Shown here in pieces: positions 1 to 64,000 of a stretch of DNA of 64,000 bases (its first letter is position 1; every line of letters begins with the position of its first letter). Position numbers and translations under genes: made by a program. Source of the stretch: an uncultured Ruminococcus sp. GTDB lineage: Bacteria > Bacillota > Clostridia > Oscillospirales > CAG-272. The stretch covers positions 1 to 64,000 of the forward strand of contig CACWOQ010000012.1 in the NCBI GenBank assembly GCA_902762505.1, given 5' to 3'. Under the pieces are notes generated by a model, which saw nothing but the letters and a program-made list of their open reading frames with translations, was not told the origin of the DNA and ran no database searches.

Positions 1-98
1 AAACGCTCGGCTGCACGAAAGAAGACGTTTCGGATATGATGTACGGCAACGCAAAAAAACTGATAGACGGCGCAAGACGCTCGATCTACGGAGAATAA
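1..98 (+). CDS. C-terminal end of a probable amidohydrolase-family enzyme (partial)
   Basis: A reading frame open from the window edge ends in TAA at 96-98 and gives only the last 31 residues. The tail contains a GNAKKLI stretch, which resembles the GN-A-x-x-L end of many TIM-barrel amidohydrolases (amidohydrolase family 2 type), where it closes the last helix. The next gene starts 10 bp later behind its own ribosome binding site, so this gene probably heads or belongs to the same operon as the sugar isomerase. Too little is visible for a substrate; the family assignment rests on one short motif and is tentative. Confidence 0.45.
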   Translation, partial: TLGCTKEDVSDMMYGNAKKLIDGARRSIYGE

Positions 99-108
99 GG
101 AGAAAAAT

Positions 109-1503
109 ATGAAAAAAATCAAAGTCGGATATCTGCCTTTCTATATCAAGCTCTACGACGACAAGGGACCTCAGTGGAGAGTTTCATGCGTGGAATACAT
201 GAACAAGCTGATCAAAATGATCGAAAAAAGAGGTATCGAGGTCGTACCGGCGGACGAGATCTGCCGCTTGAAACCCGAATTCGACCGCGCAGCCGCGAAA
301 TTCAACGCGGATGATGAGATATGCGCCGTCATAACCCAGCATCTCGCATATTCGCCGTCGCTTGAATCGATCGACGCGCTGAAAAGTCTCAAGGCTCCGA
401 TAATCGTGTTCGACACGACGCCGAGCCTCGAGCTCATAAAATACTCGGATACCGAGGACCGAATCATGGACAACCACGGTATCCACGGCGTACAGGATAT
501 GTGCAATATGCTGAAGCGCAGCGGTATCGGTTATACGATCTGCGCGGGCCACGTTGAAAACTCGGACGTGCTCGACAGACTCGAAGGCAGCGTCCGCGCC
601 GCGTACGCGGCTGCGGCTTTCAGAAAATGCCGCGTCGGCATGGTCGGCGGTGAATTTGAAGGAATGGGCGATTTCCGCGTAACGGATAAGGAATACGAGA
701 GCGAGATCGGCGCGAAGACCGTCCGCATGACGCGCGCGGACGGCGAAAAATATCTTTCCGCAGTCACGGAAAAAGAGGTCGACGCCGAGCTTGAATACGA
801 CAAAAAGCATTACGACGTGCAGGTCAATAACGCGGAAAACTACAGAGCGTCCGTGAAAGCGGGTCTTGCGGTCCGCAAATGGATGAAGGCGGAGAAGCTC
901 GACGGAGTGACCGTCAACTTCCTGCATATGGATACGTCGGGTCTTCCGAAGGTGCCGTTCGTCGAATGCTGCAAGATCATGGGACGCGGACAGGGCTACG
1001 CCGGAGAGGGCGACAACCTGACCGCCGGACTTGTCGCGTCGCTTATCAAAGCGTATCCCGACACTACGTTTACCGAAATGTTCTGTCCGGACTGGCGTGA
1101 AAACACGATACTTCTGAGCCATATGGGCGAGATGAACCCGAATCTGACGGAGAACAAGCCCCTGCTTTACGACAAGCCGTTCAGCTACAACTCATGCGGC
1201 GACACTACCGCGCTTTCCGCGTGCTTCAAGACCGGCAAAGCTGTGCTCGTTAACCTTGCACCGTCGGAATGGGGCTTCACGCTGATCTTGTCCGAGGTCG
1301 ATCTCGTTCAGAGCGGAAACGCGGATCAGGCGTACGTGAAGGAAGTACGCGGCTGGATGAAGCCTCATATGCCGCTGCCTGAATTTCTTAAAGCATATTC
1401 GGAAGCCGGCGGCACGCACCATTCCGCGATGGTCTACGGCGCCGACGTCGACGATCTTGCGGCTTTCGGTGAAATGATGGGATTTGACGTTGAGATCATT
1501 TGA
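109..1503 (+). CDS. L-arabinose/L-fucose isomerase-family protein
   Basis: This 464-residue protein belongs to the arabinose/fucose isomerase superfamily, cytosolic metal-dependent aldose-ketose isomerases. By analogy with AraA the four metal ligands are present: E300 in a GEGD motif, E323, H338 in an SHMGEM motif, and H437 of a THH motif near the C-terminus. Their spacing matches AraA well. The start has an AAGGAG box 8 bp upstream. It is followed 9 bp later by a triosephosphate isomerase-like gene and a YjbQ gene, so the trio is probably co-transcribed. The substrate cannot be read from sequence: no kinase or aldolase of a known arabinose or fucose pathway lies next to it, so it may act on another sugar or sugar acid. 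The family is clear, the specificity is unknown. Confidence 0.8.
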   Translation: MKKIKVGYLPFYIKLYDDKGPQWRVSCVEYMNKLIKMIEKRGIEVVPADEICRLKPEFDRAAAKFNADDEICAVITQHLAYSPSLESIDALKSLKAPIIVFDTTPSLELIKYSDTEDRIMDNHGIHGVQDMCNMLKRSGIGYTICAGHVENSDVLDRLEGSVRAAYAAAAFRKCRVGMVGGEFEGMGDFRVTDKEYESEIGAKTVRMTRADGEKYLSAVTEKEVDAELEYDKKHYDVQVNNAENYRASVKAGLAVRKWMKAEKLDGVTVNFLHMDTSGLPKVPFVECCKIMGRGQGYAGEGDNLTAGLVASLIKAYPDTTFTEMFCPDWRENTILLSHMGEMNPNLTENKPLLYDKPFSYNSCGDTTALSACFKTGKAVLVNLAPSEWGFTLILSEVDLVQSGNADQAYVKEVRGWMKPHMPLPEFLKAYSEAGGTHHSAMVYGADVDDLAAFGEMMGFDVEII

Positions 1504-1512
1504 GGAGAGACG

Positions 1513-2220
1513 ATGAAACCTGTAATAAGAACGCCTTATTTTGAAATAGGAACAAAGAACTACGTATACGGCGACACGGTGCTCGAATACGCGAAGGCCG
1601 CCGACAAAGCGGCTGAAAAATACGATATAGACGTGCTTTTCATCACCCCCGCCGTTGAGATACGGCGAGTGGTCGAAAACACGAAGCATCTGATCGTCCT
1701 CGCACCGTACATGGACACGCTGCGCCCCGGCCGCGGAATGGCTGATATACTCCCCGAGGCGCTCAAAGCCGCGGGAGCGCAGGGCGTCGTCATAAACCAC
1801 TGCGAAAAGCCGATGAGCCTGCCGCAGATGAAAAAGACGATAGACCGCGCAAGAGAGCTCGATTTCCTCGTTTTCGCCTGCGCGGACACGCTTGAGGAGG
1901 CGAAGGCGATTGCGCAGCTCCACCCCGATATAATAAATCCCGAGCCCTCGCAGATCATAGGCGGCGGCAACGGCGTATCTCCGATGGATTACGTAAAGGA
2001 TTCCATAAAAGTGATAAAGGAGATATACCCCGACATCCTGGTCGAACAGGCGGCGGGCATAACGAACGGTCAGCAGGTATACGATTTCATAATGGCGGGA
2101 TCCGAGGCGGCGGGCGCCGCTTCCGGGATCATGAACGCAAAGGATCCCGTTGCGATGATAGACGAGATGATAGCCGCGACGAGACGCGCCGCGGACGATC
2201 TTAAAAAACGTGAGGCGTGA
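1513..2220 (+). CDS. Triosephosphate isomerase-like protein (archaeal-type TIM)
   Basis: This 235-residue single-domain TIM barrel resembles the short archaeal triosephosphate isomerases rather than the 250-residue bacterial TpiA. The expected catalytic set is visible: K15 in GTKNY, H96 in an INHCEKP motif (compare INHSEK in archaeal enzymes) and E144 in NPEPSQIIG. The phosphate loop is GGG-like near residue 150. A GAGGAG box precedes the ATG. Glycolytic TpiA normally sits with gapA or pgk; here the neighbours are a sugar isomerase and YjbQ, so this paralogue may isomerise another short phosphosugar, such as a tetrulose or triose phosphate from a dedicated catabolic route. That role is inferred from context only. 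Confidence 0.8.
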   Translation: MKPVIRTPYFEIGTKNYVYGDTVLEYAKAADKAAEKYDIDVLFITPAVEIRRVVENTKHLIVLAPYMDTLRPGRGMADILPEALKAAGAQGVVINHCEKPMSLPQMKKTIDRARELDFLVFACADTLEEAKAIAQLHPDIINPEPSQIIGGGNGVSPMDYVKDSIKVIKEIYPDILVEQAAGITNGQQVYDFIMAGSEAAGAASGIMNAKDPVAMIDEMIAATRRAADDLKKREA

Positions 2221-2221
2221 T

Positions 2222-2716
2222 ATGGTATTCAAAAAGAAATTCAAGGTACAGTCAAATCACCGCGCGGTAAGCTTCCACGATATCACCGACCGGGTGAAGG
2301 AAGCCGTCGCGGAATCCGGGATAAAGGACGGGATCGTCGTCGTATATTCTCATCATACGACCTGCTCCGTCATAACGCAGGAGTGCGCCTTCGACAAGTC
2401 CATGACCGGGCTTGAAACGCTGCAGCAGGACCTCGTGAACGTGTTCGAGGAGTGGATCCCGACGTGCAGATACGAGGGAATGTATCTCCATCCCGGCAAA
2501 AAAGCGCTTGATTTCGCCGAGAAGCACGGTGAGGACAACTTCGGCTGTCACAACACGGACGCCCATCTGCGTTCGTCGATAATCGGCAGGAACGTGACGG
2601 TAGTCATCGAAGACGGCGAAGCCGATCTCGGTGAATTCGGACGCGTGCATTTCATAGACTGGGATCAGACGCGCGGACGCGAACGCACCGTGCAGATAAT
2701 GATAATAGGAGAATAA
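2222..2716 (+). CDS. yjbQ: YjbQ/UPF0047 family protein
   Basis: The product is a 164-residue UPF0047 protein. Diagnostic features are the HHTTCS stretch near residue 43, the NTDAHLRSS segment with its conserved Asp-Ala-His, and a C-terminal half ending in a basic RGRERTVQI strand. The family forms small trimeric beta-proteins; E. coli YjbQ has been reported to have weak thiamine-phosphate synthase activity, but the physiological role is unsettled. I chose the ATG at 2222 over the in-frame GTG at 2210 because a GAGG box lies 7 bp ahead of it. The gene abuts the triosephosphate isomerase-like gene and is followed by a terminator, so it closes the operon. Its company suggests a link to sugar metabolism rather than thiamine. 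Confidence 0.85.
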
Positions 2717-2721
2717 GGTCA

Positions 2722-2749
2722 GCCTTGGGGCGTAAGCCTCAAGGCTTTT
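2722..2749 (+). terminator. Intrinsic terminator after yjbQ
   Basis: A 10-bp stem with one G-T wobble (2722-2731 with 2736-2745) and a GTAA tetraloop is followed by TTTT. It closes the isomerase/TIM/yjbQ operon just before the UvrA-like gene. The short U-run makes it a leaky stop rather than a strong one. Confidence 0.6.
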
Positions 2750-2759
2750 CCGCCGTAAA

Positions 2760-5252
2760 ATGGAAACAAAGAAAACACCGGACAAGATACTCGTACGCGG
2801 GGCGCGCGTCCATAATCTCAAAAACGTAAACGTCGATATACCGCTCGGAAAGATCGTGGGCGTAGCCGGCGTGTCCGGCTCCGGAAAATCGTCGCTTGCG
2901 CTCGGCGTGCTTTACGCGGAGGGCTCGCGCCGGTATCTGGAATCGCTGTCCACGTATACGCGCCGCAGGATGACTCAGGCGGGCAGAGCGGACGTTGACG
3001 AGGTCAGATACGTCCCGGCGTCGCTCGCGCTGCATCAGCGCCCCGGAGTGCCGGGCATACGCTCGACCTTCGGCACGGGCACGGAGCTTTTGAACAGTCT
3101 CAGACTTATGTTCTCGCGTCTGTCGAGTCACAGATGCCCGAACGGACATTACGCGGAGCCGACGCTCGCCGTCGCCGCGGAGCAGGCTGTCGTCTGCCCC
3201 GTCTGCGGGGTAAGCTTTTACGCTCCGTCCGCTGAGGAGCTCGCCTTTAACAGCGAGGGCGCGTGCAGAAAATGCGGAGGAACGGGCACGGTGAGGACCG
3301 TCGACCGCTCCACCCTCGTGCCGGACGAATCGCTTACGATAGACGAAGGCGCTGTCGCGCCGTGGAACAGTCTTATGTGGTCGCTCATGACGGACGTGTG
3401 CCGCGCCATGGGCGTCCGTACCGACGTGCCGTTCCGCGAGCTTACGGATGAGGAAAAAGAGATCGTATACGACGGCCCGATGGTAAAAAAACACATATTC
3501 TACCGTCCGAAAAGCAAGGAAAGCGTTACCGCCGGAGAAATGGATTTTACGTATTACAGCGCGACGGCGACGGTTATGAACGCCCTTGCGAAGGTGAAGG
3601 ACGAGGCGGGCATGAAGCGCGTCGAAAAATTCCTGAAGGAAGAGCCGTGCCCCGAATGCGGAGGCACGCGCTTATGCGAGCGCGCACGCGCGCCGCGCCT
3701 CTGCGGCAGGTCGCTGCCGGAGGTCTGCGCGTATCCGCTCGGTCAGCTTGTAAAATGGGTCGACTCCGTTCCCGAAGGCCTTCCGGAATATATGCGTCCG
3801 ATGGCGAAGAGCATTTGCGAATCGTTTGACGACGCGTCGGCGAGGCTGATCGAGCTCGGACTTTCGTATCTGTCGCTTGACCGTCCGTCTTCCACTCTTT
3901 CGACGGGCGAACGCCAGCGGATGCAGCTCGCGCGCGCCGTCAGAAACCGCACGACGGGCGTTCTGTACGTGCTTGACGAGCCGTCGATAGGTCTGCATCC
4001 TTCAAACATCGTCGGGCTTTGCCGCGTTATGGACGATCTCGTCGCGGACGGAAACTCCGTCGTCCTCGTCGACCACGATCTTCAGATCATGTCGCATGCG
4101 GATCACCTGATAGAGCTCGGTCCCGGCGCCGGAGCGGACGGCGGCAGAATCGTCGCTCAGGGGTCGCTTGAAGAGGTCAGAAACGATCCGGGATCGCTCA
4201 TAGGCTCGTATCTGTCCGGAAAAAGAAGCGCGACGGTAAGATCCGCCGCGAAGGACGTTTTCGCAAACGGGACGATCACGGTGAAGACGAAAGCGATACA
4301 CACGGTCAAGCCGCTCACGCTGTCGATACCGAAAGGGATGCTCACGGTCGTGACCGGTGTTTCCGGCTCCGGCAAAACGACGGCGGTGCTCGAAAGCCTC
4401 GTCCCCGCGCTCAGATCGCTTACGCGCGGCGACAGGATGCCGGACCACGTGCAATACGCCGACGCGCCTGGCATAACCGCCGTAAAGATGATCGACGCGA
4501 CGCCGATCGGCATAAACGTCCGCAGCACCGTTGCGACGTACGCGAACGTCCATGACGAACTGCGGAAAATATACGCAAAGACAAAAGACGGAAAAGCCGC
4601 CGGCTGCAAAGCGGGCGACCTGTCGTACAACACGGGAGCCCTGCGCTGTCCGGTCTGTGACGGGACCGGCAGCATCAGCCTTGACGTTCAGTTTTTGCCG
4701 GACGTCGAGATCCCCTGTACGGAATGCCGCGGCTCGCGTTATTCAAAAGCCGCGTACGGCATAAAGTATAAGAACGCGGACGGCGTTGAAAAGTCTCTTC
4801 CGGAGCTTATGAGCATGGACGTAAAATCAGCTCTTTCGTTCTGCAGGGATATAAAGAGCGTCGAGCCGCGTCTGCGGACGCTGTGCGGGCTCGGTCTCGG
4901 ATATCTGACTCTCGGCGAGCAGACGCCGAGCCTTTCCGGCGGCGAGGCTCAGAGACTCAAGCTCGCGTTTGAAATGGGCAGAGGGCAGGACGACGCCGTA
5001 TTCGTATTCGACGAGCCGACGATAGGACTCCACCCGTCCGACGTTTCAACGCTTCTGTCCGTACTTTTCAGCCTGCGCGATAACGGGGCGACCGTAGTCG
5101 TGATAGAGCACGACACGGACGTCATACGCTCGGCGGACCACGTCATAGACATGGGTCCGGGCGGAGGAGACGAGGGCGGACGGATAGTATTCGAGGGCAC
5201 GCCGGATGAAATGAGGCGCTGTCCGGAAAGCGTCACCGGCAGATTTATATGA
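2760..5252 (+). CDS. UvrA-like excinuclease ATPase (UvrA2 class)
   Basis: This 830-residue protein has two UvrA-type ABC modules: Walker [10 protein letters not shown] at 37-45 and a second GVSGSGKTT near 533, with signature motifs LSTGERQ near 379 and LSGGEAQ near 723. The zinc modules are complete (paired CPVC and CRKC in the first half, CPVC and CTEC in the second). It is about 110 residues shorter than housekeeping UvrA and lacks most of the region after the first Walker A that holds the UvrB-binding domain. That architecture is typical of class II UvrA (UvrA2/DrrC-like), associated with tolerance of DNA-binding drugs and lesions rather than with UvrBC repair. No clear Shine-Dalgarno precedes the ATG. 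The PHP gene overlaps its stop codon. Confidence 0.88.
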
Positions 5253-5260
5253 GGAATGAA

Positions 5261-6073
5261 ATGAAAACAAACGAAACAGGACGCGCGGATCTTCACGTAC
5301 ATACGAATCTTTCACTCTGCGCGCCCGGGACCACGTTCGTCTCGTCATATCTGCCGTACTGCGGCGACGAGGGCGTAGATATACTCGGCATATCGAACCA
5401 TCTTTACGCTCATATGACGGACGTCCGCGGCGCGGATTATATGGAGTATATACTCCGCGGCAGAAAAGAGATCGAGGCGATCGAAGACCCCGGAGTCAGG
5501 ATAATATTCGGCTGTGAATCCGAGCTTTTTTACGGACAGGAGCCGGGGCTCAGCCACCGGGATGAGCATAACTTCGATTACGTGTTACTGGCGCCGAGCC
5601 ATATTTTCAATCAGATGGGCTTTTACCGCGATTACGATCTGTCGGACGCCGGCAAGGTGCGCGATCTGATCCTGAAGCAGTTCGAGCGGGCGTGCATGGC
5701 CGAATATGAGATCCCGTCCGGCATCTGCCATCCGCTTTATCCGATATGCTGTCCGTGGGAGCAGGAGGTCGTGGACGGAATGACCGATTCACAGCTTACG
5801 GAATGCTTTGAGCTTGCGCGGGAGAAAGGAAAAAGCATTGAGATACACGCGTGTCTGTACAGACACGGAACACAGCTTGACGGGGAGGGACTTTCGCCGT
5901 CTTATCTGAGAATACTGTCGTTTGCGAAAAAATGCGGGTGCAAATTCCACTTCGGCTCCGACGCGCACGCGCCGGACGCCTTCATCGGATCGCACGCCCG
6001 TTTAAGACGCGCGGCGGAAAGAATAGGTATCAACGGGGACGATATGTGGCGCCCGTGGGAGGAGATAAAATGA
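5261..6073 (+). CDS. PHP-domain phosphoesterase (histidinol-phosphatase-like)
   Basis: The 270-residue protein shows the metal-binding pattern of the PHP superfamily: H12-x-H14 in DLHVHT, a GISNH motif near residue 45, and a late HFGSDAHAP motif near 228. PHP proteins hydrolyse phosphate esters with a trinuclear metal site; members include HisK histidinol phosphatase and polymerase proofreading domains. Nothing else for histidine synthesis is in the window, so the substrate is open. The ATG at 5261 is preferred over one at 5249 because GAGG at 5251-5254 is correctly spaced for it. The stop overlaps the following serine hydrolase start by 4 bp, which implies translational coupling. Confidence 0.8.
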   Translation: MKTNETGRADLHVHTNLSLCAPGTTFVSSYLPYCGDEGVDILGISNHLYAHMTDVRGADYMEYILRGRKEIEAIEDPGVRIIFGCESELFYGQEPGLSHRDEHNFDYVLLAPSHIFNQMGFYRDYDLSDAGKVRDLILKQFERACMAEYEIPSGICHPLYPICCPWEQEVVDGMTDSQLTECFELAREKGKSIEIHACLYRHGTQLDGEGLSPSYLRILSFAKKCGCKFHFGSDAHAPDAFIGSHARLRRAAERIGINGDDMWRPWEEIK

Positions 6074-6945
6074 CACCTTTTGAACAACTTTGCAAGACCC
6101 TTGAAGAAAAAGCGCCCGGCGCGTATATGGCGGCGGAAATGACGGTCGACGGTTACGCAGAACGGAAATTCCGTTTGGGCGACGGCGCTCATAATCTGTA
6201 CTCGATAAGCAAATCGGTGACTTCGTGCGCCGTCGGCATGCTCGAGGAGGAGGGAAGGCTGAAGGACACGGATACGGTGTATTCGCATATCCCGGAGCTT
6301 TTCCCGGAGGATCACGACCCGAAGTGGAGCGTCGTCACGCTTGCCGACGTCATGCACCATAAAACGGGGTATAAAGAAGAGGCGAACATCGATATCGACG
6401 TGATGGACTTCCGGGCTGACGGGCATGAGGATTTTCTGAAACATATACTCAGCCTGCCGCTCGTGTACGAGCCGGGAAAAGGACCGTTCGTATACTGCGA
6501 TACGAACTACTATCTCATCGGCCGCGTTGTCGAAAAGATCACGGGCGTGACGCTCGGCGCGTTTTTGCAGACGCGCATGTTCAATCCGCTGAAATGGCGC
6601 GGAAACGCGTGGGGCGTATGCCCGCAGAACCATACGCTCGGCGGGACCGGGCTTTTCGCCACCGCGCGCGATCTCTGCGCCTACGGCCTGATGCTCGCCT
6701 GCGGCGGAGAATTCGAGGGAAAAAGGATCCTTACGCCGTCGTGGATCGAAAAAGCCAAGGGCGAGCCGGGAGAATACGGATACGGCTTCACCAATTCTCA
6801 TTCGGAGAAGTTTTTCATAACCGGCGGCGCGTACGGGCAGTGCCTGTACATAATACCGGAAAAGAAAATGTCGTTCTGCGTCCTGGGACACGATATGCCG
6901 CTTGACGCGATACACAAGGAGGTCCTGCCGCTTTATTTGCCGTAA
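6070..6945 (+). CDS. Serine hydrolase, beta-lactamase/penicillin-binding protein family
   Basis: This 291-residue class C beta-lactamase-like protein has the S45-x-x-K48 catalytic motif (YSISKS), a YCDTNY tyrosine motif near residue 142, and a GGAYGQ segment near 258 in place of the usual HxG. No signal peptide is visible, so it is probably cytosolic; such members are often esterases or D-aminopeptidases rather than antibiotic resistance enzymes. The ATG at 6070 overlaps the PHP gene stop (ATGA) and has GGGAGGAG upstream. A strong bidirectional terminator follows. The substrate is unknown. Confidence 0.78.
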   Translation: MTPFEQLCKTLEEKAPGAYMAAEMTVDGYAERKFRLGDGAHNLYSISKSVTSCAVGMLEEEGRLKDTDTVYSHIPELFPEDHDPKWSVVTLADVMHHKTGYKEEANIDIDVMDFRADGHEDFLKHILSLPLVYEPGKGPFVYCDTNYYLIGRVVEKITGVTLGAFLQTRMFNPLKWRGNAWGVCPQNHTLGGTGLFATARDLCAYGLMLACGGEFEGKRILTPSWIEKAKGEPGEYGYGFTNSHSEKFFITGGAYGQCLYIIPEKKMSFCVLGHDMPLDAIHKEVLPLYLP

Positions 6946-6968
6946 AACGGCGCGGCGGACAGATATAA

Positions 6969-7012
6969 AAAGATACCGTTACGGGGGCGTAATCGCCCGG
7001 AACGGTATCTTT
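6969..7012. terminator. Bidirectional terminator between convergent genes
   Basis: A perfect 12-bp inverted repeat, AAAGATACCGTT at 6969-6980 and its complement at 7001-7012, encloses a second 5-bp stem (GGGCG/CGCCC). The A-rich and T-rich arms serve both strands. It separates the serine hydrolase gene from the flavodoxin-like gene that reads toward it. Confidence 0.8.
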
Positions 7013-7031
7013 CCTTTATATCCGCGGCAGG

Positions 7032-7442
7032 TTATTTGAGACGCGGAAGTATGCGTTCGAACCATTCGTCGGCTTGCTTTTTCTCCTCGTCCGACGCGCC
7101 GGAGAACGGCAGAAACGAGCTTTGAACGAACAGAACGTCGTCTATCACGTTCGCGCCGCTTTCCCTGAGCTTTGCGATGAATTCCGCGGCTTCCTTTTCG
7201 GGTCTGTCGGTGTACAGCGCCACGTTTTTGACTGTGCCCGGCTTCAGATTCGAGCAGAAACGGCGCACGTCGTCCGGCAGCTTCAGAAGCGAAGACATAC
7301 CGAGCACAAGAAGCTTTTCCCTGTCAAGCGAGTAGTCCGGCGGTATCTTGTCCGGCTTGTATTCATCCGAGTTCTTTGAAAGATACTCCGCAAGATCCAC
7401 CATCTTTTTCTTTTTCGAAAAATAAATCACTCTCATTTTCAT
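7032..7442 (-). CDS. Small flavodoxin-like-fold protein
   Basis: The 136-residue product starts with a beta-strand MRVIYFSKKKK and alternates strands and helices in a Rossmann/flavodoxin pattern, including a GMSSLLKLP stretch near 49 and the NVALYTDRPE strand near 73. It resembles the flavodoxin-domain small proteins of Clostridia, but the phosphate-binding T/S-x-T-G-x-T loop of true flavodoxins is not present, so FMN binding is doubtful. It is monocistronic with its own promoter and a shared terminator. No partner is suggested by the neighbours. Confidence 0.5.
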   Translation of the reverse strand: MKMRVIYFSKKKKMVDLAEYLSKNSDEYKPDKIPPDYSLDREKLLVLGMSSLLKLPDDVRRFCSNLKPGTVKNVALYTDRPEKEAAEFIAKLRESGANVIDDVLFVQSSFLPFSGASDEEKKQADEWFERILPRLK

Positions 7443-7466
7443 GGCAGCGCATCTCCTTTTTTTCTT

Positions 7467-7495
7467 ATTATATCACCTTTGATCCGGCAAGTCAA
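7467..7495 (-). promoter_or_regulatory. SigA-type promoter for the flavodoxin-like gene
   Basis: On the minus strand TTGACT and TATAAT are separated by 17 bp, and the gene starts about 25 bp downstream of the -10 box. The spacing is optimal. Confidence 0.75.
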
Positions 7496-7563
7496 TAGCC
7501 TTTTGAAATAAAAAATGTCTTTGATAGGAAACATTCAGTTCTTATTACTGTAAAAAATAAATG

Positions 7564-7592
7564 TTGAAATAGGCGTTCAGCGGTGATAAAAT
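7564..7592 (+). promoter_or_regulatory. Promoter for the Ig-repeat surface protein
   Basis: TTGAAA, a 17-bp spacer and TAAAAT lie 40 bp ahead of the start codon at 7632. It is divergent from the flavodoxin-like gene promoter, with about 70 bp between the two. Confidence 0.65.
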
Positions 7593-7631
7593 TGAATAAA
7601 AAGTAATACAGTCAAGAAAGGTACGTAAACA

Positions 7632-9524
7632 ATGAAAAAAATCATCGTGTTTCTGATGGCGGCAGTCATGATATTGGCTTCCTTTACCGTGTCGCCCGTT
7701 GCCGTATCGGACGACGACCTTCCGACTCTGGTATACGAACCCGTGACGTGTACGGTGAAAACGGGTGAAAGAGCCGTTCTGAGCGTTACGGCGTCCGGAG
7801 ACGATCTCGTATTCAGCTGGCTCATGCAGACGAGCGAGGGCGGAGAAGACCGCACCTTTGACTTTACAAAGGACGCGGGCGTTAAGGGCTTTGAGGCGCT
7901 TGACGGCACCGGCAAGATGAAGGTATCGTTCAAGACCGAGACTCTTGAAAACGGCAGAGTAAAGCATCAGCTGATAATCGATAACATACGCGATTTCAAC
8001 TACGGCGCCGTCGCGACCTGCACAGTGGCGAACAAAGCGGGTGCAATAAACTGCGACCCGGCGACAATATATACGTCCGACAACGCGCCGAAGCAGCTGA
8101 CGGTCGAGCTTATAGCCGAATTTTCGGTAAGACGCTTCAAGCTCGTAAAGCTCGCAGCCAACGCGTATATCCCCGAAGGCGCGGGATATACGGATGACGA
8201 TATAGAATACAACTGGTATAAAACTCCGGACGGAAAGAAGGAGCACGGCGTTGCGCTCGACGAGCACGATCCGATCCTCATGGCTGACGCGTACGCTACG
8301 TCGCCGGGACCCCATTCCTTCTACTGCCAGATATACGTCAAACACGGTATAACCGATTTCTTTTATGAGACCGGCGTAACGCATATGAGAGTCTACGAAC
8401 CTATATTCGATATGACGTTCGATAAGAAAGAGGTCAGAGTATTCGAGGACGAGGACGTTACGATAAACATGAACGTCACGATCGACCCGGAAAAGGACAA
8501 GGGCGAGCTCTCGTATCAGTGGTATAAGGGCGGACACCCCGCGGATATCAATATAAAAATCCCCGGCGAGAACGGAAAGAGCATCACGCTCAAGGGCGGC
8601 AACAAGGCTGCGATCGAGTATTATACCTGCGTCGTTACGAACAAGACGAGCGACGACTTTGAATTCGACAACTCAGCCGACGACAAGCCTTACGTCAAGG
8701 TCATATTCACCGGCGACAAGCCCGTAAAAATAGTGAAGGAGCCTTATGACGCCACAGCGAAGGCGGGAAATGAAGTGAAATTCTCGGTACAGGCTGAGAA
8801 CGCCGCAAGCTATCTCTGGTATCTTGTCCCCGCGGACGGCGGTACGCCGGTCCCGCTCAACGGCGCGTCGGATATTACGGCGGAGGGAGCGGAAACGGAT
8901 ACTCTCACGGTGAAAGCCGCGCCCGGGCTTGACGGCTGCGCGTTTTACTGCCTGATCAAATCCCCGGAGGGCTGGGAATTCAATACAAGAAACGCTCTGC
9001 TCACCGTTGAGGCGGATCAGAACGCCGATTTCCCGAAGGTCACGGATCTGAAGGATTCTTATACAGCCCACGTCGGAGAAGAGATTACGATCACCGTCAA
9101 CGCCTCCGTCAACGACGGCGGTACGCTCCACTATCAGTGGATCGTGTGCGACGAAAAGGGCAATATCATCTCAAGCATCGAGAACAACGACAAAAACACC
9201 TTCACCCCGGACAATACAAAAGCCGGCGTGACATACTATATGTGCTCCGTAAGGAACGAAGTCGAAGGAAAGCACGACAGTACGAGCCTGACGTATCCGG
9301 TCAGGGTCGAATTCGTCGAGGCTGTCATCCCGGAGGGGACCGAGACAGAGCATAACACGGAGAATAATACGGATACACAGACGGATAACGTACCCGGCGG
9401 CTCCGAAGGACGCGGCAAAGCCGTGATCATCCTCGGCGCAATCGTCGCGGTGCTCGCGCTCGCGCTTGCCGGCACGGGAATATTCGTCCTTATCAAAAAC
9501 GGAAAAAAGAATAAAAAACAGTAA
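7632..9524 (+). CDS. Membrane-anchored surface protein with tandem Ig-like domains
   Basis: The 630-residue protein begins with a Sec signal peptide (about residues 1-26) and ends with one hydrophobic helix (about 597-621) and a lysine-rich tail, so the body faces outside. Between them are five to six repeats with the hallmarks of Ig-like folds: W in FSWLMQ, YNWYK, YQWYK, YLWYL and YQWIV, each followed 40-60 residues later by a Y-x-C motif (ATCTV, YYTCVV, FYCLIK, YYMCSV). A Thr/Glu/Asn-rich linker precedes the anchor. No catalytic domain is seen; adhesion or a wall-spanning role is likely but unproven. It lacks an LPXTG signal, so anchoring is by the helix. A split terminator with a palindromic array follows. 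Confidence 0.75.
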   Translation: MKKIIVFLMAAVMILASFTVSPVAVSDDDLPTLVYEPVTCTVKTGERAVLSVTASGDDLVFSWLMQTSEGGEDRTFDFTKDAGVKGFEALDGTGKMKVSFKTETLENGRVKHQLIIDNIRDFNYGAVATCTVANKAGAINCDPATIYTSDNAPKQLTVELIAEFSVRRFKLVKLAANAYIPEGAGYTDDDIEYNWYKTPDGKKEHGVALDEHDPILMADAYATSPGPHSFYCQIYVKHGITDFFYETGVTHMRVYEPIFDMTFDKKEVRVFEDEDVTINMNVTIDPEKDKGELSYQWYKGGHPADINIKIPGENGKSITLKGGNKAAIEYYTCVVTNKTSDDFEFDNSADDKPYVKVIFTGDKPVKIVKEPYDATAKAGNEVKFSVQAENAASYLWYLVPADGGTPVPLNGASDITAEGAETDTLTVKAAPGLDGCAFYCLIKSPEGWEFNTRNALLTVEADQNADFPKVTDLKDSYTAHVGEEITITVNASVNDGGTLHYQWIVCDEKGNIISSIENNDKNTFTPDNTKAGVTYYMCSVRNEVEGKHDSTSLTYPVRVEFVEAVIPEGTETEHNTENNTDTQTDNVPGGSEGRGKAVIILGAIVAVLALALAGTGIFVLIKNGKKNKKQ

Positions 9525-9557
9525 CGTGTAAATGAAAGCTCCCCGAAGCACGCGCTT

Positions 9558-9586
9558 GCGGTGTACTTCGTAAGGAAGTACACCGC
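9558..9586. repeat. 12-bp perfect hairpin at the left of the repeat array
   Basis: GCGGTGTACTTC (9558-9569) pairs perfectly with 9575-9586 around a 5-base loop. It begins the palindromic cluster between convergent genes and is not followed by a U-run, so it is not a normal terminator. Confidence 0.75.
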
Positions 9587-9710
9587 AGCTAAATTCGCTT
9601 CGCGAGCTAAATTGACCTTCGGTCAGCTAAATTCGCTTCGCAAGCTGAATTCGGCTGCGCCGAGCTTACAGGCGAATTTAATTTAGCTGCCGCAAAGCGG
9701 CAATTCAGCT
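9587..9710. repeat. Array of short AGCTAAATT-hairpin units
   Basis: Four direct units of 18-20 bp begin AGCTAAATT or AGCTGAATT (at 9587, 9605, 9625 and 9643); each carries a mini-hairpin such as CGCTTCGCG, GACCTTCGGTC or CGGCTGCGCCG. They are followed by inverted copies (AATTTAGCT and AATTCAGCT near 9680-9710) with a GCCGC/GCGGC stem between them. The block can therefore fold as a cruciform. It resembles REP/BIME-like non-autonomous repeats. It has no coding potential and the units vary too much for CRISPR. Confidence 0.75.
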
Positions 9711-9776
9711 GATTTATACATCATTCCTGCGTCGGTTTGTTTCTTCCTTACGCAGCCTCTCCTTTCGGGGAGTTTT

Positions 9777-11366
9777 TTATTCAACGCCGATCATGAACGC
9801 GTTCGGCGGTATCTTGCCTGAGCTTTGAAGCTGCGCGCTGTTCCGCGTCACGTTGTTTTCAAACGCGTACGCAAGCATCGCGGTCTTGCTGCCCGCCGGT
9901 ACGTGTACGAGTACCGTATCGGCTGAGATTATTTCGGCTTCGGCTGTATTCTGCTTGCCCGCCGTGCCGACGGAGAACCCGGCGACGGTCTCTTTGTACG
10001 AGGTCGATCTCAGCCCTTCGCCGACGTTTTTGAACTTTACTGTTACCGTTTCACCGTCCTCGGACAGAACGGCTGACACGGGCTCGGGCGGGAGGCTGTC
10101 GTTTTCGGTGCCGATGTTGAACTGACGGAATAAAACGGCTGATACGATGCGTCTCGCAAGCTCGTCTTTTTTGAACGAGTGCATATGATCGTAATAGTAT
10201 TCATCCGGTCCGAGGTCGAACGAAGGGATGAGCGTGCAGTCCGCGATCTGCTTCGCGGCGTTGTACTGTGATACGCGTATGTTTCTGACAAATCCGAACT
10301 GAGCCTCCGATTTTTTCGTATATGAGCAGAGCTGAACGTTGTATACGGGAAAATCGTATCCGAAAAGCTGTCTCATCCCGGTAAAATATCCGTTCACGTG
10401 ATCGGGGTATTTCTTCGCGCTGCCGCTGTTCTGGGCTTCGCTTTCGCCCTGGAAAAAGATCATGCCGCTGACTGAAAGACCGACGAACGGATGCATCAGA
10501 GTATTGTAATAGCCGCCTTGAAGCGCAACGGCTCCGCCCTTGAAGCCCAGCTCCGACGCGAGCTCCTCCGGCATAAGCTCCTGTATCACGGCGCCTGCCG
10601 CGCCGGTGCAGATCACGCCGACGGGAACGCCTGTCCCGGCGGCGAGCCTGCGGGCGAAGAAGAACGCGAGCGCGCTCGTCCCCATGCAGTTCGCCTCGTC
10701 GGGAAGCTTTCAGCCCCAGCTGTCCGACAACAGATCGGATTGCGGAGTTTTTTGCTTTTCACGCTCGGCAAGCGCGGCGACGCCGGACTGCATCACGAAG
10801 CGGATCGGCTCGTTTTCGTCAAACTCCGTCTTGTTTATCGCGCCGTATATCTGCGACAGCGTCACCTCGGCGTTTGACTGACCGGAAAGCAGCCAAACGT
10901 CGCCGAAAAGCACGTCGTCAAACGCCGCCCTGTTGCCGAATTCATCCTCTATGAGCACGGATACAGGCTCTGCCGACGCCTGCCGCGGGGGAAACGTCAG
11001 CTTCCACCGTCCGTCCGAAACGGACGTGAGATAAGATTCCGTACCGACGGTGCCGCGTATCACGGAGCCGTCTCTGTTCGAGGTCCCCCAGACAGAGTAT
11101 TCACGGTCACGCTGAAGTACCATGTGCGAGCCGAATACGGCAGGCACGTGAAGCTCGGCATAAGGATCCTCGGAGGGCTCGAACACGAGCTCCGTTTCCG
11201 TGTCGGTCTGAGGCTCCGTTTCCGTCACGGGCGCGGTCTCCGTCTCCGTCTCGCGCGGCACGCATTCCGTCACGGTTTCCGTTCCGACGACGGAAGGCTC
11301 GGCTGAGCACGACGCCGCCTGGATGAGTATGATCAAAAGAAGCAGTACGGATAGTATTTTTTTCAT
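9777..11366 (-). pseudogene. Sialate O-acetylesterase-family lipoprotein, interrupted by one in-frame TGA
   Basis: Two adjacent segments in the same frame (11366-10713 and 10709-9777) form one SASA-family carbohydrate esterase separated by a single TGA at 10712-10710. The N-terminal part has a lipoprotein signal (lipobox AASC), a Thr/Glu-rich linker, a beta-domain and the nucleophile block LSGQSNAE. The second part has the FFQGESEAQN block and the DHMHS histidine block expected downstream. Together they make a normal 520-530 residue esterase that would remove O-acetyl groups from sialic acid or plant glycans at the cell surface. The stop falls in DSWG-stop-KLPDE, where TGG to TGA would be one change. 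Genes nearby end in TGA, so recoding is unlikely; a nonsense mutation or assembly error is the simplest reading. Confidence 0.7.
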
Positions 11367-11384
11367 TTTATATTCCTTATTTTT

Positions 11385-12257
11385 TTAAACTCCGGTCAGA
11401 TCGAAATTCGGCGTATATTGCGACGAGGCTGACGACGGCTCCTGAAAAAAGCCCTTGAAGCCGAGCCTGAGCGCGGCGTCGGATACTCTTCTGTATTCAA
11501 GCTTCGTCAGCCGTCTGTTTATCTCCCTGTGTTCTGATGCGCCGTACATCGGCGTGTACTGCGCCATAAGAGACAGAAGATATTTTTCGGTACCGAACAG
11601 AGAGGAAAGACGCTCGAGCACGGATATGCTTTCTTCCTTGTGCGACGGCAGAACGAGATGCCTTACGATAACGCCGGACGTCATCATCCCGTCGTCTCCG
11701 TATTCACAGCCGCCGCGCTGGCGCAGCATTTCCCGCAGAGCCGCCTCCGCTGCCTCCGGATAATCGGGAGCGGAGGAATACGCGGCTGACAGTCCGGGGC
11801 TTACGTATTTGAAATCCGGCAGATAAATATCGACGTATCCGTCAAGCAGCTGCAGCGTCGAGACGCGCTCGTATCCGGACGTGTTGTATACGACCGGAAC
11901 CGCCGGGCGGTAAATATTGAGCGCTTTGATGATATCCGTGACGTACGGGGTGGGGGATACGAGGTTGATATTATGTACGCCCTGCGCTTCGAGCCGTTTG
12001 AATATCTCGGACAGCTCGTACGGCGTCACCGGCTTGCCGGCGCCTCCGCGCGAGATCGGAGTATTCTGACAGAAAACGCAGCGCAGCGGGCACGCCGGAA
12101 AGAATACGGCGCCGGAGCCGTTTTTTCCCGAGATCGGCGGCTCCTCGCAGTAATGCGGCGCGGCTCGGCATACTCTGAGCGTGTCGGCGCCGCATACGCC
12201 GCGTTGATCCGGGCGTTTTGCACCGCATTTTCTCGGGCAAAGTGTGCAATTTAACAT
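11385..12257 (-). CDS. Radical SAM protein, pyruvate formate-lyase activating enzyme-like (COG1313 type)
   Basis: The 290-residue protein has an N-terminal CTLCPRKC cysteine cluster and the radical SAM motif C56-x3-C60-x2-C63 (CPLRCVFC), followed by SPTPYV and a PAVPVVYNTSGYE strand typical of the PflA-like COG1313 group. These proteins bind a 4Fe-4S cluster and SAM; many are annotated as glycyl-radical activases, but most COG1313 members have no proven substrate. No glycyl radical enzyme is in the window. The start ATG has AAAGGA upstream. The gene lies 18 bp ahead of the esterase lipoprotein on the same strand, suggesting co-transcription. Confidence 0.82.
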   Translation of the reverse strand: MLNCTLCPRKCGAKRPDQRGVCGADTLRVCRAAPHYCEEPPISGKNGSGAVFFPACPLRCVFCQNTPISRGGAGKPVTPYELSEIFKRLEAQGVHNINLVSPTPYVTDIIKALNIYRPAVPVVYNTSGYERVSTLQLLDGYVDIYLPDFKYVSPGLSAAYSSAPDYPEAAEAALREMLRQRGGCEYGDDGMMTSGVIVRHLVLPSHKEESISVLERLSSLFGTEKYLLSLMAQYTPMYGASEHREINRRLTKLEYRRVSDAALRLGFKGFFQEPSSASSQYTPNFDLTGV

Positions 12258-12265
12258 AAAAATCC

Positions 12266-12294
12266 TTTACAAATCCGTTTTTATGGTATATAAT
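12266..12294 (+). promoter_or_regulatory. Promoter for the second serine hydrolase
   Basis: TTTACA, a 17-bp spacer and a perfect TATAAT end 22 bp before the start codon at 12317. The start is divergent from the radical SAM gene. Confidence 0.75.
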
Positions 12295-12316
12295 AAAGAA
12301 AACGGAGGTCGTTGTT

Positions 12317-13447
12317 ATGTGGGAAAGAATTGACGAATTGTGCCGGGAGGCGACAGAGAATTATCTCGTGCCGTCAGCCGTCGCCGCTGTGGGCGACAAA
12401 AACGGAGTATATTATAAAAAAGCTTTCGGATGGTCGCGCGTCATCATGAACGAGGATGAGCCGGACGGAGTTTTCAAGGGTCCGATACCGGATAACGCGA
12501 TACCCGCGTCGACCGATACCGTGTACGACATGGCGTCTCTGTCCAAACTGCTTTCGACGACGATGGTCGTTCTGCGCCTCGTCGAGGAAGGGTATATGAC
12601 ACTTGCGGACACGGTCGGCAGATATTTCCCCGACGCGCCGGAGGATAAACGGAATATTTCCGTAAAACAGCTTATGACGCATTGCAGCGGTATCACCGCT
12701 CATTTCAACCTTGAATCCGAATGCGAAAAAGGGTTCGATATCGCGCACGCCGTTCTGAACTATCCGCTGAAATATGAAGCCGAAACAAAGGTCGAATACA
12801 CGTGCATGGGATATATCCTGCTTGCGAAAATGGCGGAGGTCTGCACGGGAAAAAGACTTGACCAGCTTGCCGACGAATACGTTTTCGGACCGCTCGGAAT
12901 GAAACGGACCGGCTACTGTCCGAAGGAGAACGCAAGGTTTGAGCTTGCCGATATAGCGACCGAGGAATGGTCGCCGAGATCGCGCCGGTACATACACGGC
13001 GTGGTCCACGACGAAAACGCGAGATGGTCTGGCGGGATATCCGGAAACGCCGGAGTTTTCTCCTGCGTCGACGACCTGTGCCGTTTCGGAGCCATGCTCT
13101 CCGGCAGAGGAGAGTTCGAGGGCAAAAGATTCCTGTCCGAAAATACATTTGAGCTTTCGGTAAAGAACCATACCCCGTACGGCCCGGAGTCGAGAGGGCT
13201 CGGCTTCCAGCTCACCACAGGCGGCTACAACGCCACGGGAGACCTCTTTTCACCGTATTCATACGGGCATAACGGATTCACCGGAACGTCGCTTTACTGC
13301 GACAGCAGGACCGGCATGTACGTCGTGCTTCTGACGAACAGAGTACATTACACGCGCAAAAGCGACGGACTTTACCGCTTCCGCCGCGCGCTTCACAACG
13401 CGGCGACCGCGGAGTACTCACGTATGATTATACAACGTCAGGTGTGA
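12317..13447 (+). CDS. Serine hydrolase, class C beta-lactamase family
   Basis: The 376-residue protein carries the S74-x-x-K77 motif (ASLSK), a Y161 motif (YTCMGY) and an H318-x-G triad element (HNGFTG), the complete catalytic set of the beta-lactamase-related serine hydrolases. No signal peptide is present, so a cytosolic esterase or muropeptide-related hydrolase is likelier than an antibiotic resistance enzyme. GGAGG lies 9 bp ahead of the ATG. Related proteins often occur near NamZ-type muramidases, and one is encoded at 26.5 kb here, but the distance makes a functional link speculative. It is transcribed from its own promoter. Confidence 0.82.
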   Translation: MWERIDELCREATENYLVPSAVAAVGDKNGVYYKKAFGWSRVIMNEDEPDGVFKGPIPDNAIPASTDTVYDMASLSKLLSTTMVVLRLVEEGYMTLADTVGRYFPDAPEDKRNISVKQLMTHCSGITAHFNLESECEKGFDIAHAVLNYPLKYEAETKVEYTCMGYILLAKMAEVCTGKRLDQLADEYVFGPLGMKRTGYCPKENARFELADIATEEWSPRSRRYIHGVVHDENARWSGGISGNAGVFSCVDDLCRFGAMLSGRGEFEGKRFLSENTFELSVKNHTPYGPESRGLGFQLTTGGYNATGDLFSPYSYGHNGFTGTSLYCDSRTGMYVVLLTNRVHYTRKSDGLYRFRRALHNAATAEYSRMIIQRQV

Positions 13448-13490
13448 AATGTTGTGATTGTAATGTTGAATTTTTGTAAAAGGTAGTGTT

Positions 13491-15920
13491 ATGATTAAAA
13501 AAATGGCAGCCGTAATAACGGCTTTGCTTCTGGTTTTCTCGGTCTTCGTCCACGCGGCGCCTTCTCCGGATCAGCTGATATACAGTCCCGATTTCAGCGG
13601 AGGCGGGCTTCCGTCGGGGACGGACGTCATATTCGGAGACGACGGGTATATAGGAGTCGAGGACTCCGCGCTCGTGCTCGAAGCTGCGGCGACGTATCCC
13701 CCGGTCACGACCGTACTGTTTCCGCATAAGGTGACGGAATCCGTGTTCACGTATTCCGCCGATATCGTCGTGCGCGATTATCTGTCGGGCAACTGCTGGT
13801 TTTCGCTCTGCTTCTGCGCCGTGAACGAGGATCTTTCTTATCAGTTCACCGCGTTCTGCGGCGACGGCGGAGTCTGTTTCAGATTCAAGAACGGCGCCTC
13901 TTCCTGGAAAACGCTGTCGTCCTCGGGTCTGCATACTCTTGCCGGGCAGGAAGGCGTTGAAAGCTTCGGCGAAAACGGGATCGTACGCGATACCGCGGTA
14001 AGGTTCGCTGTCACGGTATCGAACGGCGTCGCCTACGGGACCGTTGACGGCGTGACCGTGCTTGAAGCGAGGATCGCTGACGGGACGGTCGGATACGTCG
14101 GTATAGACGGCAGAGGAGTGAAGCTCGACGTTTCGAACGTCACGGTAAGCACGTCCGTACCGGACGCGGTGTCCGCGGCGGACGCGTTCGGCTGCCGTAC
14201 CTACCGTCAGCCGGGCGGATTATGCGAGCCGCCGCTGCTTATCCGGCGGGATAAGAACACCGCCGGCGGATATACCGCCGATTCCGCGCGCCCCGGCGCC
14301 GTGATGATGACGGTGCGGTTTTCCTCCGGGGTGCTTCACGCGTATGACGGAGCGGTCGATCTCGGACCTCTTAATCAAAGACTCGAGCTTATAAAGGATC
14401 TGTGCATACCCGCGTTTTTCGTCTCTGACGACACAGCCGCTGCGGCTCTGTCCGGATATATGACGGAAAACGGCGTGCTTGACGCGTTCGTCGTCGTTAC
14501 GCGTACGTCGCTTTTACCGCTGTTTCGCGGCAATCCGTACGCGCGGCTCGTTCTCGATCTGTCGTCGCGCGACGCGGCGGACGTTTCCGAAACCGTAAAA
14601 ACCCTGTATTCCAACGGCATAAGAACGGTGATGCTTTCTTCGATAGCCGCGGATCCCGATACCGTATTCGCTCTGCATAAAATGCTCGTTTCGGTCTGGT
14701 CTTCGGCGGGATCGTCTCACTCGGATGAGATAAAAGCGCTGCTGTCCGGCGCCGACGCCGTGGTCACAGCCGATCACGCGAGCCTCTCATCGTTTCTCTC
14801 ATCCGTGACGGATACGCTTTCCGTCAGACGCCCTGTCGCCGTGTCGGACGGCGGAAACGTTGCCGCCGCCCCGTACGGCACGCTCAAAGCCGTGCTTTCG
14901 GCGCTCGACAAGGGAGCGTCCGCGGTCAGGCTCAGAGTCAGATCGAGCCGTGACGGGATCGCCGTACTCTGTGAAGGCGAGACGACGGTCGGGATGTCGT
15001 CCGTGATCCCGGTATCTTCGTCCGGTATCTCGTCTCTGAAATCTTTGACATATTCGGACGTCCGCATGAGCGACGACGACCGCATCGCAACGCTCGAGGA
15101 GCTTTTTGAAAAAGTATACCGCGAGTATGAGGATTCCGTGTTCCATATAGACGTATACGATAAGACCACCGCGGAGAGGATACTCACCCTCGCCGATGAA
15201 TACGATATGAAACAGCGCTGCGTGATCCTGTCGGACGATCCGGAGATCCTGTCGGCTGTCGCCCTGAACGGCGGCGCGTCGGCTTACACCGGCGTTATAA
15301 ACGTATGGGACGGCAGAGGCACGGACGCGTCTCTTTGCTCGATGATCGGCGTGCTGTGCAGGTACAATTCGGTTTATTACGGCGATCCCTCGTACGTTCC
15401 CGCCGAATTTCTTTACGAGCTTCACGATAGAGGCGTGCAGGTCGTCGCCTCATCGGGAGAAGCCGGACTTCTCGACGGATACGACGCCTTTGCCGCGCCG
15501 TCGTCCGAGACGGCGAAGCTTCCTTACGGCCTGTACGCGACGGTCGACGCCGACGGCAGGCTGAACGTAAAGCTGCGCTGTCTTGACGGAGCCGAGCGCG
15601 ACGTCACTGCGCTTTGCTCGATCCTGCCCGTGAGCGGCTCTCCCGTTCTTTCGTCGGGCGCGGTTTCAGGCAGCGGCGAATTCATCGTGACGTGTCCTTT
15701 CACCGGCGACGACGGAAGAAAGTACAAAACGGCGTCGCAGGTGCTTTCCGTGACGGAGAAGGGGACGGAAACGGGGGCTGAGACCGAGCCGCAGCCGTCC
15801 GGCGGCGGCACTCTGACGGCGGCAATAATCGCCGGAGGCGCCGCAGTCGTCGTCGGAGGGCTCCTGATCCTCGGTTTTATGAGCCGTAAAAGGCGAAAAA
15901 CGGAGCAGGAAGACGCCTGA
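13491..15920 (+). CDS. Exported, membrane-anchored protein with a degenerate GDPD-like domain
   Basis: The 809-residue protein has a signal peptide (1-24), a lectin-like beta-domain (about 30-230), a TIM-barrel region and a C-terminal hydrophobic anchor (about 774-798) with a basic tail. Residues about 450-700 follow the order of glycerophosphodiester phosphodiesterases: a start strand, an AP-x-GT helix cap, a GASAVRLRVRSSRDGIAVL segment and an ATLEELFE motif. However, the catalytic HRG, E-x-D and HD positions read DGG, R-x-R and CE. All canonical catalytic residues are missing, so it is probably a non-enzymatic binding or structural paralogue. A Thr/Glu-rich linker precedes the anchor. It lies 43 bp after the serine hydrolase with a moderate ribosome binding site. 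Confidence 0.6.
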   Translation: MIKKMAAVITALLLVFSVFVHAAPSPDQLIYSPDFSGGGLPSGTDVIFGDDGYIGVEDSALVLEAAATYPPVTTVLFPHKVTESVFTYSADIVVRDYLSGNCWFSLCFCAVNEDLSYQFTAFCGDGGVCFRFKNGASSWKTLSSSGLHTLAGQEGVESFGENGIVRDTAVRFAVTVSNGVAYGTVDGVTVLEARIADGTVGYVGIDGRGVKLDVSNVTVSTSVPDAVSAADAFGCRTYRQPGGLCEPPLLIRRDKNTAGGYTADSARPGAVMMTVRFSSGVLHAYDGAVDLGPLNQRLELIKDLCIPAFFVSDDTAAAALSGYMTENGVLDAFVVVTRTSLLPLFRGNPYARLVLDLSSRDAADVSETVKTLYSNGIRTVMLSSIAADPDTVFALHKMLVSVWSSAGSSHSDEIKALLSGADAVVTADHASLSSFLSSVTDTLSVRRPVAVSDGGNVAAAPYGTLKAVLSALDKGASAVRLRVRSSRDGIAVLCEGETTVGMSSVIPVSSSGISSLKSLTYSDVRMSDDDRIATLEELFEKVYREYEDSVFHIDVYDKTTAERILTLADEYDMKQRCVILSDDPEILSAVALNGGASAYTGVINVWDGRGTDASLCSMIGVLCRYNSVYYGDPSYVPAEFLYELHDRGVQVVASSGEAGLLDGYDAFAAPSSETAKLPYGLYATVDADGRLNVKLRCLDGAERDVTALCSILPVSGSPVLSSGAVSGSGEFIVTCPFTGDDGRKYKTASQVLSVTEKGTETGAETEPQPSGGGTLTAAIIAGGAAVVVGGLLILGFMSRKRRKTEQEDA

Positions 15921-15976
15921 ATGTAAAAAGATATCAAACTTTGCGTTTAATTTAATAAAATTTTTATATTTCGCTG

Positions 15977-16005
15977 TTGACAAAACGCGCGTTTTATGAT
16001 ATACT
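15977..16005 (+). promoter_or_regulatory. Strong promoter of the L7Ae-rpsL-rpsG-fusA-tuf block
   Basis: TTGACA, a 17-bp spacer and TATACT stand about 70 bp upstream of the L7Ae-like gene. It is one of the best promoters in the window, as expected for translation genes. Confidence 0.85.
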
Positions 16006-16074
16006 GACCACAATTGTGTATATAAACCACGTATTGTGCCGCCCGAAAAACGCGGCGCCCCGAAAGGAAAGAGT

Positions 16075-16329
16075 ATGAAGCCCGCAGATGTGGCAAAAAG
16101 CGATCTCACCGTAGGTTACAACAGTTCGCTTAAGCTTGTCAGAGCAGGAAAAGCGACGCTTTTATATGTCGCGAACGACTGCGCGCCGCACATAAAGACG
16201 GCGGCGAGACAGATGGCGGACGAATACGGCGTACCCGTTGATGAGACGCGCGGCATGGCCGCGCTGCAGCAGATGTGCGGTATCGACGTGGGATGCGCCG
16301 TGTGCGCGGTACGCAGAAAAGAAAACTGA
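16075..16329 (+). CDS. rplGB: L7Ae-family ribosomal/K-turn-binding protein (YbxF-like)
   Basis: The 84-residue protein is a compact L7Ae/L30e fold: an N-terminal helix, a VGYNSSLKLVRAGKA segment, a LLYVANDCAP strand-loop that contacts kink-turn RNA, and a TRGMAALQQMCG helix. In Bacillus and many Clostridia this gene (ybxF, rplGB) lies just upstream of rpsL, as here. These proteins bind K-turns and associate with ribosomes but are not essential. The ATG at 16075 is chosen for its AAAGGAAAG box; the upstream in-frame GTG would precede it. It leads the translation operon. Confidence 0.88.
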   Translation: MKPADVAKSDLTVGYNSSLKLVRAGKATLLYVANDCAPHIKTAARQMADEYGVPVDETRGMAALQQMCGIDVGCAVCAVRRKEN

Positions 16330-16401
16330 TACCGAACGGCAAAGGCTATCCGGTGCCTTGCCTTTAGTATAAAACATATTCCGTGTGAAAGGAGGAAATC
16401 C

Positions 16402-16818
16402 ATGCCGACATTCAATCAGCTCGTTAAGAACGGCCGTCAGCAGAAAGTGTACAAATCCAAGGCTCCCGTGCTTCAGAAGAGCTACAACTCGCTGAAGAAA
16501 CGCGCTACGGATCAGAGCTCTCCCCAGAAGAGAGGCGTCTGCACCAAAGTCACCACCGCTACACCTAAGAAGCCGAACTCCGCTATCCGTAAGATCGCGA
16601 GAGTCAAGCTCGTCAACGGTCTTGAGGCAACGTGCTATATCCCCGGTATCGGCCACAACCTGCAGGAGCACAGCGTAGTTCTCATACGCGGCGGCAGAGT
16701 ACGTGACCTTCCCGGTGTACGTTACCACATCATCCGCGGTACGCTCGATACTCAGGGCGTCGCCAAGAGAATGCAGGGCCGCTCGCTCTACGGAGCAAAG
16801 AGACCCAAAACCAAATAA
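16402..16818 (+). CDS. rpsL: 30S ribosomal protein S12
   Basis: The 138-residue product is unmistakable S12, with the decoding-centre TPKKPNSA loop, the [16 protein letters not shown] loop, and a KKR-rich start. The lysine at the classic streptomycin-resistance site (TPKKP) is wild type. AAAGGAGG precedes the ATG by 6 bp. It sits at the decoding site of the small subunit and controls accuracy. A 157-bp gap separates it from rpsG, longer than usual, with a small hairpin. Confidence 0.98.
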
Positions 16819-16836
16819 TCTCACGTCGTTGTGAGA
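16819..16836 (+). promoter_or_regulatory. Short hairpin at the rpsL stop, in the rpsL-rpsG spacer
   Basis: TCTCAC (16819-16824) pairs with GTGAGA (16831-16836) around a 6-base loop directly after the rpsL stop codon. There is no U-run, so it is more likely an mRNA stability or processing element than a terminator. The remainder of the spacer includes a weak promoter-like TTGACC-N17-TATTTT at 16901-16929, which may give rpsG-fusA-tuf a secondary start. Confidence 0.35.
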
Positions 16837-16975
16837 GGAGTACAGGAAAGTATTCTATATATGACGGCATAAATCATACGGAAATGTTTTGTATTACCGT
16901 TTGACCGCCGCATTTACGGATCTTATTTTTCGAGTACCTATGATATCATAAATCTATATGAAGGAGGGAAGCATA

Positions 16976-17446
16976 ATGCCGAGAAGAGGTCAAATATCAA
17001 AGAGAGACGTTCTGCCGGATCCGCTGTATAATTCCAAGCTCGTAACGAAGCTTATAAACAACATCATGCTGGACGGTAAAAAAGGCGTTGCTCAGAAGAT
17101 AGTTTACGACGCATTCGAGATAGTTGAAGAAAAATCCGGAAAGAATCCTCTCGAAGCGTTCCAGGCGGCACTTGAGAACATCATGCCGAAGCTGGAAGTA
17201 AAAGCTCGTCGTGTAGGCGGCTCCACGTACCAGGTTCCTATGGACGTACGCCCCGAAAGACAGAGAACGCTCGGTCTCCGCTGGCTCACGAGATATTCGA
17301 GAGAACGCAGCGAGAGAACGATGGCCGCTCGCTTAGCAGGCGAGATTCTTGACGCCATGAACAATACCGGTTCTGCCGTTAAGAAGAGAGAAGATACGCA
17401 TAAAATGGCTGAGGCTAACAAGGCCTTCGCACATTACAGAGTTTGA
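16976..17446 (+). CDS. rpsG: 30S ribosomal protein S7
   Basis: The 156-residue product matches S7 in length and sequence: [10 protein letters not shown] start, [10 protein letters not shown], a [12 protein letters not shown]-like segment and the [11 protein letters not shown] helix, ending AHYRV. S7 nucleates assembly of the 30S head and binds the 3' domain of 16S rRNA near the E site. I take the ATG at 16976, with AAGGAGGG 7 bp upstream, instead of an in-frame ATG six codons earlier. fusA follows after 20 bp. Confidence 0.98.
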
Positions 17447-17466
17447 TTTCAGGAGTTGTTTTGTAA

Positions 17467-19545
17467 ATGCCGAGAGAATATCCGCTTGAATTAACAAGGA
17501 ATATCGGAATAATGGCTCATATCGACGCCGGTAAGACGACTACCACGGAACGCATACTGTTCTACACCGGTAAGACTCACAAGATCGGCGAGACTCATGA
17601 CGGCTCCGCAACCATGGACTGGATGGAACAGGAGCGTGAGCGCGGTATTACGATCACGTCTGCCGCGACGACCTGCTTCTGGAGAGGAAACAGGATAAAC
17701 ATTATCGACACCCCCGGCCACGTTGACTTCACGGTAGAGGTCGAACGTTCGCTTCGCGTACTTGACGGTGCTGTCACCGTATTCTGCGCAAAAGGCGGAG
17801 TCGAGCCTCAGTCTGAAACTGTCTGGCGTCAGGCCAACAAGTATCATGTGCCCAGAATGGCTTATGTCAACAAGATGGACATAATGGGCGCAAACTTTTA
17901 TCGCGTTGTCGATATGATCAGGGAAAGACTCAAAGCCAATCCCGTCCCGATACAGCTTCCGATCGGTCAGGAGGATTCGTTTATCGGTATCATCGACCTT
18001 ATGGAGATGGTAGCCGATATAAACTCCACCGACGATCAGGGAAAAGTAGTAAAAATCGAAGAGATCCCCGCGGACATGCTCGATAAAGCCAAAGAGTACC
18101 GTGAAAAAATGGTCGAGGCCATTGCCGAGACCGACGACGCTCTTATGGAAAAGTTCATATCCGAAGAGGAGATCACCGTCCCGGAGCTTAAAGCCGCTCT
18201 GCGCAAAGCCGTGATAGCCAACGAGCTGATACCCGTTTGCTGCGGCACGTCCTTCAAAAACAAGGGCGTACAGAAGCTGCTTGACGCGATCGTGGATTAT
18301 ATGCCCTCGCCTCTGGACGTACCCGCAATCAAAGGTACCGTCCCCGGCACGGGCGAACCGACTGAACGCCATCCGAGCGATTCGGAGCCGTTCTCCGCAC
18401 TCGCTTTCAAGATCATGACCGACCCGTACGTCGGAAGACTCTGCTTCTTCAGAGTTTATTCCGGCACCGTCGTCGCAGGTACCACCGTGTACAACTCGAC
18501 GAAGGGCACGCGTGAGCGTATGGGCAGACTCTTGCAGATGCACGCGAACGACCGTAAGGATATAGACTGCTGCTACTCCGGCGACATCGCCGCCGTTGTC
18601 GGCATCAAAAATACCACGACGGGCGACACGTTCTGCGACGAGAAAGCCCCGATCATACTTGAAAGCATGGAATTCCCGGATCCCGTTATCCGCGTCGCCA
18701 TCGAACCGAAGACCAAAGCCGGTCAGGAAAAGATGGGCATCGCTCTGTCGAAGCTCGCGGAAGAGGACCCGACGTTCCGTACCTATACCGACGAAGAGAC
18801 CGGTCAGACGATCATCGCCGGCATGGGAGAGCTTCACCTTGAGATAATCATCGACAGACTGCTGCGTGAGTTCAAGGTCGAGGCTAACATCGGTAAGCCC
18901 CAGGTCTCCTACAAAGAGACTATCAGAAAGGAAGCTTATTCCGATACGAAATTCGCCCGTCAGTCCGGCGGACACGGTCAGTACGGTCACGTCAAGATCA
19001 GTATCGAGCCGAACGAACCGGGCAAAGGCTACGAATTCGAGAGCAAGGTCGTCGGCGGTGAAGTCCCGAAGGAATACATCCCTGCGATCGACGCGGGTAT
19101 CCAGAGCGCGCTGCAATCCGGCGTGCTTGCGGGCTACAACGTCGTTGACGTAAAAGTCACGCTGCTCGGCGGTTCGTATCACGAGGTGGACTCCTCCGAT
19201 ATGGCGTTCAAGATCGCGGGTTCAATGGCGATCAAGGACGCGCTGAAGAAGGCGGACCCCGTGCTTACCGAACCGATAATGAAGGTCGTGGTCATCGCTC
19301 CGGACGAGTACTACGGTACGGTCCTGGGAGATCTCGCTTCAAGGCGCGGTCAGGTACAGAACACGGAGAACCTCACGGGTTCCGTTGAGATCACCGCTTT
19401 CGTACCGCTGTCCGAAATGTTCGGATACGCGACCGATCTCCGCTCCTGCACGCAGGGCAGAGGCAACTACACCATGGAGCCGAGCCACTTCATGCAGGTG
19501 CCGAAGAGCATCCAGGAAGACATCATCTCCGGTAAAAAGAGATGA
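17467..19545 (+). CDS. fusA: Elongation factor G
   Basis: This 692-residue translational GTPase drives tRNA-mRNA translocation and ribosome recycling. Visible motifs are the P-loop AHIDAGKTT (residues 17-25), the [12 protein letters not shown] switch I, DTPGHVDF and the NKMDIMG guanine-binding loop. Domain IV motif [10 protein letters not shown] and the C-terminal [11 protein letters not shown] are also present. The length is normal for EF-G, and no tetracycline-protection features are apparent. It lies in the str-type operon order after rpsG and before tuf. Confidence 0.98.
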
Positions 19546-19624
19546 TCAAACTCCCTGTAACGGGGAGAAAATAAAGTAAGTAATTTAAAATGAAACGCAG
19601 TTTCACATTAAGGAGGAAATAACA

Positions 19625-20830
19625 ATGGCAAAGCAGAAGTTCGACAGAACCAAAGATCACGTTAACATTGGTACTATAGGCCATGTTGACCATGGTAAGA
19701 CCACCCTTACCGCCGCTATCACCAAGGCTCTCGGTCTCAAGAACGGCAACGTTGAATTCATGGCGTACGACCAGATAGACAACGCTCCCGAAGAGAAGGC
19801 CAGAGGTATCACAATCAACACCAGACACGTTGAGTATGAGACTGACAAGCGTCACTACGCGCACGTTGACTGCCCCGGGCACGCCGACTATATCAAGAAC
19901 ATGATCACCGGTGCTGCTCAGATGGACGGCGCCATCCTGGTTGTTGCAGGTAACGACGGTCCTCTTCAGCAGACTCGTGAGCACATCCTGCTCGCCCGTC
20001 AGGTCGGTGTTCCCGCGATAGTCGTCTTCATGAACAAGACCGACCTCGTTGACGACCCCGAGCTTCTCGAACTCGTCGAGATGGAGATCAGAGATCTTCT
20101 TAACGAGTACGATTTTCCGGGCGACGAGATCCCGATAATCAGAGGCTCCGCTCGTGAAGCTCTTGAATCCACTTCCACCGACCCGAACGACCCCGTATAC
20201 GCTCCTATATACGAGCTTATGGATGCTGTCGACAACTACATCCCCACTCCTGACAGAAAGGCTGACCTGCCCTTCCTGATGCCTGTTGAGGACGTATTCT
20301 CCATCACCGGCCGCGGCACCGTCGCAACCGGCAGAGTAGAGCGCGGCACCGTTAAAATGGGTGATACCGTTGAGATCGTCGGTCTTTCCGATGAAAAGCG
20401 TTCCACCGTCGTTACCGGCGTTGAAATGTTCAGAAAGCTTCTTGACCAGGCTCAGGCAGGCGACAACATCGGTCTGCTTCTCCGCGGCGTCCAGAAGAAA
20501 GAGGTCGAAAGAGGCCAGGTCGTTTGCAAACCCGGTTCCATTCATCCGCACACCAAATTCAAAGGCCAGGTCTACGTTCTGACCGAAAAAGAAGGCGGCC
20601 GTCAGAAACCGTTCTTCCCCGGCTACAGACCCCAGTTCTATTTCAGAACGACTGACGTTACCGGCGTTATCAGCCTTCCCGAAGGCGTTGACATGTGCCG
20701 CCCGGGCGATAACGTTGTCATGATCGTTGAGCTCATCACCCCGATCGCTATCGAAAAAGGTCTCCGCTTCGCTATCCGTGAAGGCGGCAGAACCGTCGGT
20801 TCCGGCGTTGTTACCGAAATAGACGAATAA
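19625..20830 (+). CDS. tuf: Elongation factor Tu
   Basis: The 401-residue GTPase delivers aminoacyl-tRNA to the ribosome. Motifs are [10 protein letters not shown] (P-loop), EEKARGITI (switch I), [19 protein letters not shown] and the C-terminal RTVGSGVV segment. The length is typical. It is 79 bp downstream of fusA, behind a strong AAGGAGG box; the spacer contains two small palindromes (CTCCC..GGGGAG and TGAAAC-GCA-GTTTCA). No clear terminator is seen between its stop codon and the FMN riboswitch, so some read-through into ribU is possible. Confidence 0.98.
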
Positions 20831-20857
20831 GTCTGAGCTTCCCAAAAACTGAATATT

Positions 20858-20986
20858 ATTATTTTCGGGGGAGCCTTTAAGGCTCAGGTGAAATTCCAAA
20901 CCGGTGGTAAAGTCCACTAACAGCGCAAGCTGCCGAGCAGGCGAAATTCCTGCACCGACGGTAAAGTCCGGATGAGAGAAAATAAT
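20858..20986 (+). ncRNA. FMN riboswitch (RFN element)
   Basis: The conserved RFN blocks are present in order: TTTCGGGG near the 5' side, GGTGAAATTCC (20887-20897), ACCGGTGGTAAAGTCC (20900-20914), GCGAAATTCC (20941-20950), ACCGACGGTAAAGTCCGGATG (split here by its conserved bases) and a GAGAGAA end. The P1 helix is a perfect 9-bp pairing of 20858-20866 with 20978-20986. FMN binding normally lowers expression of riboflavin genes; here the regulated gene is the riboflavin transporter ribU downstream. Confidence 0.95.
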
Positions 20987-21018
20987 GGCGCTTCAAACAC
21001 GCCTAAAGAAAGGTTTTA

Positions 21019-21045
21019 AAGCCCCCGGTTTTATATCGGGGGCTT
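21019..21045 (+). terminator. Expression-platform hairpin of the FMN riboswitch
   Basis: A perfect 9-bp GC-rich stem (AAGCCCCCG at 21019-21027 with 21037-21045) ends 8 bases before the ribU start. Its tail is only moderately U-rich, and its 3' arm CGGGGGC is the sole purine-rich stretch close to the ATG. It could end transcription or mask the ribosome site; both are consistent with repression by FMN. Confidence 0.65.
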
Positions 21046-21053
21046 GTTCTATT

Positions 21054-21674
21054 ATGAAAAAAGAGAGTAAAAAAGTTCTTTATAAGCTTATAATAACAGC
21101 GGTCATGTCCGCTATCGCGACGATTCTGATGCTGCCGATGTTCGAAATAGTCGTTCCGTTCATGCCGCCGTACATAAAATTCGATTTTTCGGATTTTCCG
21201 GCGCTGTTTACGGGATTTGCCGCGGGACCGCTCTGGGGCGTTCTCGTGTGCCTTATCAAGAATCTGATACATATACCGATGGGCAGCACCGGCGGTATCG
21301 GCGAGATAGCCAACTTCGTTATCGGCGCGGTATACGTGCTCGTGTCTTCGCTTATCCATATAAAAATGAAGAACCGCGCGGGCGTTATCGTCGGCGGTGC
21401 GGCAGGCTCCGTCGCAATGGCGGCGGCCGCTTTCCCGGTCAATCTTTTTATCGTGTATCCCGCTTATACGCGGATATACTTCGGCGGATCGGTGGAAAAA
21501 GTGATCGAGACTTATTCAAAGATCCTGCCGTGGATAAAGGATCTGCCGCAGGCGCTGCTTGTATTCAACACGCCGTTCAACGCGGCGAAGGGACTGATAC
21601 TGACGCTTATTGCCGCTCTTGCGTATTCCGCGCTTCTTCCGCTGCTTAAAAAGCTTGAGCTGAAGCTTTCGTGA
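21054..21674 (+). CDS. ribU: ECF transporter substrate-binding protein RibU (riboflavin)
   Basis: The 206-residue membrane protein has five to six hydrophobic segments and the RibU-type signature: an early MLPMFEI-x-VPF stretch, KFDFSDFPAL, GP-x-WG-x2-V-x2-IKN and an AGSVAMA helix. RibU is the S-component that captures riboflavin and docks to the shared EcfAA'T energy module, whose genes are not in this window. The start at 21054 is taken because the in-frame ATG at 20985 is inside the riboswitch P1 helix and would add a non-homologous leader. The riboswitch upstream fixes the substrate as riboflavin or FMN with confidence. Confidence 0.9.
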   Translation: MKKESKKVLYKLIITAVMSAIATILMLPMFEIVVPFMPPYIKFDFSDFPALFTGFAAGPLWGVLVCLIKNLIHIPMGSTGGIGEIANFVIGAVYVLVSSLIHIKMKNRAGVIVGGAAGSVAMAAAAFPVNLFIVYPAYTRIYFGGSVEKVIETYSKILPWIKDLPQALLVFNTPFNAAKGLILTLIAALAYSALLPLLKKLELKLS

Positions 21675-21681
21675 TCACCAC

Positions 21682-21710
21682 TTGACAAACCGCGCGCAAT
21701 TTGATATAAT
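21682..21710 (+). promoter_or_regulatory. Consensus promoter for the lipoprotein gene
   Basis: A perfect TTGACA, a 17-bp spacer and a perfect TATAAT end 27 bp before the start codon at 21737. Confidence 0.85.
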
Positions 21711-21736
21711 ATAAAAAAAGCAAGGGGCGCGTTGAG

Positions 21737-22672
21737 ATGAAACTGAAAAAAATCACCGCCGCGATCATACTCACGGCGGTTTTGCTTATATCCCTGTGCT
21801 CGTGCGCGGACAGGGAAGGATATATGACGAACAACTGCGGTAAAGACGGCGTCGCCGCGCTTATATCCGAGTATCCCGAGCTTAAAAACAACGGATTCAC
21901 TAAGAAGACGACGTATAATATCACACCGGACGGATTCGGCGACGTAAAGCTTTTCAAATCGTCGGAGACAGCGTATACCGTCGCCCTGTATCCGGGTTAC
22001 AGCTATACGTACGTCGATATTTCCGGTTCGCCCGGTTTGATAAGCGCATCCCTGTGTGACGCCTACGGCAGAGGAGAAGCCGACATTCTTTTCACGTACT
22101 GCGACGACGCAACGGGCAACAGCGGCATAGGCATATACGACGGGGTGCTCGGTTATTCGAGGTCTGTCGCAAGATTTGACGGTTCCGTCAAGCTTTATCT
22201 CAGCAGAGAAGAGGCGAGGGAGGGAATGCCCGTCGTGTATTCCGTTCTCACCGTCACCGTCACGGAGTTTAAGAACAACCCGGCAGATCTCGGCTGCGTC
22301 GCGGTCGGCGAGGCGGGGACCGTCACCTTCGGAGCGGACGGACCCGTGTTCAACGCAAACAAAGGCAAAGACGTGAACGTGGTACCGGTAAAATTCACGG
22401 ACGTCAGCCGCGTGATCATAAGTACGGTCAGCGAAACGAAAACGTACGACGATAAGGATGAGATCGAGGCTGTCGGCAAAACGGTACAGTCGCTTGACGG
22501 CGGAGAGGAAAGAACGGCGCCCTCGGGCGGTACGACTTATATCATCGCGTTCGTTTATCATGACGGCTCGGTCGGTTACGTTTACTACAACGACACGGGA
22601 GCGTTCAAGCATCACGGCGGTGCATGGTGCAGCGCCGAGCCGGGACGGAGCATACTGCCGGCATCGGAATAA
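21737..22672 (+). CDS. Lipoprotein of unknown function
   Basis: The 311-residue product has an N-terminal lipoprotein signal with lipobox SLCSC (cysteine near residue 25). The mature part is a beta-rich soluble domain with no motif that I recognise; it ends with a segment VGYVYYNDTGAFKHHGG that looks like the last strand of a small globular domain. It has its own consensus promoter and a bidirectional terminator, so it is a single-gene unit and context gives no functional clue. Confidence 0.7.
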   Translation: MKLKKITAAIILTAVLLISLCSCADREGYMTNNCGKDGVAALISEYPELKNNGFTKKTTYNITPDGFGDVKLFKSSETAYTVALYPGYSYTYVDISGSPGLISASLCDAYGRGEADILFTYCDDATGNSGIGIYDGVLGYSRSVARFDGSVKLYLSREEAREGMPVVYSVLTVTVTEFKNNPADLGCVAVGEAGTVTFGADGPVFNANKGKDVNVVPVKFTDVSRVIISTVSETKTYDDKDEIEAVGKTVQSLDGGEERTAPSGGTTYIIAFVYHDGSVGYVYYNDTGAFKHHGGAWCSAEPGRSILPASE

Positions 22673-22674
22673 TA

Positions 22675-22698
22675 AAAAACCGGAGCGATCCGGTTTTT
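22675..22698. terminator. Bidirectional terminator between lipoprotein gene and araC-type gene
   Basis: A perfect 10-bp stem AAAAACCGGA (22675-22684) with TCCGGTTTTT (22689-22698) and a GCGA tetraloop serves both convergent genes. It overlaps the stop codon of the minus-strand gene. Confidence 0.85.
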
Positions 22699-23572
22699 AC
22701 TTTTTGTTTTCCAGATAAGCCCGGACTGTCATACCGGTCTCGCGCTTAAAGTAGTATGAAAGATAGTACGGAGATGAAAAATCCATTACGGACGCAATGT
22801 CCTTAACGCTGTGTCCGGCGGACAGCAGCTCCATTACACGGCTGATCCTTAAACTGTGGAAGTACTTCATTACGCCGCAACCGGTGAAGCGGCGGAAAAC
22901 CTCCTTAACTTTGCCGGGCGACTCGTATACGCCCCGGCTCACGTCGTCAACCGTGAGGTTTTTGTCCGCGTTATCACGCAGATATGCCATTATTTTCGCA
23001 TAGCACAGCGCCGACGCGTCGCTTGACGGCATATCTCGCGCCGATTTGCCGCGTTCGATAAGCGAAAGACATAAGAGCTCAAGCAGAGTCCTGATCGACT
23101 GGACGTGTACGTCGTCTGCGGAGACGGACGAAAACGCGCGCGTCAGCGCAAGATCGCCGTGCGCATCGTCGCCGAAAAGTTTGACGAGGTGACCGATGAT
23201 CCCGTCGAATACTGAGTTCTCCGATGAAGAAGAAGTGTATTTGCCGGGAAACAGATCAGAGGCGGATCCGTACAGATCGAAAGTGAGAGTCAGCAGACGG
23301 CAGCTTTCTCCGCGTTCCACCCACATGCTGTGGAAACTGTCCGGAGAGTGCAGGATCATATCTCCCTTACGGCAAATATAGGTGTCATCGTTCGTCGTGA
23401 CTGTACAGACGCCGTCGTCGACGTAAGAAATCTCGCGGAAATGATGGCGCTCGCCCGGAAAAACAAAACCGTCCGAATACGTTGTATATATGACGGTATA
23501 AAAGTTTTTAACTCCGAGAAGCGGGTAAACCGGAATCGGTGAAATCGATAAACGTTTGTTTTCTTCTTTCAT
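22697..23572 (-). CDS. AraC-family transcriptional regulator
   Basis: The 291-residue protein has an N-terminal cupin sensor (HHFREISYV, then KGDMILHSPDSFHSM near 70-100) and a C-terminal double helix-turn-helix with the AraC/XylS signature (RISRVMELL, SVKDIASVMDFSSPYYLSYYFKRETG). Such regulators bind sugars through the cupin and usually activate an adjacent catabolic gene. It is divergent from a Gfo/Idh/MocA-type oxidoreductase operon across a short region containing a perfect palindrome, so that operon is the likely target, together with itself. The start at 23572 is chosen because homologous sequence begins there. The inducer is unknown. Confidence 0.88.
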   Translation of the reverse strand: MKEENKRLSISPIPVYPLLGVKNFYTVIYTTYSDGFVFPGERHHFREISYVDDGVCTVTTNDDTYICRKGDMILHSPDSFHSMWVERGESCRLLTLTFDLYGSASDLFPGKYTSSSSENSVFDGIIGHLVKLFGDDAHGDLALTRAFSSVSADDVHVQSIRTLLELLCLSLIERGKSARDMPSSDASALCYAKIMAYLRDNADKNLTVDDVSRGVYESPGKVKEVFRRFTGCGVMKYFHSLRISRVMELLSAGHSVKDIASVMDFSSPYYLSYYFKRETGMTVRAYLENKK

Positions 23573-23612
23573 ACGGACCTGCCGAATTCGTATTTTTATT
23601 GGATAAATTAGT

Positions 23613-23629
23613 ATTGCGAAGCGCAATAA
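23613..23629. promoter_or_regulatory. Perfect 17-bp palindrome, candidate operator
   Basis: TATTGCG and CGCAATA flank a 3-base centre in the divergent region. It covers the predicted -35 box of the oxidoreductase promoter and lies about 10-26 bp downstream of the predicted start of the araC-type transcript, a suitable place to control both. AraC proteins often use direct repeats, so another factor could be the reader. Confidence 0.6.
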
Positions 23630-23643
23630 ATACGATTATAATA
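23615..23643 (+). promoter_or_regulatory. Probable promoter of the oxidoreductase operon
   Basis: TTGCGA, a 17-bp spacer and TATATA precede the gene starting at 23692. The -35 box is poor and lies inside the palindrome, as expected for an activator-dependent promoter. Confidence 0.5.
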
Positions 23644-23645
23644 AG

Positions 23646-23674
23646 AGTATACGATATAAAATAATATTTGTCAA
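23646..23674 (-). promoter_or_regulatory. Promoter of the araC-type gene
   Basis: On the minus strand a perfect TTGACA, a 17-bp spacer and TATACT read toward the regulator gene. Its -10 box lies next to the -10 of the opposing promoter, so the two polymerases would compete for space. Confidence 0.75.
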
Positions 23675-23691
23675 TACCGGAGGTCAAAAAA

Positions 23692-24843
23692 ATGAGCAAA
23701 ATCAGACTCGGATTTTTAGGCGTCGGTCCCCGCGGATCACAGCTTGTTGACTGTTATTCCATGCATAACGACGTTGAGTTTGTAGCGTTTGCGGATATAG
23801 CGGAAAACAGATCCGCACAGGTCGCAGACGCGTATAACCGTGATCACGGCGGAGACGCACGTGCGTTCACTTGTTATGAGGATATGATGAAAGAAGCGAA
23901 GATGGACGCGCTTATCATCGGTATAGATCCGGACAAACAGGTCGATTACGCGGTCGACGCCATGCATAAAGGTATTCACGTCATGACGGAAGTGCCCGCG
24001 GCGTTTACGATCAAACAGTGCCGCGACCTTGTGGACGCGGCAAGAGCCACCGGGTGTAAATACCAGCTTGCCGAACAGACGAGGTACTGGAACTTCGTTA
24101 AGGAATGGCGTAAAATGGCGGCGGCGGGAGAGTTCGGTAAGATCTATTACGCTGAGGGCGAGTATCTTCACTACGAGCCCTATTGGGATCTGCTTCGGAA
24201 CAAAAAGACGAATTACGCCGTATGCCCGAAGACTCCGGACGAGATGAACGACCCGGACTGCGTGCCGTCGTGGAGGTATTACGCGTTCATTGAACCGATA
24301 CTGTATCTGCCTCACGAGCTGTCCCCGCTGCTTTCCGTCACCGGCGGCAGGATCGTTAAGGTGAGCTGCATGGGTACGCGCCGCGGAAGTTATGCTGAAC
24401 CGCACTTCGATATGACGGATATACAGACGGCGCTTATGTATAACAGCGACGACGTCATATTCTCTCTGCGCGCCGGTTTTTCCGCGCCGTACGGGAGCAA
24501 AGCCCAGACGTTCGCACACTGGTATCAGATAAAGGGGAGCAAATCGTCGGTTGAAACGTGCCGTACCACGATCGACACGATGAAGATATTCCATCCGGAG
24601 ACGAGCTGGCTTCCCGCGGACTGGGGAACGGTCGACCCGGAACAGCCGGAGTTTATTCGCACGGCGCTTCACGGAGGATCGGATTTCTACCCGATCATGT
24701 ATTTTATCGATGCAATAAAGAACGATACGACGCCTCCGATGGACGTATATAAAGCGGTCGAGACCGCGGCGCCTGCAATAATCGCCGCCGAATCGGCGAG
24801 ACGCGGAGGCGAGCTGCTCGAGGTGCCGGATTTCAGAGCGTAA
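23692..24843 (+). CDS. Gfo/Idh/MocA-family oxidoreductase
   Basis: The 383-residue protein has an N-terminal Rossmann fold (GFLGVGPRGSQL, residues about 6-18) for NAD(P) and a C-terminal alpha/beta domain with the TEVPAA strand near residue 104, where canonical members have EKP. Replacement of the EKP lysine by valine removes the usual catalytic-assist lysine, as seen in some divergent members. These enzymes oxidise or reduce sugars and inositols. GGAGG lies 8 bp ahead of the chosen ATG. It is the first gene of an operon facing the AraC-type regulator and is followed after 4 bp by a deacetylase-like gene. Confidence 0.85.
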   Translation: MSKIRLGFLGVGPRGSQLVDCYSMHNDVEFVAFADIAENRSAQVADAYNRDHGGDARAFTCYEDMMKEAKMDALIIGIDPDKQVDYAVDAMHKGIHVMTEVPAAFTIKQCRDLVDAARATGCKYQLAEQTRYWNFVKEWRKMAAAGEFGKIYYAEGEYLHYEPYWDLLRNKKTNYAVCPKTPDEMNDPDCVPSWRYYAFIEPILYLPHELSPLLSVTGGRIVKVSCMGTRRGSYAEPHFDMTDIQTALMYNSDDVIFSLRAGFSAPYGSKAQTFAHWYQIKGSKSSVETCRTTIDTMKIFHPETSWLPADWGTVDPEQPEFIRTALHGGSDFYPIMYFIDAIKNDTTPPMDVYKAVETAAPAIIAAESARRGGELLEVPDFRA

Positions 24844-24847
24844 ACGT

Positions 24848-26500
24848 ATGAAAATTTGTTATTACTTTGATGAAAGCAGAAAAAAAGTCTGCAACAGCGC
24901 GGGGCTCGATTACACCCCGGCGTATATTCCCGTAATGCTGAAAACAGCCGGATTGACGGGCTCGCCCGTTTCCGCATCCGGCGTCCGTGAGCTGTCAGCC
25001 GGCGACGTTCTGATCATCGGCGCCGAAACTCTTGACCCAAACGCCGCGGAGGATATAAAAAAAGCCGCCGACAGAGGCTGCCGGATAATAGGTTTCGGCA
25101 CGGAGGCTCCGGAGCTTTTCCCTGAGACGGAGCCGTTCGAGCCGGGCGGCGGCGCGTATGACGTAAGCGGATATTTCAGATATTCAGACAGCGTGTCGCT
25201 TCCGGTGATAGGGCGTGTCGCCGCAATAAAAAACGCGCCCGTTCTCGGTACGTTTGAGAGTCTGAACGGTTGTGCGGTCCCGGCTTATTCGGCTGACGGC
25301 GGTGTTTATTACTATTCGTTCGATCTTCCGCTGACGTTATGGCACGCCGCCGACGGCAGACCCACGTATGAGCCGCGCCAGGACTTTGTGCCGTTCGGGC
25401 GCGTGCCGGACGGCTGTGTTCTGCCTGACGACTATGATTTTGACGTGCCTTACGCCGATGAGTATATGAAACGAGTATGCGATGCCGTCGGTTTTCCGCG
25501 CGTTTTCGAGCTTCCGGCGGATAACGACGATATATACGACTTTTCTCTTTATTTTGCCGGCGACGATGACGCCGGCTCAGCCGACAACGATATTTACGCC
25601 GCGCGCGAAATGGCGAAGCGCGGACTGCCGTATCATATAAACCTTATGCCGGCAAACGATGAAGGCGATTTTGTTATAAACAGGGATCAGTACGAATATC
25701 TCGGGTCGATCGGATGCGAAACCGATCTGCATTTCGATTTTACCCGTTTCGAATATTCTGAAGACGGATATAAAAAGCAGGCGGGGATGTATGAAAGAGC
25801 GTTCGGCAATAAACCTGTCTGTCCCGTGAACCACTGTCTGATTCAGGCAGGCGAGGCGGCTGACAGATACCGTTATCAGTCGGCTTGCAAAGCGATAAGC
25901 GACAACAACCGTTTTCAGACGAAACCCGATAAAAACAATATAAACGCTTTCAATCTTACCGGATTTGCGTCCGGCACCTCGTATCCGCGCTTTGTGCTCG
26001 ATAACGCCGCGCACGGCAACGCCCCGATTCCGTTCTGCGAGATAAACAACTCGTATTACGAGCCGAGAATATATACCGGGGCGCCGGAGGAGTATGAAAA
26101 ACTGGAAAAATATCTCGACGCCGGTTCAGACCGCGCTATGACGCTTCAGCTTTTCCTTCATCCGCACTATATCTCCGGAAAGATCGGATTCGATCCGTCG
26201 CCGGCTCTGCGCGCTCTCGATCACGCGCTGGCTTATATAAGAAATAAAAAAATGAAAGTGTGGTTCACCGCGCCGCAGGCGCTTTCAAAGTGGTGGCACA
26301 GCCGCGCCGAATGCGCGATAACGGACGTAGAGAACAACGGATTTGTCTTTGACAACAGGACCGGAAGGCAAGCCGCCGTCGTGCTTCCGTGCCGCGTCAA
26401 TACGGTTTTCGTGAACAATGAAAACGACCGTATAATAAAAAAGCGCGGCGTCTGTTACGTTCCGCTTGGACCGGGCAGATCTGAAGTCAAATACGAATAA
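24848..26500 (+). CDS. Uncharacterised protein, possibly with a NodB/deacetylase-like barrel
   Basis: I do not recognise this 550-residue cytosolic protein with certainty. Its first 110 residues form a Rossmann-like domain (GDVLIIGAETL, RGCRIIGFG). The middle starts with FSLYFAGDDD near residue 240, followed by a DLHFDFTRFEYS segment and a late LFLHPHYISG motif. Asp-Asp and His residues in this order resemble metal-dependent polysaccharide deacetylase-like barrels, but I cannot confirm it. No signal peptide is present. It is co-transcribed with the Gfo/Idh/MocA oxidoreductase, so it probably belongs to the same sugar pathway. Confidence 0.45.
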   Translation: MKICYYFDESRKKVCNSAGLDYTPAYIPVMLKTAGLTGSPVSASGVRELSAGDVLIIGAETLDPNAAEDIKKAADRGCRIIGFGTEAPELFPETEPFEPGGGAYDVSGYFRYSDSVSLPVIGRVAAIKNAPVLGTFESLNGCAVPAYSADGGVYYYSFDLPLTLWHAADGRPTYEPRQDFVPFGRVPDGCVLPDDYDFDVPYADEYMKRVCDAVGFPRVFELPADNDDIYDFSLYFAGDDDAGSADNDIYAAREMAKRGLPYHINLMPANDEGDFVINRDQYEYLGSIGCETDLHFDFTRFEYSEDGYKKQAGMYERAFGNKPVCPVNHCLIQAGEAADRYRYQSACKAISDNNRFQTKPDKNNINAFNLTGFASGTSYPRFVLDNAAHGNAPIPFCEINNSYYEPRIYTGAPEEYEKLEKYLDAGSDRAMTLQLFLHPHYISGKIGFDPSPALRALDHALAYIRNKKMKVWFTAPQALSKWWHSRAECAITDVENNGFVFDNRTGRQAAVVLPCRVNTVFVNNENDRIIKKRGVCYVPLGPGRSEVKYE

Positions 26501-26525
26501 AGAGGAGCAGACGCTCCTCTTTATT
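26496..26525. terminator. Bidirectional terminator
   Basis: A perfect 13-bp stem, AATAAAGAGGAGC at 26496-26508 with 26513-26525, and a 4-base loop separate two convergent genes. It overlaps both stop codon regions. Confidence 0.85.
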
Positions 26526-27702
26526 CATAAAGCTTGTATTTTTCATTATCACGGTCAAATCTGACGGCGTCCGCGTTCCATTTTTTCATAATGGCGTCGG
26601 TATCCGGCGGCAGGAGCCTGAGATCGCCGTTGCCGACGGACAGATCTATATGGTATCTGCCGCCTTCGGTTTTCGGCGGAGTGAAGATGAAATCGTCCGG
26701 ATACATCGATCTGAGCGTGTTGATCACCGCAACGCCGAGACGCACCGGCTGAAGCGCACGCTTGTCCGTTACGTGTATCGTGACGCCGTAGAGCGTCTCT
26801 CCCGCCGATTTCGAAAAATCGGGCCGGAAGTACGCCGGGCTGAAATCAACGCCGGGAAGCTCCGCTTTGCGCAGTTCTTCGATAAAAGCGTACGGGTCGA
26901 TAAAGCCCGCGCCGATCATCGAAAACGGCAGAGTTGTTCCTCGTCCCTCCGAAACGTTCGTACCGGCGAGCATACAAGTGCCGTTGTACAGCAGAACGGA
27001 ATCAAAGGTGGGAAGATTCGGACTCGGACGGACGAACGGCAGGGACGTGTCGTCCCAGAACATATCGCGCCGCCAGCCGCTCATTGTGACTACGTGAAGC
27101 TCGCAGTTCAGACCGTACCGTCCGTTATAGAACCGCGCAAGCTCGCCGACGGTCATTCCGTGACGTATCGGTACCTCCGTCAGCCCGATGAAAGAGAGAT
27201 TTTTACGCTCGGGCAGGCAGCCCTCGACCGCGCCGCCGATCGGGTTCGGACGGTCAAGCACGGTAAGCGGTATGCCGCGTGCGCCGCAGGCGCGCATAAC
27301 GTAAAACAGCGTGGAAACGTAGGTGAAATACCGTGAGCCGACGTCCTGCATATCGAAAACGATCATATCGGTAAGAGAAAGCGCCTCGTCCGACGGCGAG
27401 TAGGCGCGCTCCGTGACGGTTTTGTCGGCGGATGAGTAAAAGTCCTCAAACAGACTGTATACGGGAAGCCCCGTGAAACGGTCGATGCCGCCGGAGATCT
27501 TTTCGCCGGGTCCTGCGACGCCGCGCGGACCGTGCTCCGGCGACAGAATGCACCGGACGTCGAATTCTTCATTCAGTATATCAACGGGAAATCTCATCGA
27601 CGATCCGAGCCCCGAAGCGGACGAGATAACGGCAAGCCTCTTTCCCGAAAGAAGCTTGCGTACATCATACTCTTTTATTCTGTCAATGCCGAGTAAAACC
27701 AT
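26521..27702 (-). CDS. namZ: Exo-beta-N-acetylmuramidase NamZ family (DUF1343)
   Basis: The 393-residue protein is a DUF1343 member, with the diagnostic LSPEHGPRG, VFDMQDVGSRYFTY, DRPNPIGG and VSEGRGTT motifs. NamZ of Bacillus subtilis removes terminal MurNAc from peptidoglycan fragments during wall recycling. No signal peptide is present here, unlike some secreted members, so it would act on imported muropeptides. A GGAGG box precedes the ATG by 6 bp. The gene is divergent from the luxE-like gene and ends at a shared terminator. MurNAc kinase or etherase partners are not in the window. Confidence 0.88.
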   Translation of the reverse strand: MVLLGIDRIKEYDVRKLLSGKRLAVISSASGLGSSMRFPVDILNEEFDVRCILSPEHGPRGVAGPGEKISGGIDRFTGLPVYSLFEDFYSSADKTVTERAYSPSDEALSLTDMIVFDMQDVGSRYFTYVSTLFYVMRACGARGIPLTVLDRPNPIGGAVEGCLPERKNLSFIGLTEVPIRHGMTVGELARFYNGRYGLNCELHVVTMSGWRRDMFWDDTSLPFVRPSPNLPTFDSVLLYNGTCMLAGTNVSEGRGTTLPFSMIGAGFIDPYAFIEELRKAELPGVDFSPAYFRPDFSKSAGETLYGVTIHVTDKRALQPVRLGVAVINTLRSMYPDDFIFTPPKTEGGRYHIDLSVGNGDLRLLPPDTDAIMKKWNADAVRFDRDNEKYKLYE

Positions 27703-27748
27703 AACGCACCTCCAACGTATATTTTATCATGAAATTTCAATTATACGA

Positions 27749-27777
27749 TTGACAATATTATTCGCGTATGTTAAAAT
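27749..27777 (+). promoter_or_regulatory. Promoter of the luxE-luxC-GH43 operon
   Basis: A perfect TTGACA, a 17-bp spacer and TAAAAT end 33 bp before the start of the luxE-like gene. Confidence 0.8.
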
Positions 27778-27809
27778 ATGTACAATAAATATGACAAGGC
27801 GGGCAATGA

Positions 27810-28925
27810 ATGCGATACAGACGCAGGGTTTTCTCAAAAAAACCGTTTGACGCGCACGATAACGGAGACTTTGTAAAAGCCGTCGCGGAGCTTACGCGAT
27901 ATCATATAAAGCACAATGAAAAATACGCAAGGCTTACACAGGCGCAGGGCTTTGATCCGGACTGCCTTGTTGACGACGGATCGCTGTACAAGCTGCCGTT
28001 CATTCCGACGGTAACGTTCAAAAAGCACGAGCTTTTTTCAATGAAGAAGAGCGCCGTGCCGGTCAAGGTCACTTCGTCCGGCACGTCGGGCGGCGCCGGC
28101 GTTATAGGCTTCGAGCTGTCGGGACTTTGGCAGGCGCTGAAAATGACGCTTAAAATATTCTCATACAAACGCCTTTTCTCGCCGCGGCTGACGAACTATA
28201 TCGTCTTCGGCTACAAGCCCGACTCAAAAAACAAAACGGCGGTATCAAAAACGGCGTTCGGCGCAACTCTTTTTGCGCCGGCGTGTCACCGCGTCTATGC
28301 GCTCACAAGGAAAAACGGAAAATACGAGGCTGATCTTGACAAAGTATGCGAAGCGATCGTCAGATTTTCACGCTCGTCTCATCCGGTGCGCTTTATGGGA
28401 TTTCCGTCATATACGTATTTTACGATGAGAATGCTCGAGCAGAAGGGCATAAAAGTCAAGCTTCCGCGCGGCTCTAAAATAATGCTCGCCGGCGGATGGA
28501 AGCAGTATTACCGCGAGCAGGTCGACAAAGAGGAGTTTTACGAAACGGCGAAACGCGTGCTCGGCGTTGACGACCGCGATATAGTCGAATTTTACGGCGC
28601 GGTCGAGCATCCGATAGCTTACTGCGACTGCGAAAACCATCATTTTCACGTAACGTCGTACAGCCGCGTCATAATACGCGACGTAAGCACTTTGAAGCCT
28701 GTTCCTTTCGGCGAGCCGGGGCTCGTAGAGCTTATAACGCCGATGATAAAGGCTACGCCGATAACCGCCGTTATGACGGACGATCTCGGCGTGATGCGCC
28801 CGGGATCCGATTGCGGATGCGGCATAGAAGCGCCGTATTTTGAAATAATCGGGCGTGTTGGCCTGAAGGATATCAAGACCTGTGCCGCCGGCGCCGCAAA
28901 GCTGCTTTACGAGGTGAAGCTATGA
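27810..28925 (+). CDS. luxE: LuxE-like acyl-protein synthetase/acyl-activating protein
   Basis: The 371-residue protein belongs to the LuxE family, a short relative of the ANL adenylating enzymes. It shows the SSGTSGG ATP-binding loop near residues 87-93, a GGWKQYY segment, an EFYGAVEHP motif and a TDDLG motif near 330. In luminous bacteria LuxE activates fatty acids with ATP and passes the acyl group to LuxC for reduction to aldehyde. Here the next gene, overlapping by 4 bp, is a LuxC relative, but there is no luciferase (luxAB) or luxD. The start site is uncertain; an ATG with a weak AAGGCGGG box was used. Confidence 0.85.
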   Translation: MRYRRRVFSKKPFDAHDNGDFVKAVAELTRYHIKHNEKYARLTQAQGFDPDCLVDDGSLYKLPFIPTVTFKKHELFSMKKSAVPVKVTSSGTSGGAGVIGFELSGLWQALKMTLKIFSYKRLFSPRLTNYIVFGYKPDSKNKTAVSKTAFGATLFAPACHRVYALTRKNGKYEADLDKVCEAIVRFSRSSHPVRFMGFPSYTYFTMRMLEQKGIKVKLPRGSKIMLAGGWKQYYREQVDKEEFYETAKRVLGVDDRDIVEFYGAVEHPIAYCDCENHHFHVTSYSRVIIRDVSTLKPVPFGEPGLVELITPMIKATPITAVMTDDLGVMRPGSDCGCGIEAPYFEIIGRVGLKDIKTCAAGAAKLLYEVKL

Positions 28926-30199
28926 TCCTATATCGCGGAAAAATCTACGATACTGCGTGCCGTGACAAACTTTTGTCCACGCTTTATGATGACGTGAACG
29001 AAACGCTGTACAAAAGCACGCTTGACAGACAAAAGCTTCTGCGCTCGGTCGACAAGATCGCGTCGGGACTTCTGTCCGGGAAATACAGTCATCTGATAAA
29101 AGAGCTTGATATAGACGGGCTCGACGGGCAGATCGAACGCGCCGCGGAGCTGATGAGATACGAAAACACGGCTGAGCTTATAAAAGCGCAGCTTCCGCAC
29201 GCCGGTTCGGGAGAGGGCGTGAAAAGGTATATCATGCCGTCCGGCGTACTGTTCCATATCGCCGCCGGAAACGCGGACGTCCTGCCGGCTTACAGCGTGC
29301 TTTCGGGGCTTGTCTGCGGAAACGTGAACGTTTTAAAGCTTCCGTCGCAGGACAACGGGATCACGGTGAAAATAATGTCTAGACTCGTTGAAGAAATGCC
29401 GGAGCTTGCGGAGTATATTTACGTTTTCGACACGCCGTCGTCCGACGTGCCTTCGATGATCAAAATGGCGAACGTCGCCGACAGGATAGTCGTATGGGGC
29501 GGTGACGAGGCTGTCTCCGCCGTGCGCCGTATCGCGCCGCCGAGCGTGCCGATAGTCGAATGGGGGCACAGGATAGGCTTCTGCTGTGTGACGGGCGGTT
29601 TTGAAAAACATGAAGATGAGCTTTACAAACTCGCGGAACATATAATAAAGACGTCACAGCTTTTTTGCAGCAGCTGTCAGAGGATCTATGTAATAGATCC
29701 GGATCCGTATTCGGCTGACCGTTTCTGCCGCTTTTTCCTGCCGATATTACAGGAGGAAAGATACAAAAGACCGCAAAAGGATATCGGAGCCGTCGCGGAG
29801 GCGACGCTGATACGCTGTTCGCGATCGGTCGAGGCGGCTATGACCGGCGTAAAAACCGCGGACAGGGTCTATACGGGCGACGGATGCTCGCTTTCCGTAA
29901 AGGATGACCCGGAGCTTGAAATATCCGGATTCTTCGGGCACGTTGACGTCACGGCGCTGTCTTTGGAGGAGCTGTTCCGTACTCTGCGCCGAAAGCGCGG
30001 ATACTTGCAGACCGCTTCGGTGATTGCGGACGGCGACGAGCTTGAGCGAATTGAGAATACCGTAATTCGCGCCGGGGTCGTGCGGATCACGCCGCCGGAC
30101 AAAATGTCGTTTGCGTATACCGCAGAGCCTCACGACGGTGTGGCTGAGCTCGGCAGATATTGCAGGATCGTAAGCAAATACACGGAGGAAGTGTTATGA
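28922..30199 (+). CDS. luxC: LuxC-like acyl-CoA reductase
   Basis: The 425-residue protein resembles the LuxC family of fatty-acyl reductases, in the aldehyde dehydrogenase superfamily. The HIAAGNADVLPAYSVLSGL segment near residue 110 and the KLPSQDNG motif match its nucleotide-binding region, and C249 in FCSSCQR aligns with the catalytic cysteine of the ACSSPQ motif. It would reduce an acyl group supplied by the LuxE-like partner to an aldehyde with NADPH. It overlaps luxE upstream and the GH43 gene downstream by 4 bp each (ATGA), so the three are translationally coupled. The acyl substrate is unknown. Confidence 0.85.
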   Translation: MILYRGKIYDTACRDKLLSTLYDDVNETLYKSTLDRQKLLRSVDKIASGLLSGKYSHLIKELDIDGLDGQIERAAELMRYENTAELIKAQLPHAGSGEGVKRYIMPSGVLFHIAAGNADVLPAYSVLSGLVCGNVNVLKLPSQDNGITVKIMSRLVEEMPELAEYIYVFDTPSSDVPSMIKMANVADRIVVWGGDEAVSAVRRIAPPSVPIVEWGHRIGFCCVTGGFEKHEDELYKLAEHIIKTSQLFCSSCQRIYVIDPDPYSADRFCRFFLPILQEERYKRPQKDIGAVAEATLIRCSRSVEAAMTGVKTADRVYTGDGCSLSVKDDPELEISGFFGHVDVTALSLEELFRTLRRKRGYLQTASVIADGDELERIENTVIRAGVVRITPPDKMSFAYTAEPHDGVAELGRYCRIVSKYTEEVL

Positions 30200-31149
30200 A
30201 AATATCAAATATGAACGTTCCCGGAATCGACACCTCGTTTATAACGGAATTCCCGAACAGAGTATCGGACAAGCTGTATTGCCGCGATCCGTTCATAATG
30301 CCCGCCGGGGGTGACTATTTTCTGTACAGATCGGCGGGTGAGCGCGGAGTCGAGGTCCTTGTCAGCCGCGATCTTGAAAACTGGTCCGATCCGATCCCGG
30401 TTTATAAAAAACCGGACGGTCATCCGGGCGTAAAGGACTTTTTCTGGGCGCCCGAGTGCCATTATTACAAGGGCGCGTTCTATCTGTTCACCTCGGTATT
30501 CAACCGGGAAATAAATCACAGAAGTATTTCGGTTTATCGCGCGGAAAGCCCGCTCGGACCGTTTACGGATATCGCCGGTTACTGCGTTTCGCCGCGCGAA
30601 TGGGACTGCATAGACGGCACGCTTTACGTTGACGGCGACGGTCAGCCGTGGCTCGTATTCGTTCACGAGTGGACCTGTATGCCGGATAACGTCGGCGCCA
30701 TGGTGACGGCGAAGCTTTCGGACGATCTGTCGCATCTTATTTCGGAGCCGGTGCAGCTGTTTCTCGCAAACGAACCCGCCTGGACCGATCACGGTGTGAC
30801 GGACGGTCCCTTCATCGGTATCACGGATTCCGGCAGGATGATCATGACGTGGTCGAATTTCATCCCCGAGACGCCGTACGGATACGCGGTCGGCGTCGCA
30901 TTCTCGCAAACGGGACTGATAACCGGTCCGTGGATACAGCAGGATAAGGAAATATACAGCCGCGGGCAAAGACCGGAATTCATATACGACGGCGGTCACG
31001 CCATGATGTTTTACGGGCATGACGGCACGCTGTACATGACCTTCCACACGCCGAACGAGGCGGTGGAAACTTACGAGCACGTGGCTGTCATGAAAGTGAC
31101 CGAAAAGAATGATACGGTTGAGCTTGAGCCGTATAAGATCATAAAATAA
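30196..31149 (+). CDS. Glycoside hydrolase family 43 protein
   Basis: This 317-residue five-bladed propeller enzyme has the GH43 signature: D31 (RDPFI) as base, D140 (CIDGTL) as the pKa modulator and the third motif VTDGPF with D203 where many family members have Glu. A TDGPF motif occurs in a group of GH43 proteins, so this is not evidence of loss of function. GH43 enzymes release arabinose or xylose from plant glycans. There is no signal peptide, so it would act on imported oligosaccharides. The ATG at 30196 overlaps the luxC stop (ATGA) and has GAGGAAG upstream. Confidence 0.82.
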   Translation: MKISNMNVPGIDTSFITEFPNRVSDKLYCRDPFIMPAGGDYFLYRSAGERGVEVLVSRDLENWSDPIPVYKKPDGHPGVKDFFWAPECHYYKGAFYLFTSVFNREINHRSISVYRAESPLGPFTDIAGYCVSPREWDCIDGTLYVDGDGQPWLVFVHEWTCMPDNVGAMVTAKLSDDLSHLISEPVQLFLANEPAWTDHGVTDGPFIGITDSGRMIMTWSNFIPETPYGYAVGVAFSQTGLITGPWIQQDKEIYSRGQRPEFIYDGGHAMMFYGHDGTLYMTFHTPNEAVETYEHVAVMKVTEKNDTVELEPYKIIK

Positions 31150-31168
31150 AGACAAAGGGGAGTCTGAT

Positions 31169-32047
31169 ATGAAAAAGAAAGTGATCAAACTCATCATCAG
31201 CTTAGTCATAATCGCTGTCGCGGTCGTTATAGGGGTGATAACGAAAGCAATTGATTTTACAAAGATCGATCTGCGGATGAATTTCGCGTCGATACTGAAG
31301 GTGGTAATAATGGCGCTTTCGGTCGTCGCGGTCGAGACGGTCCTGTCGCTCGCTCTGTCTCTGCCGAAGCCCGAGAATCACAGAGCGAGATCCGTTCTTT
31401 CGATCCTGTCGAGCCTGCTCAAATACATCGCGTTCATCGTGATACTCTGCTGGGGACTCTCGATCCTCGGCGTCAACGTGTCGACGATAGTCGCAAGCGT
31501 CGGGATCATCGCGCTCGTCGTCGGTTTCTCGGCTGAAAGCCTCATAGCCGACGTCGTGACCGGCGCGTTCATGCTTTTTGAAAACCAGTACAACGTCGGA
31601 GATATCGTCGAGGTGGACGGCTTCCGCGGCACGGTGACGAATATCGGCATCCGTACGACGTCTTTGACCGACCCCGGAGACAACGTGAAGATCGTGAACA
31701 ATTCCGCGATGAAGAACATACTGAACCGCTCGGACAAGCTGTCGCGAAGCGTAAGCGAGATCGCTATCCCGTACGCCACGGATCTTGAAAAGCTCGAGGA
31801 GCAGATCCCGGCTCTCATGGACCGCATTTACGTGAACAGACAGGACGTGTTCAAGGCTCCGCCGAAATATCTCGGCGTGCAGGAGCTGGCGGAAAGCTCG
31901 GTCGTGCTGAAATTCGTCGTGAACGTGGACGAAAAGGACATATATTCCGGCAGCAGACTGCTCAACCGCGATCTTCTGCTCGGCTTCAGGTCGCTCGGAG
32001 TCGAATGCCCGTTCCCGCAGATCGACGTTCATCCGGACAAGGCTTGA
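31169..32047 (+). CDS. mscS: Small-conductance mechanosensitive channel, MscS family
   Basis: The 292-residue protein has three N-terminal hydrophobic helices, the glycine/alanine-rich pore helix (SVGIIALVVGFSAESLIADVVTG), the ENQYNVGDIVEV beta-domain start and a C-terminal soluble cage ending in CPFPQIDVHP. MscS channels release osmolytes on hypo-osmotic shock. Length is normal. AAGGGGAG lies ahead of the ATG. It follows the GH43 gene by 20 bp and may be read from the same promoter, though its function is unrelated. Confidence 0.92.
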   Translation: MKKKVIKLIISLVIIAVAVVIGVITKAIDFTKIDLRMNFASILKVVIMALSVVAVETVLSLALSLPKPENHRARSVLSILSSLLKYIAFIVILCWGLSILGVNVSTIVASVGIIALVVGFSAESLIADVVTGAFMLFENQYNVGDIVEVDGFRGTVTNIGIRTTSLTDPGDNVKIVNNSAMKNILNRSDKLSRSVSEIAIPYATDLEKLEEQIPALMDRIYVNRQDVFKAPPKYLGVQELAESSVVLKFVVNVDEKDIYSGSRLLNRDLLLGFRSLGVECPFPQIDVHPDKA

Positions 32048-32080
32048 TGAAAACCGTGCGGATAAAGGAGGCGGGGCTTT

Positions 32081-33004
32081 GTGAGATCCGGTAATTACGA
32101 TGAATACCGCTTTGATCCTGAGCTTGAAGACGGTCACGTCGCCCGCGAATTCACCTTGGCTGACGAATACCGCGAGCCGAAGGAGTTTGACGCCGTGACG
32201 ACGGCGAAAACGGCGGATAAAGACGAGACGAGAAGAAAAAGGCTCAAAAAGCTGCTGTTCATACCGCTTTCGTCGGCGCTTGCCGCGGTATCGCTTGTTT
32301 TCGCTTCGTTCAGCGTCGATCCGCTCGGGACTGACGTATTCGGCGCGGATAAGATCGTGTCGTCTCTGTCTTTTCCGGTTTTGCCGAACGTGGATCCGGA
32401 TTTCGGCGGCGATTACGCCTGGGCGGGGCAGGGCTCCGAGGAATACGTTCTCGTCGATTCCCATTTTCTCCACGCCGGAACGTATTACGGACCGAACGGA
32501 GAACAGATAGAAACGCTTGAAGGCGCAAGATATGACAAAGGCAAAAACGTGCTGACGCTCGAAAACTACAACGGCGGATATATAGAAACCAACCTTATGG
32601 GAAACGGCTTCAAAATCGAGCTGATCGGTGAAAACACGATAGGCGCCTTGAAGATATACGGAGCCATGTACGGCGGAAGCGTCACGTTCTGCGGTGAGGG
32701 ATCGTTAAAGATCAACGAAGGACTCAACTACGGTACGGCGTTCACGCTCGAATGCGAGGCGAGCCCCTCGTGCGTCATGATCAAAAAGGGCGCCGAAGTC
32801 GAGCTGTTCGGCACCGACGCCGCGCTTTTGATCCGCGCAACGACGCTTGATAAGGCGCTTTATACGGAGCCGGGCGTCACCGTCGCGGGCGGTGAGGTGA
32901 GCGTCACCGGTACGCGGGAGCAGAACGGCGAAAAGCTGTACGATCTTGCCGCACTCGATGAAAACGGAGCGGTATCAAAGCACGTCGTATTCAAAGCGGA
33001 ATAA
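32081..33004 (+). CDS. Exported one-TM protein, possibly with a right-handed beta-helix-like domain
   Basis: The 307-residue product has a charged cytosolic N-terminus, one hydrophobic helix (about residues 62-84) and an extracellular C-terminal domain. That domain has repeated short strands (LTLENYNGGYIE, IELIGENTIG, VTFCGEGSLK, FTLECEASPS, VELFGTDAAL) like the carbohydrate-binding beta-helix proteins of Clostridia. The start is a GTG preceded by AAGGAGG. No enzymatic motif is seen. A strong terminator follows. Confidence 0.5.
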   Translation: MRSGNYDEYRFDPELEDGHVAREFTLADEYREPKEFDAVTTAKTADKDETRRKRLKKLLFIPLSSALAAVSLVFASFSVDPLGTDVFGADKIVSSLSFPVLPNVDPDFGGDYAWAGQGSEEYVLVDSHFLHAGTYYGPNGEQIETLEGARYDKGKNVLTLENYNGGYIETNLMGNGFKIELIGENTIGALKIYGAMYGGSVTFCGEGSLKINEGLNYGTAFTLECEASPSCVMIKKGAEVELFGTDAALLIRATTLDKALYTEPGVTVAGGEVSVTGTREQNGEKLYDLAALDENGAVSKHVVFKAE

Positions 33005-33019
33005 TAACGTATAAAACAA

Positions 33020-33053
33020 AAAAGGACGCATGCCGTGCGGCAGGCGTCCTTTT
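33020..33053. terminator. Bidirectional terminator with nested stem
   Basis: AAAAGGACGC (33020-33029) pairs with GCGTCCTTTT (33044-33053); an inner TGCCG/CGGCA stem fills the loop. It sits between the beta-helix-like gene and the NapH-like gene that runs toward it. Confidence 0.85.
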
Positions 33054-33059
33054 GACGTT

Positions 33060-33911
33060 TTATTCCTTGTTTTTTCCGGATCTGTGTCCGAGCGCGTTTT
33101 TCGGGCAGACCTTCGTGCATTCCATACACAAAATGCATTCCGTCCCGTTTTCGCGCCTGCGGCTGTTGTCCGTCATATCGACGTTCATCGGACAGACACG
33201 GCGGCACTTGCCGCAGTTCACGCACAGCGACTTGTCACAGTTGACGCGCAGAAGCGAAAAATAGCTCATCGGCTTCAAAAATACAGTCACCGGGCAAAGG
33301 TATTTGCAGAACGCGCGGTTGTCTTTCATCACAAACGCAAGGATTACGCCTGATCCGTAATACAGTACGTTCCCTATTATGAACGCGTAAAACATGATCC
33401 GCTCAAGGTCGCCGACGTGACAGAGAAACAGCGCGGACACGAAAACAAGCGATACCGCAAACGTTATATATCTGATGAAGCCGAGCTTTTTTCGCGGATG
33501 CGCCGGGGTCTTGTACGGCAAAAGATCGAGTACGGCGGCAGTCCAGCAGGCGTAACCGCACCAGCCGCGCCCGAACAGCAGCGGACCGAATATCTTTGCG
33601 ACGGCGTAATGGATCGTCGCCGCTTCGAAAACGCCGGTGAAAAGATAGTAGAAGAATCCTTCAAGCTGCATATTCTCGCGGCAGATAAGCCCGAGATATA
33701 TGAGCATATAACCGCCGACGAGGATCTGCGTAACGCGCCTCGCGTGGCGGTATCTGTTTATGAACAGTATCAGCCCGAGCGCGATCGCTGTACCGATATA
33801 TCCGAAATTGAAAAGATAGAACACGTTGCTCTTAGTAAGCCACAGCGTCAGCCCGACGGCGGCGAATACGGTGAAGAGCAGTATCGGCATTATGTATTTT
33901 TTCAGCTTCAT
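33060..33911 (-). CDS. NapH/MauN-like membrane ferredoxin
   Basis: The 283-residue protein has about five transmembrane helices followed by a C-terminal dicluster ferredoxin: CVNCGKCRRVCP near 223 and CILCMECTKVCP near 254, which would bind two 4Fe-4S clusters. The membrane part contains the paired FGRGWCGYACW and FCKYLCPV motifs of NapH, which donate electrons across the membrane. No nitrate or TMAO reductase is in the window, so the acceptor is unknown. The ATG overlaps the stop of the sugar isomerase-like gene by 4 bp. Confidence 0.85.
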   Translation of the reverse strand: MKLKKYIMPILLFTVFAAVGLTLWLTKSNVFYLFNFGYIGTAIALGLILFINRYRHARRVTQILVGGYMLIYLGLICRENMQLEGFFYYLFTGVFEAATIHYAVAKIFGPLLFGRGWCGYACWTAAVLDLLPYKTPAHPRKKLGFIRYITFAVSLVFVSALFLCHVGDLERIMFYAFIIGNVLYYGSGVILAFVMKDNRAFCKYLCPVTVFLKPMSYFSLLRVNCDKSLCVNCGKCRRVCPMNVDMTDNSRRRENGTECILCMECTKVCPKNALGHRSGKNKE

Positions 33912-34729
33912 ACCGAAAGCATCTGCCTCAGTTCTGCGGCTTTTTCACGCGCGAGGCAAAGAAAGCCGTCTGCGTCGAGATCCTTGTATACGTCGTGCGT
34001 GTTTCTGTTCGGCTTTGAATTGCGTGTCAATTCAAGCGTAAGCTCGCCGTAAAAGCCGTATTTTTTCAAGCGGTCCGCTACCGATCTCCAGTCCGTGATC
34101 CCGTCAAACGGCATAAGATGAGCGTCGTCAAGCCAAGTCATTTCGTTTCTGTCCGTCATTCCCATGTTGTCGTTCAGATGAACGCAGGAAAGACGGCTGC
34201 CGTACAGCTCAGTCATATCTCTGCCGTAGTTATAACACAGCTCGTGACCCGTGTCCCAGCAGAACCCGACGTAACCGGAGCGGAACCTGTCCATCACGGC
34301 GGCGAGGTATTCCGCGCCCTCCGTGTTTTCAAACGCAACTTCTATCCCTATTTTTTCGGCGCGCTTTACGACGCGGCAGAATCTCTGCAAGCCGATCTCC
34401 GTCGGCTCGTGACGGTCCATACCGATTATCGCGTGCATGATGATGCGCGGCACGCCGGCGTCTTTGCATTCATTTACGCAGGCGATCAGCTTTTCCTTTA
34501 CGTATTCTCCCTTGTCGCCCGGCTCCCACATAGCGTCGACCTCGTTGAAAGGCGCGTGAACGGACTGATACAACAGCCCCTCTTTGTCCGCCAGCTCCGC
34601 GATACGCCTTGTGTTTCCCTCGTGCCACGAGGTGAAAAAGCCGTCAAAGCCCGCCGCTTTTATATGCGGCAGCATTTCGGGTACGTTCAGCCCGTATCCT
34701 ATCCCGGTGTTGATACAAAGCTCGTGCAT
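33908..34729 (-). CDS. Sugar phosphate isomerase/epimerase-like TIM-barrel protein
   Basis: The 273-residue protein is an AP-endonuclease-2-type TIM barrel. Metal-binding residues appear as E in AFENTEG near 153, D and H in CWDTGHE near 180, H in VHLND near 208, and a late ELTLELT strand near 247. Family members include hydroxypyruvate isomerases and sugar epimerases. It overlaps the trkH stop by one base and the NapH gene by 4 bp, so it is translated within the K+ uptake operon, yet its job there is not clear. Confidence 0.85.
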   Translation of the reverse strand: MHELCINTGIGYGLNVPEMLPHIKAAGFDGFFTSWHEGNTRRIAELADKEGLLYQSVHAPFNEVDAMWEPGDKGEYVKEKLIACVNECKDAGVPRIIMHAIIGMDRHEPTEIGLQRFCRVVKRAEKIGIEVAFENTEGAEYLAAVMDRFRSGYVGFCWDTGHELCYNYGRDMTELYGSRLSCVHLNDNMGMTDRNEMTWLDDAHLMPFDGITDWRSVADRLKKYGFYGELTLELTRNSKPNRNTHDVYKDLDADGFLCLAREKAAELRQMLSV

Positions 34730-36168
34730 TATTTGTGCCTCCAGGTGGACGGTGAGAATAAGATGATCATCGGCATTATTTCAAGCCTGCCGAAAAGCAT
34801 ATCGAGCGAAAGGACGATCTTCGAAAAAACGGAGAATCCGGAGAAGTTGCCGGCGGGTCCCACAACGTCGCCGAGACCCGGTCCGATGTTGTTCAGACAC
34901 GCGAGGGCTCCGGTGAAGTTCGTCTCGAAGCCGTATCCGTCAACGGAAATGGCTATCGCCGAGATGATGAGGACCGTAAGATAAAGCGCGATATAGTTGA
35001 CGGCTGATCTCACCGTCTCCTCGGGGACCGGCTCGCCGTCTATACGCACCGTGTTGACGGAGCGCGGATGGAGCATGTGCCTTATCTCGCGAATCGTGTT
35101 CTTGAATACGATCAGAAGCCTCGAAAGCTTGACGCCGCCGGCTGTCGATCCGGCGCAGGAGCCTGTGAACATAAGGAACACGAGCAGCATTTTCGTCAGT
35201 CCCGGCCATTGACTGAAATCACGCGTGGAAAATCCGCTCGTCGAAATAAGTGATGTCGTCTGGAAAAACGAAGCTCTGATACATTCTCCGAAATTCTCAA
35301 AGCTGTGATACGTTTGTACGCATATAACGGCGACGGAGATCGCGGCAAGGCTGAGATAAACCTTCAGCTCTTCATTTTTGAAGATCTCGCGCCATCTGCC
35401 TATGAGTATGAAGAAATAGAGGTTGAAGTTTATGCCGAATATCAGCATGAATACGGATATGACCCATTCGGCGGCTGGATTGTTGTACCCGGCGATGGAT
35501 TCGTTCATGACCGAGAATCCGCCGGTACCGGCTGTGCCGAACGCGCTGACGAGCGAATCGTATAGCGGCAGCCCCGTGAAGAGCAGCGCTATGACCTCCG
35601 TTATCGTCAGAACGATATATATGCCGTAGAGGATTATAGCGGTGTGACGGAGCTTCGGGACGAGCTTGCCTTTTGTCGGACCGGGGACTTCGGCGCGGAG
35701 CAGATATATCGCGTGTCCGCCCTGCGGCAGTATCGCAAGCATGAAGACCAGCACGCCCATACCGCCCATCCAGTGAGTGAAGCTGCGCCAGAACAGGACG
35801 CCGCGCGGCAGTCCCTCTATCACGCGCAGTATGGATGAACCGGTCGTCGAAAAGCCGGAGCACGTTTCAAAAAACGCGTCGACGTAGCTCGGTATCGCGC
35901 CGGAAAGAGTGAAGGGAAGCGCGCCGAAAAGCGACATAAGAAGCCACGAAAGCGCCACCGTTACGTAGCCTTCCTTGGCGTATATCTTTGTGTTTTTCGG
36001 CTTTTGCAGTATACCCGGAAGCGAAACGGCGACGAGTATCCCGACCGTTATGAGAAACGGCATGACAGGTTCGCCGTAGATCGCGGCGACGAGCATCGGT
36101 ACGAGAAGGAACGCCGCCTCGATCAAGAGTATCACGCTCAAAAGGTATAATAGCATTCTGTAATTCAT
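34729..36168 (-). CDS. trkH: TrkH-type potassium transporter subunit
   Basis: The 479-residue integral membrane protein of the SKT superfamily has four pore-loop repeats. Filter segments read SGFSTTGSS, GTAGTGGFS, LISTSGFSTRD and NNIGPGLGDV, close to the classical TrkH filter. The length and long N-terminal helices match TrkH rather than KtrB. It should bind a TrkA-type ring at its cytosolic face. It is the fourth gene of an operon with trkA, ktrB and ktrA; it lies 13 bp after ktrA, not directly after the two-domain trkA. The order suggests two interleaved systems. Confidence 0.9.
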   Translation of the reverse strand: MNYRMLLYLLSVILLIEAAFLLVPMLVAAIYGEPVMPFLITVGILVAVSLPGILQKPKNTKIYAKEGYVTVALSWLLMSLFGALPFTLSGAIPSYVDAFFETCSGFSTTGSSILRVIEGLPRGVLFWRSFTHWMGGMGVLVFMLAILPQGGHAIYLLRAEVPGPTKGKLVPKLRHTAIILYGIYIVLTITEVIALLFTGLPLYDSLVSAFGTAGTGGFSVMNESIAGYNNPAAEWVISVFMLIFGINFNLYFFILIGRWREIFKNEELKVYLSLAAISVAVICVQTYHSFENFGECIRASFFQTTSLISTSGFSTRDFSQWPGLTKMLLVFLMFTGSCAGSTAGGVKLSRLLIVFKNTIREIRHMLHPRSVNTVRIDGEPVPEETVRSAVNYIALYLTVLIISAIAISVDGYGFETNFTGALACLNNIGPGLGDVVGPAGNFSGFSVFSKIVLSLDMLFGRLEIMPMIILFSPSTWRHK

Positions 36169-36181
36169 AATAACGTCTGCC

Positions 36182-36826
36182 TTATAATCTGAAGCATTTG
36201 CGCAGATCCTTCATATCGCCGATGACGTAGAGCACGTCGCCCTCCGCCATTACGGTATCGGGACCCGGTATGATGACCTTGTGATCTCTTTTTAACGATA
36301 TCACGTTGACGCTGTATTTTCTGCGCACGTCAAGCTGTACGAGGTTCTTCCCGACCCATTCCCCGGGCAGAGCCATTTCATATATCGAATATTCGGAATC
36401 AAGCTCGATGAAATCGAGTATCGCGTCCGATGAGAGCTTTATCGCAAGCCGTTTTGCCGTCTGCTTTTCCGGGTATACGACCTCGTCCGCGCCGTTGCGC
36501 AGAAGGAATTTTTCCTGCACGTCGTTTGACGCGCGGGATATGACCTGTTTTGCGCCGAGCTCCTTGAGCAGCGCGGTTATCTGCAAAGACGACTGAAAAT
36601 TGTCTCCGATGCTGACGATACACACGTCGTAATCGGATACTCCGAGAGAGCGCAGAAGCTCCGGGTTCGTCGCGTCGCCGATCTTTGCGTCGGTAACGTA
36701 CGGCAGGATCTCGTTTATGCTTTTTTCGTCCGTATCCACCGCCATTATCTCGCATCTGAGCGCGTTCATGGTGGAGGCGACGTGGCAGCCGAACTGACCG
36801 GCGCCGATAATCAGAACTGATCTCAT
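36182..36826 (-). CDS. ktrA: KtrA-type potassium uptake regulatory subunit
   Basis: The 214-residue cytosolic protein has one RCK/TrkA-N domain (GAGQFGCHVA nucleotide-binding motif at residues 7-16, acidic tip VDTDE near 32) and one TrkA-C domain (about 136-214, including VIGDMKDL). One N and one C domain is the KtrA plan; rings of eight gate KtrB through ATP/ADP or NAD binding, and the C domain can sense c-di-AMP. It lies between the ktrB-like gene (4 bp gap) and the trkH-like gene. Confidence 0.88.
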   Translation of the reverse strand: MRSVLIIGAGQFGCHVASTMNALRCEIMAVDTDEKSINEILPYVTDAKIGDATNPELLRSLGVSDYDVCIVSIGDNFQSSLQITALLKELGAKQVISRASNDVQEKFLLRNGADEVVYPEKQTAKRLAIKLSSDAILDFIELDSEYSIYEMALPGEWVGKNLVQLDVRRKYSVNVISLKRDHKVIIPGPDTVMAEGDVLYVIGDMKDLRKCFRL

Positions 36827-36830
36827 AATA

Positions 36831-38177
36831 CTATCCTATCGAAATTTTTTCCATCGGCAGCCGCGAATCGGTATCCGTACCGGACGGCAGAGCCGCGTAT
36901 ATAAGCGTCAGCACCCCGACTCTGCCGAGGAACATCAACGCCATAAGGATCACGTGGGAAACGGTCGACAAAGACGGCGTAAGCCCGAGAGTAAGACCCA
37001 CCGTGCCGACCGCGGAGCCCGTTTCAAACAGGCAGTCCGAAAGCGGGAGTCCTTCTATGAGACTTATCGCCGCCGCGGACGATGTGAAAAGAAACAGGTA
37101 TATAAACAGTATCGCGCCCGCGTTTCTTACCGCGGATTCGGGGATCCTGCGTCCGAACGCCTCCGCGTCGTCGCACCGTCTGATGACGGATACGGCGGCG
37201 ATAAGCAGAACGGCGAGTGTCGTCGTCTTCATGCCGCCCGCGGTCGAGCCCGGGGAGCCGCCGACGAGCATAAGCGCCGTCATAAGCATTTTGCCGGGAC
37301 CCGTCATCGCGGACAGATCCGTTGTGTTGAAGCCCGCCGTCCTCGACGTTACGGACTGGAAAAGACTGTGAAGAAGTCTTGCACCGAACGGCTCGCTCCG
37401 GTATTCGGTGAAGAAGAACGCCGCCGCCGGCAAAACAATCAGCGCCGCGGACGTCACGAGTATGATCTTTGACTGTACGGAATACTTTTTCAGCCTGAGT
37501 CCGAACCGCCTCATATCGTCCCACGTCATAAAGCTGATCCCGCCCGAGATGATGAGTATCATCACCACCGCGCAGACGTATCCGTTGTCGTGATAGGACG
37601 TCAGAGATGAAAACGGCGATCGGACGCCGAAAAGATCGAAGCCGGCGTTGCAGAACGCCGAAACGGAGTGAAAAACGGAATACCATATCCCGCGCAAAAC
37701 GCCGAGATCACGTATGAAAACGGGGCAGAGCAGAACGGCGCCGGCGCCTTCGATCACGGCGGAGGTTTTAAGTATGAACCCCGTCATTTTAACGATGCCG
37801 CCGACCTGCGGCGCGGAGATTGATTCCATCATCGTACTGCGCTGGCGCAGACCGATCCGCTTCCCGGATAGTTTTGCGGCGGCGACGGCTATCGTAACGA
37901 CGCCCATGCCGCCCGTCTGTATCAGAAGCAGGATCATCATCTGTCCGAACAGCGACCAGTGCGTCGCCGTGTCAACGGTCACAAGTCCGGTGACGCACAC
38001 AGCCGAAACGGACGTGAACAGCGCGTCGGAAAAACGCGTGAAGCTTCGGTCAGCCGACGATACGGGCAGACAGAGCAGAGCCGCGCCGAGCAGGACTATG
38101 AGCAGAAAACCGCTTATTATGACCTGCGGTGAGGAAAAGCCCTTCCACCGCACGCGTTTGCTTACGGTTTTTCGCAT
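36831..38177 (-). CDS. ktrB: KtrB-type potassium transporter subunit
   Basis: The 448-residue membrane protein has the four-repeat SKT architecture with filter segments VCVTGLV, FCNAGFDLF, SRTAGFNTTD and GTVGLTLG, which match the KtrB group (T-x-G or N-x-G filters) rather than TrkH. Length fits KtrB. It forms a K+ or Na+/K+ uptake dimer with KtrA, whose gene is immediately downstream. It overlaps the trkA stop by one base (TAATG). A preceding trkA with two domains is not its usual partner. Confidence 0.88.
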   Translation of the reverse strand: MRKTVSKRVRWKGFSSPQVIISGFLLIVLLGAALLCLPVSSADRSFTRFSDALFTSVSAVCVTGLVTVDTATHWSLFGQMMILLLIQTGGMGVVTIAVAAAKLSGKRIGLRQRSTMMESISAPQVGGIVKMTGFILKTSAVIEGAGAVLLCPVFIRDLGVLRGIWYSVFHSVSAFCNAGFDLFGVRSPFSSLTSYHDNGYVCAVVMILIISGGISFMTWDDMRRFGLRLKKYSVQSKIILVTSAALIVLPAAAFFFTEYRSEPFGARLLHSLFQSVTSRTAGFNTTDLSAMTGPGKMLMTALMLVGGSPGSTAGGMKTTTLAVLLIAAVSVIRRCDDAEAFGRRIPESAVRNAGAILFIYLFLFTSSAAAISLIEGLPLSDCLFETGSAVGTVGLTLGLTPSLSTVSHVILMALMFLGRVGVLTLIYAALPSGTDTDSRLPMEKISIG

Positions 38178-39535
38178 TATCTTAAAATATCCTTGATGCT
38201 GCTTATCTTCTCGCCCGCGGATACGACGACGACCGTGTCGCCGCTGTTGATCGTATCATCGCCGGACGGGATGATGATCTGATCCTTGTGGGAGATACAG
38301 ATGACCAGTACGCCGCGCTTCGGACGGAGCTTTTTGAGCGGTATGCCCGTCAGCCCTTCGATCTCGTCCTTTATGACGAATTCAACGGCTTCGGCTTTTC
38401 CGTCCATGATCTTGTGGAGCGATTCAATTTCTTCAACGCCCGTCGCGTTCATTTTGGATCTGACGTAGCGCAGGATGTAGCCGGCTGTCGATGATTTGGG
38501 GGAAACGACGCTGTTGATGCCTACGCTCTTGAAGAAATCCACGTATGACATCTGGTTTATCAGCGTTATTACCTTCGGCACGCCGATCGACTTGGCGTAC
38601 ATTGAAACGATCGCGTTTTCCTCATCCGAATCGGACAGAGCGAGGAACGCGTCCGTGCGCTCTATGCCCTCTTCAAGCAAAACCTCCTGCCGCGCGCCGT
38701 TGTCGCATACGACGGAGCAGTCGAACTCTCCGGAAAAATCGCGGCAGATCTCCTTGTTTTTCTCGATCACGGTCGAGGTGAATTTGCTTTTCTTCAAAAG
38801 TCCCTGCAGATAGTACGTTACGCGGCTGCCGCCGAATATCATCATATCCTTCAATCTGTGGCGGTAGATCTGCGCCGCCTTGAAGAACGAGTTCGTATGA
38901 TCCTCGGGTACGGTCACGCCGATGACGTCGCCGCTTTCAACGTGATAATCGCCGGACGGGATTATTACGTCGTTGCCGCGAAGCACGCAGCAGACGAGGA
39001 ATTTCATATTCAGCTCCGAACGCAGCTCGTGCAGAGTCTTCCCGATAAACGGCGATTCCGCCGTTATCACGAATTCCGCAAGCTCGACTCTGCCGCGGCA
39101 GAACGTTTCAAGCTTGGCGGCGGACGGGAAGCGGAGCATGCGGTATATCTCTTTCGCCGCGTAAAGCTCCGGGTTTATGGTAAGCGAAAGGTTCATATCC
39201 GCGCGCATCAGCTGCATAAGCTCGCCGTATTCGGGGTTTCTCACACGTGCTATCGTATGATGCGTGCCGAGCTTGCGGGCGGCTGAACAGCAAAGGATGT
39301 TTATTTCGTCCGACGACGTGACAGCGATAAGCAGATAAGCCTTGTCCGCCCCGGCTTTGCGGAGGACGGAAATGCTTGCGCCGCTGCCTTCCACGCCGTA
39401 AACGTCGCAGTTGTTGCAAAGCTCCGATAAGGCGATCGGATCGTCGTCGACGACCGTTATATCGTGTCCTTCTTTTGATAACTGCATGCAGATGGCGGAG
39501 CCGACCGTGCCGCAGCCTATGATAATAATATTCAT
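38177..39535 (-). CDS. trkA: TrkA-type potassium uptake protein with two RCK domains
   Basis: The 452-residue protein holds two complete RCK units: IIGCGTVGSAI and VVDDD near the N-terminus, a C domain (about 140-220), then a second nucleotide-binding domain (MIFGGSRVTYYL, about 230) and a final C domain to residue 452. This double form is TrkA, the peripheral partner of TrkH. The gene leads the operon from a promoter at 39572-39600. Its natural partner, trkH, is the fourth gene, with the ktrB-ktrA pair in between. Confidence 0.9.
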   Translation of the reverse strand: MNIIIIGCGTVGSAICMQLSKEGHDITVVDDDPIALSELCNNCDVYGVEGSGASISVLRKAGADKAYLLIAVTSSDEINILCCSAARKLGTHHTIARVRNPEYGELMQLMRADMNLSLTINPELYAAKEIYRMLRFPSAAKLETFCRGRVELAEFVITAESPFIGKTLHELRSELNMKFLVCCVLRGNDVIIPSGDYHVESGDVIGVTVPEDHTNSFFKAAQIYRHRLKDMMIFGGSRVTYYLQGLLKKSKFTSTVIEKNKEICRDFSGEFDCSVVCDNGARQEVLLEEGIERTDAFLALSDSDEENAIVSMYAKSIGVPKVITLINQMSYVDFFKSVGINSVVSPKSSTAGYILRYVRSKMNATGVEEIESLHKIMDGKAEAVEFVIKDEIEGLTGIPLKKLRPKRGVLVICISHKDQIIIPSGDDTINSGDTVVVVSAGEKISSIKDILR

Positions 39536-39571
39536 TCTTATACTCCGTGTTCTTTAACGGTATTCAGATAC

Positions 39572-39600
39572 ATTTTACCACCATTCAGAGTAAAAAGCAA
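39572..39600 (-). promoter_or_regulatory. Promoter of the K+ uptake operon
   Basis: On the minus strand TTGCTT, a 17-bp spacer and TAAAAT precede trkA by about 36 bp. The opposing radical SAM gene promoter begins 20 bp further right. Confidence 0.6.
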
Positions 39601-39619
39601 GGGGTCAGACGATAAAAAC

Positions 39620-39648
39620 TTGACAAAGAGGAAAAAAATCGTTATAAT
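39620..39648 (+). promoter_or_regulatory. Consensus promoter for the anSME-like gene
   Basis: A perfect TTGACA, a 17-bp spacer and a perfect TATAAT precede the start codon at 39677 by 28 bp. Confidence 0.85.
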
Positions 39649-39676
39649 ATAATAAAACGCCGCCGGGAGGAGTGAA

Positions 39677-40717
39677 ATGAAAGGACAGATAACAGCGCTT
39701 ATTAAGCCGGTATCCGGCGCCTGCGGGCTTGACTGCAAATACTGCTTTTACCGCGAGCTCGACCCGGGTGGAGGCGTTATGGATGAAAAGACCGTAGACG
39801 CGCTTTTGTCGTTTCTGCCGCGCGGCGTCCGGGTCAATTTCGCGTTTCAGGGAGGGGAGCCGCTTTTGCGCGGCGCGGACTTCTACCGTGATTTCGCCCT
39901 GCGCGTAAAGGCGGCAGGGATCGACGCCGCGTACAGCATACAGACGAACGGCGTCATGATCGACCGTGAGTATTGCCGTCTTTTCCGCGATCATGATTTT
40001 CTTGTTGGTCTGTCGCTCGACGGGACCCGCGCCTGCCACGACGCGGCAAGGGTCGACAAAAACGGCAAAGGAACGTATGACCGGGTGATCGCTGCGGCGG
40101 AGCTTTTACAAAGCTGCGGCGTACCGTTCGACGTGCTCACGGTCGTCGGCTCGCACAACTGTCACGGCGCGGCGGAAATATACGCGGATTATAAAAAACG
40201 CGGATTCCGTATCGTTCAGCTCATACCGTGCCTGCCGCCGCTTCATGGCATGGAGGGCGAGTCTTGCGACGTGTCGGATTTCTTCATTGAATTCTTTGAT
40301 CTGTGGTACCGGGACGTCAGATCCGGCAAAGCCGTATTTGACGTGCGCGAGTTTTCAGAGCTTTCGGACGCGCTCCGCGGCGGGCGCCCGGGCTGCCGGT
40401 ACGGCGGCGTCTGCACGCCGCAGTTCGTCGTCGAATCGAACGGAGATCTGTATCCGTGCGACTTCTACGTGAAGCCGGAATACAGGACGGGATCGGTATT
40501 CGACACCCCGATCGACGAAACGCTTAAAAGCGAAGGGATGAGGCGCTTTATCCGCGACAGCCGTGAAAACGCGGAGATTTGCCGTCTCTGCCCGTATCTG
40601 TCCGTGTGCCGCGGTATGTGCCGGAGGATGAGGACGCTGTTCCGGCAGTTTCCCGTCTGTCCGTGGGCAAGACTTATATCACACGTTACAAAACAAAGGG
40701 GCTGTCGCAAGTTATGA
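39677..40717 (+). CDS. Radical SAM/SPASM protein, anaerobic sulfatase-maturating enzyme-like
   Basis: The 346-residue protein has the radical SAM motif C16-x3-C20-x2-C23 (CGLDCKYC), a QGGEPLL glycine motif and a SPASM C-terminal domain with C-x2-C, C-x5-C and C-x3-C cysteines for auxiliary clusters (GVCTPQF, YPCDFYV, CRLCPYLSVCRGMC). anSME enzymes turn a Cys or Ser of sulfatases into formylglycine; no sulfatase is in the window. The last residues (QRGCRKL) are encoded inside a MITE-like element whose left end supplies the stop. The normal C-terminus may be replaced, though all cluster cysteines precede it. Confidence 0.82.
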   Translation: MKGQITALIKPVSGACGLDCKYCFYRELDPGGGVMDEKTVDALLSFLPRGVRVNFAFQGGEPLLRGADFYRDFALRVKAAGIDAAYSIQTNGVMIDREYCRLFRDHDFLVGLSLDGTRACHDAARVDKNGKGTYDRVIAAAELLQSCGVPFDVLTVVGSHNCHGAAEIYADYKKRGFRIVQLIPCLPPLHGMEGESCDVSDFFIEFFDLWYRDVRSGKAVFDVREFSELSDALRGGRPGCRYGGVCTPQFVVESNGDLYPCDFYVKPEYRTGSVFDTPIDETLKSEGMRRFIRDSRENAEICRLCPYLSVCRGMCRRMRTLFRQFPVCPWARLISHVTKQRGCRKL

Positions 40718-40819
40718 TTTTTGCGCTTGGCTCTATACAAATGTAACAAAAAATCAGTCTCGCACATTAAAAACGAGACTGATTTTTTGTTGAGTTTGTT
40801 AATGCTATGCGACAGCCCC
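40698..40819. mobile_element. MITE-like element with 12-bp terminal inverted repeats
   Basis: The ends GGGGCTGTCGCA (40698-40709) and TGCGACAGCCCC (40808-40819) are perfect inverted repeats of the kind found at IS-element termini. The flanks are also partly inverted (AAAACAA and TTGTTTT). The 122-bp body codes for nothing but holds an 18-bp perfect hairpin. No transposase is nearby, so it would be mobilised in trans. It supplies the stop of the radical SAM gene and ends 5 bp before the lamin-tail/CotH gene. Confidence 0.65.
40745..40791. terminator. Strong bidirectional terminator inside the MITE-like element
   Basis: A perfect 18-bp stem (40745-40762 with 40774-40791) has an 11-base loop and A- and T-rich arms. 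It would stop both convergent transcripts. Confidence 0.85.
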
Positions 40820-40824
40820 TTGTT

Positions 40825-43800
40825 TTATATTTTGAGCCCGTAGGAGCGGAGATCGGCGTCGGAAAGACCGAAATACGATTTCATGTGCTTTATGACGTTA
40901 ACGTCGCGTTCGCGGAGCCATCCTTCGACAGACGCTATATGAGTCTCCCAGCGCGTCATCGACGAAGGCGCCGACATGAGTATGCCTGAGATATATCTGT
41001 CGTCGTTTTTGTTGCGGAAGCCCCAGCGCGCGATGTGATACTCCATCTCCTCGCTTATCTCGTTCGTAAGCTCGCGGAGAAGGGGAAGCAGCCTGTCGGG
41101 ATTGAGCGTGTCGTTCAGAAGCTCGCAGAATCTTGAAATGAATTTCTTTTTGAACGTGCTGTTTTTGATAAGTCCCTGGATTATGCCGTATATCTTTTTA
41201 TCCTGCTTGAAAACGTAGTTGAATCTGCTTTCTTCGGATGACATGCTCCAGTCGAAATCGTACGGGATCCAGCGCCATTTCGCCGTGTCCGTCCGCTCGC
41301 GGTAGAATTTGATGTTTCCGGGGTCGGTGTTGGCGAAATATATCTGCGATATCCAGTAGTCGATATAGTTGTCAATATCCATACGCGAGCAGACGTAGGC
41401 GTAATTGTCTTCGTTCGACATATTCTTTGTCGTTACGAATTTGTAAAGCTCGTTGTAATTCGTGCTCGTGCCGGACTGAACGATCGACGAGCCCTTCATC
41501 CTGTCGAGGTTGTCGGGGTCGGCGCCGGTGTGGTTGGCGACGAATTCGTCTGAAATACGCTCGCGCAGATCGTAAATGCCGTAATAATCGCCGTTAAGAT
41601 AAACGACGACCGGACGGTAGTTCATGACCTCGCAGTTTATCTTTCCGAGCAGAGCGCGGGCGATAAACGCGTCGCGTATGTGCGAGCGGTTCGCGTCCTG
41701 GCCCGAGCCGCGGAGAACGAGTGAAGAGAAGACGTTAATGTAATCCTCGCCGAAGAACGGATATACGACCTCTTTTATACCGTATTTGTCCTTCAGATTG
41801 ATCGAAACACTCTTCTGATCGTGTACCCGGCTGTACTGACCGAATACCTTGATGCCGGCGTTGAAGTTGAGCACCTGTCTGCCGCTCTCGTCGATATACG
41901 TGAAGCTGACGGGACGCTCCCAGCTTTGCCAGTAGTTCGCCTTCGGCGCGTCCTTGAAGAACAGATTCTCTTTCTCCGAACCGCCAAGCGACGGATCGTC
42001 GTATTTCATCGACTCGGTATCAAAGTTCGGACCGTCGGCGAATATACCCGTCTTTTCGGAGAAAAGATCGTTCGGATCGGCGTTGAGGAATACGACCGGC
42101 ATGTTGTGCACGCGGCCTACTATGAACGAGACCGAGACCTCGTCCGAGGGAAGGGCGTCGCTCTTGAAAGCGCGTGCGCGTATCGACGTCGTTTTATCGA
42201 TCGTTATGGGAGAGCGGTAAAGCGTCGACGCCTGAGTTGGGGCGGTGCCGTCCGTAGTGTAGTAAACGATACATCCCGCGGGAGCTTTTATCGTCACGGC
42301 GGTCCCCGCTTCTACGTATCCGCCTTCAAGGCTGAAAGACGGCGCGCCTACGGATTTTGAATAAGTCACCGTACTGTTTTTCGCACCGGGAGTGACCTGC
42401 GTGAAATAATACAGGGTGTCGTCATCGTCTGATACGCGCCCCGCCGAGGTACGGTCGAAGAGAAGACCGGTGACGACGCTGTCGACCACGGTGCCGTTTT
42501 TATCGTACAGATAAATGTCGTTGCCGTAGCGGTTGAGACCGAGATCGACGTAGACGGAATCCGTCTTGCTGTCGTATTTCGTCTCGTCGCCGAAATATAT
42601 GATCCTGTAGCCTCCGGCTTTGACCTTTACCGTCGGCAGCCATACCGCGCGGTCGAACGTCTTTTTTCCGATATAGAGCTCGGAGAGATCAAGATCGTTT
42701 TCCGTCGGGTTTTTTATCTCAACGAAATCGTACAGCTTGTAATAATCGTACAATTCCCCCGACGAATATGATTTTCCGTCAGGGGAGCTGTCAAGTGTGG
42801 CGTTGACTGCGACCACTTCGCTTATATATGCTGTTTTGTACGCCGGATGTCTTGCGCTGTTTATGTCTTCAAAGCCCGGCACGTCGTTTTTTGCGTTTCT
42901 GGTGGCGCGGGGGAAGAACAGCCATTTATCGGGATTTTCGGGATCGCGTCCGCAGGTCATGTTCGATTCAAGATCGTAGACCGTGCATCTGTCCATCTCG
43001 TCGCCTCTGCCGTTGTAAATGCCGAGGGACTCTTCCTTGCCGGAGAGGGTGAAGCTTGCGTGCAGCTCGCCGCCCGCGTATTCTTTGTCCTTGCCGAGCA
43101 TGAAGACGGTCAGATATCCGTCGGGCTGAAGCGTTACGTCCGGGAATTCCCATTTCGTCTTGTCCGCTTCGTCGTCCGAAAGGAACAGGCCTTTGAGCTT
43201 TACTACCTTTTCACCGTAGTTGTATATCTCGACCCAGGCGCCGTAATCGCCTTCCTCGTCGGTAAACGTGATGCATTTCTTCGTTGCGAATTCGTTTATG
43301 CGTACCGTGTTTACGGTCTTGTCGGTGAGGTTCAGGGGCTCGTCCGTCGACTGCTTTGGCTGATATTCCGCCGTGCCGTTCTTTTCACCGGGCGTCGGTT
43401 CGCTTAAAAGCACGGTGTGACCGTCCGGCGCGGGCGCCGCGGATATATCCGACGGGCAGTTGGCGGGGATCGTTATCCTGCCGATCTCGGTGCCGCCGGA
43501 GGTGAGCAGGGAAACTGTCTCGCCGGCTTTGCTGAGCTTGAACGGAAGGTGTATCGACGTCGTCTGTTCGTTATAAACGTTTCTGCCGGACGCCCATATG
43601 ATTATGTATTCGCCGGGCTTCAGCTTAACGTCGGGCAGGATGCCCTTCGTGCGGTTGTCCGGATTGTCGGTTATCAGGTAGTTTTTGAGCGATATCTCGG
43701 ATGAGCCGCCGTTGTAAAGCTCTATCCAGTCGCTGTATTCGCCGTAGTCGTCCGTCAACGTGGATTTGTTTGACGCCATGACCTCGGACAGCATAAGTCC

Positions 43801-43986
43801 GTTTTCGTTCGGCTTGATGATGACCTCGGGCTGCGGCAGCGTTTCGATCGCTGTATCGGAACCGGGCGCCGACGACGACGGCGCCGTGCCGCTTACGTCA
43901 AACGAATCGTCGGGAGTGCTGAGATCGCACGCGGCGAGGCTTAAAAGCGTAATGACCGCGAGCGCAACCGATATAATTCTTTTCAT
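40825..43986 (-). CDS. Lipoprotein with lamin-tail domains and a CotH kinase domain
   Basis: The 1053-residue product has a lipoprotein signal (lipobox LAAC, cysteine 20). Lamin-tail-like domains follow (NTDDYGEYSDWIELYN near 76, then two more with WVEIYN and DFVEIKN motifs), a chitobiase C-terminal-like beta-domain near 540 (YYTTDGTAPT) and a CotH-type kinase domain from about 650. That domain carries LVLRGSGQDANRSHIRD, VYLNGDYYGIYDLRER and PYDFDWS motifs. CotH proteins are atypical kinases that phosphorylate secreted proteins, known from spore coats. It ends the operon with the VTC-type polymerase and the DUF4956 protein. The kinase target and surface role are not known here. Confidence 0.82.
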   Translation of the reverse strand: MKRIISVALAVITLLSLAACDLSTPDDSFDVSGTAPSSSAPGSDTAIETLPQPEVIIKPNENGLMLSEVMASNKSTLTDDYGEYSDWIELYNGGSSEISLKNYLITDNPDNRTKGILPDVKLKPGEYIIIWASGRNVYNEQTTSIHLPFKLSKAGETVSLLTSGGTEIGRITIPANCPSDISAAPAPDGHTVLLSEPTPGEKNGTAEYQPKQSTDEPLNLTDKTVNTVRINEFATKKCITFTDEEGDYGAWVEIYNYGEKVVKLKGLFLSDDEADKTKWEFPDVTLQPDGYLTVFMLGKDKEYAGGELHASFTLSGKEESLGIYNGRGDEMDRCTVYDLESNMTCGRDPENPDKWLFFPRATRNAKNDVPGFEDINSARHPAYKTAYISEVVAVNATLDSSPDGKSYSSGELYDYYKLYDFVEIKNPTENDLDLSELYIGKKTFDRAVWLPTVKVKAGGYRIIYFGDETKYDSKTDSVYVDLGLNRYGNDIYLYDKNGTVVDSVVTGLLFDRTSAGRVSDDDDTLYYFTQVTPGAKNSTVTYSKSVGAPSFSLEGGYVEAGTAVTIKAPAGCIVYYTTDGTAPTQASTLYRSPITIDKTTSIRARAFKSDALPSDEVSVSFIVGRVHNMPVVFLNADPNDLFSEKTGIFADGPNFDTESMKYDDPSLGGSEKENLFFKDAPKANYWQSWERPVSFTYIDESGRQVLNFNAGIKVFGQYSRVHDQKSVSINLKDKYGIKEVVYPFFGEDYINVFSSLVLRGSGQDANRSHIRDAFIARALLGKINCEVMNYRPVVVYLNGDYYGIYDLRERISDEFVANHTGADPDNLDRMKGSSIVQSGTSTNYNELYKFVTTKNMSNEDNYAYVCSRMDIDNYIDYWISQIYFANTDPGNIKFYRERTDTAKWRWIPYDFDWSMSSEESRFNYVFKQDKKIYGIIQGLIKNSTFKKKFISRFCELLNDTLNPDRLLPLLRELTNEISEEMEYHIARWGFRNKNDDRYISGILMSAPSSMTRWETHIASVEGWLRERDVNVIKHMKSYFGLSDADLRSYGLKI

Positions 43987-43999
43987 TTTACTCCTCTTA

Positions 44000-44683
44000 T
44001 CAAATGTATTCGCCGGTGCTCTTTACGAGCGTCACGGAGGATACGCCGGGGTATGCGTTGAGCTTGTTCAGGAATTTTGTGGAACCGGAGATAAGCGTGA
44101 CCTCCATCGAAAGCTCGACGGTGTTTTCAACGAGAGCCTTTGATTTCAGACGGCTTTTCTTCGTGGATTTTTCGATATAGCGGACGACGGGTTCCTCGTC
44201 GTCGGGGTTTACGTTTATCATGAGTATATAGGAATCCGCGGCGGAGGGCAGGCGGGAGGCGACGATGAGTATCACGCCGACGACAACGGCGCCGACAGCC
44301 GCGAGACCGAGCAGGTTTGCGCCGCACATGATGCCCGCGCAGATGGAGTAGTACAGGAATACTATGTCAAGCGGATCCTTTATCGCCGTTCTGAAACGGA
44401 TGATCGAAAGCGCGCCGACCATACCGAGCGAAAGAACGATGTTCGACGTTATCGTCATGAGGATCAGTGTCGTGATGACGTCCATCGCAAGAAGCGAAAC
44501 GGCGAACGTGCGGGAGAAGAGCACGCCGCGGTAGCTGATGCGGTAAACGACGATTATGAGAAGTCCGATGAGTATGGATACCGCCATGGTGAGCAGAAAT
44601 CTGCCCATGCCGAGATCCTGGTTGAAGTTTTCGACGAAGCCTTTTTTGAAAACGTCTGAAAATGTGGTTAAAGAGTATATCAT
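44000..44683 (-). CDS. DUF4956 membrane protein
   Basis: The 227-residue protein has three to four transmembrane helices, the conserved ALSIIRFRTAIKDPLDI cytosolic loop of DUF4956, and a C-terminal soluble domain that resembles a small ACT/ferredoxin-like sensor. Its function is not established, but it sits between a VTC-domain polyphosphate polymerase gene and a CotH-kinase lipoprotein. In eukaryotes the VTC domain works with membrane helices that translocate polyphosphate; DUF4956 could play that part. That is an inference from context. Confidence 0.8.
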   Translation of the reverse strand: MIYSLTTFSDVFKKGFVENFNQDLGMGRFLLTMAVSILIGLLIIVVYRISYRGVLFSRTFAVSLLAMDVITTLILMTITSNIVLSLGMVGALSIIRFRTAIKDPLDIVFLYYSICAGIMCGANLLGLAAVGAVVVGVILIVASRLPSAADSYILMINVNPDDEEPVVRYIEKSTKKSRLKSKALVENTVELSMEVTLISGSTKFLNKLNAYPGVSSVTLVKSTGEYI

Positions 44684-44698
44684 GACGGTGGTCCTTTC

Positions 44699-45403
44699 TT
44701 AACTAAACGTTCTTCCGAACACGTATTTTGAACATGAGCTCTGCATCGTGGATTCATCCGGAAGCAGATTTCTTATATGATCGGGCAGGAAATGGTCGTA
44801 TTTGACCTCCAGCACGACCCAGCACGGCGGTACGGTATAAACAAGAGTTCCGTAATCGAGAAACATATCGACGCCGGCGCCGGAGCCCTTGATATTTGAA
44901 TCGAGCGTGATCCTCACGTTCGACGCGTCGCATACGAACGCACGGCGCGTGTATTCGACTATCGTCTTTGGGCGGTATCCCTCGACGTTTATCATATGGT
45001 AAAACTCACGGGCAAGATCGGAGTCAAGCGAGAGAAGGCTTTCGCCGCGGCGGTACATTATATCGTCGTAGATCTGACGGTCTATCCTGACGGATTCCTT
45101 TTTGCCGAGCGGTCCGCGCTTGCTTTTACGCTCCAGGCTGATGAAAGAATCGCTGTGGTTGTACGATCTGATACGGTATTTTTTACGCTTCAGAAGCCCG
45201 GCGGCTGTGCCGGCAAGCGATCTTTCGTCCGGCGTGTCAAAATACACGCTGCTTATAAGATATTTGCCGCGGTCTACCGCGTATTTGTCGAATTTCATCA
45301 CCTGACACAGACGCGAGGTAAGCTCGGTCGCCTGTACCGGCGTTATGAAGTATTTCAGCTCGTGCCTGTAATCCTGCGAGGAATCCTGCATCAGGCGGTC
45401 CAA
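44699..45403 (-). CDS. VTC-domain polyphosphate polymerase
   Basis: The 234-residue protein is a stand-alone VTC domain of the CYTH-like tunnel fold. Motifs in order: YRHELKYFI, SVYFDTP, KKYRIRSYN, SLERKSK, ARRAF-like TRRAF, RITLDSN and LEVKYDHFLP. These basic and acidic residues line the tunnel in which yeast Vtc4 makes polyphosphate from ATP. I used the TTG at 45403 because an AAGGGGGTGG box lies just upstream; the ATG four codons later has no box at the right distance. It leads a three-gene operon with its own promoter. Confidence 0.85.
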   Translation of the reverse strand: MDRLMQDSSQDYRHELKYFITPVQATELTSRLCQVMKFDKYAVDRGKYLISSVYFDTPDERSLAGTAAGLLKRKKYRIRSYNHSDSFISLERKSKRGPLGKKESVRIDRQIYDDIMYRRGESLLSLDSDLAREFYHMINVEGYRPKTIVEYTRRAFVCDASNVRITLDSNIKGSGAGVDMFLDYGTLVYTVPPCWVVLEVKYDHFLPDHIRNLLPDESTMQSSCSKYVFGRTFS

Positions 45404-45424
45404 GACACCACCCCCTTTTAATTT

Positions 45425-45453
45425 AATATATCACATTGTTTAAAGTATATCAA
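45425..45453 (-). promoter_or_regulatory. Promoter of the VTC-DUF4956-CotH operon
   Basis: On the minus strand TTGATA, a 17-bp spacer and TATATT lie just ahead of the VTC gene, about 25 bp from its start. It separates this operon from the dacF-type gene upstream. Confidence 0.7.
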
Positions 45454-45468
45454 GCGGTATTTGTAACA

Positions 45469-46836
45469 TTATCTTATCCGCTTGCGTTTTTTCTTCTGTC
45501 CGCGGTATATCGCTCTTCCGATAACGTAAAGGAACAGAAATACGAAAAACGCGACGATCGAGCCGATCACAACGGGGCGCTTTACGAAGTTTTCCGTCAG
45601 ATCGAGCATATACAGGATCCTGCTCTGCGCGACGGAGGTCGTTGTGACGAGCGGAACGCGGCAGACCTCGGAGCCGTTGTATTCCACTATGATCTCGCCC
45701 GCCTGCGTACCCTGCGCTACCGGCGCGTCAAGCACGGTTTCGGGAACTATGGAGCGGAGCGTTATCTCTGTTTTGACGTCGGTGCCGACCGGCAGATACA
45801 TGGAAACCGTCTGCGCGGGGCAAAGCGTGACGACGTCGGTATTCGTGCTGAATCTGACGCCCGTCTCGGTGACGATGACGCCCTTTTTCAGCACGTCCAT
45901 ATAAGTGAATCCCGTTCTTGCGTAGTTGAGCAGCTTGATCGTGTCGTCGTATTCGGTGAGACGCCCGGTCTCCGAGTCGTCTCTGCCGCCCATTATGATC
46001 GAGAAATAGCGCTTTCCGTCGTATTCCGCGCTCGTGAGCAGGCATTCGCCCATCGTTTCGGTGGAACCGTAGTTCATGCCGGTGACGCCCGCGGTCTTAT
46101 AAAGCGGCGTCTGATATGAGCTTATGAGAAAGTTGCGCGAAAGGACGACGTGCTTGCCGACCGTGAGTTTTTCCGTCGACGTCATTTCGGTAAATCCCGG
46201 GATCGACGCCGCGTGAACGGCGATCTTTATTATATCGGACAGGATCGCGCGGTCGCCGTCGGCTTCAAGCCCGGTCACGTTTTTGAACACCGTGTTCTCA
46301 CAGCCGAGCTCGGCGGCGCGCTTTGTCATAAGCGACGCGAATTCCTCAAGGTCCGGACGGTCCGTTTCCACGTTCTGCATGTAATAATGTGCGAGTATGG
46401 TCGAAACGTCGTTCGCGCCGTGCATCAGCAGTATCGTCAGAAGCTGACGGATGGTCAGGACCTCGCCTTCTTCGAGATAGATCGAAAGCCCCGCCTTGTC
46501 TTCAAGCAGTTTTTTCGTTACGGTTATCTCTTCGTCGAGCCTGTCGCCGAATTTTTCAAAAATCATTATACCGACCATGATCTTCGTCGTCGAGGCGGGA
46601 CGGAGCAGCTGATCGTCGTTTTTGCGGTAAAGTATCCTGTCGTCGTATTCGCTGTAAACGAGCGCGTATTTCGATCTTATCGTAACGCTTTCGTCCTGCG
46701 GTATGACGTAGTCCTTCGGTACCAGCACCTGATCGGAGGATGCGTTGTCGCCGGCTGTTGTGTCAACGGCTCCGGCGGCGGTGCAGAGAATTGTCAGCGA
46801 AGCGATAAGCAAAGCCGTTATTCTTTTAAAATTCAT
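45469..46836 (-). CDS. dacF: D-alanyl-D-alanine carboxypeptidase (peptidase S11, DacF-like)
   Basis: The 455-residue protein has a signal peptide, the S-x-x-K motif in PASTTKIM near residue 82, the GAND (S-x-N equivalent) near 139 and a KTAG (KTG equivalent) near 248, then a C-terminal beta-domain and a hydrophobic anchor with a highly basic tail. It trims the terminal D-Ala from peptidoglycan stems outside the membrane and controls crosslinking. Its ATG overlaps the ribF stop (ATGA) with GGGAG upstream, so it is co-translated with ribF. Confidence 0.92.
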   Translation of the reverse strand: MNFKRITALLIASLTILCTAAGAVDTTAGDNASSDQVLVPKDYVIPQDESVTIRSKYALVYSEYDDRILYRKNDDQLLRPASTTKIMVGIMIFEKFGDRLDEEITVTKKLLEDKAGLSIYLEEGEVLTIRQLLTILLMHGANDVSTILAHYYMQNVETDRPDLEEFASLMTKRAAELGCENTVFKNVTGLEADGDRAILSDIIKIAVHAASIPGFTEMTSTEKLTVGKHVVLSRNFLISSYQTPLYKTAGVTGMNYGSTETMGECLLTSAEYDGKRYFSIIMGGRDDSETGRLTEYDDTIKLLNYARTGFTYMDVLKKGVIVTETGVRFSTNTDVVTLCPAQTVSMYLPVGTDVKTEITLRSIVPETVLDAPVAQGTQAGEIIVEYNGSEVCRVPLVTTTSVAQSRILYMLDLTENFVKRPVVIGSIVAFFVFLFLYVIGRAIYRGQKKKRKRIR

Positions 46837-47708
46837 TTTATCTCCCTGACTGCATCGACGTCCTTGGCTATCTGCGCTTTGAGTTCGTCGAGTGAATCGA
46901 ACCTGCGCTCGCCGCGCAGATATGATTTGAATTCCGTTTTTACGGTTTTTCCGTACAGATCCATATCGCAGTCGAGCACGTGCGATTCGACCGTCACACG
47001 GTCAGATCCGACGGTAGGCTTTACGCCGACGTTCGTCACGGCGCGGTACGTCTTGCCGTCTATATGGACGAGACAGTAATACACTCCGCGGCAAAGCGGC
47101 GTTATGTCGTCCGGATAATTCTGATTTATCGTCGGGAATCCGAGCCCCGTGCCGATGTGGTTGCCGTGGACGACCGGAAGGCAAAGCGAGAACGGACGTC
47201 CGAGGAGCTTTTCGGCGTGATCCGCCCTTCCCTCTGAAAGAAGCTTGCGAATTGCCGTGGAACTGACGGGCAAGCCGCCGTATCTGACTTCGTCGTGAAC
47301 CGCGGCGCCTATGCCGAGCTCTCTCAACTCGGAGCATAAGGTATCCGCGTCGCCTTCGGCTCCCGCGCCGAAGCGGAAATTATATCCGCATACAACGTAC
47401 GAGGCGCCGCACTGTAAGGCGAGTATCTGCCGGCAGAACTGTGCCGGGCTCATATCCCGGAGAGCTTCGAACGGACGGCTGAAAATTTTGTCGACACCCA
47501 TGGACCGGAGAATTTCCGATCGCTGTTCGGGCGTTATGAGATGCTTTGACGACCCCTTCGGGGCGAATCCGTCAAACGTGAAAACGGCGACCTTGCCGCC
47601 CGTCGCCCGGGCGAGGGAACGCGCGGTGCTTATAAGCGCCGCGTGACCGATATGCACGCCGTCGAAATTGCCGACGGCGACAGCGTATTTTTCTTTTTCA
47701 AACGTCAT
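46833..47708 (-). CDS. ribF: Bifunctional riboflavin kinase/FAD synthetase
   Basis: The 291-residue RibF has the N-terminal nucleotidyltransferase domain with GNFDGVHIGHAAL (residues 13-25) and a SSTAIRKLL motif, and a C-terminal riboflavin kinase domain with GLGFPTINQ and YCLVHIDGKTY. It makes FMN and FAD from riboflavin and ATP. It starts one base after rsmG and overlaps dacF downstream. The same window carries the riboflavin importer RibU under FMN control, so uptake and activation of the vitamin are both represented. Confidence 0.95.
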   Translation of the reverse strand: MTFEKEKYAVAVGNFDGVHIGHAALISTARSLARATGGKVAVFTFDGFAPKGSSKHLITPEQRSEILRSMGVDKIFSRPFEALRDMSPAQFCRQILALQCGASYVVCGYNFRFGAGAEGDADTLCSELRELGIGAAVHDEVRYGGLPVSSTAIRKLLSEGRADHAEKLLGRPFSLCLPVVHGNHIGTGLGFPTINQNYPDDITPLCRGVYYCLVHIDGKTYRAVTNVGVKPTVGSDRVTVESHVLDCDMDLYGKTVKTEFKSYLRGERRFDSLDELKAQIAKDVDAVREIK

Positions 47709-47709
47709 T

Positions 47710-48411
47710 TCAAAGAGGCTTGACCTTTATCACCGCGTACCTTCTCGGATAAATATCCGGGGTGCGCTTTGTTTTTTTGAATTCTATGATGCATCTTTCC
47801 GCATCCTCGCCGGAAAGCTTCAGCACGTGTCCGTGCGCCGTCACGGCGCCGGCTCCGAGTACGTCGGCGGCGCGCTGTGAAGCGGCAAGCTCGGACACGT
47901 CCGTTTTCATCGCGTAGAACGCGCCGCCCTGTCTGACGTAAGGCAGGCAGAGCTCGCATAAAACGGGCAGCGCGGCGACTGCGCGCGCTGTCACGGCGTC
48001 GAAGCTTTCGCGCAGGGGCTTTTTGCACAGCTCCTCGGCGCGTCCGCACAGGGTCGTCACGTTCGACAGTCCGAGCGTTTTCGCCGCGTGTTCGACGAAA
48101 GCGAGCTTTTTGCCCGTCGAATCCATGGCGGTTACGCTGATCCCGGGGCAGAGGATCGCCGTCGGAAGAGACGGAAATCCCCCGCCGCAGCCGACGTCGA
48201 GCAGAGTTGACGCGCCCGACAGATACGGAGCAAGAAGCGCGCTGTCGACCATGTGTCTGCCCCAGACGTCTTCTTCGGTTTTCAGCGACGTCAGATTGAC
48301 TTTTTCATTGTATTCGAGCAGGAGCCTGCCGAGCGCGATGAGCTTTTCCTCTTTTTCCGCGTCAAGAAGCCTATCCGCGCCGTTTTCTTCAAAGCACTGA
48401 CGGAGCGTCAT
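47710..48411 (-). CDS. rsmG: 16S rRNA (guanine-527-N7) methyltransferase RsmG
   Basis: The 233-residue product has the GidB/RsmG features: an N-terminal helical cap, the SAM-binding LLDVGCGGGFPSLP motif near residue 67 and an AVTARAVAALPVL motif near 130. It methylates G527 of 16S rRNA, next to the decoding site. I chose the ATG at 48411, which overlaps the upstream ATPase stop by 4 bp (ATGA), rather than earlier in-frame starts. Confidence 0.95.
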   Translation of the reverse strand: MTLRQCFEENGADRLLDAEKEEKLIALGRLLLEYNEKVNLTSLKTEEDVWGRHMVDSALLAPYLSGASTLLDVGCGGGFPSLPTAILCPGISVTAMDSTGKKLAFVEHAAKTLGLSNVTTLCGRAEELCKKPLRESFDAVTARAVAALPVLCELCLPYVRQGGAFYAMKTDVSELAASQRAADVLGAGAVTAHGHVLKLSGEDAERCIIEFKKTKRTPDIYPRRYAVIKVKPL

Positions 48412-50633
48412 AGCGTTATGACTCTGCCGCCGGACGACGCGGCGAAATCGCGGTCGCGCTTGTGGCACGTGAATACGATCGACTGCGTCCCGGAGGAAGC
48501 GAGCGTCTGCATTATGCGCAGGGCGCGCTTGTCGTCAACGCGGGCGAACGTGTCGTCGAAAAACGCGGGCGCCTTGTCCGGGAATATGAGATCCATGAGC
48601 GACAGACGCAGACTGACGTAAGCTATATCCTGCGTGCCGCTGCTGAGCGTGTCGGCGCGGTGTGTCATACCGCCGCCGGTATATGATATTTCAAGCTTGT
48701 TCGATATCCCGAGCCCGTCGTATTTGCCGCCGGAAAAGCCCTTCATATACTGACCGGCTCCGCGCGCAAGCGTCGGAGAAATACTGCTTCTGAGCGCCGC
48801 GGAGGCTTCGGCGAGCTTTTCGTAAGCCATGCTCGTCGCCTTGAATTCCATTTGCGCCTCTTCAAGCCGGCGGCGCGCGTCAAGCAGCTTTGCGTATATC
48901 ACGGACGGCAGCGTGAACGTGGCGTTCGCCGCCGCGAAGCTCTGTTCCTCTGAGGAGATCTTTTCGGAGATCGCTTCGTTCTGCCGGACGAGAAGATTCA
49001 GCTCGGTCCTGCGTTCGTCGGCGTTGAAGGAGTCGAGCTCGTCCGGCTGAAGCGCTCCGCAAAGGCGGGCGCGCAGCGTTTCACGGTCGTCGCCCTTAAC
49101 GCGCTCCGCGGACGTCCTCGTCCTGTACTGCGCCATTTCTATCTGCTTGCGGACGTTAGAGACCTCGGATACGACGGTTTCGACCTCGGAAATGAGTCCG
49201 GGGAGCCCGGATACGTCGGTCTCTCTGTATTTAGCGGAAAATCCGCGTACAGCCCCGTCAAGCTCGGATAAGCGTCTGTCGGCACGGTCCTTTTCTTCCT
49301 TTGCCCTGTTGTATGCCGCGGTGCGCTCGTCGGAGGCGTCCTTCGCGTCGTCAAGTCCGGCGAGAAGATCCGGGATCTCATCGGGATCGTCACAGCCGAG
49401 CTTCGCGGCGAGCTTTTCAAGCCCGCGTTTCAGCTTCGAAGTCTTTCCGGCGTTATAAGCTCCTATGATCACGCATACGGTGGCGACGGCGGCGCAGACG
49501 GCGCCGTACGGCAGAAACAGCCCGATAAACGCGAGAAGCGCGGCGGTGACGGCAAGCGCTGCCGCCAGAATGAACGGCAGAGCCGTGTATTTTTTGTATT
49601 TGAACAGCTTTTCGTCAAAGCCGTCGTACATATCGCGCAGAGCGTCCACGCCGCCTATTCCCGCGGCGATGCGGAGAATGCCGGACGATTTCGAGTTTTT
49701 CAGCTCTCCGTCGGCTTTTTGCAGTTCAAGCGCGGCTTTTCCCGCGTTTTCCTTCAATTCAACGGCGCTCGCTTGTAAAGAGTGCAGACCGTCCGCAAAT
49801 TCACGGTCCGGCAGATAGCCGTTGTTAGAGTATTTTTCGGCGAGCTTTTCAAGCTTGCTCTGACCCTCCGCAAGACTCCTCAGATTCTCTTCGTGCTCGT
49901 CAAGCTCGCGCAGGCGGCGGTACGTGTCGAGATCGTGAAGCTGCGCCGTTATTTTGTCTATGCGCTCCTTGTTCGACTGCAGACGCGCGCGGCGCGTACG
50001 GATCGAATCGTCGAGGCTGAATATATGCTCGGACTCGGATTTTGCGGCGTTGAGTCTGAATTCAAGCTCGGATACGTTGTTTTCAAGCTCGTAAATCTTT
50101 CCGCCCTTGCGGTTCTTGTAATAGAGCGCGACGCGGCTTTCATCGAGCTTTTTCAGCGCTTTTTTGGTGCTGACCGCCTCGTCCGCGGAGAAGACGATGT
50201 TTTCGATTGCCTCGGGCAGACCGGCGCCGCCGACCGCGGAGCCGAGATCTCCGGTGAACGCCGTGTTTTCGAACACGTTCTCCGGCACGCCGATGAACAG
50301 CTCCCACGGCGCTTTGTCGGTGCGGAGCGTATCTCCGTCCTTATAAATGCTTATCCTGTCCTTTGCGCGGGTCAGAAGCAGTTCGCGCTCGATCCTGTAT
50401 TCGGAGCCTTTGGACGTGAGCGTGAGAGAACCGGAGCAGCCGGATCTGCCCCACGCGACGTATTTTTCACGGCCGGGCTTGTCAAGCCCGTAGAAAATGA
50501 AGCGTATGAAAGCGCCGACGGTGCTTTTTCCCGTCTCGTTGTCGCCTTCGATGACGTTGAGCCCGTCACAGAAGCTGACGTCTTTGTCCGACAGCATTCC
50601 GAAGGAGACTATATGAAGTTCGTTGATTTTCAT
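48408..50633 (-). CDS. YhaN-like AAA ATPase (SbcC/Rad50-type)
   Basis: The 741-residue protein has the Rad50-type head split by coiled coils: Walker A GDNETGKST at 30-38, long coiled-coil segments about 170-560 with a hydrophobic interruption near 355-400, and a C-terminal signature and Walker B (DTLSSGTQDIAYVSLRLSLMDLI, FDDTFARVDDKRALRI). This matches the YhaN family that pairs with YhaO nucleases in Firmicutes. It ends the pair overlapping the nuclease gene by 4 bp. Confidence 0.85.
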   Translation of the reverse strand: MKINELHIVSFGMLSDKDVSFCDGLNVIEGDNETGKSTVGAFIRFIFYGLDKPGREKYVAWGRSGCSGSLTLTSKGSEYRIERELLLTRAKDRISIYKDGDTLRTDKAPWELFIGVPENVFENTAFTGDLGSAVGGAGLPEAIENIVFSADEAVSTKKALKKLDESRVALYYKNRKGGKIYELENNVSELEFRLNAAKSESEHIFSLDDSIRTRRARLQSNKERIDKITAQLHDLDTYRRLRELDEHEENLRSLAEGQSKLEKLAEKYSNNGYLPDREFADGLHSLQASAVELKENAGKAALELQKADGELKNSKSSGILRIAAGIGGVDALRDMYDGFDEKLFKYKKYTALPFILAAALAVTAALLAFIGLFLPYGAVCAAVATVCVIIGAYNAGKTSKLKRGLEKLAAKLGCDDPDEIPDLLAGLDDAKDASDERTAAYNRAKEEKDRADRRLSELDGAVRGFSAKYRETDVSGLPGLISEVETVVSEVSNVRKQIEMAQYRTRTSAERVKGDDRETLRARLCGALQPDELDSFNADERRTELNLLVRQNEAISEKISSEEQSFAAANATFTLPSVIYAKLLDARRRLEEAQMEFKATSMAYEKLAEASAALRSSISPTLARGAGQYMKGFSGGKYDGLGISNKLEISYTGGGMTHRADTLSSGTQDIAYVSLRLSLMDLIFPDKAPAFFDDTFARVDDKRALRIMQTLASSGTQSIVFTCHKRDRDFAASSGGRVITL

Positions 50634-51760
50634 TGCAGACTCCTTCCCGAAAGCGCTTCAAGCCCGATCTTGAGGGCGAGCGCGGCGATACGGCGCTCCT
50701 CCTCCGTCCCATCGGACAGATACGGCGCCATTGCGCGGCAGAAAGCCCCGCGGATGCCGGGCTCGGATTCGTAACGGTCCATATCGAGCGTGGGCTCGGT
50801 ACGGTCCTCGATCTCTATATATCTCACGCCGTATATGCGCGGTGAAAGAGCCTGTTCGTTCACGATGAGCGACGGCGGCACGGATCCGCGGAGCACGGCG
50901 CGTACGCACGCCTCGTTTCCGACGGACGCCGCGCGGATCGCCGCGTTGATACGGTCGGCAAGGGCGACCGAGTCCTCACAGCCGGAGCAGTCGACGTCGG
51001 TGACCTCGAATCTGCGCTGTGTGAAGGATCTTGTCCTGAAATCGGCGTAAAGATGACCGTCGCGCTTGTCAAGCTCGGCGATGAGCGCGGATTTCTGACC
51101 GCATTCGTCAAACGACCTGCCTTCAAGGCATCCGGAATACGCGTAATAAGTGTTCCTCAGCCGTTTGGCGCCGTCCGTACCCTTGTGTATATGACCGAGC
51201 GCGGCAAAATCGAATCCGGATGATTCAAGCTCGTTTTTGCTTATACTGCAATATCTTCCGCCGACGGGACCGTCAAGCTCGCAGTGAGCGCATAAAACGT
51301 TGATCCTGTCAAAATCGAGCCGCGGTTTTACGGCGAGAGGGTCGACGGACATCGTATCGTCCGTGAACGCCCAGCCGTAGACGTCGCAGTTGAGATCGTC
51401 AAAGCTGATCTTCGACAGCGACGACGAGCGGAAAATATAAACGTTTTTCGGAAATTCGGTCTTTGCCCACGGCGAATCGGGTTTGTACGGGTCGTGATTG
51501 CCGGGAGAGATTATGAATCTGATATCCGGATTTTTTTCAAATTCCGAGCAGAGAAGAGCGAGCGTTTCACGCGCGGCAAAGCCGGTGTCGAAAATATCGC
51601 CCGGCATAAGCACGAGGTCGATCTTCGCGGTCCTCGCGTAAAGAACGGCGGAGGTGAAGGTGCCTCTGAGCATCCGGCGCATCGCCTGAGCGGTCTCCGC
51701 GTTTTTCAGTGAAAACGGACTGTCAAGATGCAAGTCCGCCATATGTAATATTTTTACCAT
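50630..51760 (-). CDS. YhaO-like DNA-repair metallophosphoesterase (SbcD/Mre11-type)
   Basis: The 376-residue nuclease subunit shows all calcineurin-like metal motifs: D9-x-H11 in ADLHLDS, GDIFD, GNHDP and GHIHKG. These resemble Mre11/SbcD exonucleases but on the YhaO type. With YhaN it would process DNA ends or hairpins using ATP. The ATG overlaps the yhaN-like gene by 4 bp and has a GAGGAT box. Its promoter at 51791-51819 starts the operon that also carries rsmG, ribF and dacF. Confidence 0.88.
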   Translation of the reverse strand: MVKILHMADLHLDSPFSLKNAETAQAMRRMLRGTFTSAVLYARTAKIDLVLMPGDIFDTGFAARETLALLCSEFEKNPDIRFIISPGNHDPYKPDSPWAKTEFPKNVYIFRSSSLSKISFDDLNCDVYGWAFTDDTMSVDPLAVKPRLDFDRINVLCAHCELDGPVGGRYCSISKNELESSGFDFAALGHIHKGTDGAKRLRNTYYAYSGCLEGRSFDECGQKSALIAELDKRDGHLYADFRTRSFTQRRFEVTDVDCSGCEDSVALADRINAAIRAASVGNEACVRAVLRGSVPPSLIVNEQALSPRIYGVRYIEIEDRTEPTLDMDRYESEPGIRGAFCRAMAPYLSDGTEEERRIAALALKIGLEALSGRSLQ

Positions 51761-51790
51761 TATATAATCCTCTGATAAGACAGTATATTC

Positions 51791-51819
51791 ATTATATCAA
51801 ACCGATTCCGAAAAATCAA
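51791..51819 (-). promoter_or_regulatory. Promoter of the yhaO-yhaN-rsmG-ribF-dacF operon
   Basis: On the minus strand TTGATT, a 17-bp spacer and a perfect TATAAT lie 31 bp ahead of the nuclease gene start. Confidence 0.75.
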
Positions 51820-51902
51820 TACGATACTTGCAAATAGTTGAAAAATTCGACGGTTGTTTTTTTGCATTTTCTCTCTTTTGCATACAAGTTAACTCATTTT
51901 GC

Positions 51903-51931
51903 TTGAAATCTTATTATTTTGATGGTAATAT
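51903..51931 (+). promoter_or_regulatory. Promoter of the phosphoribosyltransferase operon
   Basis: TTGAAA, a 17-bp spacer with TGG at its end, and TAATAT precede the start at 51963. The AT-rich 150 bp between the two divergent operons holds nothing else that I can identify. Confidence 0.6.
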
Positions 51932-51962
51932 TAAGATAATTCTACTTTACGGAGATAATACG

Positions 51963-52529
51963 ATGAAAGAATTTTACGAGATCGAGATCGAAGGTCTTAA
52001 AAGAAATCTGCCGCTTTGCCCGCTCAACGACAAGCTCAAGATCGGCGCGTTCGTCATTTTCGGCGACGTGGAGCTGACGGAGGCTTCGGCGGCTGGGCTT
52101 CTCAAGATCGCGCCGGCTGATTACGATTATATGATCACAGCCGAGAGCAAGGGAATACCGCTCGTGTACGAAATGGCGCGTCAGAGCGGACAGAACAAAT
52201 ATTTCCTCGCGAGAAAAGCGCCCAAGCTGTATATGAAAAACATCCTCAAATGCGAGGTCAAATCCATAACCACCGCAAAGGTACAGACGCTGTATCTCGA
52301 CGGAGATGACGCGGAGCTTATGCGCGGCAAACGCATACTCATCGTTGACGACGTTATAAGCACCGGCGAATCGCTCAAGGCGCTTGAAGCGCTCGTCGAG
52401 CAGGCGGGCGGCATCATAGCCGGACGCATGGCTGTCCTCGCCGAGGGCGACGCGTGGAACAGAGACGACATAAAGGCGCTTCAGTACCTGCCCCTGTTCG
52501 ACGCCGAAGGCGAACCCCTTCCCCTGTAA
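51963..52529 (+). CDS. Phosphoribosyltransferase (adenine/xanthine PRT-like)
   Basis: The 188-residue protein carries the PRPP-binding motif ILIVDDVISTGES (about residues 124-136) of type I phosphoribosyltransferases, with an N-terminal domain (YMITAESKGIPL) like the adenine/xanthine PRTs. It would salvage a purine base using PRPP. The start at 51963 is chosen for the GGAG box; upstream in-frame starts add an unrelated leader. The next gene begins one base after its stop, so these are co-translated. Confidence 0.85.
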   Translation: MKEFYEIEIEGLKRNLPLCPLNDKLKIGAFVIFGDVELTEASAAGLLKIAPADYDYMITAESKGIPLVYEMARQSGQNKYFLARKAPKLYMKNILKCEVKSITTAKVQTLYLDGDDAELMRGKRILIVDDVISTGESLKALEALVEQAGGIIAGRMAVLAEGDAWNRDDIKALQYLPLFDAEGEPLPL

Positions 52530-52530
52530 T

Positions 52531-53556
52531 ATGCTTGACTTCACTTGTGATTACAACAACGGCGCACACCCTTCGGTGCTGCGCCGCCTTGTTGATACGA
52601 ACGGCATAACGTCCGGTACATACGGCTTTGACGAGTTCAGCAAAAGCGCCTCCGACAAGATCAGAGCCGAGATCGGGGATAAAGACGCCCCCGTGTATTT
52701 CCTCGCCGGCGGCACGCAGACGAATATGACGGTGATAAGCTCGTGCCTTTTGCCTTATCAGGGCGTTTTGTGCGCCGCAACGGGTCATATAAACGGACAC
52801 GAGGCGGGCGCCGTAGAGGCGACGGGACACAAGGTCCTGCCGCTGCCGTCGCACGACGGAAAGGTCTTGGCGCATGATCTGTCTGCTTATATGAAGACGT
52901 TTGAAGAAAACGAAAGCCGCGATCATACCGTTTTCCCCGGAATGCTCTATATCTCATACCCCACGGAATACGGCACGCTGTATTCGCTTACGGAGCTTGA
53001 AGAGCTTTCCCGCGTATGCAAACGGTACGGGCTTCTGTTCTTCTGCGACGGAGCGAGACTCGGTTACGGCCTTTTAAGCCCGGAGTGCGATATTACAATG
53101 GCTGATCTGCACCGCATATGCGACGTGTTCTATATAGGCGGTACGAAGGTAGGCGCGCTTTGCGGCGAGGCGGTCGTGTTCAAAAAAGAAGCGCTTCCCG
53201 CTCATTTCATGACGCTTATCAAACAGAGGGGCGCGCTGCTCGCAAAGGGCAGGCTCGCCGGCGTGCAGTTTGACGCGCTGTTTACCGACGGACTTTACTA
53301 TAAGATCGCCAAAACCGCGATCGACCGCGCCCGGGAGCTGAAAGAGGTCTTTGCGGCGAAAGGGTACAAATTCTTCATAGATTCGCCGACGAATCAGCAG
53401 TTCGTCGTGCTGAGCGATGAAAAAGCCCGCGAGCTTTCGAAAAACGTATTGTTCGAGGTCTGGGAAAAGACTGCGGAGGGCGATACCGTCGCACGCTTCG
53501 TCACCAGCTGGTCGACGGCTGCTTCTCAGATCGAAGAGCTCGGGAGGCTGCTGTGA
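52531..53556 (+). CDS. ltaE: Low-specificity L-threonine aldolase
   Basis: The 341-residue PLP enzyme has fold-type I aldolase signatures: the ALAGGTQ-like FLAGGTQTN near residue 60, a GHINGHEAG motif, and the Schiff-base lysine K206 in YIGGTKVGAL. It cleaves L-threonine or allo-threonine to glycine and acetaldehyde. It overlaps the next gene by 4 bp (GTGA) behind GGGAGG, so four genes from the phosphoribosyltransferase through the phosphoesterase are coupled in one operon. Confidence 0.92.
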   Translation: MLDFTCDYNNGAHPSVLRRLVDTNGITSGTYGFDEFSKSASDKIRAEIGDKDAPVYFLAGGTQTNMTVISSCLLPYQGVLCAATGHINGHEAGAVEATGHKVLPLPSHDGKVLAHDLSAYMKTFEENESRDHTVFPGMLYISYPTEYGTLYSLTELEELSRVCKRYGLLFFCDGARLGYGLLSPECDITMADLHRICDVFYIGGTKVGALCGEAVVFKKEALPAHFMTLIKQRGALLAKGRLAGVQFDALFTDGLYYKIAKTAIDRARELKEVFAAKGYKFFIDSPTNQQFVVLSDEKARELSKNVLFEVWEKTAEGDTVARFVTSWSTAASQIEELGRLL

Positions 53557-54200
53557 AGACAAACGCAAAACGCGCCGTGTTCATCACCGCGGATATCGCG
53601 GCGGCGGTGCTGATCATCCTTTCCGCCGTTTTAGGCATTTTCACGACAGAGGGCAGGCTCTGGATGTCCGGGGCTTACAGATTCGTGTTCTTTACGGTGG
53701 ATTCCAACATCCTCGCGGGTCTGTCCGCGCTGATCCTTCTGCCGTTCAAAATAAGAAGGCTTAAAACCGGCAAGCCTCTGCCGCGCGCCGCGATCACACT
53801 CAGCCTTATATCCGTGTCATCCGTGACGGTCACTTTTATGACGGTACTGCTGTTCCTCGGACCTGTTTTCGGCTTCGGGAGCATGTACACGGGCAATAAT
53901 CTGTGGCTTCATATGGTCTGCCCGCTCTTGTGCATCGCCTCATACGTGTTCGACTCGGAATCGGAAGGGTGCGTCAAAGCGCCGTATACGCTTTTGTCCG
54001 TACTGCCGACCGTCGTATACGGCGTCGTATATTTCATCATGGTTATTATCGTCGGACAGGAGAACGGCGGCTGGGCTGATTTCTACGGCTTCAATATGGG
54101 CGGCAAATGGTATATCAGCATGGCCGCCATGCTCGCCGCGGCTTATCTTATAGGGCTCGGGCTGTGGGCGGCTGAACGGCTCTGCTCGAAAAAGAAATGA
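53553..54200 (+). CDS. Small integral membrane protein (Pr6Pr/AIG1-like)
   Basis: The 215-residue protein has about six transmembrane helices. Conserved-looking positions are FFTVDSNILAG near 47, WLHMVCPLLC near 118 and YGFNMGGKWY near 176, typical of the Pr6Pr/FAR-17a-AIG1 membrane family, which is poorly characterised; related eukaryotic proteins hydrolyse fatty acid esters of hydroxy fatty acids. A GTG start overlaps the threonine aldolase stop. Confidence 0.65.
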   Translation: MKTNAKRAVFITADIAAAVLIILSAVLGIFTTEGRLWMSGAYRFVFFTVDSNILAGLSALILLPFKIRRLKTGKPLPRAAITLSLISVSSVTVTFMTVLLFLGPVFGFGSMYTGNNLWLHMVCPLLCIASYVFDSESEGCVKAPYTLLSVLPTVVYGVVYFIMVIIVGQENGGWADFYGFNMGGKWYISMAAMLAAAYLIGLGLWAAERLCSKKK

Positions 54201-54913
54201 AAACAACGGTATATACAATAAACGCGCCCGTTCCCGCGGACCTGAAATTTGTTTTTTTGTCGGATATACACGAAAAAAACACGGACGAGGCGTACGCGAA
54301 AACCGTTTCCGCGGCGCCGGACGCCGTGCTCGTCTCCGGTGACTATATACAGAACGGCGGCGAATACGAAAAGGGGCTCGCGCTGCTGAAAAAGCTTTCC
54401 GCCGGACTGCCCGTGTTCGTATCGCTCGGAAATCACGAATTCAAATTCGGCGGCGATATAAGAGCCGCGACGCGTGAAACCGGGGCGTCTCTGCTCGACG
54501 GTTCTTTCACGGAGTTTTCCTCCGTTAAGATCGGCGGCCTGACGTCCGGTTTTGAAGGCGCGCGGCAGGGTACGTTCAAAAAAACGCCCCCGCCCGATAC
54601 CGGATTTATAAAGGAATTCGACGGCGAGCCGGGCTTTAAGATCCTGCTCTGCCACCATCCCGAATATTATCCGCGTTATCTGAAAAACACGGGTATAGAC
54701 CTGATACTTTCCGGACACGCGCACGGCGGACAGTGGAGATTTTTCGGCAGAGGTCTGTACGCGCCGGGGCAGGGTATCTTCCCGAAATACACGTCCGGCT
54801 TGTACGACGGCAGACTCGTCGTGTCGGCGGGCGTCGGCGATTCACATTCCGTACCGCGGATCAACAACGATTACGAGATCATAATAATAGAAATTAAAAA
54901 AGAGGTCGGTTGA
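54197..54913 (+). CDS. Metallophosphoesterase (YkuE-like)
   Basis: The 238-residue calcineurin-like protein has the metal motifs FLSDIHEKN, GDYIQNGG, LGNHEF and LLCHHPEYY followed by SGHAHGGQW. These match the YkuE/LpxG-like phosphoesterases, thought to act on lipid-linked or nucleotide substrates. The start overlaps the membrane protein stop by 4 bp. No leader peptide is seen. It ends the operon at a bidirectional terminator. Confidence 0.85.
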   Translation: MKTTVYTINAPVPADLKFVFLSDIHEKNTDEAYAKTVSAAPDAVLVSGDYIQNGGEYEKGLALLKKLSAGLPVFVSLGNHEFKFGGDIRAATRETGASLLDGSFTEFSSVKIGGLTSGFEGARQGTFKKTPPPDTGFIKEFDGEPGFKILLCHHPEYYPRYLKNTGIDLILSGHAHGGQWRFFGRGLYAPGQGIFPKYTSGLYDGRLVVSAGVGDSHSVPRINNDYEIIIIEIKKEVG

Positions 54914-54922
54914 CCTCTTTTT
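54897..54922. terminator. Bidirectional terminator after the phosphoesterase and mltG
   Basis: An 11-bp perfect stem, AAAAAGAGGTC at 54897-54907 with 54912-54922, has a GGTT loop. It overlaps the phosphoesterase stop codon. Confidence 0.85.
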
Positions 54923-56087
54923 AATTCGATTTGTTTTCGGCTCTCACCTGCGCTACGTTTTTCTGATGCTCAGCCAGCGTCTTGGCGTACAGCATTTCGC
55001 CGCTTTTGCGCGATACGAAATAAAAGTATTCCGTATCAGCCGGGTTTATTGCGGTGTAAATGGCGGACCAGCGGGGGTTGCAGATCGCGCCGGGGGTAAG
55101 CCCGTCGTAAACGTACGTGTTGTAGGGATTGTCGAAATGCAGGTCCTCGTCGGTAATATCCGTCTTATGGACGTTCATTGCGTAAAGCACGGTCGAGTCA
55201 CATTCGAGCTTCGGATACTTCGACGCGTTTTTCAGTCTGTTGTGTATGACGCTCGATACGTTTTCCATATCCGTGTTGAAATACGCTTCGCGCTGTATTA
55301 TCGACGCTATTTTTATATAGTCGTCGAAGCTCATGCCGGAGGCGTCGACGTATTTGTAAATATCCTGCGAGACCTTGGAATCAAACGCCGCAAGGATCTT
55401 GTTTATGATCTGCGTCTCATCCCAGTCGGAATAGAAATAATACGTATCGGGAAACAGATATCCTTCAAGTCTGTATCTGCGGTCGGGATCCGGAGGCAGC
55501 GAGTCGAGGCGCTTGATGAATTCGTAATCGTATTCGCCGTTCTGTATCGCGTCGATAAAGCCCTCGCGCGTGCCTATATCCTCGCTTATGAAAAGATCTA
55601 TAATGTTCTCGACGGTATAACCCTCGGGTATGGTTATCGTGACGACGCGGCGCTCGCCCGTCTGCGCAAGGAAGGTCTTGATCAGACTGTCGTAGTTCTG
55701 TTTCGAGGACGCGGTGTATGTGCCGGGGATAAAGACCTCTCCGTCGTCGAGCTTAAGTCTCGCGTAGAGGCGGAATATCGCCGGGTATCTGATTATTCCT
55801 TTTTCGGCAAGCTGATTCGATACGTCGATAACGGTCGGATTCGCGCCGAGATCGATCTCGGCGGTAACGTCGCCTTTTTTAAGAGCGAAAACGTCGTTTC
55901 CGATCGACAGTATGAAGTATGAAAGCACAGCCGAGGCAATGAGCACGAGCGTTATATACATAACGGCTATCGTTATGCTGTATATCGCGCTGTGACCCTT
56001 GACCTTCAGCACGCGTCCCGTCTCGTCGGTCGGCTTCTTTTTGCCGGACCGCGTCAGCGGCGCGTTGTTTTTGTTGATTTCAGACAT
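54921..56087 (-). CDS. mltG: Endolytic transglycosylase MltG (YceG-like)
   Basis: The 388-residue protein has a basic N-terminus, one transmembrane helix (about 36-58) and the YceG domain with IPEGYTVENI, LEGYLFPDTYYF, an ASIIQREA motif (Q265, E267) and a PYNTYVYDGLTPGAI C-terminal motif. It cuts nascent glycan strands at the membrane and sets their length. The usual EKE-type catalytic motif reads QRE, so only the second acidic residue is kept; which Glu is essential should be checked by alignment. It closes the minus-strand uppP operon. Confidence 0.9.
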   Translation of the reverse strand: MSEINKNNAPLTRSGKKKPTDETGRVLKVKGHSAIYSITIAVMYITLVLIASAVLSYFILSIGNDVFALKKGDVTAEIDLGANPTVIDVSNQLAEKGIIRYPAIFRLYARLKLDDGEVFIPGTYTASSKQNYDSLIKTFLAQTGERRVVTITIPEGYTVENIIDLFISEDIGTREGFIDAIQNGEYDYEFIKRLDSLPPDPDRRYRLEGYLFPDTYYFYSDWDETQIINKILAAFDSKVSQDIYKYVDASGMSFDDYIKIASIIQREAYFNTDMENVSSVIHNRLKNASKYPKLECDSTVLYAMNVHKTDITDEDLHFDNPYNTYVYDGLTPGAICNPRWSAIYTAINPADTEYFYFVSRKSGEMLYAKTLAEHQKNVAQVRAENKSN

Positions 56088-56111
56088 GAGTCCATCCTTT
56101 CTTGATGACGT

Positions 56112-57017
56112 CTACCCCTTGATCTTCATTATACCCGCGATGAACGCGAATCCTATACAGAGAACGAAGCCGGGAGACACAATGGAGATGAGCAGGGCGC
56201 GCAGGCGTTCTGTGAGCTTCGGGAACTTTTCGTTTTCCGACTCGGGTATCGACTCGGCGTCAAGCTCGAGCAGGCGCTGTGCGCGTGAAAGCGAGAAAAA
56301 CAGGAACAGAAGCAGAAGCGACGCGAACACGAAAACGAACGGTATCAGACTGTCCGCTTTGGCGGCGGCGTCGTTCAGCAGCCTGTATGAGAATACGGAT
56401 AAAAGATTGTAAATGAAATGCACGAGCATCGGCGCGAAGATCGAATGAGTCACCTCGTACACGAGCGAAAGCGCTATCCCGCATATGAAATAAGTGAAAA
56501 AGCCGGATAACGAGAAGTGCATAAGCGAAAACAGGACGGAGGAGAGAAGCGCGGCGCCGATCACGCCGTATCTGCGGTATTCGCCGTAGATCACGGACCG
56601 GAACGTTATCTCCTCGAATATCGCCGGTAAAAGGCAGTATATTATTACCGTGTAAACGACGTCGGCAAACGACGATCCGGTGAGGTTTACTGAAACCGTA
56701 CCCGCATCGGCGCGCGAGCCGAGCCCCATCAGCACGGCGGCTGAAAACATCGTGACCGAAGCGCATATAACAAGGAGTATCCCGGACGCGCGGAACGGTC
56801 TTATGCCGAGCCCCGCGTAGTCTATCGGTCCCTGCAGCCTTTTGTATATCACGGCGGGCAGCACGAAGATCATCAGCTGCAAAACGAGCGTTATAAGGAA
56901 TCTGTTTACGGAAAGCTGTTCCTTCATTCTTATATACGACGACAGGAACACGAGCACGTACACAACGAAACAGAATACCGGAGTTATATGGTATCCCTTA
57001 AGCTTGAGCTTTGTCAA
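56112..57017 (-). CDS. CPBP-family intramembrane metalloprotease
   Basis: The 301-residue membrane protein has about eight hydrophobic helices and the CAAX-protease/bacteriocin-processing motifs EEITFRS near residue 137 (E-E-x3-R) and LMHFSLSG near 166 (H of motif 2). These glutamate and histidine residues bind zinc. Its target is not known; members process peptides or confer immunity. Its ATG lies 20 bp inside the 3' end of the cyclo-ligase gene, so the two genes overlap. Confidence 0.85.
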   Translation of the reverse strand: MTKLKLKGYHITPVFCFVVYVLVFLSSYIRMKEQLSVNRFLITLVLQLMIFVLPAVIYKRLQGPIDYAGLGIRPFRASGILLVICASVTMFSAAVLMGLGSRADAGTVSVNLTGSSFADVVYTVIIYCLLPAIFEEITFRSVIYGEYRRYGVIGAALLSSVLFSLMHFSLSGFFTYFICGIALSLVYEVTHSIFAPMLVHFIYNLLSVFSYRLLNDAAAKADSLIPFVFVFASLLLLFLFFSLSRAQRLLELDAESIPESENEKFPKLTERLRALLISIVSPGFVLCIGFAFIAGIMKIKG

Positions 57018-57591
57018 CTGTCAGAATACCTCCTTCCGTAATGATGACGTCGGTTTTCAGATCGTATTTTCCGTGCGGCACCGCGTCCGTGACGAGGCAC
57101 GAGAACGTTACCGCGGCGAGACTTCCCCTGAAAGCAGACAGAAATCTGTCGTAATATCCTCCGCCGTAACCGATCCTGTAACCGTGCCTGTCGACGGCGA
57201 CGGCGGGAACAAGGCAGAGAGAACAGCAGGGCTCGTCCGGTGAAAATTCTTCACAGCCGTCCGGCGGCTCGGCGATGCCGTAGTGACCGGTGACCAGCTC
57301 CGACGGCGACGAGACTAAGCGGAAAACCATATCGTGCGTGCCGGAAAGGCAGTACGGATAGGCTATGCGCTTGCCGTCTTTTACAGCCGCCTCCGCGACC
57401 GCGGTAAGATCCGGCTCGTCCGGAAGCGCGGCGTATAAAAGCACCGTGTCGTAATACTTATATGATATGCTGCCGGTGATCGCCGCGCAGATCCGCTCTT
57501 CATACAGCTTTTTCAGCTCCGGGTCAAGACCGCGTCTGATTTCCAGGTATTTCCGACGCAGAGACGCCTTCTGTTTTTTCAGATCGGTCAT
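56998..57591 (-). CDS. 5-formyltetrahydrofolate cyclo-ligase
   Basis: The 197-residue enzyme converts 5-formyl-THF to 5,10-methenyl-THF with ATP. Signature features are the basic start (KASLRRKYLEIRR), LLYAALPDEPD and the C-terminal loop RIGYGGGYYDRFL. Length is normal for the family. It starts one base before the DJ-1 gene end and overlaps the CPBP gene, so it is embedded in the operon. Confidence 0.95.
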   Translation of the reverse strand: MTDLKKQKASLRRKYLEIRRGLDPELKKLYEERICAAITGSISYKYYDTVLLYAALPDEPDLTAVAEAAVKDGKRIAYPYCLSGTHDMVFRLVSSPSELVTGHYGIAEPPDGCEEFSPDEPCCSLCLVPAVAVDRHGYRIGYGGGYYDRFLSAFRGSLAAVTFSCLVTDAVPHGKYDLKTDVIITEGGILTVDKAQA

Positions 57592-57592
57592 A

Positions 57593-58132
57593 TCAGAGCA
57601 TAATCGAGGCGGCGACGCCGTCCGCCGCTTCCTTGCCCTTGACGGCGGAAACTATCTCAAGTCCGAACCGGACGGCGCAGCCCATTCCGGCGGCTGTGAT
57701 GAAATTGCCGTCGCGCACGACGCGGCTTTCGCTGATCTTCGCGCCGCGAAGGCATTTTTCAAATCCGGGATAGCATACGGCGGACCTGCCCTCGAGCAGG
57801 CCGAGCCTTCCGGGAACGGAGGGCGCCGCGCATATCGCGCAGACGAGACCTTTTGCTTCTGCCGTTTTCAGGACCGCGTCCTTTACTGTCTCGTTGCCGT
57901 AAAGCGTCTCGGTGCCGACGCCGCCGCCCGGAAGAATGACCCCGTCCGGAGCTTTGTCCGACGGATATTCGTCAAGCGTGATATCGGTAGTGAAACAGAT
58001 CCCGTGGGGACCCGCGGCGGTCTTGCCCGATACGCCCACGGTCTTTACCTCTATACCAGCCCGGCGCAGTACGTCGAGCGTTGCGAGCGCCTCGACCTCT
58101 TCAAGGCCGTCTGCACAAAACATATATAACAT
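57593..58132 (-). CDS. DJ-1/PfpI-family protein
   Basis: The 179-residue protein is a DJ-1-type flavodoxin-like fold: GLEEVEAL at residues 9-16, the PDGVILPGG strand near 62, the nucleophile C100 in the AICAAP elbow and a GNFITAAG strand near 145. Such proteins may be glyoxalases, deglycases or chaperones; the function here is unassigned. It lies between ftsK and the cyclo-ligase gene in one operon. Confidence 0.92.
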   Translation of the reverse strand: MLYMFCADGLEEVEALATLDVLRRAGIEVKTVGVSGKTAAGPHGICFTTDITLDEYPSDKAPDGVILPGGGVGTETLYGNETVKDAVLKTAEAKGLVCAICAAPSVPGRLGLLEGRSAVCYPGFEKCLRGAKISESRVVRDGNFITAAGMGCAVRFGLEIVSAVKGKEAADGVAASIML

Positions 58133-58136
58133 ACAT

Positions 58137-60695
58137 TTATTCCTCGTTGTTGCCGTATTTTGCCATGAACTGCTCGCGCGACATTATGAGCTCGCGCGGC
58201 TTGCTTCCGTTCGCGCCGGAGCAGATGCCCATCTCCTCCATCCGGTCGATTATCTTCGCCGCGCGGCCGTAACCGATCGAAAGCTTACGGTTGAGCAGTG
58301 AGGTGGCGACCTTGCCGGCGTCGAACGAGATCTCTATCGCGGAAAGAAGCAGCTCGTCGTCGCCGGATTCGGCGCCTGCCATGGAGAGCTTCTTTTTGCC
58401 GTCGCTTATGTTTTCGGCTTCCTTGTCTATGTTCTTTATCGCTTCGTCGCTGTAATTCGTCTCGATGCCCTGATTCTTGATGAAGCTTACCACGGCTTCG
58501 ACCTCGTCGTCGGAGACGAACGCGCCCTGAAGTCTCGTCAGCTTCAGAGCGCCGACGGGCTTGTAAAGCATGTCGCCGCGGCCTATCAGACGTTCGGCGC
58601 CGCCCTCGTCGAGGATCGTGCGCGAGTCGATCTGAGAACCGACGCGGCAGGCTATACGCGACGGGATGTTGTTTTTGATCGTACCGGAGATGACGGAAAC
58701 GTCGGGGCGCTGAGTACCGATTATAAGGTGCATTCCGGCGGCTCTCGCCTTGGCGGCGATACGCGCTATGGAGCTTTCAACGCTGTCCTTCGACGTCGCC
58801 ATAAGGTCGGCGAGCTCGTCGATTATTATGACCATGATCGGCAGCTTTTCCATCGACGGATCGTTCTTCGCCACGTCGTTATAGCCGAATATGTTGCGGC
58901 AGCCCGTCGCCTCGATCAGATCGTAGCGGCGTTCCATCTCCTGTACGAGCCAGTTGAGAGCGCCGGCGGCTTTTTTCATATCCGTGATTACGGGGACGAG
59001 CAGATGAGGGATGCCGACGTACGGCGCGAATTCGACCTTCTTCGGGTCGATCATGATAAGCTTGACCTCGTCCGGTCTCGCCCTGTAAAGGATACTTACG
59101 ATAAGACTGTTTATACAGACCGATTTACCCATACCGGTGGCGCCGGCGATGATCATATGCGGCATTTTCTGAATGTCGAGATAAGTCGGCTCGTTCGATA
59201 CGTCGACGCCGAGCGCGCAGAATACGCGGCTTTTCGCGTTTTTGAACGTATCGGTATCGAGCAGGGTCCTGATGTTGACGGTGAAGGGAGTCTTGTTCGG
59301 GACTTCTATACCGACGGTGTCCTTGCCTTCGATGGAGCTTTCAAATCTTACGCCGCCGGACGCGAGCACGCGCGCCAGGTCGTCTATGAGGTTGCCGATC
59401 TTGGATATCCTGACTCCGGGCGCGGGACGGAGCTCGTACCGCGTGATGGTCGGACCGCAGGATATGTTTTCAACGGATACCGTGATGCCGAAATTGGAAA
59501 GAGTTTCAACGATCTTTTTCGCGTTGTTCCTCGCCTCCTCGGCGCTGATCCCGGCACCCTTGCCGTCTGGCAGGGAGAGAAGCTTCATCGGCGGGAATCT
59601 GTACGGCGCAGGCTCCTTCGGCGGCTGTTTTGCGGGCTCGGGAGAAAGATCCTCGATCCTGACGCCGACGGGCGCGGTGACGGCGTCTATCGCATCGTCC
59701 CCGTCGTCCTGTTCGGGCTCGGGGTCTTTTACCGGCTCCGGCTTGATCTTCGCCGGCTTTTCGTTCACGGGCTTGTCCACGAGGATGCCGTCCTCGAAGA
59801 ATATTTCGGCGGGCTTTCTTACGAATTCCTCCACGCCTTCGTCATCCGATTCGAGCAGCTCGTCGAGCGCGTCTTTTTTGTGCGGAACGATGTCCGGCTC
59901 CTCGCTGTCGAAATCGTATGCTTTTTTCTTCTTTTTCCGTCCGGATTCCGGTTCGGGATCCGGCAGTATCTGTTCCTGCAGACGTTTTTGCTGCATTTGC
60001 TCTTTGTATCTTTGCGCCTCGGCTTTTTTCAGCTCGGCGGCTTTTTTGTGCTCTTCAAGCTTGGCTTTCTGAGCCTCGGCTCCGGATCTGACCTTGCGCC
60101 CTATGAATTCGGCTATAACGACCGGCGTTATACCGAGCGTGAGAGCGCCGAAAATGATGAAGAGGATCATCGTTATGACGGCTGTGAAAACGCTGCCGAC
60201 ACCGGCGTGCATCCATTGCGCGATAACGCCGCCGACGACTCCGCCGCCGCGGAAGGGAGTGCATTTTTCATAAAAATCACGGGCGGTCAGTACTGCGGGG
60301 CTTTCCAGCGTGAATACGCCGCAGAACGACGCTATGCTGATCTGCGCGAGTATCGCCCAAGCCATGCGGAAATACAGCGCTCCGTTATACCAGAGCCTCT
60401 TTAAAAACACGGCGATCAGTATAAGGAACGTCGGCAAAAGCATCGACGTCACGCCGAACGAGCCGAAAAGCCCGTTCCTTATCGCGCGCCCGAAGGCGCC
60501 CGACGCGTCGGGCCAGATATAGCAAAACAGTAAAAACAGAGCGGTCATACCGCAAAGAAACCGTATCAGAAGCAGTATGCCGTCCGTTTTGCTGCCGGAT
60601 CGCGGCTTGCTTTCACCGGCGGACTTGTTCGGCATCGGTTTTTTCGCCGTCTTTTTGGCGCCTGTCTTTTTTACGTCTTTTTTCTTCGTTGCCAT
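58137..60695 (-). CDS. ftsK: DNA translocase FtsK/SpoIIIE
   Basis: The 852-residue translocase has a basic, Lys-rich N-terminus, four transmembrane helices (about 38-190), a charged Glu/Lys/Pro-rich linker, the RecA-like motor with Walker A GATGMGKS near residue 517 and IIDELADLM Walker B, and a C-terminal gamma winged helix (SIGYGRAAKIIDRMEEMG). It pumps DNA across septa during division or sporulation. It is the second gene of the uppP-led operon, 15 bp after uppP. Confidence 0.95.
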   Translation of the reverse strand: MATKKKDVKKTGAKKTAKKPMPNKSAGESKPRSGSKTDGILLLIRFLCGMTALFLLFCYIWPDASGAFGRAIRNGLFGSFGVTSMLLPTFLILIAVFLKRLWYNGALYFRMAWAILAQISIASFCGVFTLESPAVLTARDFYEKCTPFRGGGVVGGVIAQWMHAGVGSVFTAVITMILFIIFGALTLGITPVVIAEFIGRKVRSGAEAQKAKLEEHKKAAELKKAEAQRYKEQMQQKRLQEQILPDPEPESGRKKKKKAYDFDSEEPDIVPHKKDALDELLESDDEGVEEFVRKPAEIFFEDGILVDKPVNEKPAKIKPEPVKDPEPEQDDGDDAIDAVTAPVGVRIEDLSPEPAKQPPKEPAPYRFPPMKLLSLPDGKGAGISAEEARNNAKKIVETLSNFGITVSVENISCGPTITRYELRPAPGVRISKIGNLIDDLARVLASGGVRFESSIEGKDTVGIEVPNKTPFTVNIRTLLDTDTFKNAKSRVFCALGVDVSNEPTYLDIQKMPHMIIAGATGMGKSVCINSLIVSILYRARPDEVKLIMIDPKKVEFAPYVGIPHLLVPVITDMKKAAGALNWLVQEMERRYDLIEATGCRNIFGYNDVAKNDPSMEKLPIMVIIIDELADLMATSKDSVESSIARIAAKARAAGMHLIIGTQRPDVSVISGTIKNNIPSRIACRVGSQIDSRTILDEGGAERLIGRGDMLYKPVGALKLTRLQGAFVSDDEVEAVVSFIKNQGIETNYSDEAIKNIDKEAENISDGKKKLSMAGAESGDDELLLSAIEISFDAGKVATSLLNRKLSIGYGRAAKIIDRMEEMGICSGANGSKPRELIMSREQFMAKYGNNEE

Positions 60696-60710
60696 TTGAT
60701 AATTGTCCTC

Positions 60711-61529
60711 TCAGCCGCGGATCCCGTACAGTACCGCACAGATCCCGGCGGCAAAACAATAGATTGAAAAGTATTTGAAGGTCGGCTTTTCGCCGATCGT
60801 TTTTATCAGCTTAACTGCGGCAAAGCCTGACAGCGCCGCCGCGGCGGCGCCGCAAAGATACGCGGGGACCGTACCGGCGTCGGCGTATCTGAACGCCGCG
60901 GGCAGCTTCAGAACGCACGCGCCGAGGATCGCCGGGACGGAGCAAATGAATGAAAGCCGCACGGCTTCGTCACGCCGGATCCCGAGCAGAAGTCCTCCGG
61001 TTACTGTCGCGCCGGAGCGGGATATCCCCGGAAGCACGGCGACGGCCTGAAACAGACCTACGCCCAATGCGTGATAAAACCGCGTGTCCTCCGCGATAAG
61101 TGTTCCGTTTTTTGCCGAGTCTCCCGTGAGCAGGATCGCGCCGTTGAGTATGAGCAGCGCGCCTACGGCTGCAGGGGACGACGATACCCGGTCCGAAAGC
61201 TCGCTGCCGCCGCAAACGGCTGCAACGACTACGGGTACGACGCAGAGAAGAGAAAACAAGACCGTTCTTTCGTCACGGCTGAGCCGATTTTTTCCGGCGA
61301 TCCGGCGTGGAAGCGAAGCGCAGGCGCGGAAAAGCCCGGGCAGCTCTCTCCGGTAAGCGAAAAGCACGGCGAACAAAGTCCCCGCGTGAAGCACCGCGTC
61401 AAGCCCCGGCAGCTGTGGACCGAAGCCGGTCACCGCCTCGAATAAACAAATATGAGCCGATGAAGAAACCGGAATGAATTCGCATGCTCCCTGAATCAAC
61501 CCGAGTATCAATGCCGATAATATACTCAT
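60711..61529 (-). CDS. uppP: Undecaprenyl-diphosphatase UppP
   Basis: The 272-residue polytopic protein shows the BacA/UppP motifs: LIQGACEFIPVSSSAH near residue 12 and the PGISRSGAT motif near 166. It recycles the lipid carrier for peptidoglycan and teichoic acid synthesis by removing a phosphate outside the membrane, and also gives bacitracin tolerance. GGGAGG precedes the ATG and a good promoter lies upstream. Confidence 0.95.
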   Translation of the reverse strand: MSILSALILGLIQGACEFIPVSSSAHICLFEAVTGFGPQLPGLDAVLHAGTLFAVLFAYRRELPGLFRACASLPRRIAGKNRLSRDERTVLFSLLCVVPVVVAAVCGGSELSDRVSSSPAAVGALLILNGAILLTGDSAKNGTLIAEDTRFYHALGVGLFQAVAVLPGISRSGATVTGGLLLGIRRDEAVRLSFICSVPAILGACVLKLPAAFRYADAGTVPAYLCGAAAAALSGFAAVKLIKTIGEKPTFKYFSIYCFAAGICAVLYGIRG

Positions 61530-61580
61530 GACCTGCCTCCCGTACGTTTCCGGTAAGCAGGATATGCATATTCAAATCAT

Positions 61581-61609
61581 ATTATAACAAAAATAAAGAG
61601 ATTTTTCAA
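61581..61609 (-). promoter_or_regulatory. Promoter of the uppP-ftsK operon
   Basis: On the minus strand TTGAAA, a 17-bp spacer and a perfect TATAAT precede uppP by about 51 bp. The -35 box ends two bases before the start codon of the divergent TSUP gene. Confidence 0.75.
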
Positions 61610-61611
61610 GT

Positions 61612-62001
61612 ATGCCGATGAATTTTTTTATGAACGTCAGGAAAGCCGACGAGGCGAGACTCGCCTTTTACGGCGTCGCCGCGGTGTTCGCGGGCTTTGC
61701 GGGCGGACTTCTCGGCGCGGGAGCCGGGCTGTTTCTGTTCATGATCTGCCGCAGGATCGTCGGCGGAAAAGCCGCGCACGTGTCCGCGCTCTGTGCGACG
61801 CTGCCCACGGCTGTCCTTTCCGCGGCGCTCTACGTCCGCGGATCGCCTCAAACTCTGTTTGAAGCTTTGCCGCTGCTGCCGTTCGCCGCGGCGGGCGGCG
61901 CGCTCGGAGCATATCTTATGAGCAGGCTCCGCGTCAGGGCGCTCGGGTATATCACGGCGGCGCTCGCCGTAACGGGCGGCGTGATCATGACCGTCAGATG
62001 A
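61612..62001 (+). CDS. TSUP (TauE/SafE) family transporter, half-size protein 1
   Basis: The 129-residue protein has four hydrophobic helices and the family motif GFAGGLLGAGAGLFLFMICRR near residue 29, equal to one half of a usual 240-270 residue TauE/SafE anion exporter. The second half is the next gene, overlapping by 4 bp (ATGA), so the two are likely coupled and form a heterodimer. The transported ion (sulfite, sulfonate or another anion) is not known. Only a weak AAAGAG box is seen for the start. Confidence 0.78.
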   Translation: MPMNFFMNVRKADEARLAFYGVAAVFAGFAGGLLGAGAGLFLFMICRRIVGGKAAHVSALCATLPTAVLSAALYVRGSPQTLFEALPLLPFAAAGGALGAYLMSRLRVRALGYITAALAVTGGVIMTVR

Positions 62002-62360
62002 GGGAGGCGGTCTGCTTTATCACGTCCGCGCTGGCGGGAATGGGCGTCGGCGGGGGCGGACTGTTTACGGTGTTTTTGTCGCTCACGGGCACGGGACAGT
62101 TGGCGGCGCAGGGAATGAATCTTTTTTCTTACGTCGCGGCGTCGGTTCCGGCTTCGTTCATCGGATACCGGAGATACGCCCCGGATATGAGGCTTACGGC
62201 GTTTCTTTCTTTCTGCGCGTGCGTCGGCTGTATGTTCGGAGCGATGGCGGCTCCTGCCGTGCCGGATAACGCGCTCCGCAGGATATACGGAGCGTTTACG
62301 GCTGCGTCAGGAATCTTTGTCCTGTTCTCCGAATCCGGCGACACCGTCGACCGGAAGTGA
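61998..62360 (+). CDS. TSUP (TauE/SafE) family transporter, half-size protein 2
   Basis: The 120-residue product has four helices with the corresponding motif GMGVGGGGLFTVFLSLTG near residue 14 and a late GSMF-like GCMFGAMAAP stretch. Together with the previous gene it makes a full eight-helix transporter. Its 3' end overlaps the convergent PII-like gene by 54 bp, so both reading frames use that DNA on opposite strands. Confidence 0.78.
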   Translation: MREAVCFITSALAGMGVGGGGLFTVFLSLTGTGQLAAQGMNLFSYVAASVPASFIGYRRYAPDMRLTAFLSFCACVGCMFGAMAAPAVPDNALRRIYGAFTAASGIFVLFSESGDTVDRK

Positions 62361-62636
62361 AAACGCTATGCCCTGACCGGGCGTGTCGAGCCCGCAGGTC
62401 GTATAAAGCGCGTGAAGTATCGCGTCGCGCAGTTCTTTTTCGGTGAGTATTATTATCACCTCTTTCTGAGGCGATACCGTCACGCCGAAGAATTTCTCCG
62501 CGTCCGCGTTGACGGTCCCGCGCGATCTGGTAACCGTGCCTCCGCGAGCGCCGGCTTTGCGCGCCGCCTCCATGGCGACCTCGCTGTAGCCTTCGTTTAT
62601 AATGCAGAATATGGCTTCGTGTTTGAATTCGCTCAT
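62307..62636 (-). CDS. PII-like (GlnB-type fold) signalling protein
   Basis: The 109-residue protein has the ferredoxin-like PII fold with ARKAGARGGTVTRSRGT near residue 27 and a PGQGIAFSLPVDGV end strand. The uridylylation tyrosine of the T-loop in enteric PII is not identifiable, so it is a PII-like member. Trimers of these bind nucleotides and regulate membrane partners. It overlaps the second PII-like gene by 4 bp; its 3' end overlaps the convergent TSUP gene by 54 bp. Confidence 0.8.
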   Translation of the reverse strand: MSEFKHEAIFCIINEGYSEVAMEAARKAGARGGTVTRSRGTVNADAEKFFGVTVSPQKEVIIILTEKELRDAILHALYTTCGLDTPGQGIAFSLPVDGVAGFGEQDKDS

Positions 62637-63016
62637 AATAACCTCTGTGTTTCTCTCTTGTCGGATAAGAACCTGTAAGCCGTCGCGCCGATCATGCTGC
62701 TGAACGGGATCGAAAACGCGATACCCGTGCCGCCCTTCACGCTTTTGAATTTCCGGGAAAGCATCGAAAGCAGCTCCGGCGCGCGCTCGGCTGAAATCAT
62801 GCTGAGTATGACGCTTTTACGGTCGTTTGCAAGACCGAGCATTTCAAGCATCTGCGATCTCGCGGTACCGTGCGCGGATAAGAAGCATTGAAGATTCGCA
62901 CCGCCGTTCTGTATCAGATCGGCGTAGAATTCCGACTTTTCACGGTCTACGATGGTTATGACGAGCTTGAGTCCGTCCGGCGATTTTACCGCGGGAGCCT
63001 GTTCGTTTTTGCTCAT
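62633..63016 (-). CDS. Second PII-like regulatory protein
   Basis: The 127-residue protein has an unconserved 13-residue start and then a PII-like ferredoxin fold: GLKLVITIVDREK, GGANLQCFLSAHGTA and KGGTGIAFSIPFSS. It parallels the next protein (109 residues) and could form mixed trimers with it. GGAGG precedes the ATG. The upstream gene encodes a DUF1538 membrane protein 12 bp away, the probable target. Confidence 0.75.
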   Translation of the reverse strand: MSKNEQAPAVKSPDGLKLVITIVDREKSEFYADLIQNGGANLQCFLSAHGTARSQMLEMLGLANDRKSVILSMISAERAPELLSMLSRKFKSVKGGTGIAFSIPFSSMIGATAYRFLSDKRETQRLL

Positions 63017-63028
63017 ATCATACCTCCG

Positions 63029-64000
63029 TTACATGAATTCGATGATCTGCTCGTCGTCGGCCGACAGGATCTTCGCCATGGCGCGGCGGGATCTGAGCCG
63101 CTCCGCCGTTACGGCGCGGAAGCCGAGGAGCTGGATCGTGATAAGAGGAGTCATGGCGACCATCGCAACGACGCCGAACGCGTCGAACGGGATCTTTGAA
63201 ACGTCCTGGACTGTCGCGCACGCGCCGACGGCGAACGGCAGGATGAAGCTTGAGGTCAAAGGACCGCTGGCGACTCCGCCGGAGTCGAACGCTATCGCCG
63301 TGTAAACTCCGGGAACGAGCAGTGAAAGCCCGAGCGAGAGGATGTAACCCGGAATTATATAATAAAGGATACTGAAATCGAAGATGATCCTTATCATCGA
63401 AAGCGCGACGGATATGCCTACGCCGACGGACAGCGCGATCATCATGGAGCGCTTGCTGACGGCGCCGCCGGTCACCTGCTCGACCTGGTTGTTGAGCACG
63501 TGTACCGCGGGCTCGGCGAGGACCGTAGCCATACCGGTGATGAATCCGAACACAACGAGTAAAGCGGGGTGGCTGCCCGTCGAAAGCTCGGTGCCGAGCT
63601 TGAAGCCGACCGGCATGAAGCCTATCTTTACCGCGGTCATGAATATCACGAGCCCGACGAAGGTGTAAAGTATCCCGAGAACTATCTGAGACAGCTTTTT
63701 CGCCGGAAGCTTCAGCACCGTGAACTGAAGGATGAAGAAGAATACGGAGATGAGAACGAGCGCAGCGGCGACCTCCTTCACCGTGTCAAGCAGCGTGTGA
63801 AGGACCTGCACGCCGATCTTCGACGAAACGGAATAATCCGGCAGCTCATATCTGAAGCCGCCCGTCGAAAACGCGCCGATCATGACGACGGCGAGCACGG
63901 GACCAACGGAGCACATGGCGATGGAGCCGAAATTGTTTTCCGCCCCCTTGCTTCGCCCGACGGATGAAGCTATGCCGATACCGAGCGACATGATGAACGG
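63029..64000 (-). CDS. DUF1538-family membrane protein (5' end outside window)
   Basis: The frame is open to the window edge; at least 324 residues are visible of an expected longer polytopic protein. It has about nine hydrophobic helices, repeated glycine-rich re-entrant segments (FGFITGMATVLAEPAVHVL, GYILSLGLSLLVPGVYTAIAFDSGGVASGPLT) and ends with an acidic tail (SADDEQIIEFM). DUF1538 proteins are of unknown function and are commonly followed by PII-like genes, as here. They may be regulated transporters; the substrate is not known. Confidence 0.85.
   Translation of the reverse strand, partial: PFIMSLGIGIASSVGRSKGAENNFGSIAMCSVGPVLAVVMIGAFSTGGFRYELPDYSVSSKIGVQVLHTLLDTVKEVAAALVLISVFFFILQFTVLKLPAKKLSQIVLGILYTFVGLVIFMTAVKIGFMPVGFKLGTELSTGSHPALLVVFGFITGMATVLAEPAVHVLNNQVEQVTGGAVSKRSMMIALSVGVGISVALSMIRIIFDFSILYYIIPGYILSLGLSLLVPGVYTAIAFDSGGVASGPLTSSFILPFAVGACATVQDVSKIPFDAFGVVAMVAMTPLITIQLLGFRAVTAERLRSRRAMAKILSADDEQIIEFM

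Follow-up and report, generated by a model that had tools for sequence, protein, structure and literature searches.

The genes cotH, PPP and DUF4956 were described in 2020 as accessory genes of Gram-positive Pel operons (PMC7112168). In 2025 the corresponding genes of the Streptococcus intermedius Pel locus, SIR_1592-SIR_1593-SIR_1594, were deleted one by one (PMC12345266). Deletion of the DUF4956 or the CotH gene changed Pel amount and aggregation, with loss of DUF4956 leading to raised Pel. In contrast, no aggregation or Pel defect was reported for the VTC deletion (SIR_1593), and the authors found no synteny of the three genes outside Pel loci (PMC12345266). A related arrangement is present in NELoc-2 of Clostridium perfringens, which reads VTC, 'tubulin', VTC, 'tubulin', CotH, conserved protein, HEAT, glycosyltransferase (PMC2879425); its small 'tubulin' ORFs of 222-226 amino acids are probably DUF4956 proteins.

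Here we analyzed a stretch of 64,000 nucleotides (the window) of contig CACWOQ010000012.1 from a gut bacterium, an uncultured Ruminococcus sp. (CAG-272). It harbors the same three protein families as the Pel accessory genes, namely an MgtC-type protein with an ACT domain, a secreted CotH and a polyphosphate polymerase domain (PMC12345266, PMC7112168). The window differs from them in having no Pel genes nearby, no PelG match in the genome and a promoter of its own. Moreover, its CotH gene lies downstream, and the product carries a lipobox and three lamin-tail domains. Whereas earlier descriptions placed the trio only beside Pel, here it occurs in many genomes that have no Pel genes close to it. 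A first-pass annotation of this DNA had called the role of the trio poorly described, which understates the published work (PMC7112168, PMC12345266).

Results

All three genes lie on the minus strand; VTC comes first, followed by DUF4956 and CotH, with gaps of only 15 and 13 bp between them. The VTC gene (positions 44699..45403; PF09359) starts with TTG and codes for a stand-alone domain of 234 amino acids of the polyphosphate-polymerase-type triphosphate tunnel enzymes. It is followed by the gene for an MgtC-like membrane protein (44000..44683; PF16316) of 227 amino acids, consisting of about five membrane helices and a C-terminal ACT-like domain. The last gene (40825..43986; assigned by Pfam and lipobox) encodes a predicted exported lipoprotein of 1053 amino acids, which combines three lamin-tail domains with a chitobiase-like and a CotH kinase domain. 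A sigma-70-like promoter with an extended TG (TTGATA-17-TATATT) was found on the same strand at 45425..45453; the -35 box begins at position 45453, where the first-pass annotation ended. In three congeneric genomes the -35 (CTTGATA) and -10 (TGATATA) regions, the ribosome-binding site and the TTG start were all kept, while the promoter spacer had diverged. The open reading frames, short gaps and conserved promoter bear out the proposal of one operon of three genes on one strand behind one promoter.

At the 3′ side of CotH, a stem loop with a T tract (40748..40788) resembles a bidirectional intrinsic (rho-independent) terminator. It was found by reading the letters, as the loop limit of the terminator scanner excluded such a stem. 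Membership of this inverted repeat in a repeat family was ruled out; its 14-mer was found once elsewhere. The trio is also present in the three congeners and in dozens of further genomes, a conservation that far exceeds chance.

The VTC protein matched PF09359 with 130.5 bits (curated cut-off 23 bits), and Pfam revealed no second domain, neither SPX nor a DUF202 membrane part. Alignment with 70 relatives displayed 20 invariant tunnel and fold residues, among them the tunnel residues R13, K17, R77, R79, K93, K102, R153, R164, E199, K201 and K226. The first eight of these align with R196, K200, R264, R266, K281, K294, R361 and R373 of yeast Vtc4. Judged by motif and fold rather than by residue alignment, K226 probably corresponds to Vtc4 K458, and E199/K201 to E426/K428; a C-terminal VTC profile gave weak matches to Vtc2/Vtc3 only and none to Vtc4. 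The AF2 model (pLDDT 89.6) had Vtc4 as its top PDB match (TM 0.72-0.75), ahead of the hydrolases. A PDB search with the single sequence returned no match; the profile search did. Acidic-patch positions are a mark of tunnel hydrolases (PMC4641920). In the window's VTC they are basic at R13 and K201, with K102 as an uncertain third, and E15 is still the hydrolase-typical glutamate. The protein has the Vtc4-type tunnel fold and basic tunnel residues, the absence of which would have refuted the first-pass annotation, and polyphosphate may be its product. It shares with the yeast complex (Vtc4 with Vtc1/Vtc3) the polymerase fold and residues and presumably the dependence on a membrane partner. It differs in lacking SPX and a fused DUF202, the MgtC-like partner being encoded separately.

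Co-occurrence of VTC and DUF4956 was close to complete. Among the 219 phylum genomes, the 28 that carry VTC are also the 28 that carry DUF4956 (Fisher 5e-36, kinship ignored); in the family, the two were detected in 97 and 96, respectively, of the 146 genomes (Fisher 2e-38, kinship ignored). DUF4956 adjoins VTC in 166 of the 172 surveyed VTC loci at a median gap of 14.5 bp. The mirror-tree correlation of the two proteins reached 0.93 (165 pairs; permutation maximum 0.06), compared to a lower value of 0.66 for VTC and CotH. VTC and DUF4956 therefore form an obligate adjacent pair, almost never apart, which is the constant core of the module. This agrees with the co-occurrence that had been anticipated from the sequence.

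DUF4956 matched PF16316 with 47.9 bits, above the curated cut-off. Foldseek with its model (pLDDT 84) gave the C-domain of MgtC (2lqj, E 4e-4) as best match of the C-domain; there was no match to a solved membrane part of MgtC. PF02308 (MgtC) matches occurred in 20 of 68 DUF4956 members with E values no higher than 0.1, the best being 1.5e-4; the window's protein had none and lies outside the curated Pfam MgtC family. The hhalign comparison of the DUF4956 and MgtC profiles yielded 93.5% over 199 columns. DUF4956 accordingly shares the MgtC-superfamily membrane core and ACT-like C-domain. All three comparisons speak against the earlier analogy with the yeast membrane part, since the likeness is to MgtC and not to the DUF202 channel. 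A near-invariant R96/R98 pair is situated at the end of one membrane helix, and the protein may gate or pass polyphosphate. We know of no role of MgtC as a polyphosphate channel.

The lipoprotein scored 158 bits for CotH, 124.6 bits for LTD in three stretches and 63.6 bits for CHB_HEX_C_1, all above the curated cut-offs. Its start, MKRIISVALAVITLLSLAAC, contains a lipobox (LAAC). As for VTC, the whole protein as single sequence found no match in the PDB, and the profile search did. N886, D888 and D910 are near-invariant and match the spore-coat kinase CotH (5jd9), as do the NxD and PWDYD motifs. In contrast to 5jd9, the kinase domain here is joined to lamin-tail and chitobiase-like domains in a putatively exported protein. 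An N-terminal export-type hydrophobic stretch was detected in 82 of 87 linked CotHs and in one of 165 VTCs. The comparison indicates an exported CotH with intact catalytic residues, in line with the original reading; it may act on surface proteins.

CotH shares the operon in the window, as proposed, but is not a fixed companion of VTC-DUF4956. Of the 97 VTC loci in the family, only 24 had a linked CotH gene, and Cthe_2159 lipoproteins were about as common beside VTC. We rejected a constant linkage to CotH, which is one among several partners. Further neighbors were PelG with a DUF3492 glycosyltransferase, and GT2, HEAT and EAL/GGDEF genes; two-component genes were linked at many loci. A recognized surface partner was missing among the genes examined in 48 of 165 pairs, in some cases owing to contig ends. 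Comparison of the loci shows that the surface partner is exchanged: it can be CotH, a Cthe_2159 lipoprotein, or a CotH whose gene is linked to a Pel or GT2 polysaccharide synthase. NELoc-2 resembles the GT2-type loci L040, L091, L105 and L242, with VTC and CotH adjoining a glycosyltransferase. The window type differs from it by the absence of HEAT and GT2 genes and of a c-di-GMP riboswitch, and no polysaccharide synthase genes lie beside the window-type operon. A c-di-GMP-I riboswitch directly precedes VTC in five of five GT2-type operons; Rfam searches of selected window-type and Pel-type loci gave none. An unrelated FMN riboswitch is located at 20857.

No Pel genes lay near 20 of the 24 trios in the window's family, nor near 47 of the 62 named ones; the named-genome survey is biased towards CotH partners because it used a CotH-clade VTC alignment. 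Most non-Pel trios were ordered differently, with CotH downstream instead of upstream. PelG reached the cut-off in six of 146 family genomes and was matched neither in the window's own genome, including the neighborhood, nor in the three congeners. On the VTC tree, Pel linkage corresponds to two to three changes, and the Pel-linked VTCs form a subset.

Discussion

With a probability of about one half, we regard the operon as a cell-surface or biofilm module whose basis is a membrane-bound polyphosphate-type polymerase, combined with an exchangeable surface effector. VTC would be a cytosolic, ATP-using polymerase of the polyphosphate type and would have DUF4956, the MgtC-like membrane protein, as its obligate partner. 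A surface effector exported from the cell would come from the third gene; in the window this is the lamin-tail/CotH lipoprotein, and it might phosphorylate extracytoplasmic or matrix proteins.

The first-pass annotation had favored a linear chain, in which VTC makes polyphosphate, DUF4956 is the channel and surface CotH senses or uses the polymer. The polymerase-like tunnel and Vtc4 fold, the obligate partner with its R96/R98 pair and the shared operon fit this model, as does the lack of a PPK1 match in the window's genome (89.7% complete); PPK1 presence did not separate genomes with VTC from those without (12/97 vs 2/49, p 0.14). Against it stand the infrequent CotH linkage and the resemblance of DUF4956 to MgtC. 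Above all, a simple chain is disfavored because the S. intermedius VTC deletion had no reported aggregation or Pel defect, unlike the DUF4956 and CotH deletions (PMC12345266), and we consider it unlikely. Alternatively, VTC might bind or hydrolyze a nucleotide or short polyphosphate while the ACT-like domain of DUF4956 tunes polysaccharide or surface-protein output, as MgtC modulates membrane proteins. The MgtC-like fold, raised Pel after DUF4956 deletion (PMC12345266), hydrolase-like E15 and linked two-component genes argue for such a sensor; invariant K226, two acidic-patch positions that are basic as in Vtc4 and a polymerase as best fold match argue against it, leaving it tentative and rather improbable.

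That the trio is a Pel accessory cassette stranded after Pel loss in this genome would agree with the published context (PMC7112168, PMC12345266) and with the relatedness of VTCs from Pel-linked trios. It is very improbable in view of the majority of non-Pel trios with mostly another gene order, the few changes that Pel linkage needs on the VTC tree, where Pel-linked VTCs are a subset, and the rarity of PelG in the family. Returning to the module of polymerase and surface effector, polyphosphate exported by VTC-DUF4956 could be the phosphoryl source of the exported CotH kinase, directly or via a nucleotide cycle. We hold this to be highly doubtful; if true, polyphosphate-fuelled phosphorylation would answer the absence of ATP outside the cell.

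In the literature searched we found no biochemical proof that a bacterial VTC domain standing alone synthesizes polyphosphate, and the core enzyme and its MgtC-like partner appear biochemically uncharacterized. The present results run counter to the published statement of no synteny outside Pel loci (PMC12345266) and widen a Pel-biofilm cassette to a module of the Bacillota, one variant of which, the GT2 type, is tied to c-di-GMP through a riboswitch. They make it testable whether a VTC-type polyphosphate synthase of bacteria pairs with a membrane protein that is not DUF202, and which phosphate donor an exported kinase uses.

Operon layout of the VTC, DUF4956 and CotH genes

The genes for the VTC protein (44699–45403), the DUF4956 protein (44000–44683) and the CotH lipoprotein (40825–43986) are real and constitute one operon. 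As the first-pass annotation had proposed, all three lie on the same (minus) strand behind one promoter (45453–45425, minus strand), with intergenic gaps of 13–15 bp; a terminator-like stem 3′ of cotH was read from the sequence (40748–40788). Gene order is identical in the three congeners G011, G078 and G123, which also keep the promoter, the TTG start of the VTC gene and an upstream D-Ala-D-Ala carboxypeptidase gene.

The terminator-like stem is enclosed by an outer inverted repeat, AAGGGGCTGTCGCA (40696–40821), whose 14-mer has one further genomic copy, on contig C50. Convergent with cotH is a radical SAM/SPASM gene (39677–40717) resembling anaerobic sulfatase maturases (267 bits, below the curated cut-off). 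Two TrkH/KtrB-like potassium transporter membrane proteins and two NAD-binding TrkA/KtrA-like proteins were read from translations of 34729–39535, and an FMN riboswitch (RF00050, 79.7 bits) is located at 20857–20987.

VTC resembles a polyphosphate polymerase

Twenty tunnel and fold residues of VTC are present and invariant in seventy relatives (R13, E15, K17, Y54, D56, K75, R77, R79, Y81, E91, K93, K95, K102, R153, R164, T166, D168, E199, K201 and K226). The VTC profile retrieved yeast Vtc4 (E 1.8e-21), aligning R13, K17, R77, R79, K93, K102, R153 and R164 with R196, K200, R264, R266, K281, K294, R361 and R373, respectively; E199, K201 and K226 were mapped by motif and fold only. Vtc4 structures were the top matches of the structure model (pLDDT 89.6; TM about 0.72–0.75), ranking above tunnel hydrolases such as ygiF and AtTTM3. 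Polymerases and tunnel hydrolases are told apart by an acidic patch and the catalytic Lys-458 (PMC4641920). At the acidic-patch positions the window VTC is basic at two (R13 and K201) and acidic at E15. This combination, together with K226, the lysine within the C-terminal SKY motif, is read as polymerase-like, and polyphosphate synthesis by the protein is putative. No PPK1 was found in the window's 2.6 Mb genome (completeness 89.7%; search confined to PPK1), and VTC may therefore be its main polyphosphate-type enzyme.

DUF4956 is the constant partner of VTC

Among 219 sampled genomes of the phylum, the set of 28 with VTC was identical to the set with DUF4956, and the two genes adjoined each other at 33 of 35 VTC loci. 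The family survey found VTC in 97 and DUF4956 in 96 of 146 genomes. Fisher values for co-occurrence (5e-36 and 2e-38) are descriptive, as relatedness is ignored. In the family and named surveys together, DUF4956 was one gene from VTC at 166 of 172 loci (one of the 166 two away), with a median gap of 14.5 bp. Distance matrices of the two proteins correlated with r = 0.93 (165 pairs; permutation maximum 0.06).

In the DUF4956 model, roughly five membrane helices are joined to a ferredoxin/ACT-like domain at the C-terminus; the model's sole PDB match below 0.001 was the MgtC C-terminal domain (2lqj). Pfam MgtC was touched by 20 of 68 members (E up to 0.1), and aligning the DUF4956 profile to one built on MgtC proteins of related genomes gave 93.5% over the full length; an MgtC-plus-ACT reading is already in print for SIR_1592 of S. 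intermedius (PMC12345266). G90, R96 and G117 show no variation, and R98 shows almost none. A predicted membrane helix ends at R96 and R98, which would face the cytosol if the ACT domain is cytosolic.

CotH is an exported, exchangeable partner

CotH is a looser partner than DUF4956, since its matrix correlation with VTC was 0.66 versus 0.93 and it occupied 24 of 97 family loci. Cthe_2159 was found at 28, with both in one locus, and the VTC tree requires at least 10 exchanges between them. The window's genome itself carries a second VTC–DUF4956 pair on another contig (L023, G000:C11, 6991–10120), in which a Cthe_2159-type lipoprotein replaces CotH and duplicated two-component genes, in all two response regulator/histidine kinase pairs, lie upstream. 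Seven CotH-domain matches in this genome mark CotH as a multi-copy surface family.

An N-terminal hydrophobic export-type segment in 82 of 87 linked CotH proteins, 30 of them with a lipobox, indicates that they are exported; only 1 of 165 VTC controls passed a similar hydrophobicity cut-off. The spore CotH kinase motifs NxD and PWDYD (5jd9) are retained (N886, D888 and D910 in the window), in keeping with the predicted surface kinase of the first-pass annotation.

Relation to polysaccharide loci

The trio had been considered poorly described. In fact, cotH, polyphosphate polymerase, DUF4956 and DUF4832 are known accessory genes of Gram-positive Pel operons (PMC7112168), and each trio gene has been deleted singly in S. 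intermedius (PMC12345266). Loss of SIR_1592 (DUF4956 type) raised Pel and lowered aggregation, loss of SIR_1594 (CotH) lowered both, and no such change was reported for SIR_1593 (VTC). The authors state that they saw no instance of this synteny beyond Pel (PMC12345266). In our surveys, no PelG or PelF gene lay within eight genes for 20 of the 24 trios in the family survey and 47 of the 62 in the named survey; seeding of the named survey with CotH-clade VTCs biases its own proportions and leaves the existence of non-Pel trios unaffected. Hosts of non-Pel trios include Clostridioides difficile isolates, Clostridium, Butyrivibrio, Desulfosporosinus and several Paenibacillus. Of the 146 family genomes, 6 had a PelG match above the cut-off, and the four genomes searched from the window's genus had none. 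CotH precedes VTC in Pel loci and follows DUF4956 in most non-Pel trios, and Pel state changed two to three times on the VTC tree. The window operon shares its families with the Pel accessory cassette but is a Pel-independent variant of it. In one Pel-linked trio (L116, G108:C111) VTC is in two pieces with a stop between, a disrupted gene or sequencing error.

In a second polysaccharide-linked type, VTC–DUF4956–CotH is followed by a protein of about 740 aa, a HEAT protein and a GT2 glycosyltransferase, and at locus L091 also by an EAL/GGDEF protein. A c-di-GMP-I riboswitch lies roughly 30–85 nt upstream of VTC at L040 (9762–9849), L091 (9100–9186), L098 (9272–9366), L105 (9401–9488) and, from a different survey, L242 (9834–9917); L040 and L098 are incomplete downstream in the fetched DNA and were typed from the visible genes. 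None was detected in the window-type or Pel-type loci tested. The GT2-type operon resembles C. perfringens NELoc-2, where CP4_0461 and CP4_0464, located between VTC genes, are annotated 'tubulin/FtsZ' (PMC2879425). This label is probably wrong, as size and place match DUF4956.

Proposed working of the module

The first-pass annotation had envisaged that VTC makes polyphosphate, which would cross the membrane through DUF4956 and be used or sensed by CotH. While its observation of the operon is confirmed, this interpretation is partly supported: VTC is polymerase-like and DUF4956 its close partner, but the published SIR_1593 deletion disfavours a simple VTC–DUF4956–CotH chain, at least for Pel-dependent aggregation. 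The most economical reading of the operon would be a surface or biofilm module, in which a cytosolic polyphosphate-type polymerase (VTC) may be bound to an MgtC-like membrane protein (DUF4956) and completed by an exported effector that varies between loci. Within it, polyphosphate formation, passage of the polymer across the membrane and its use by, or effect on, CotH are inferred. The trio and its families were already described; what stands out is the strikingly conserved VTC–DUF4956 core pair, with a putative polymerase role.
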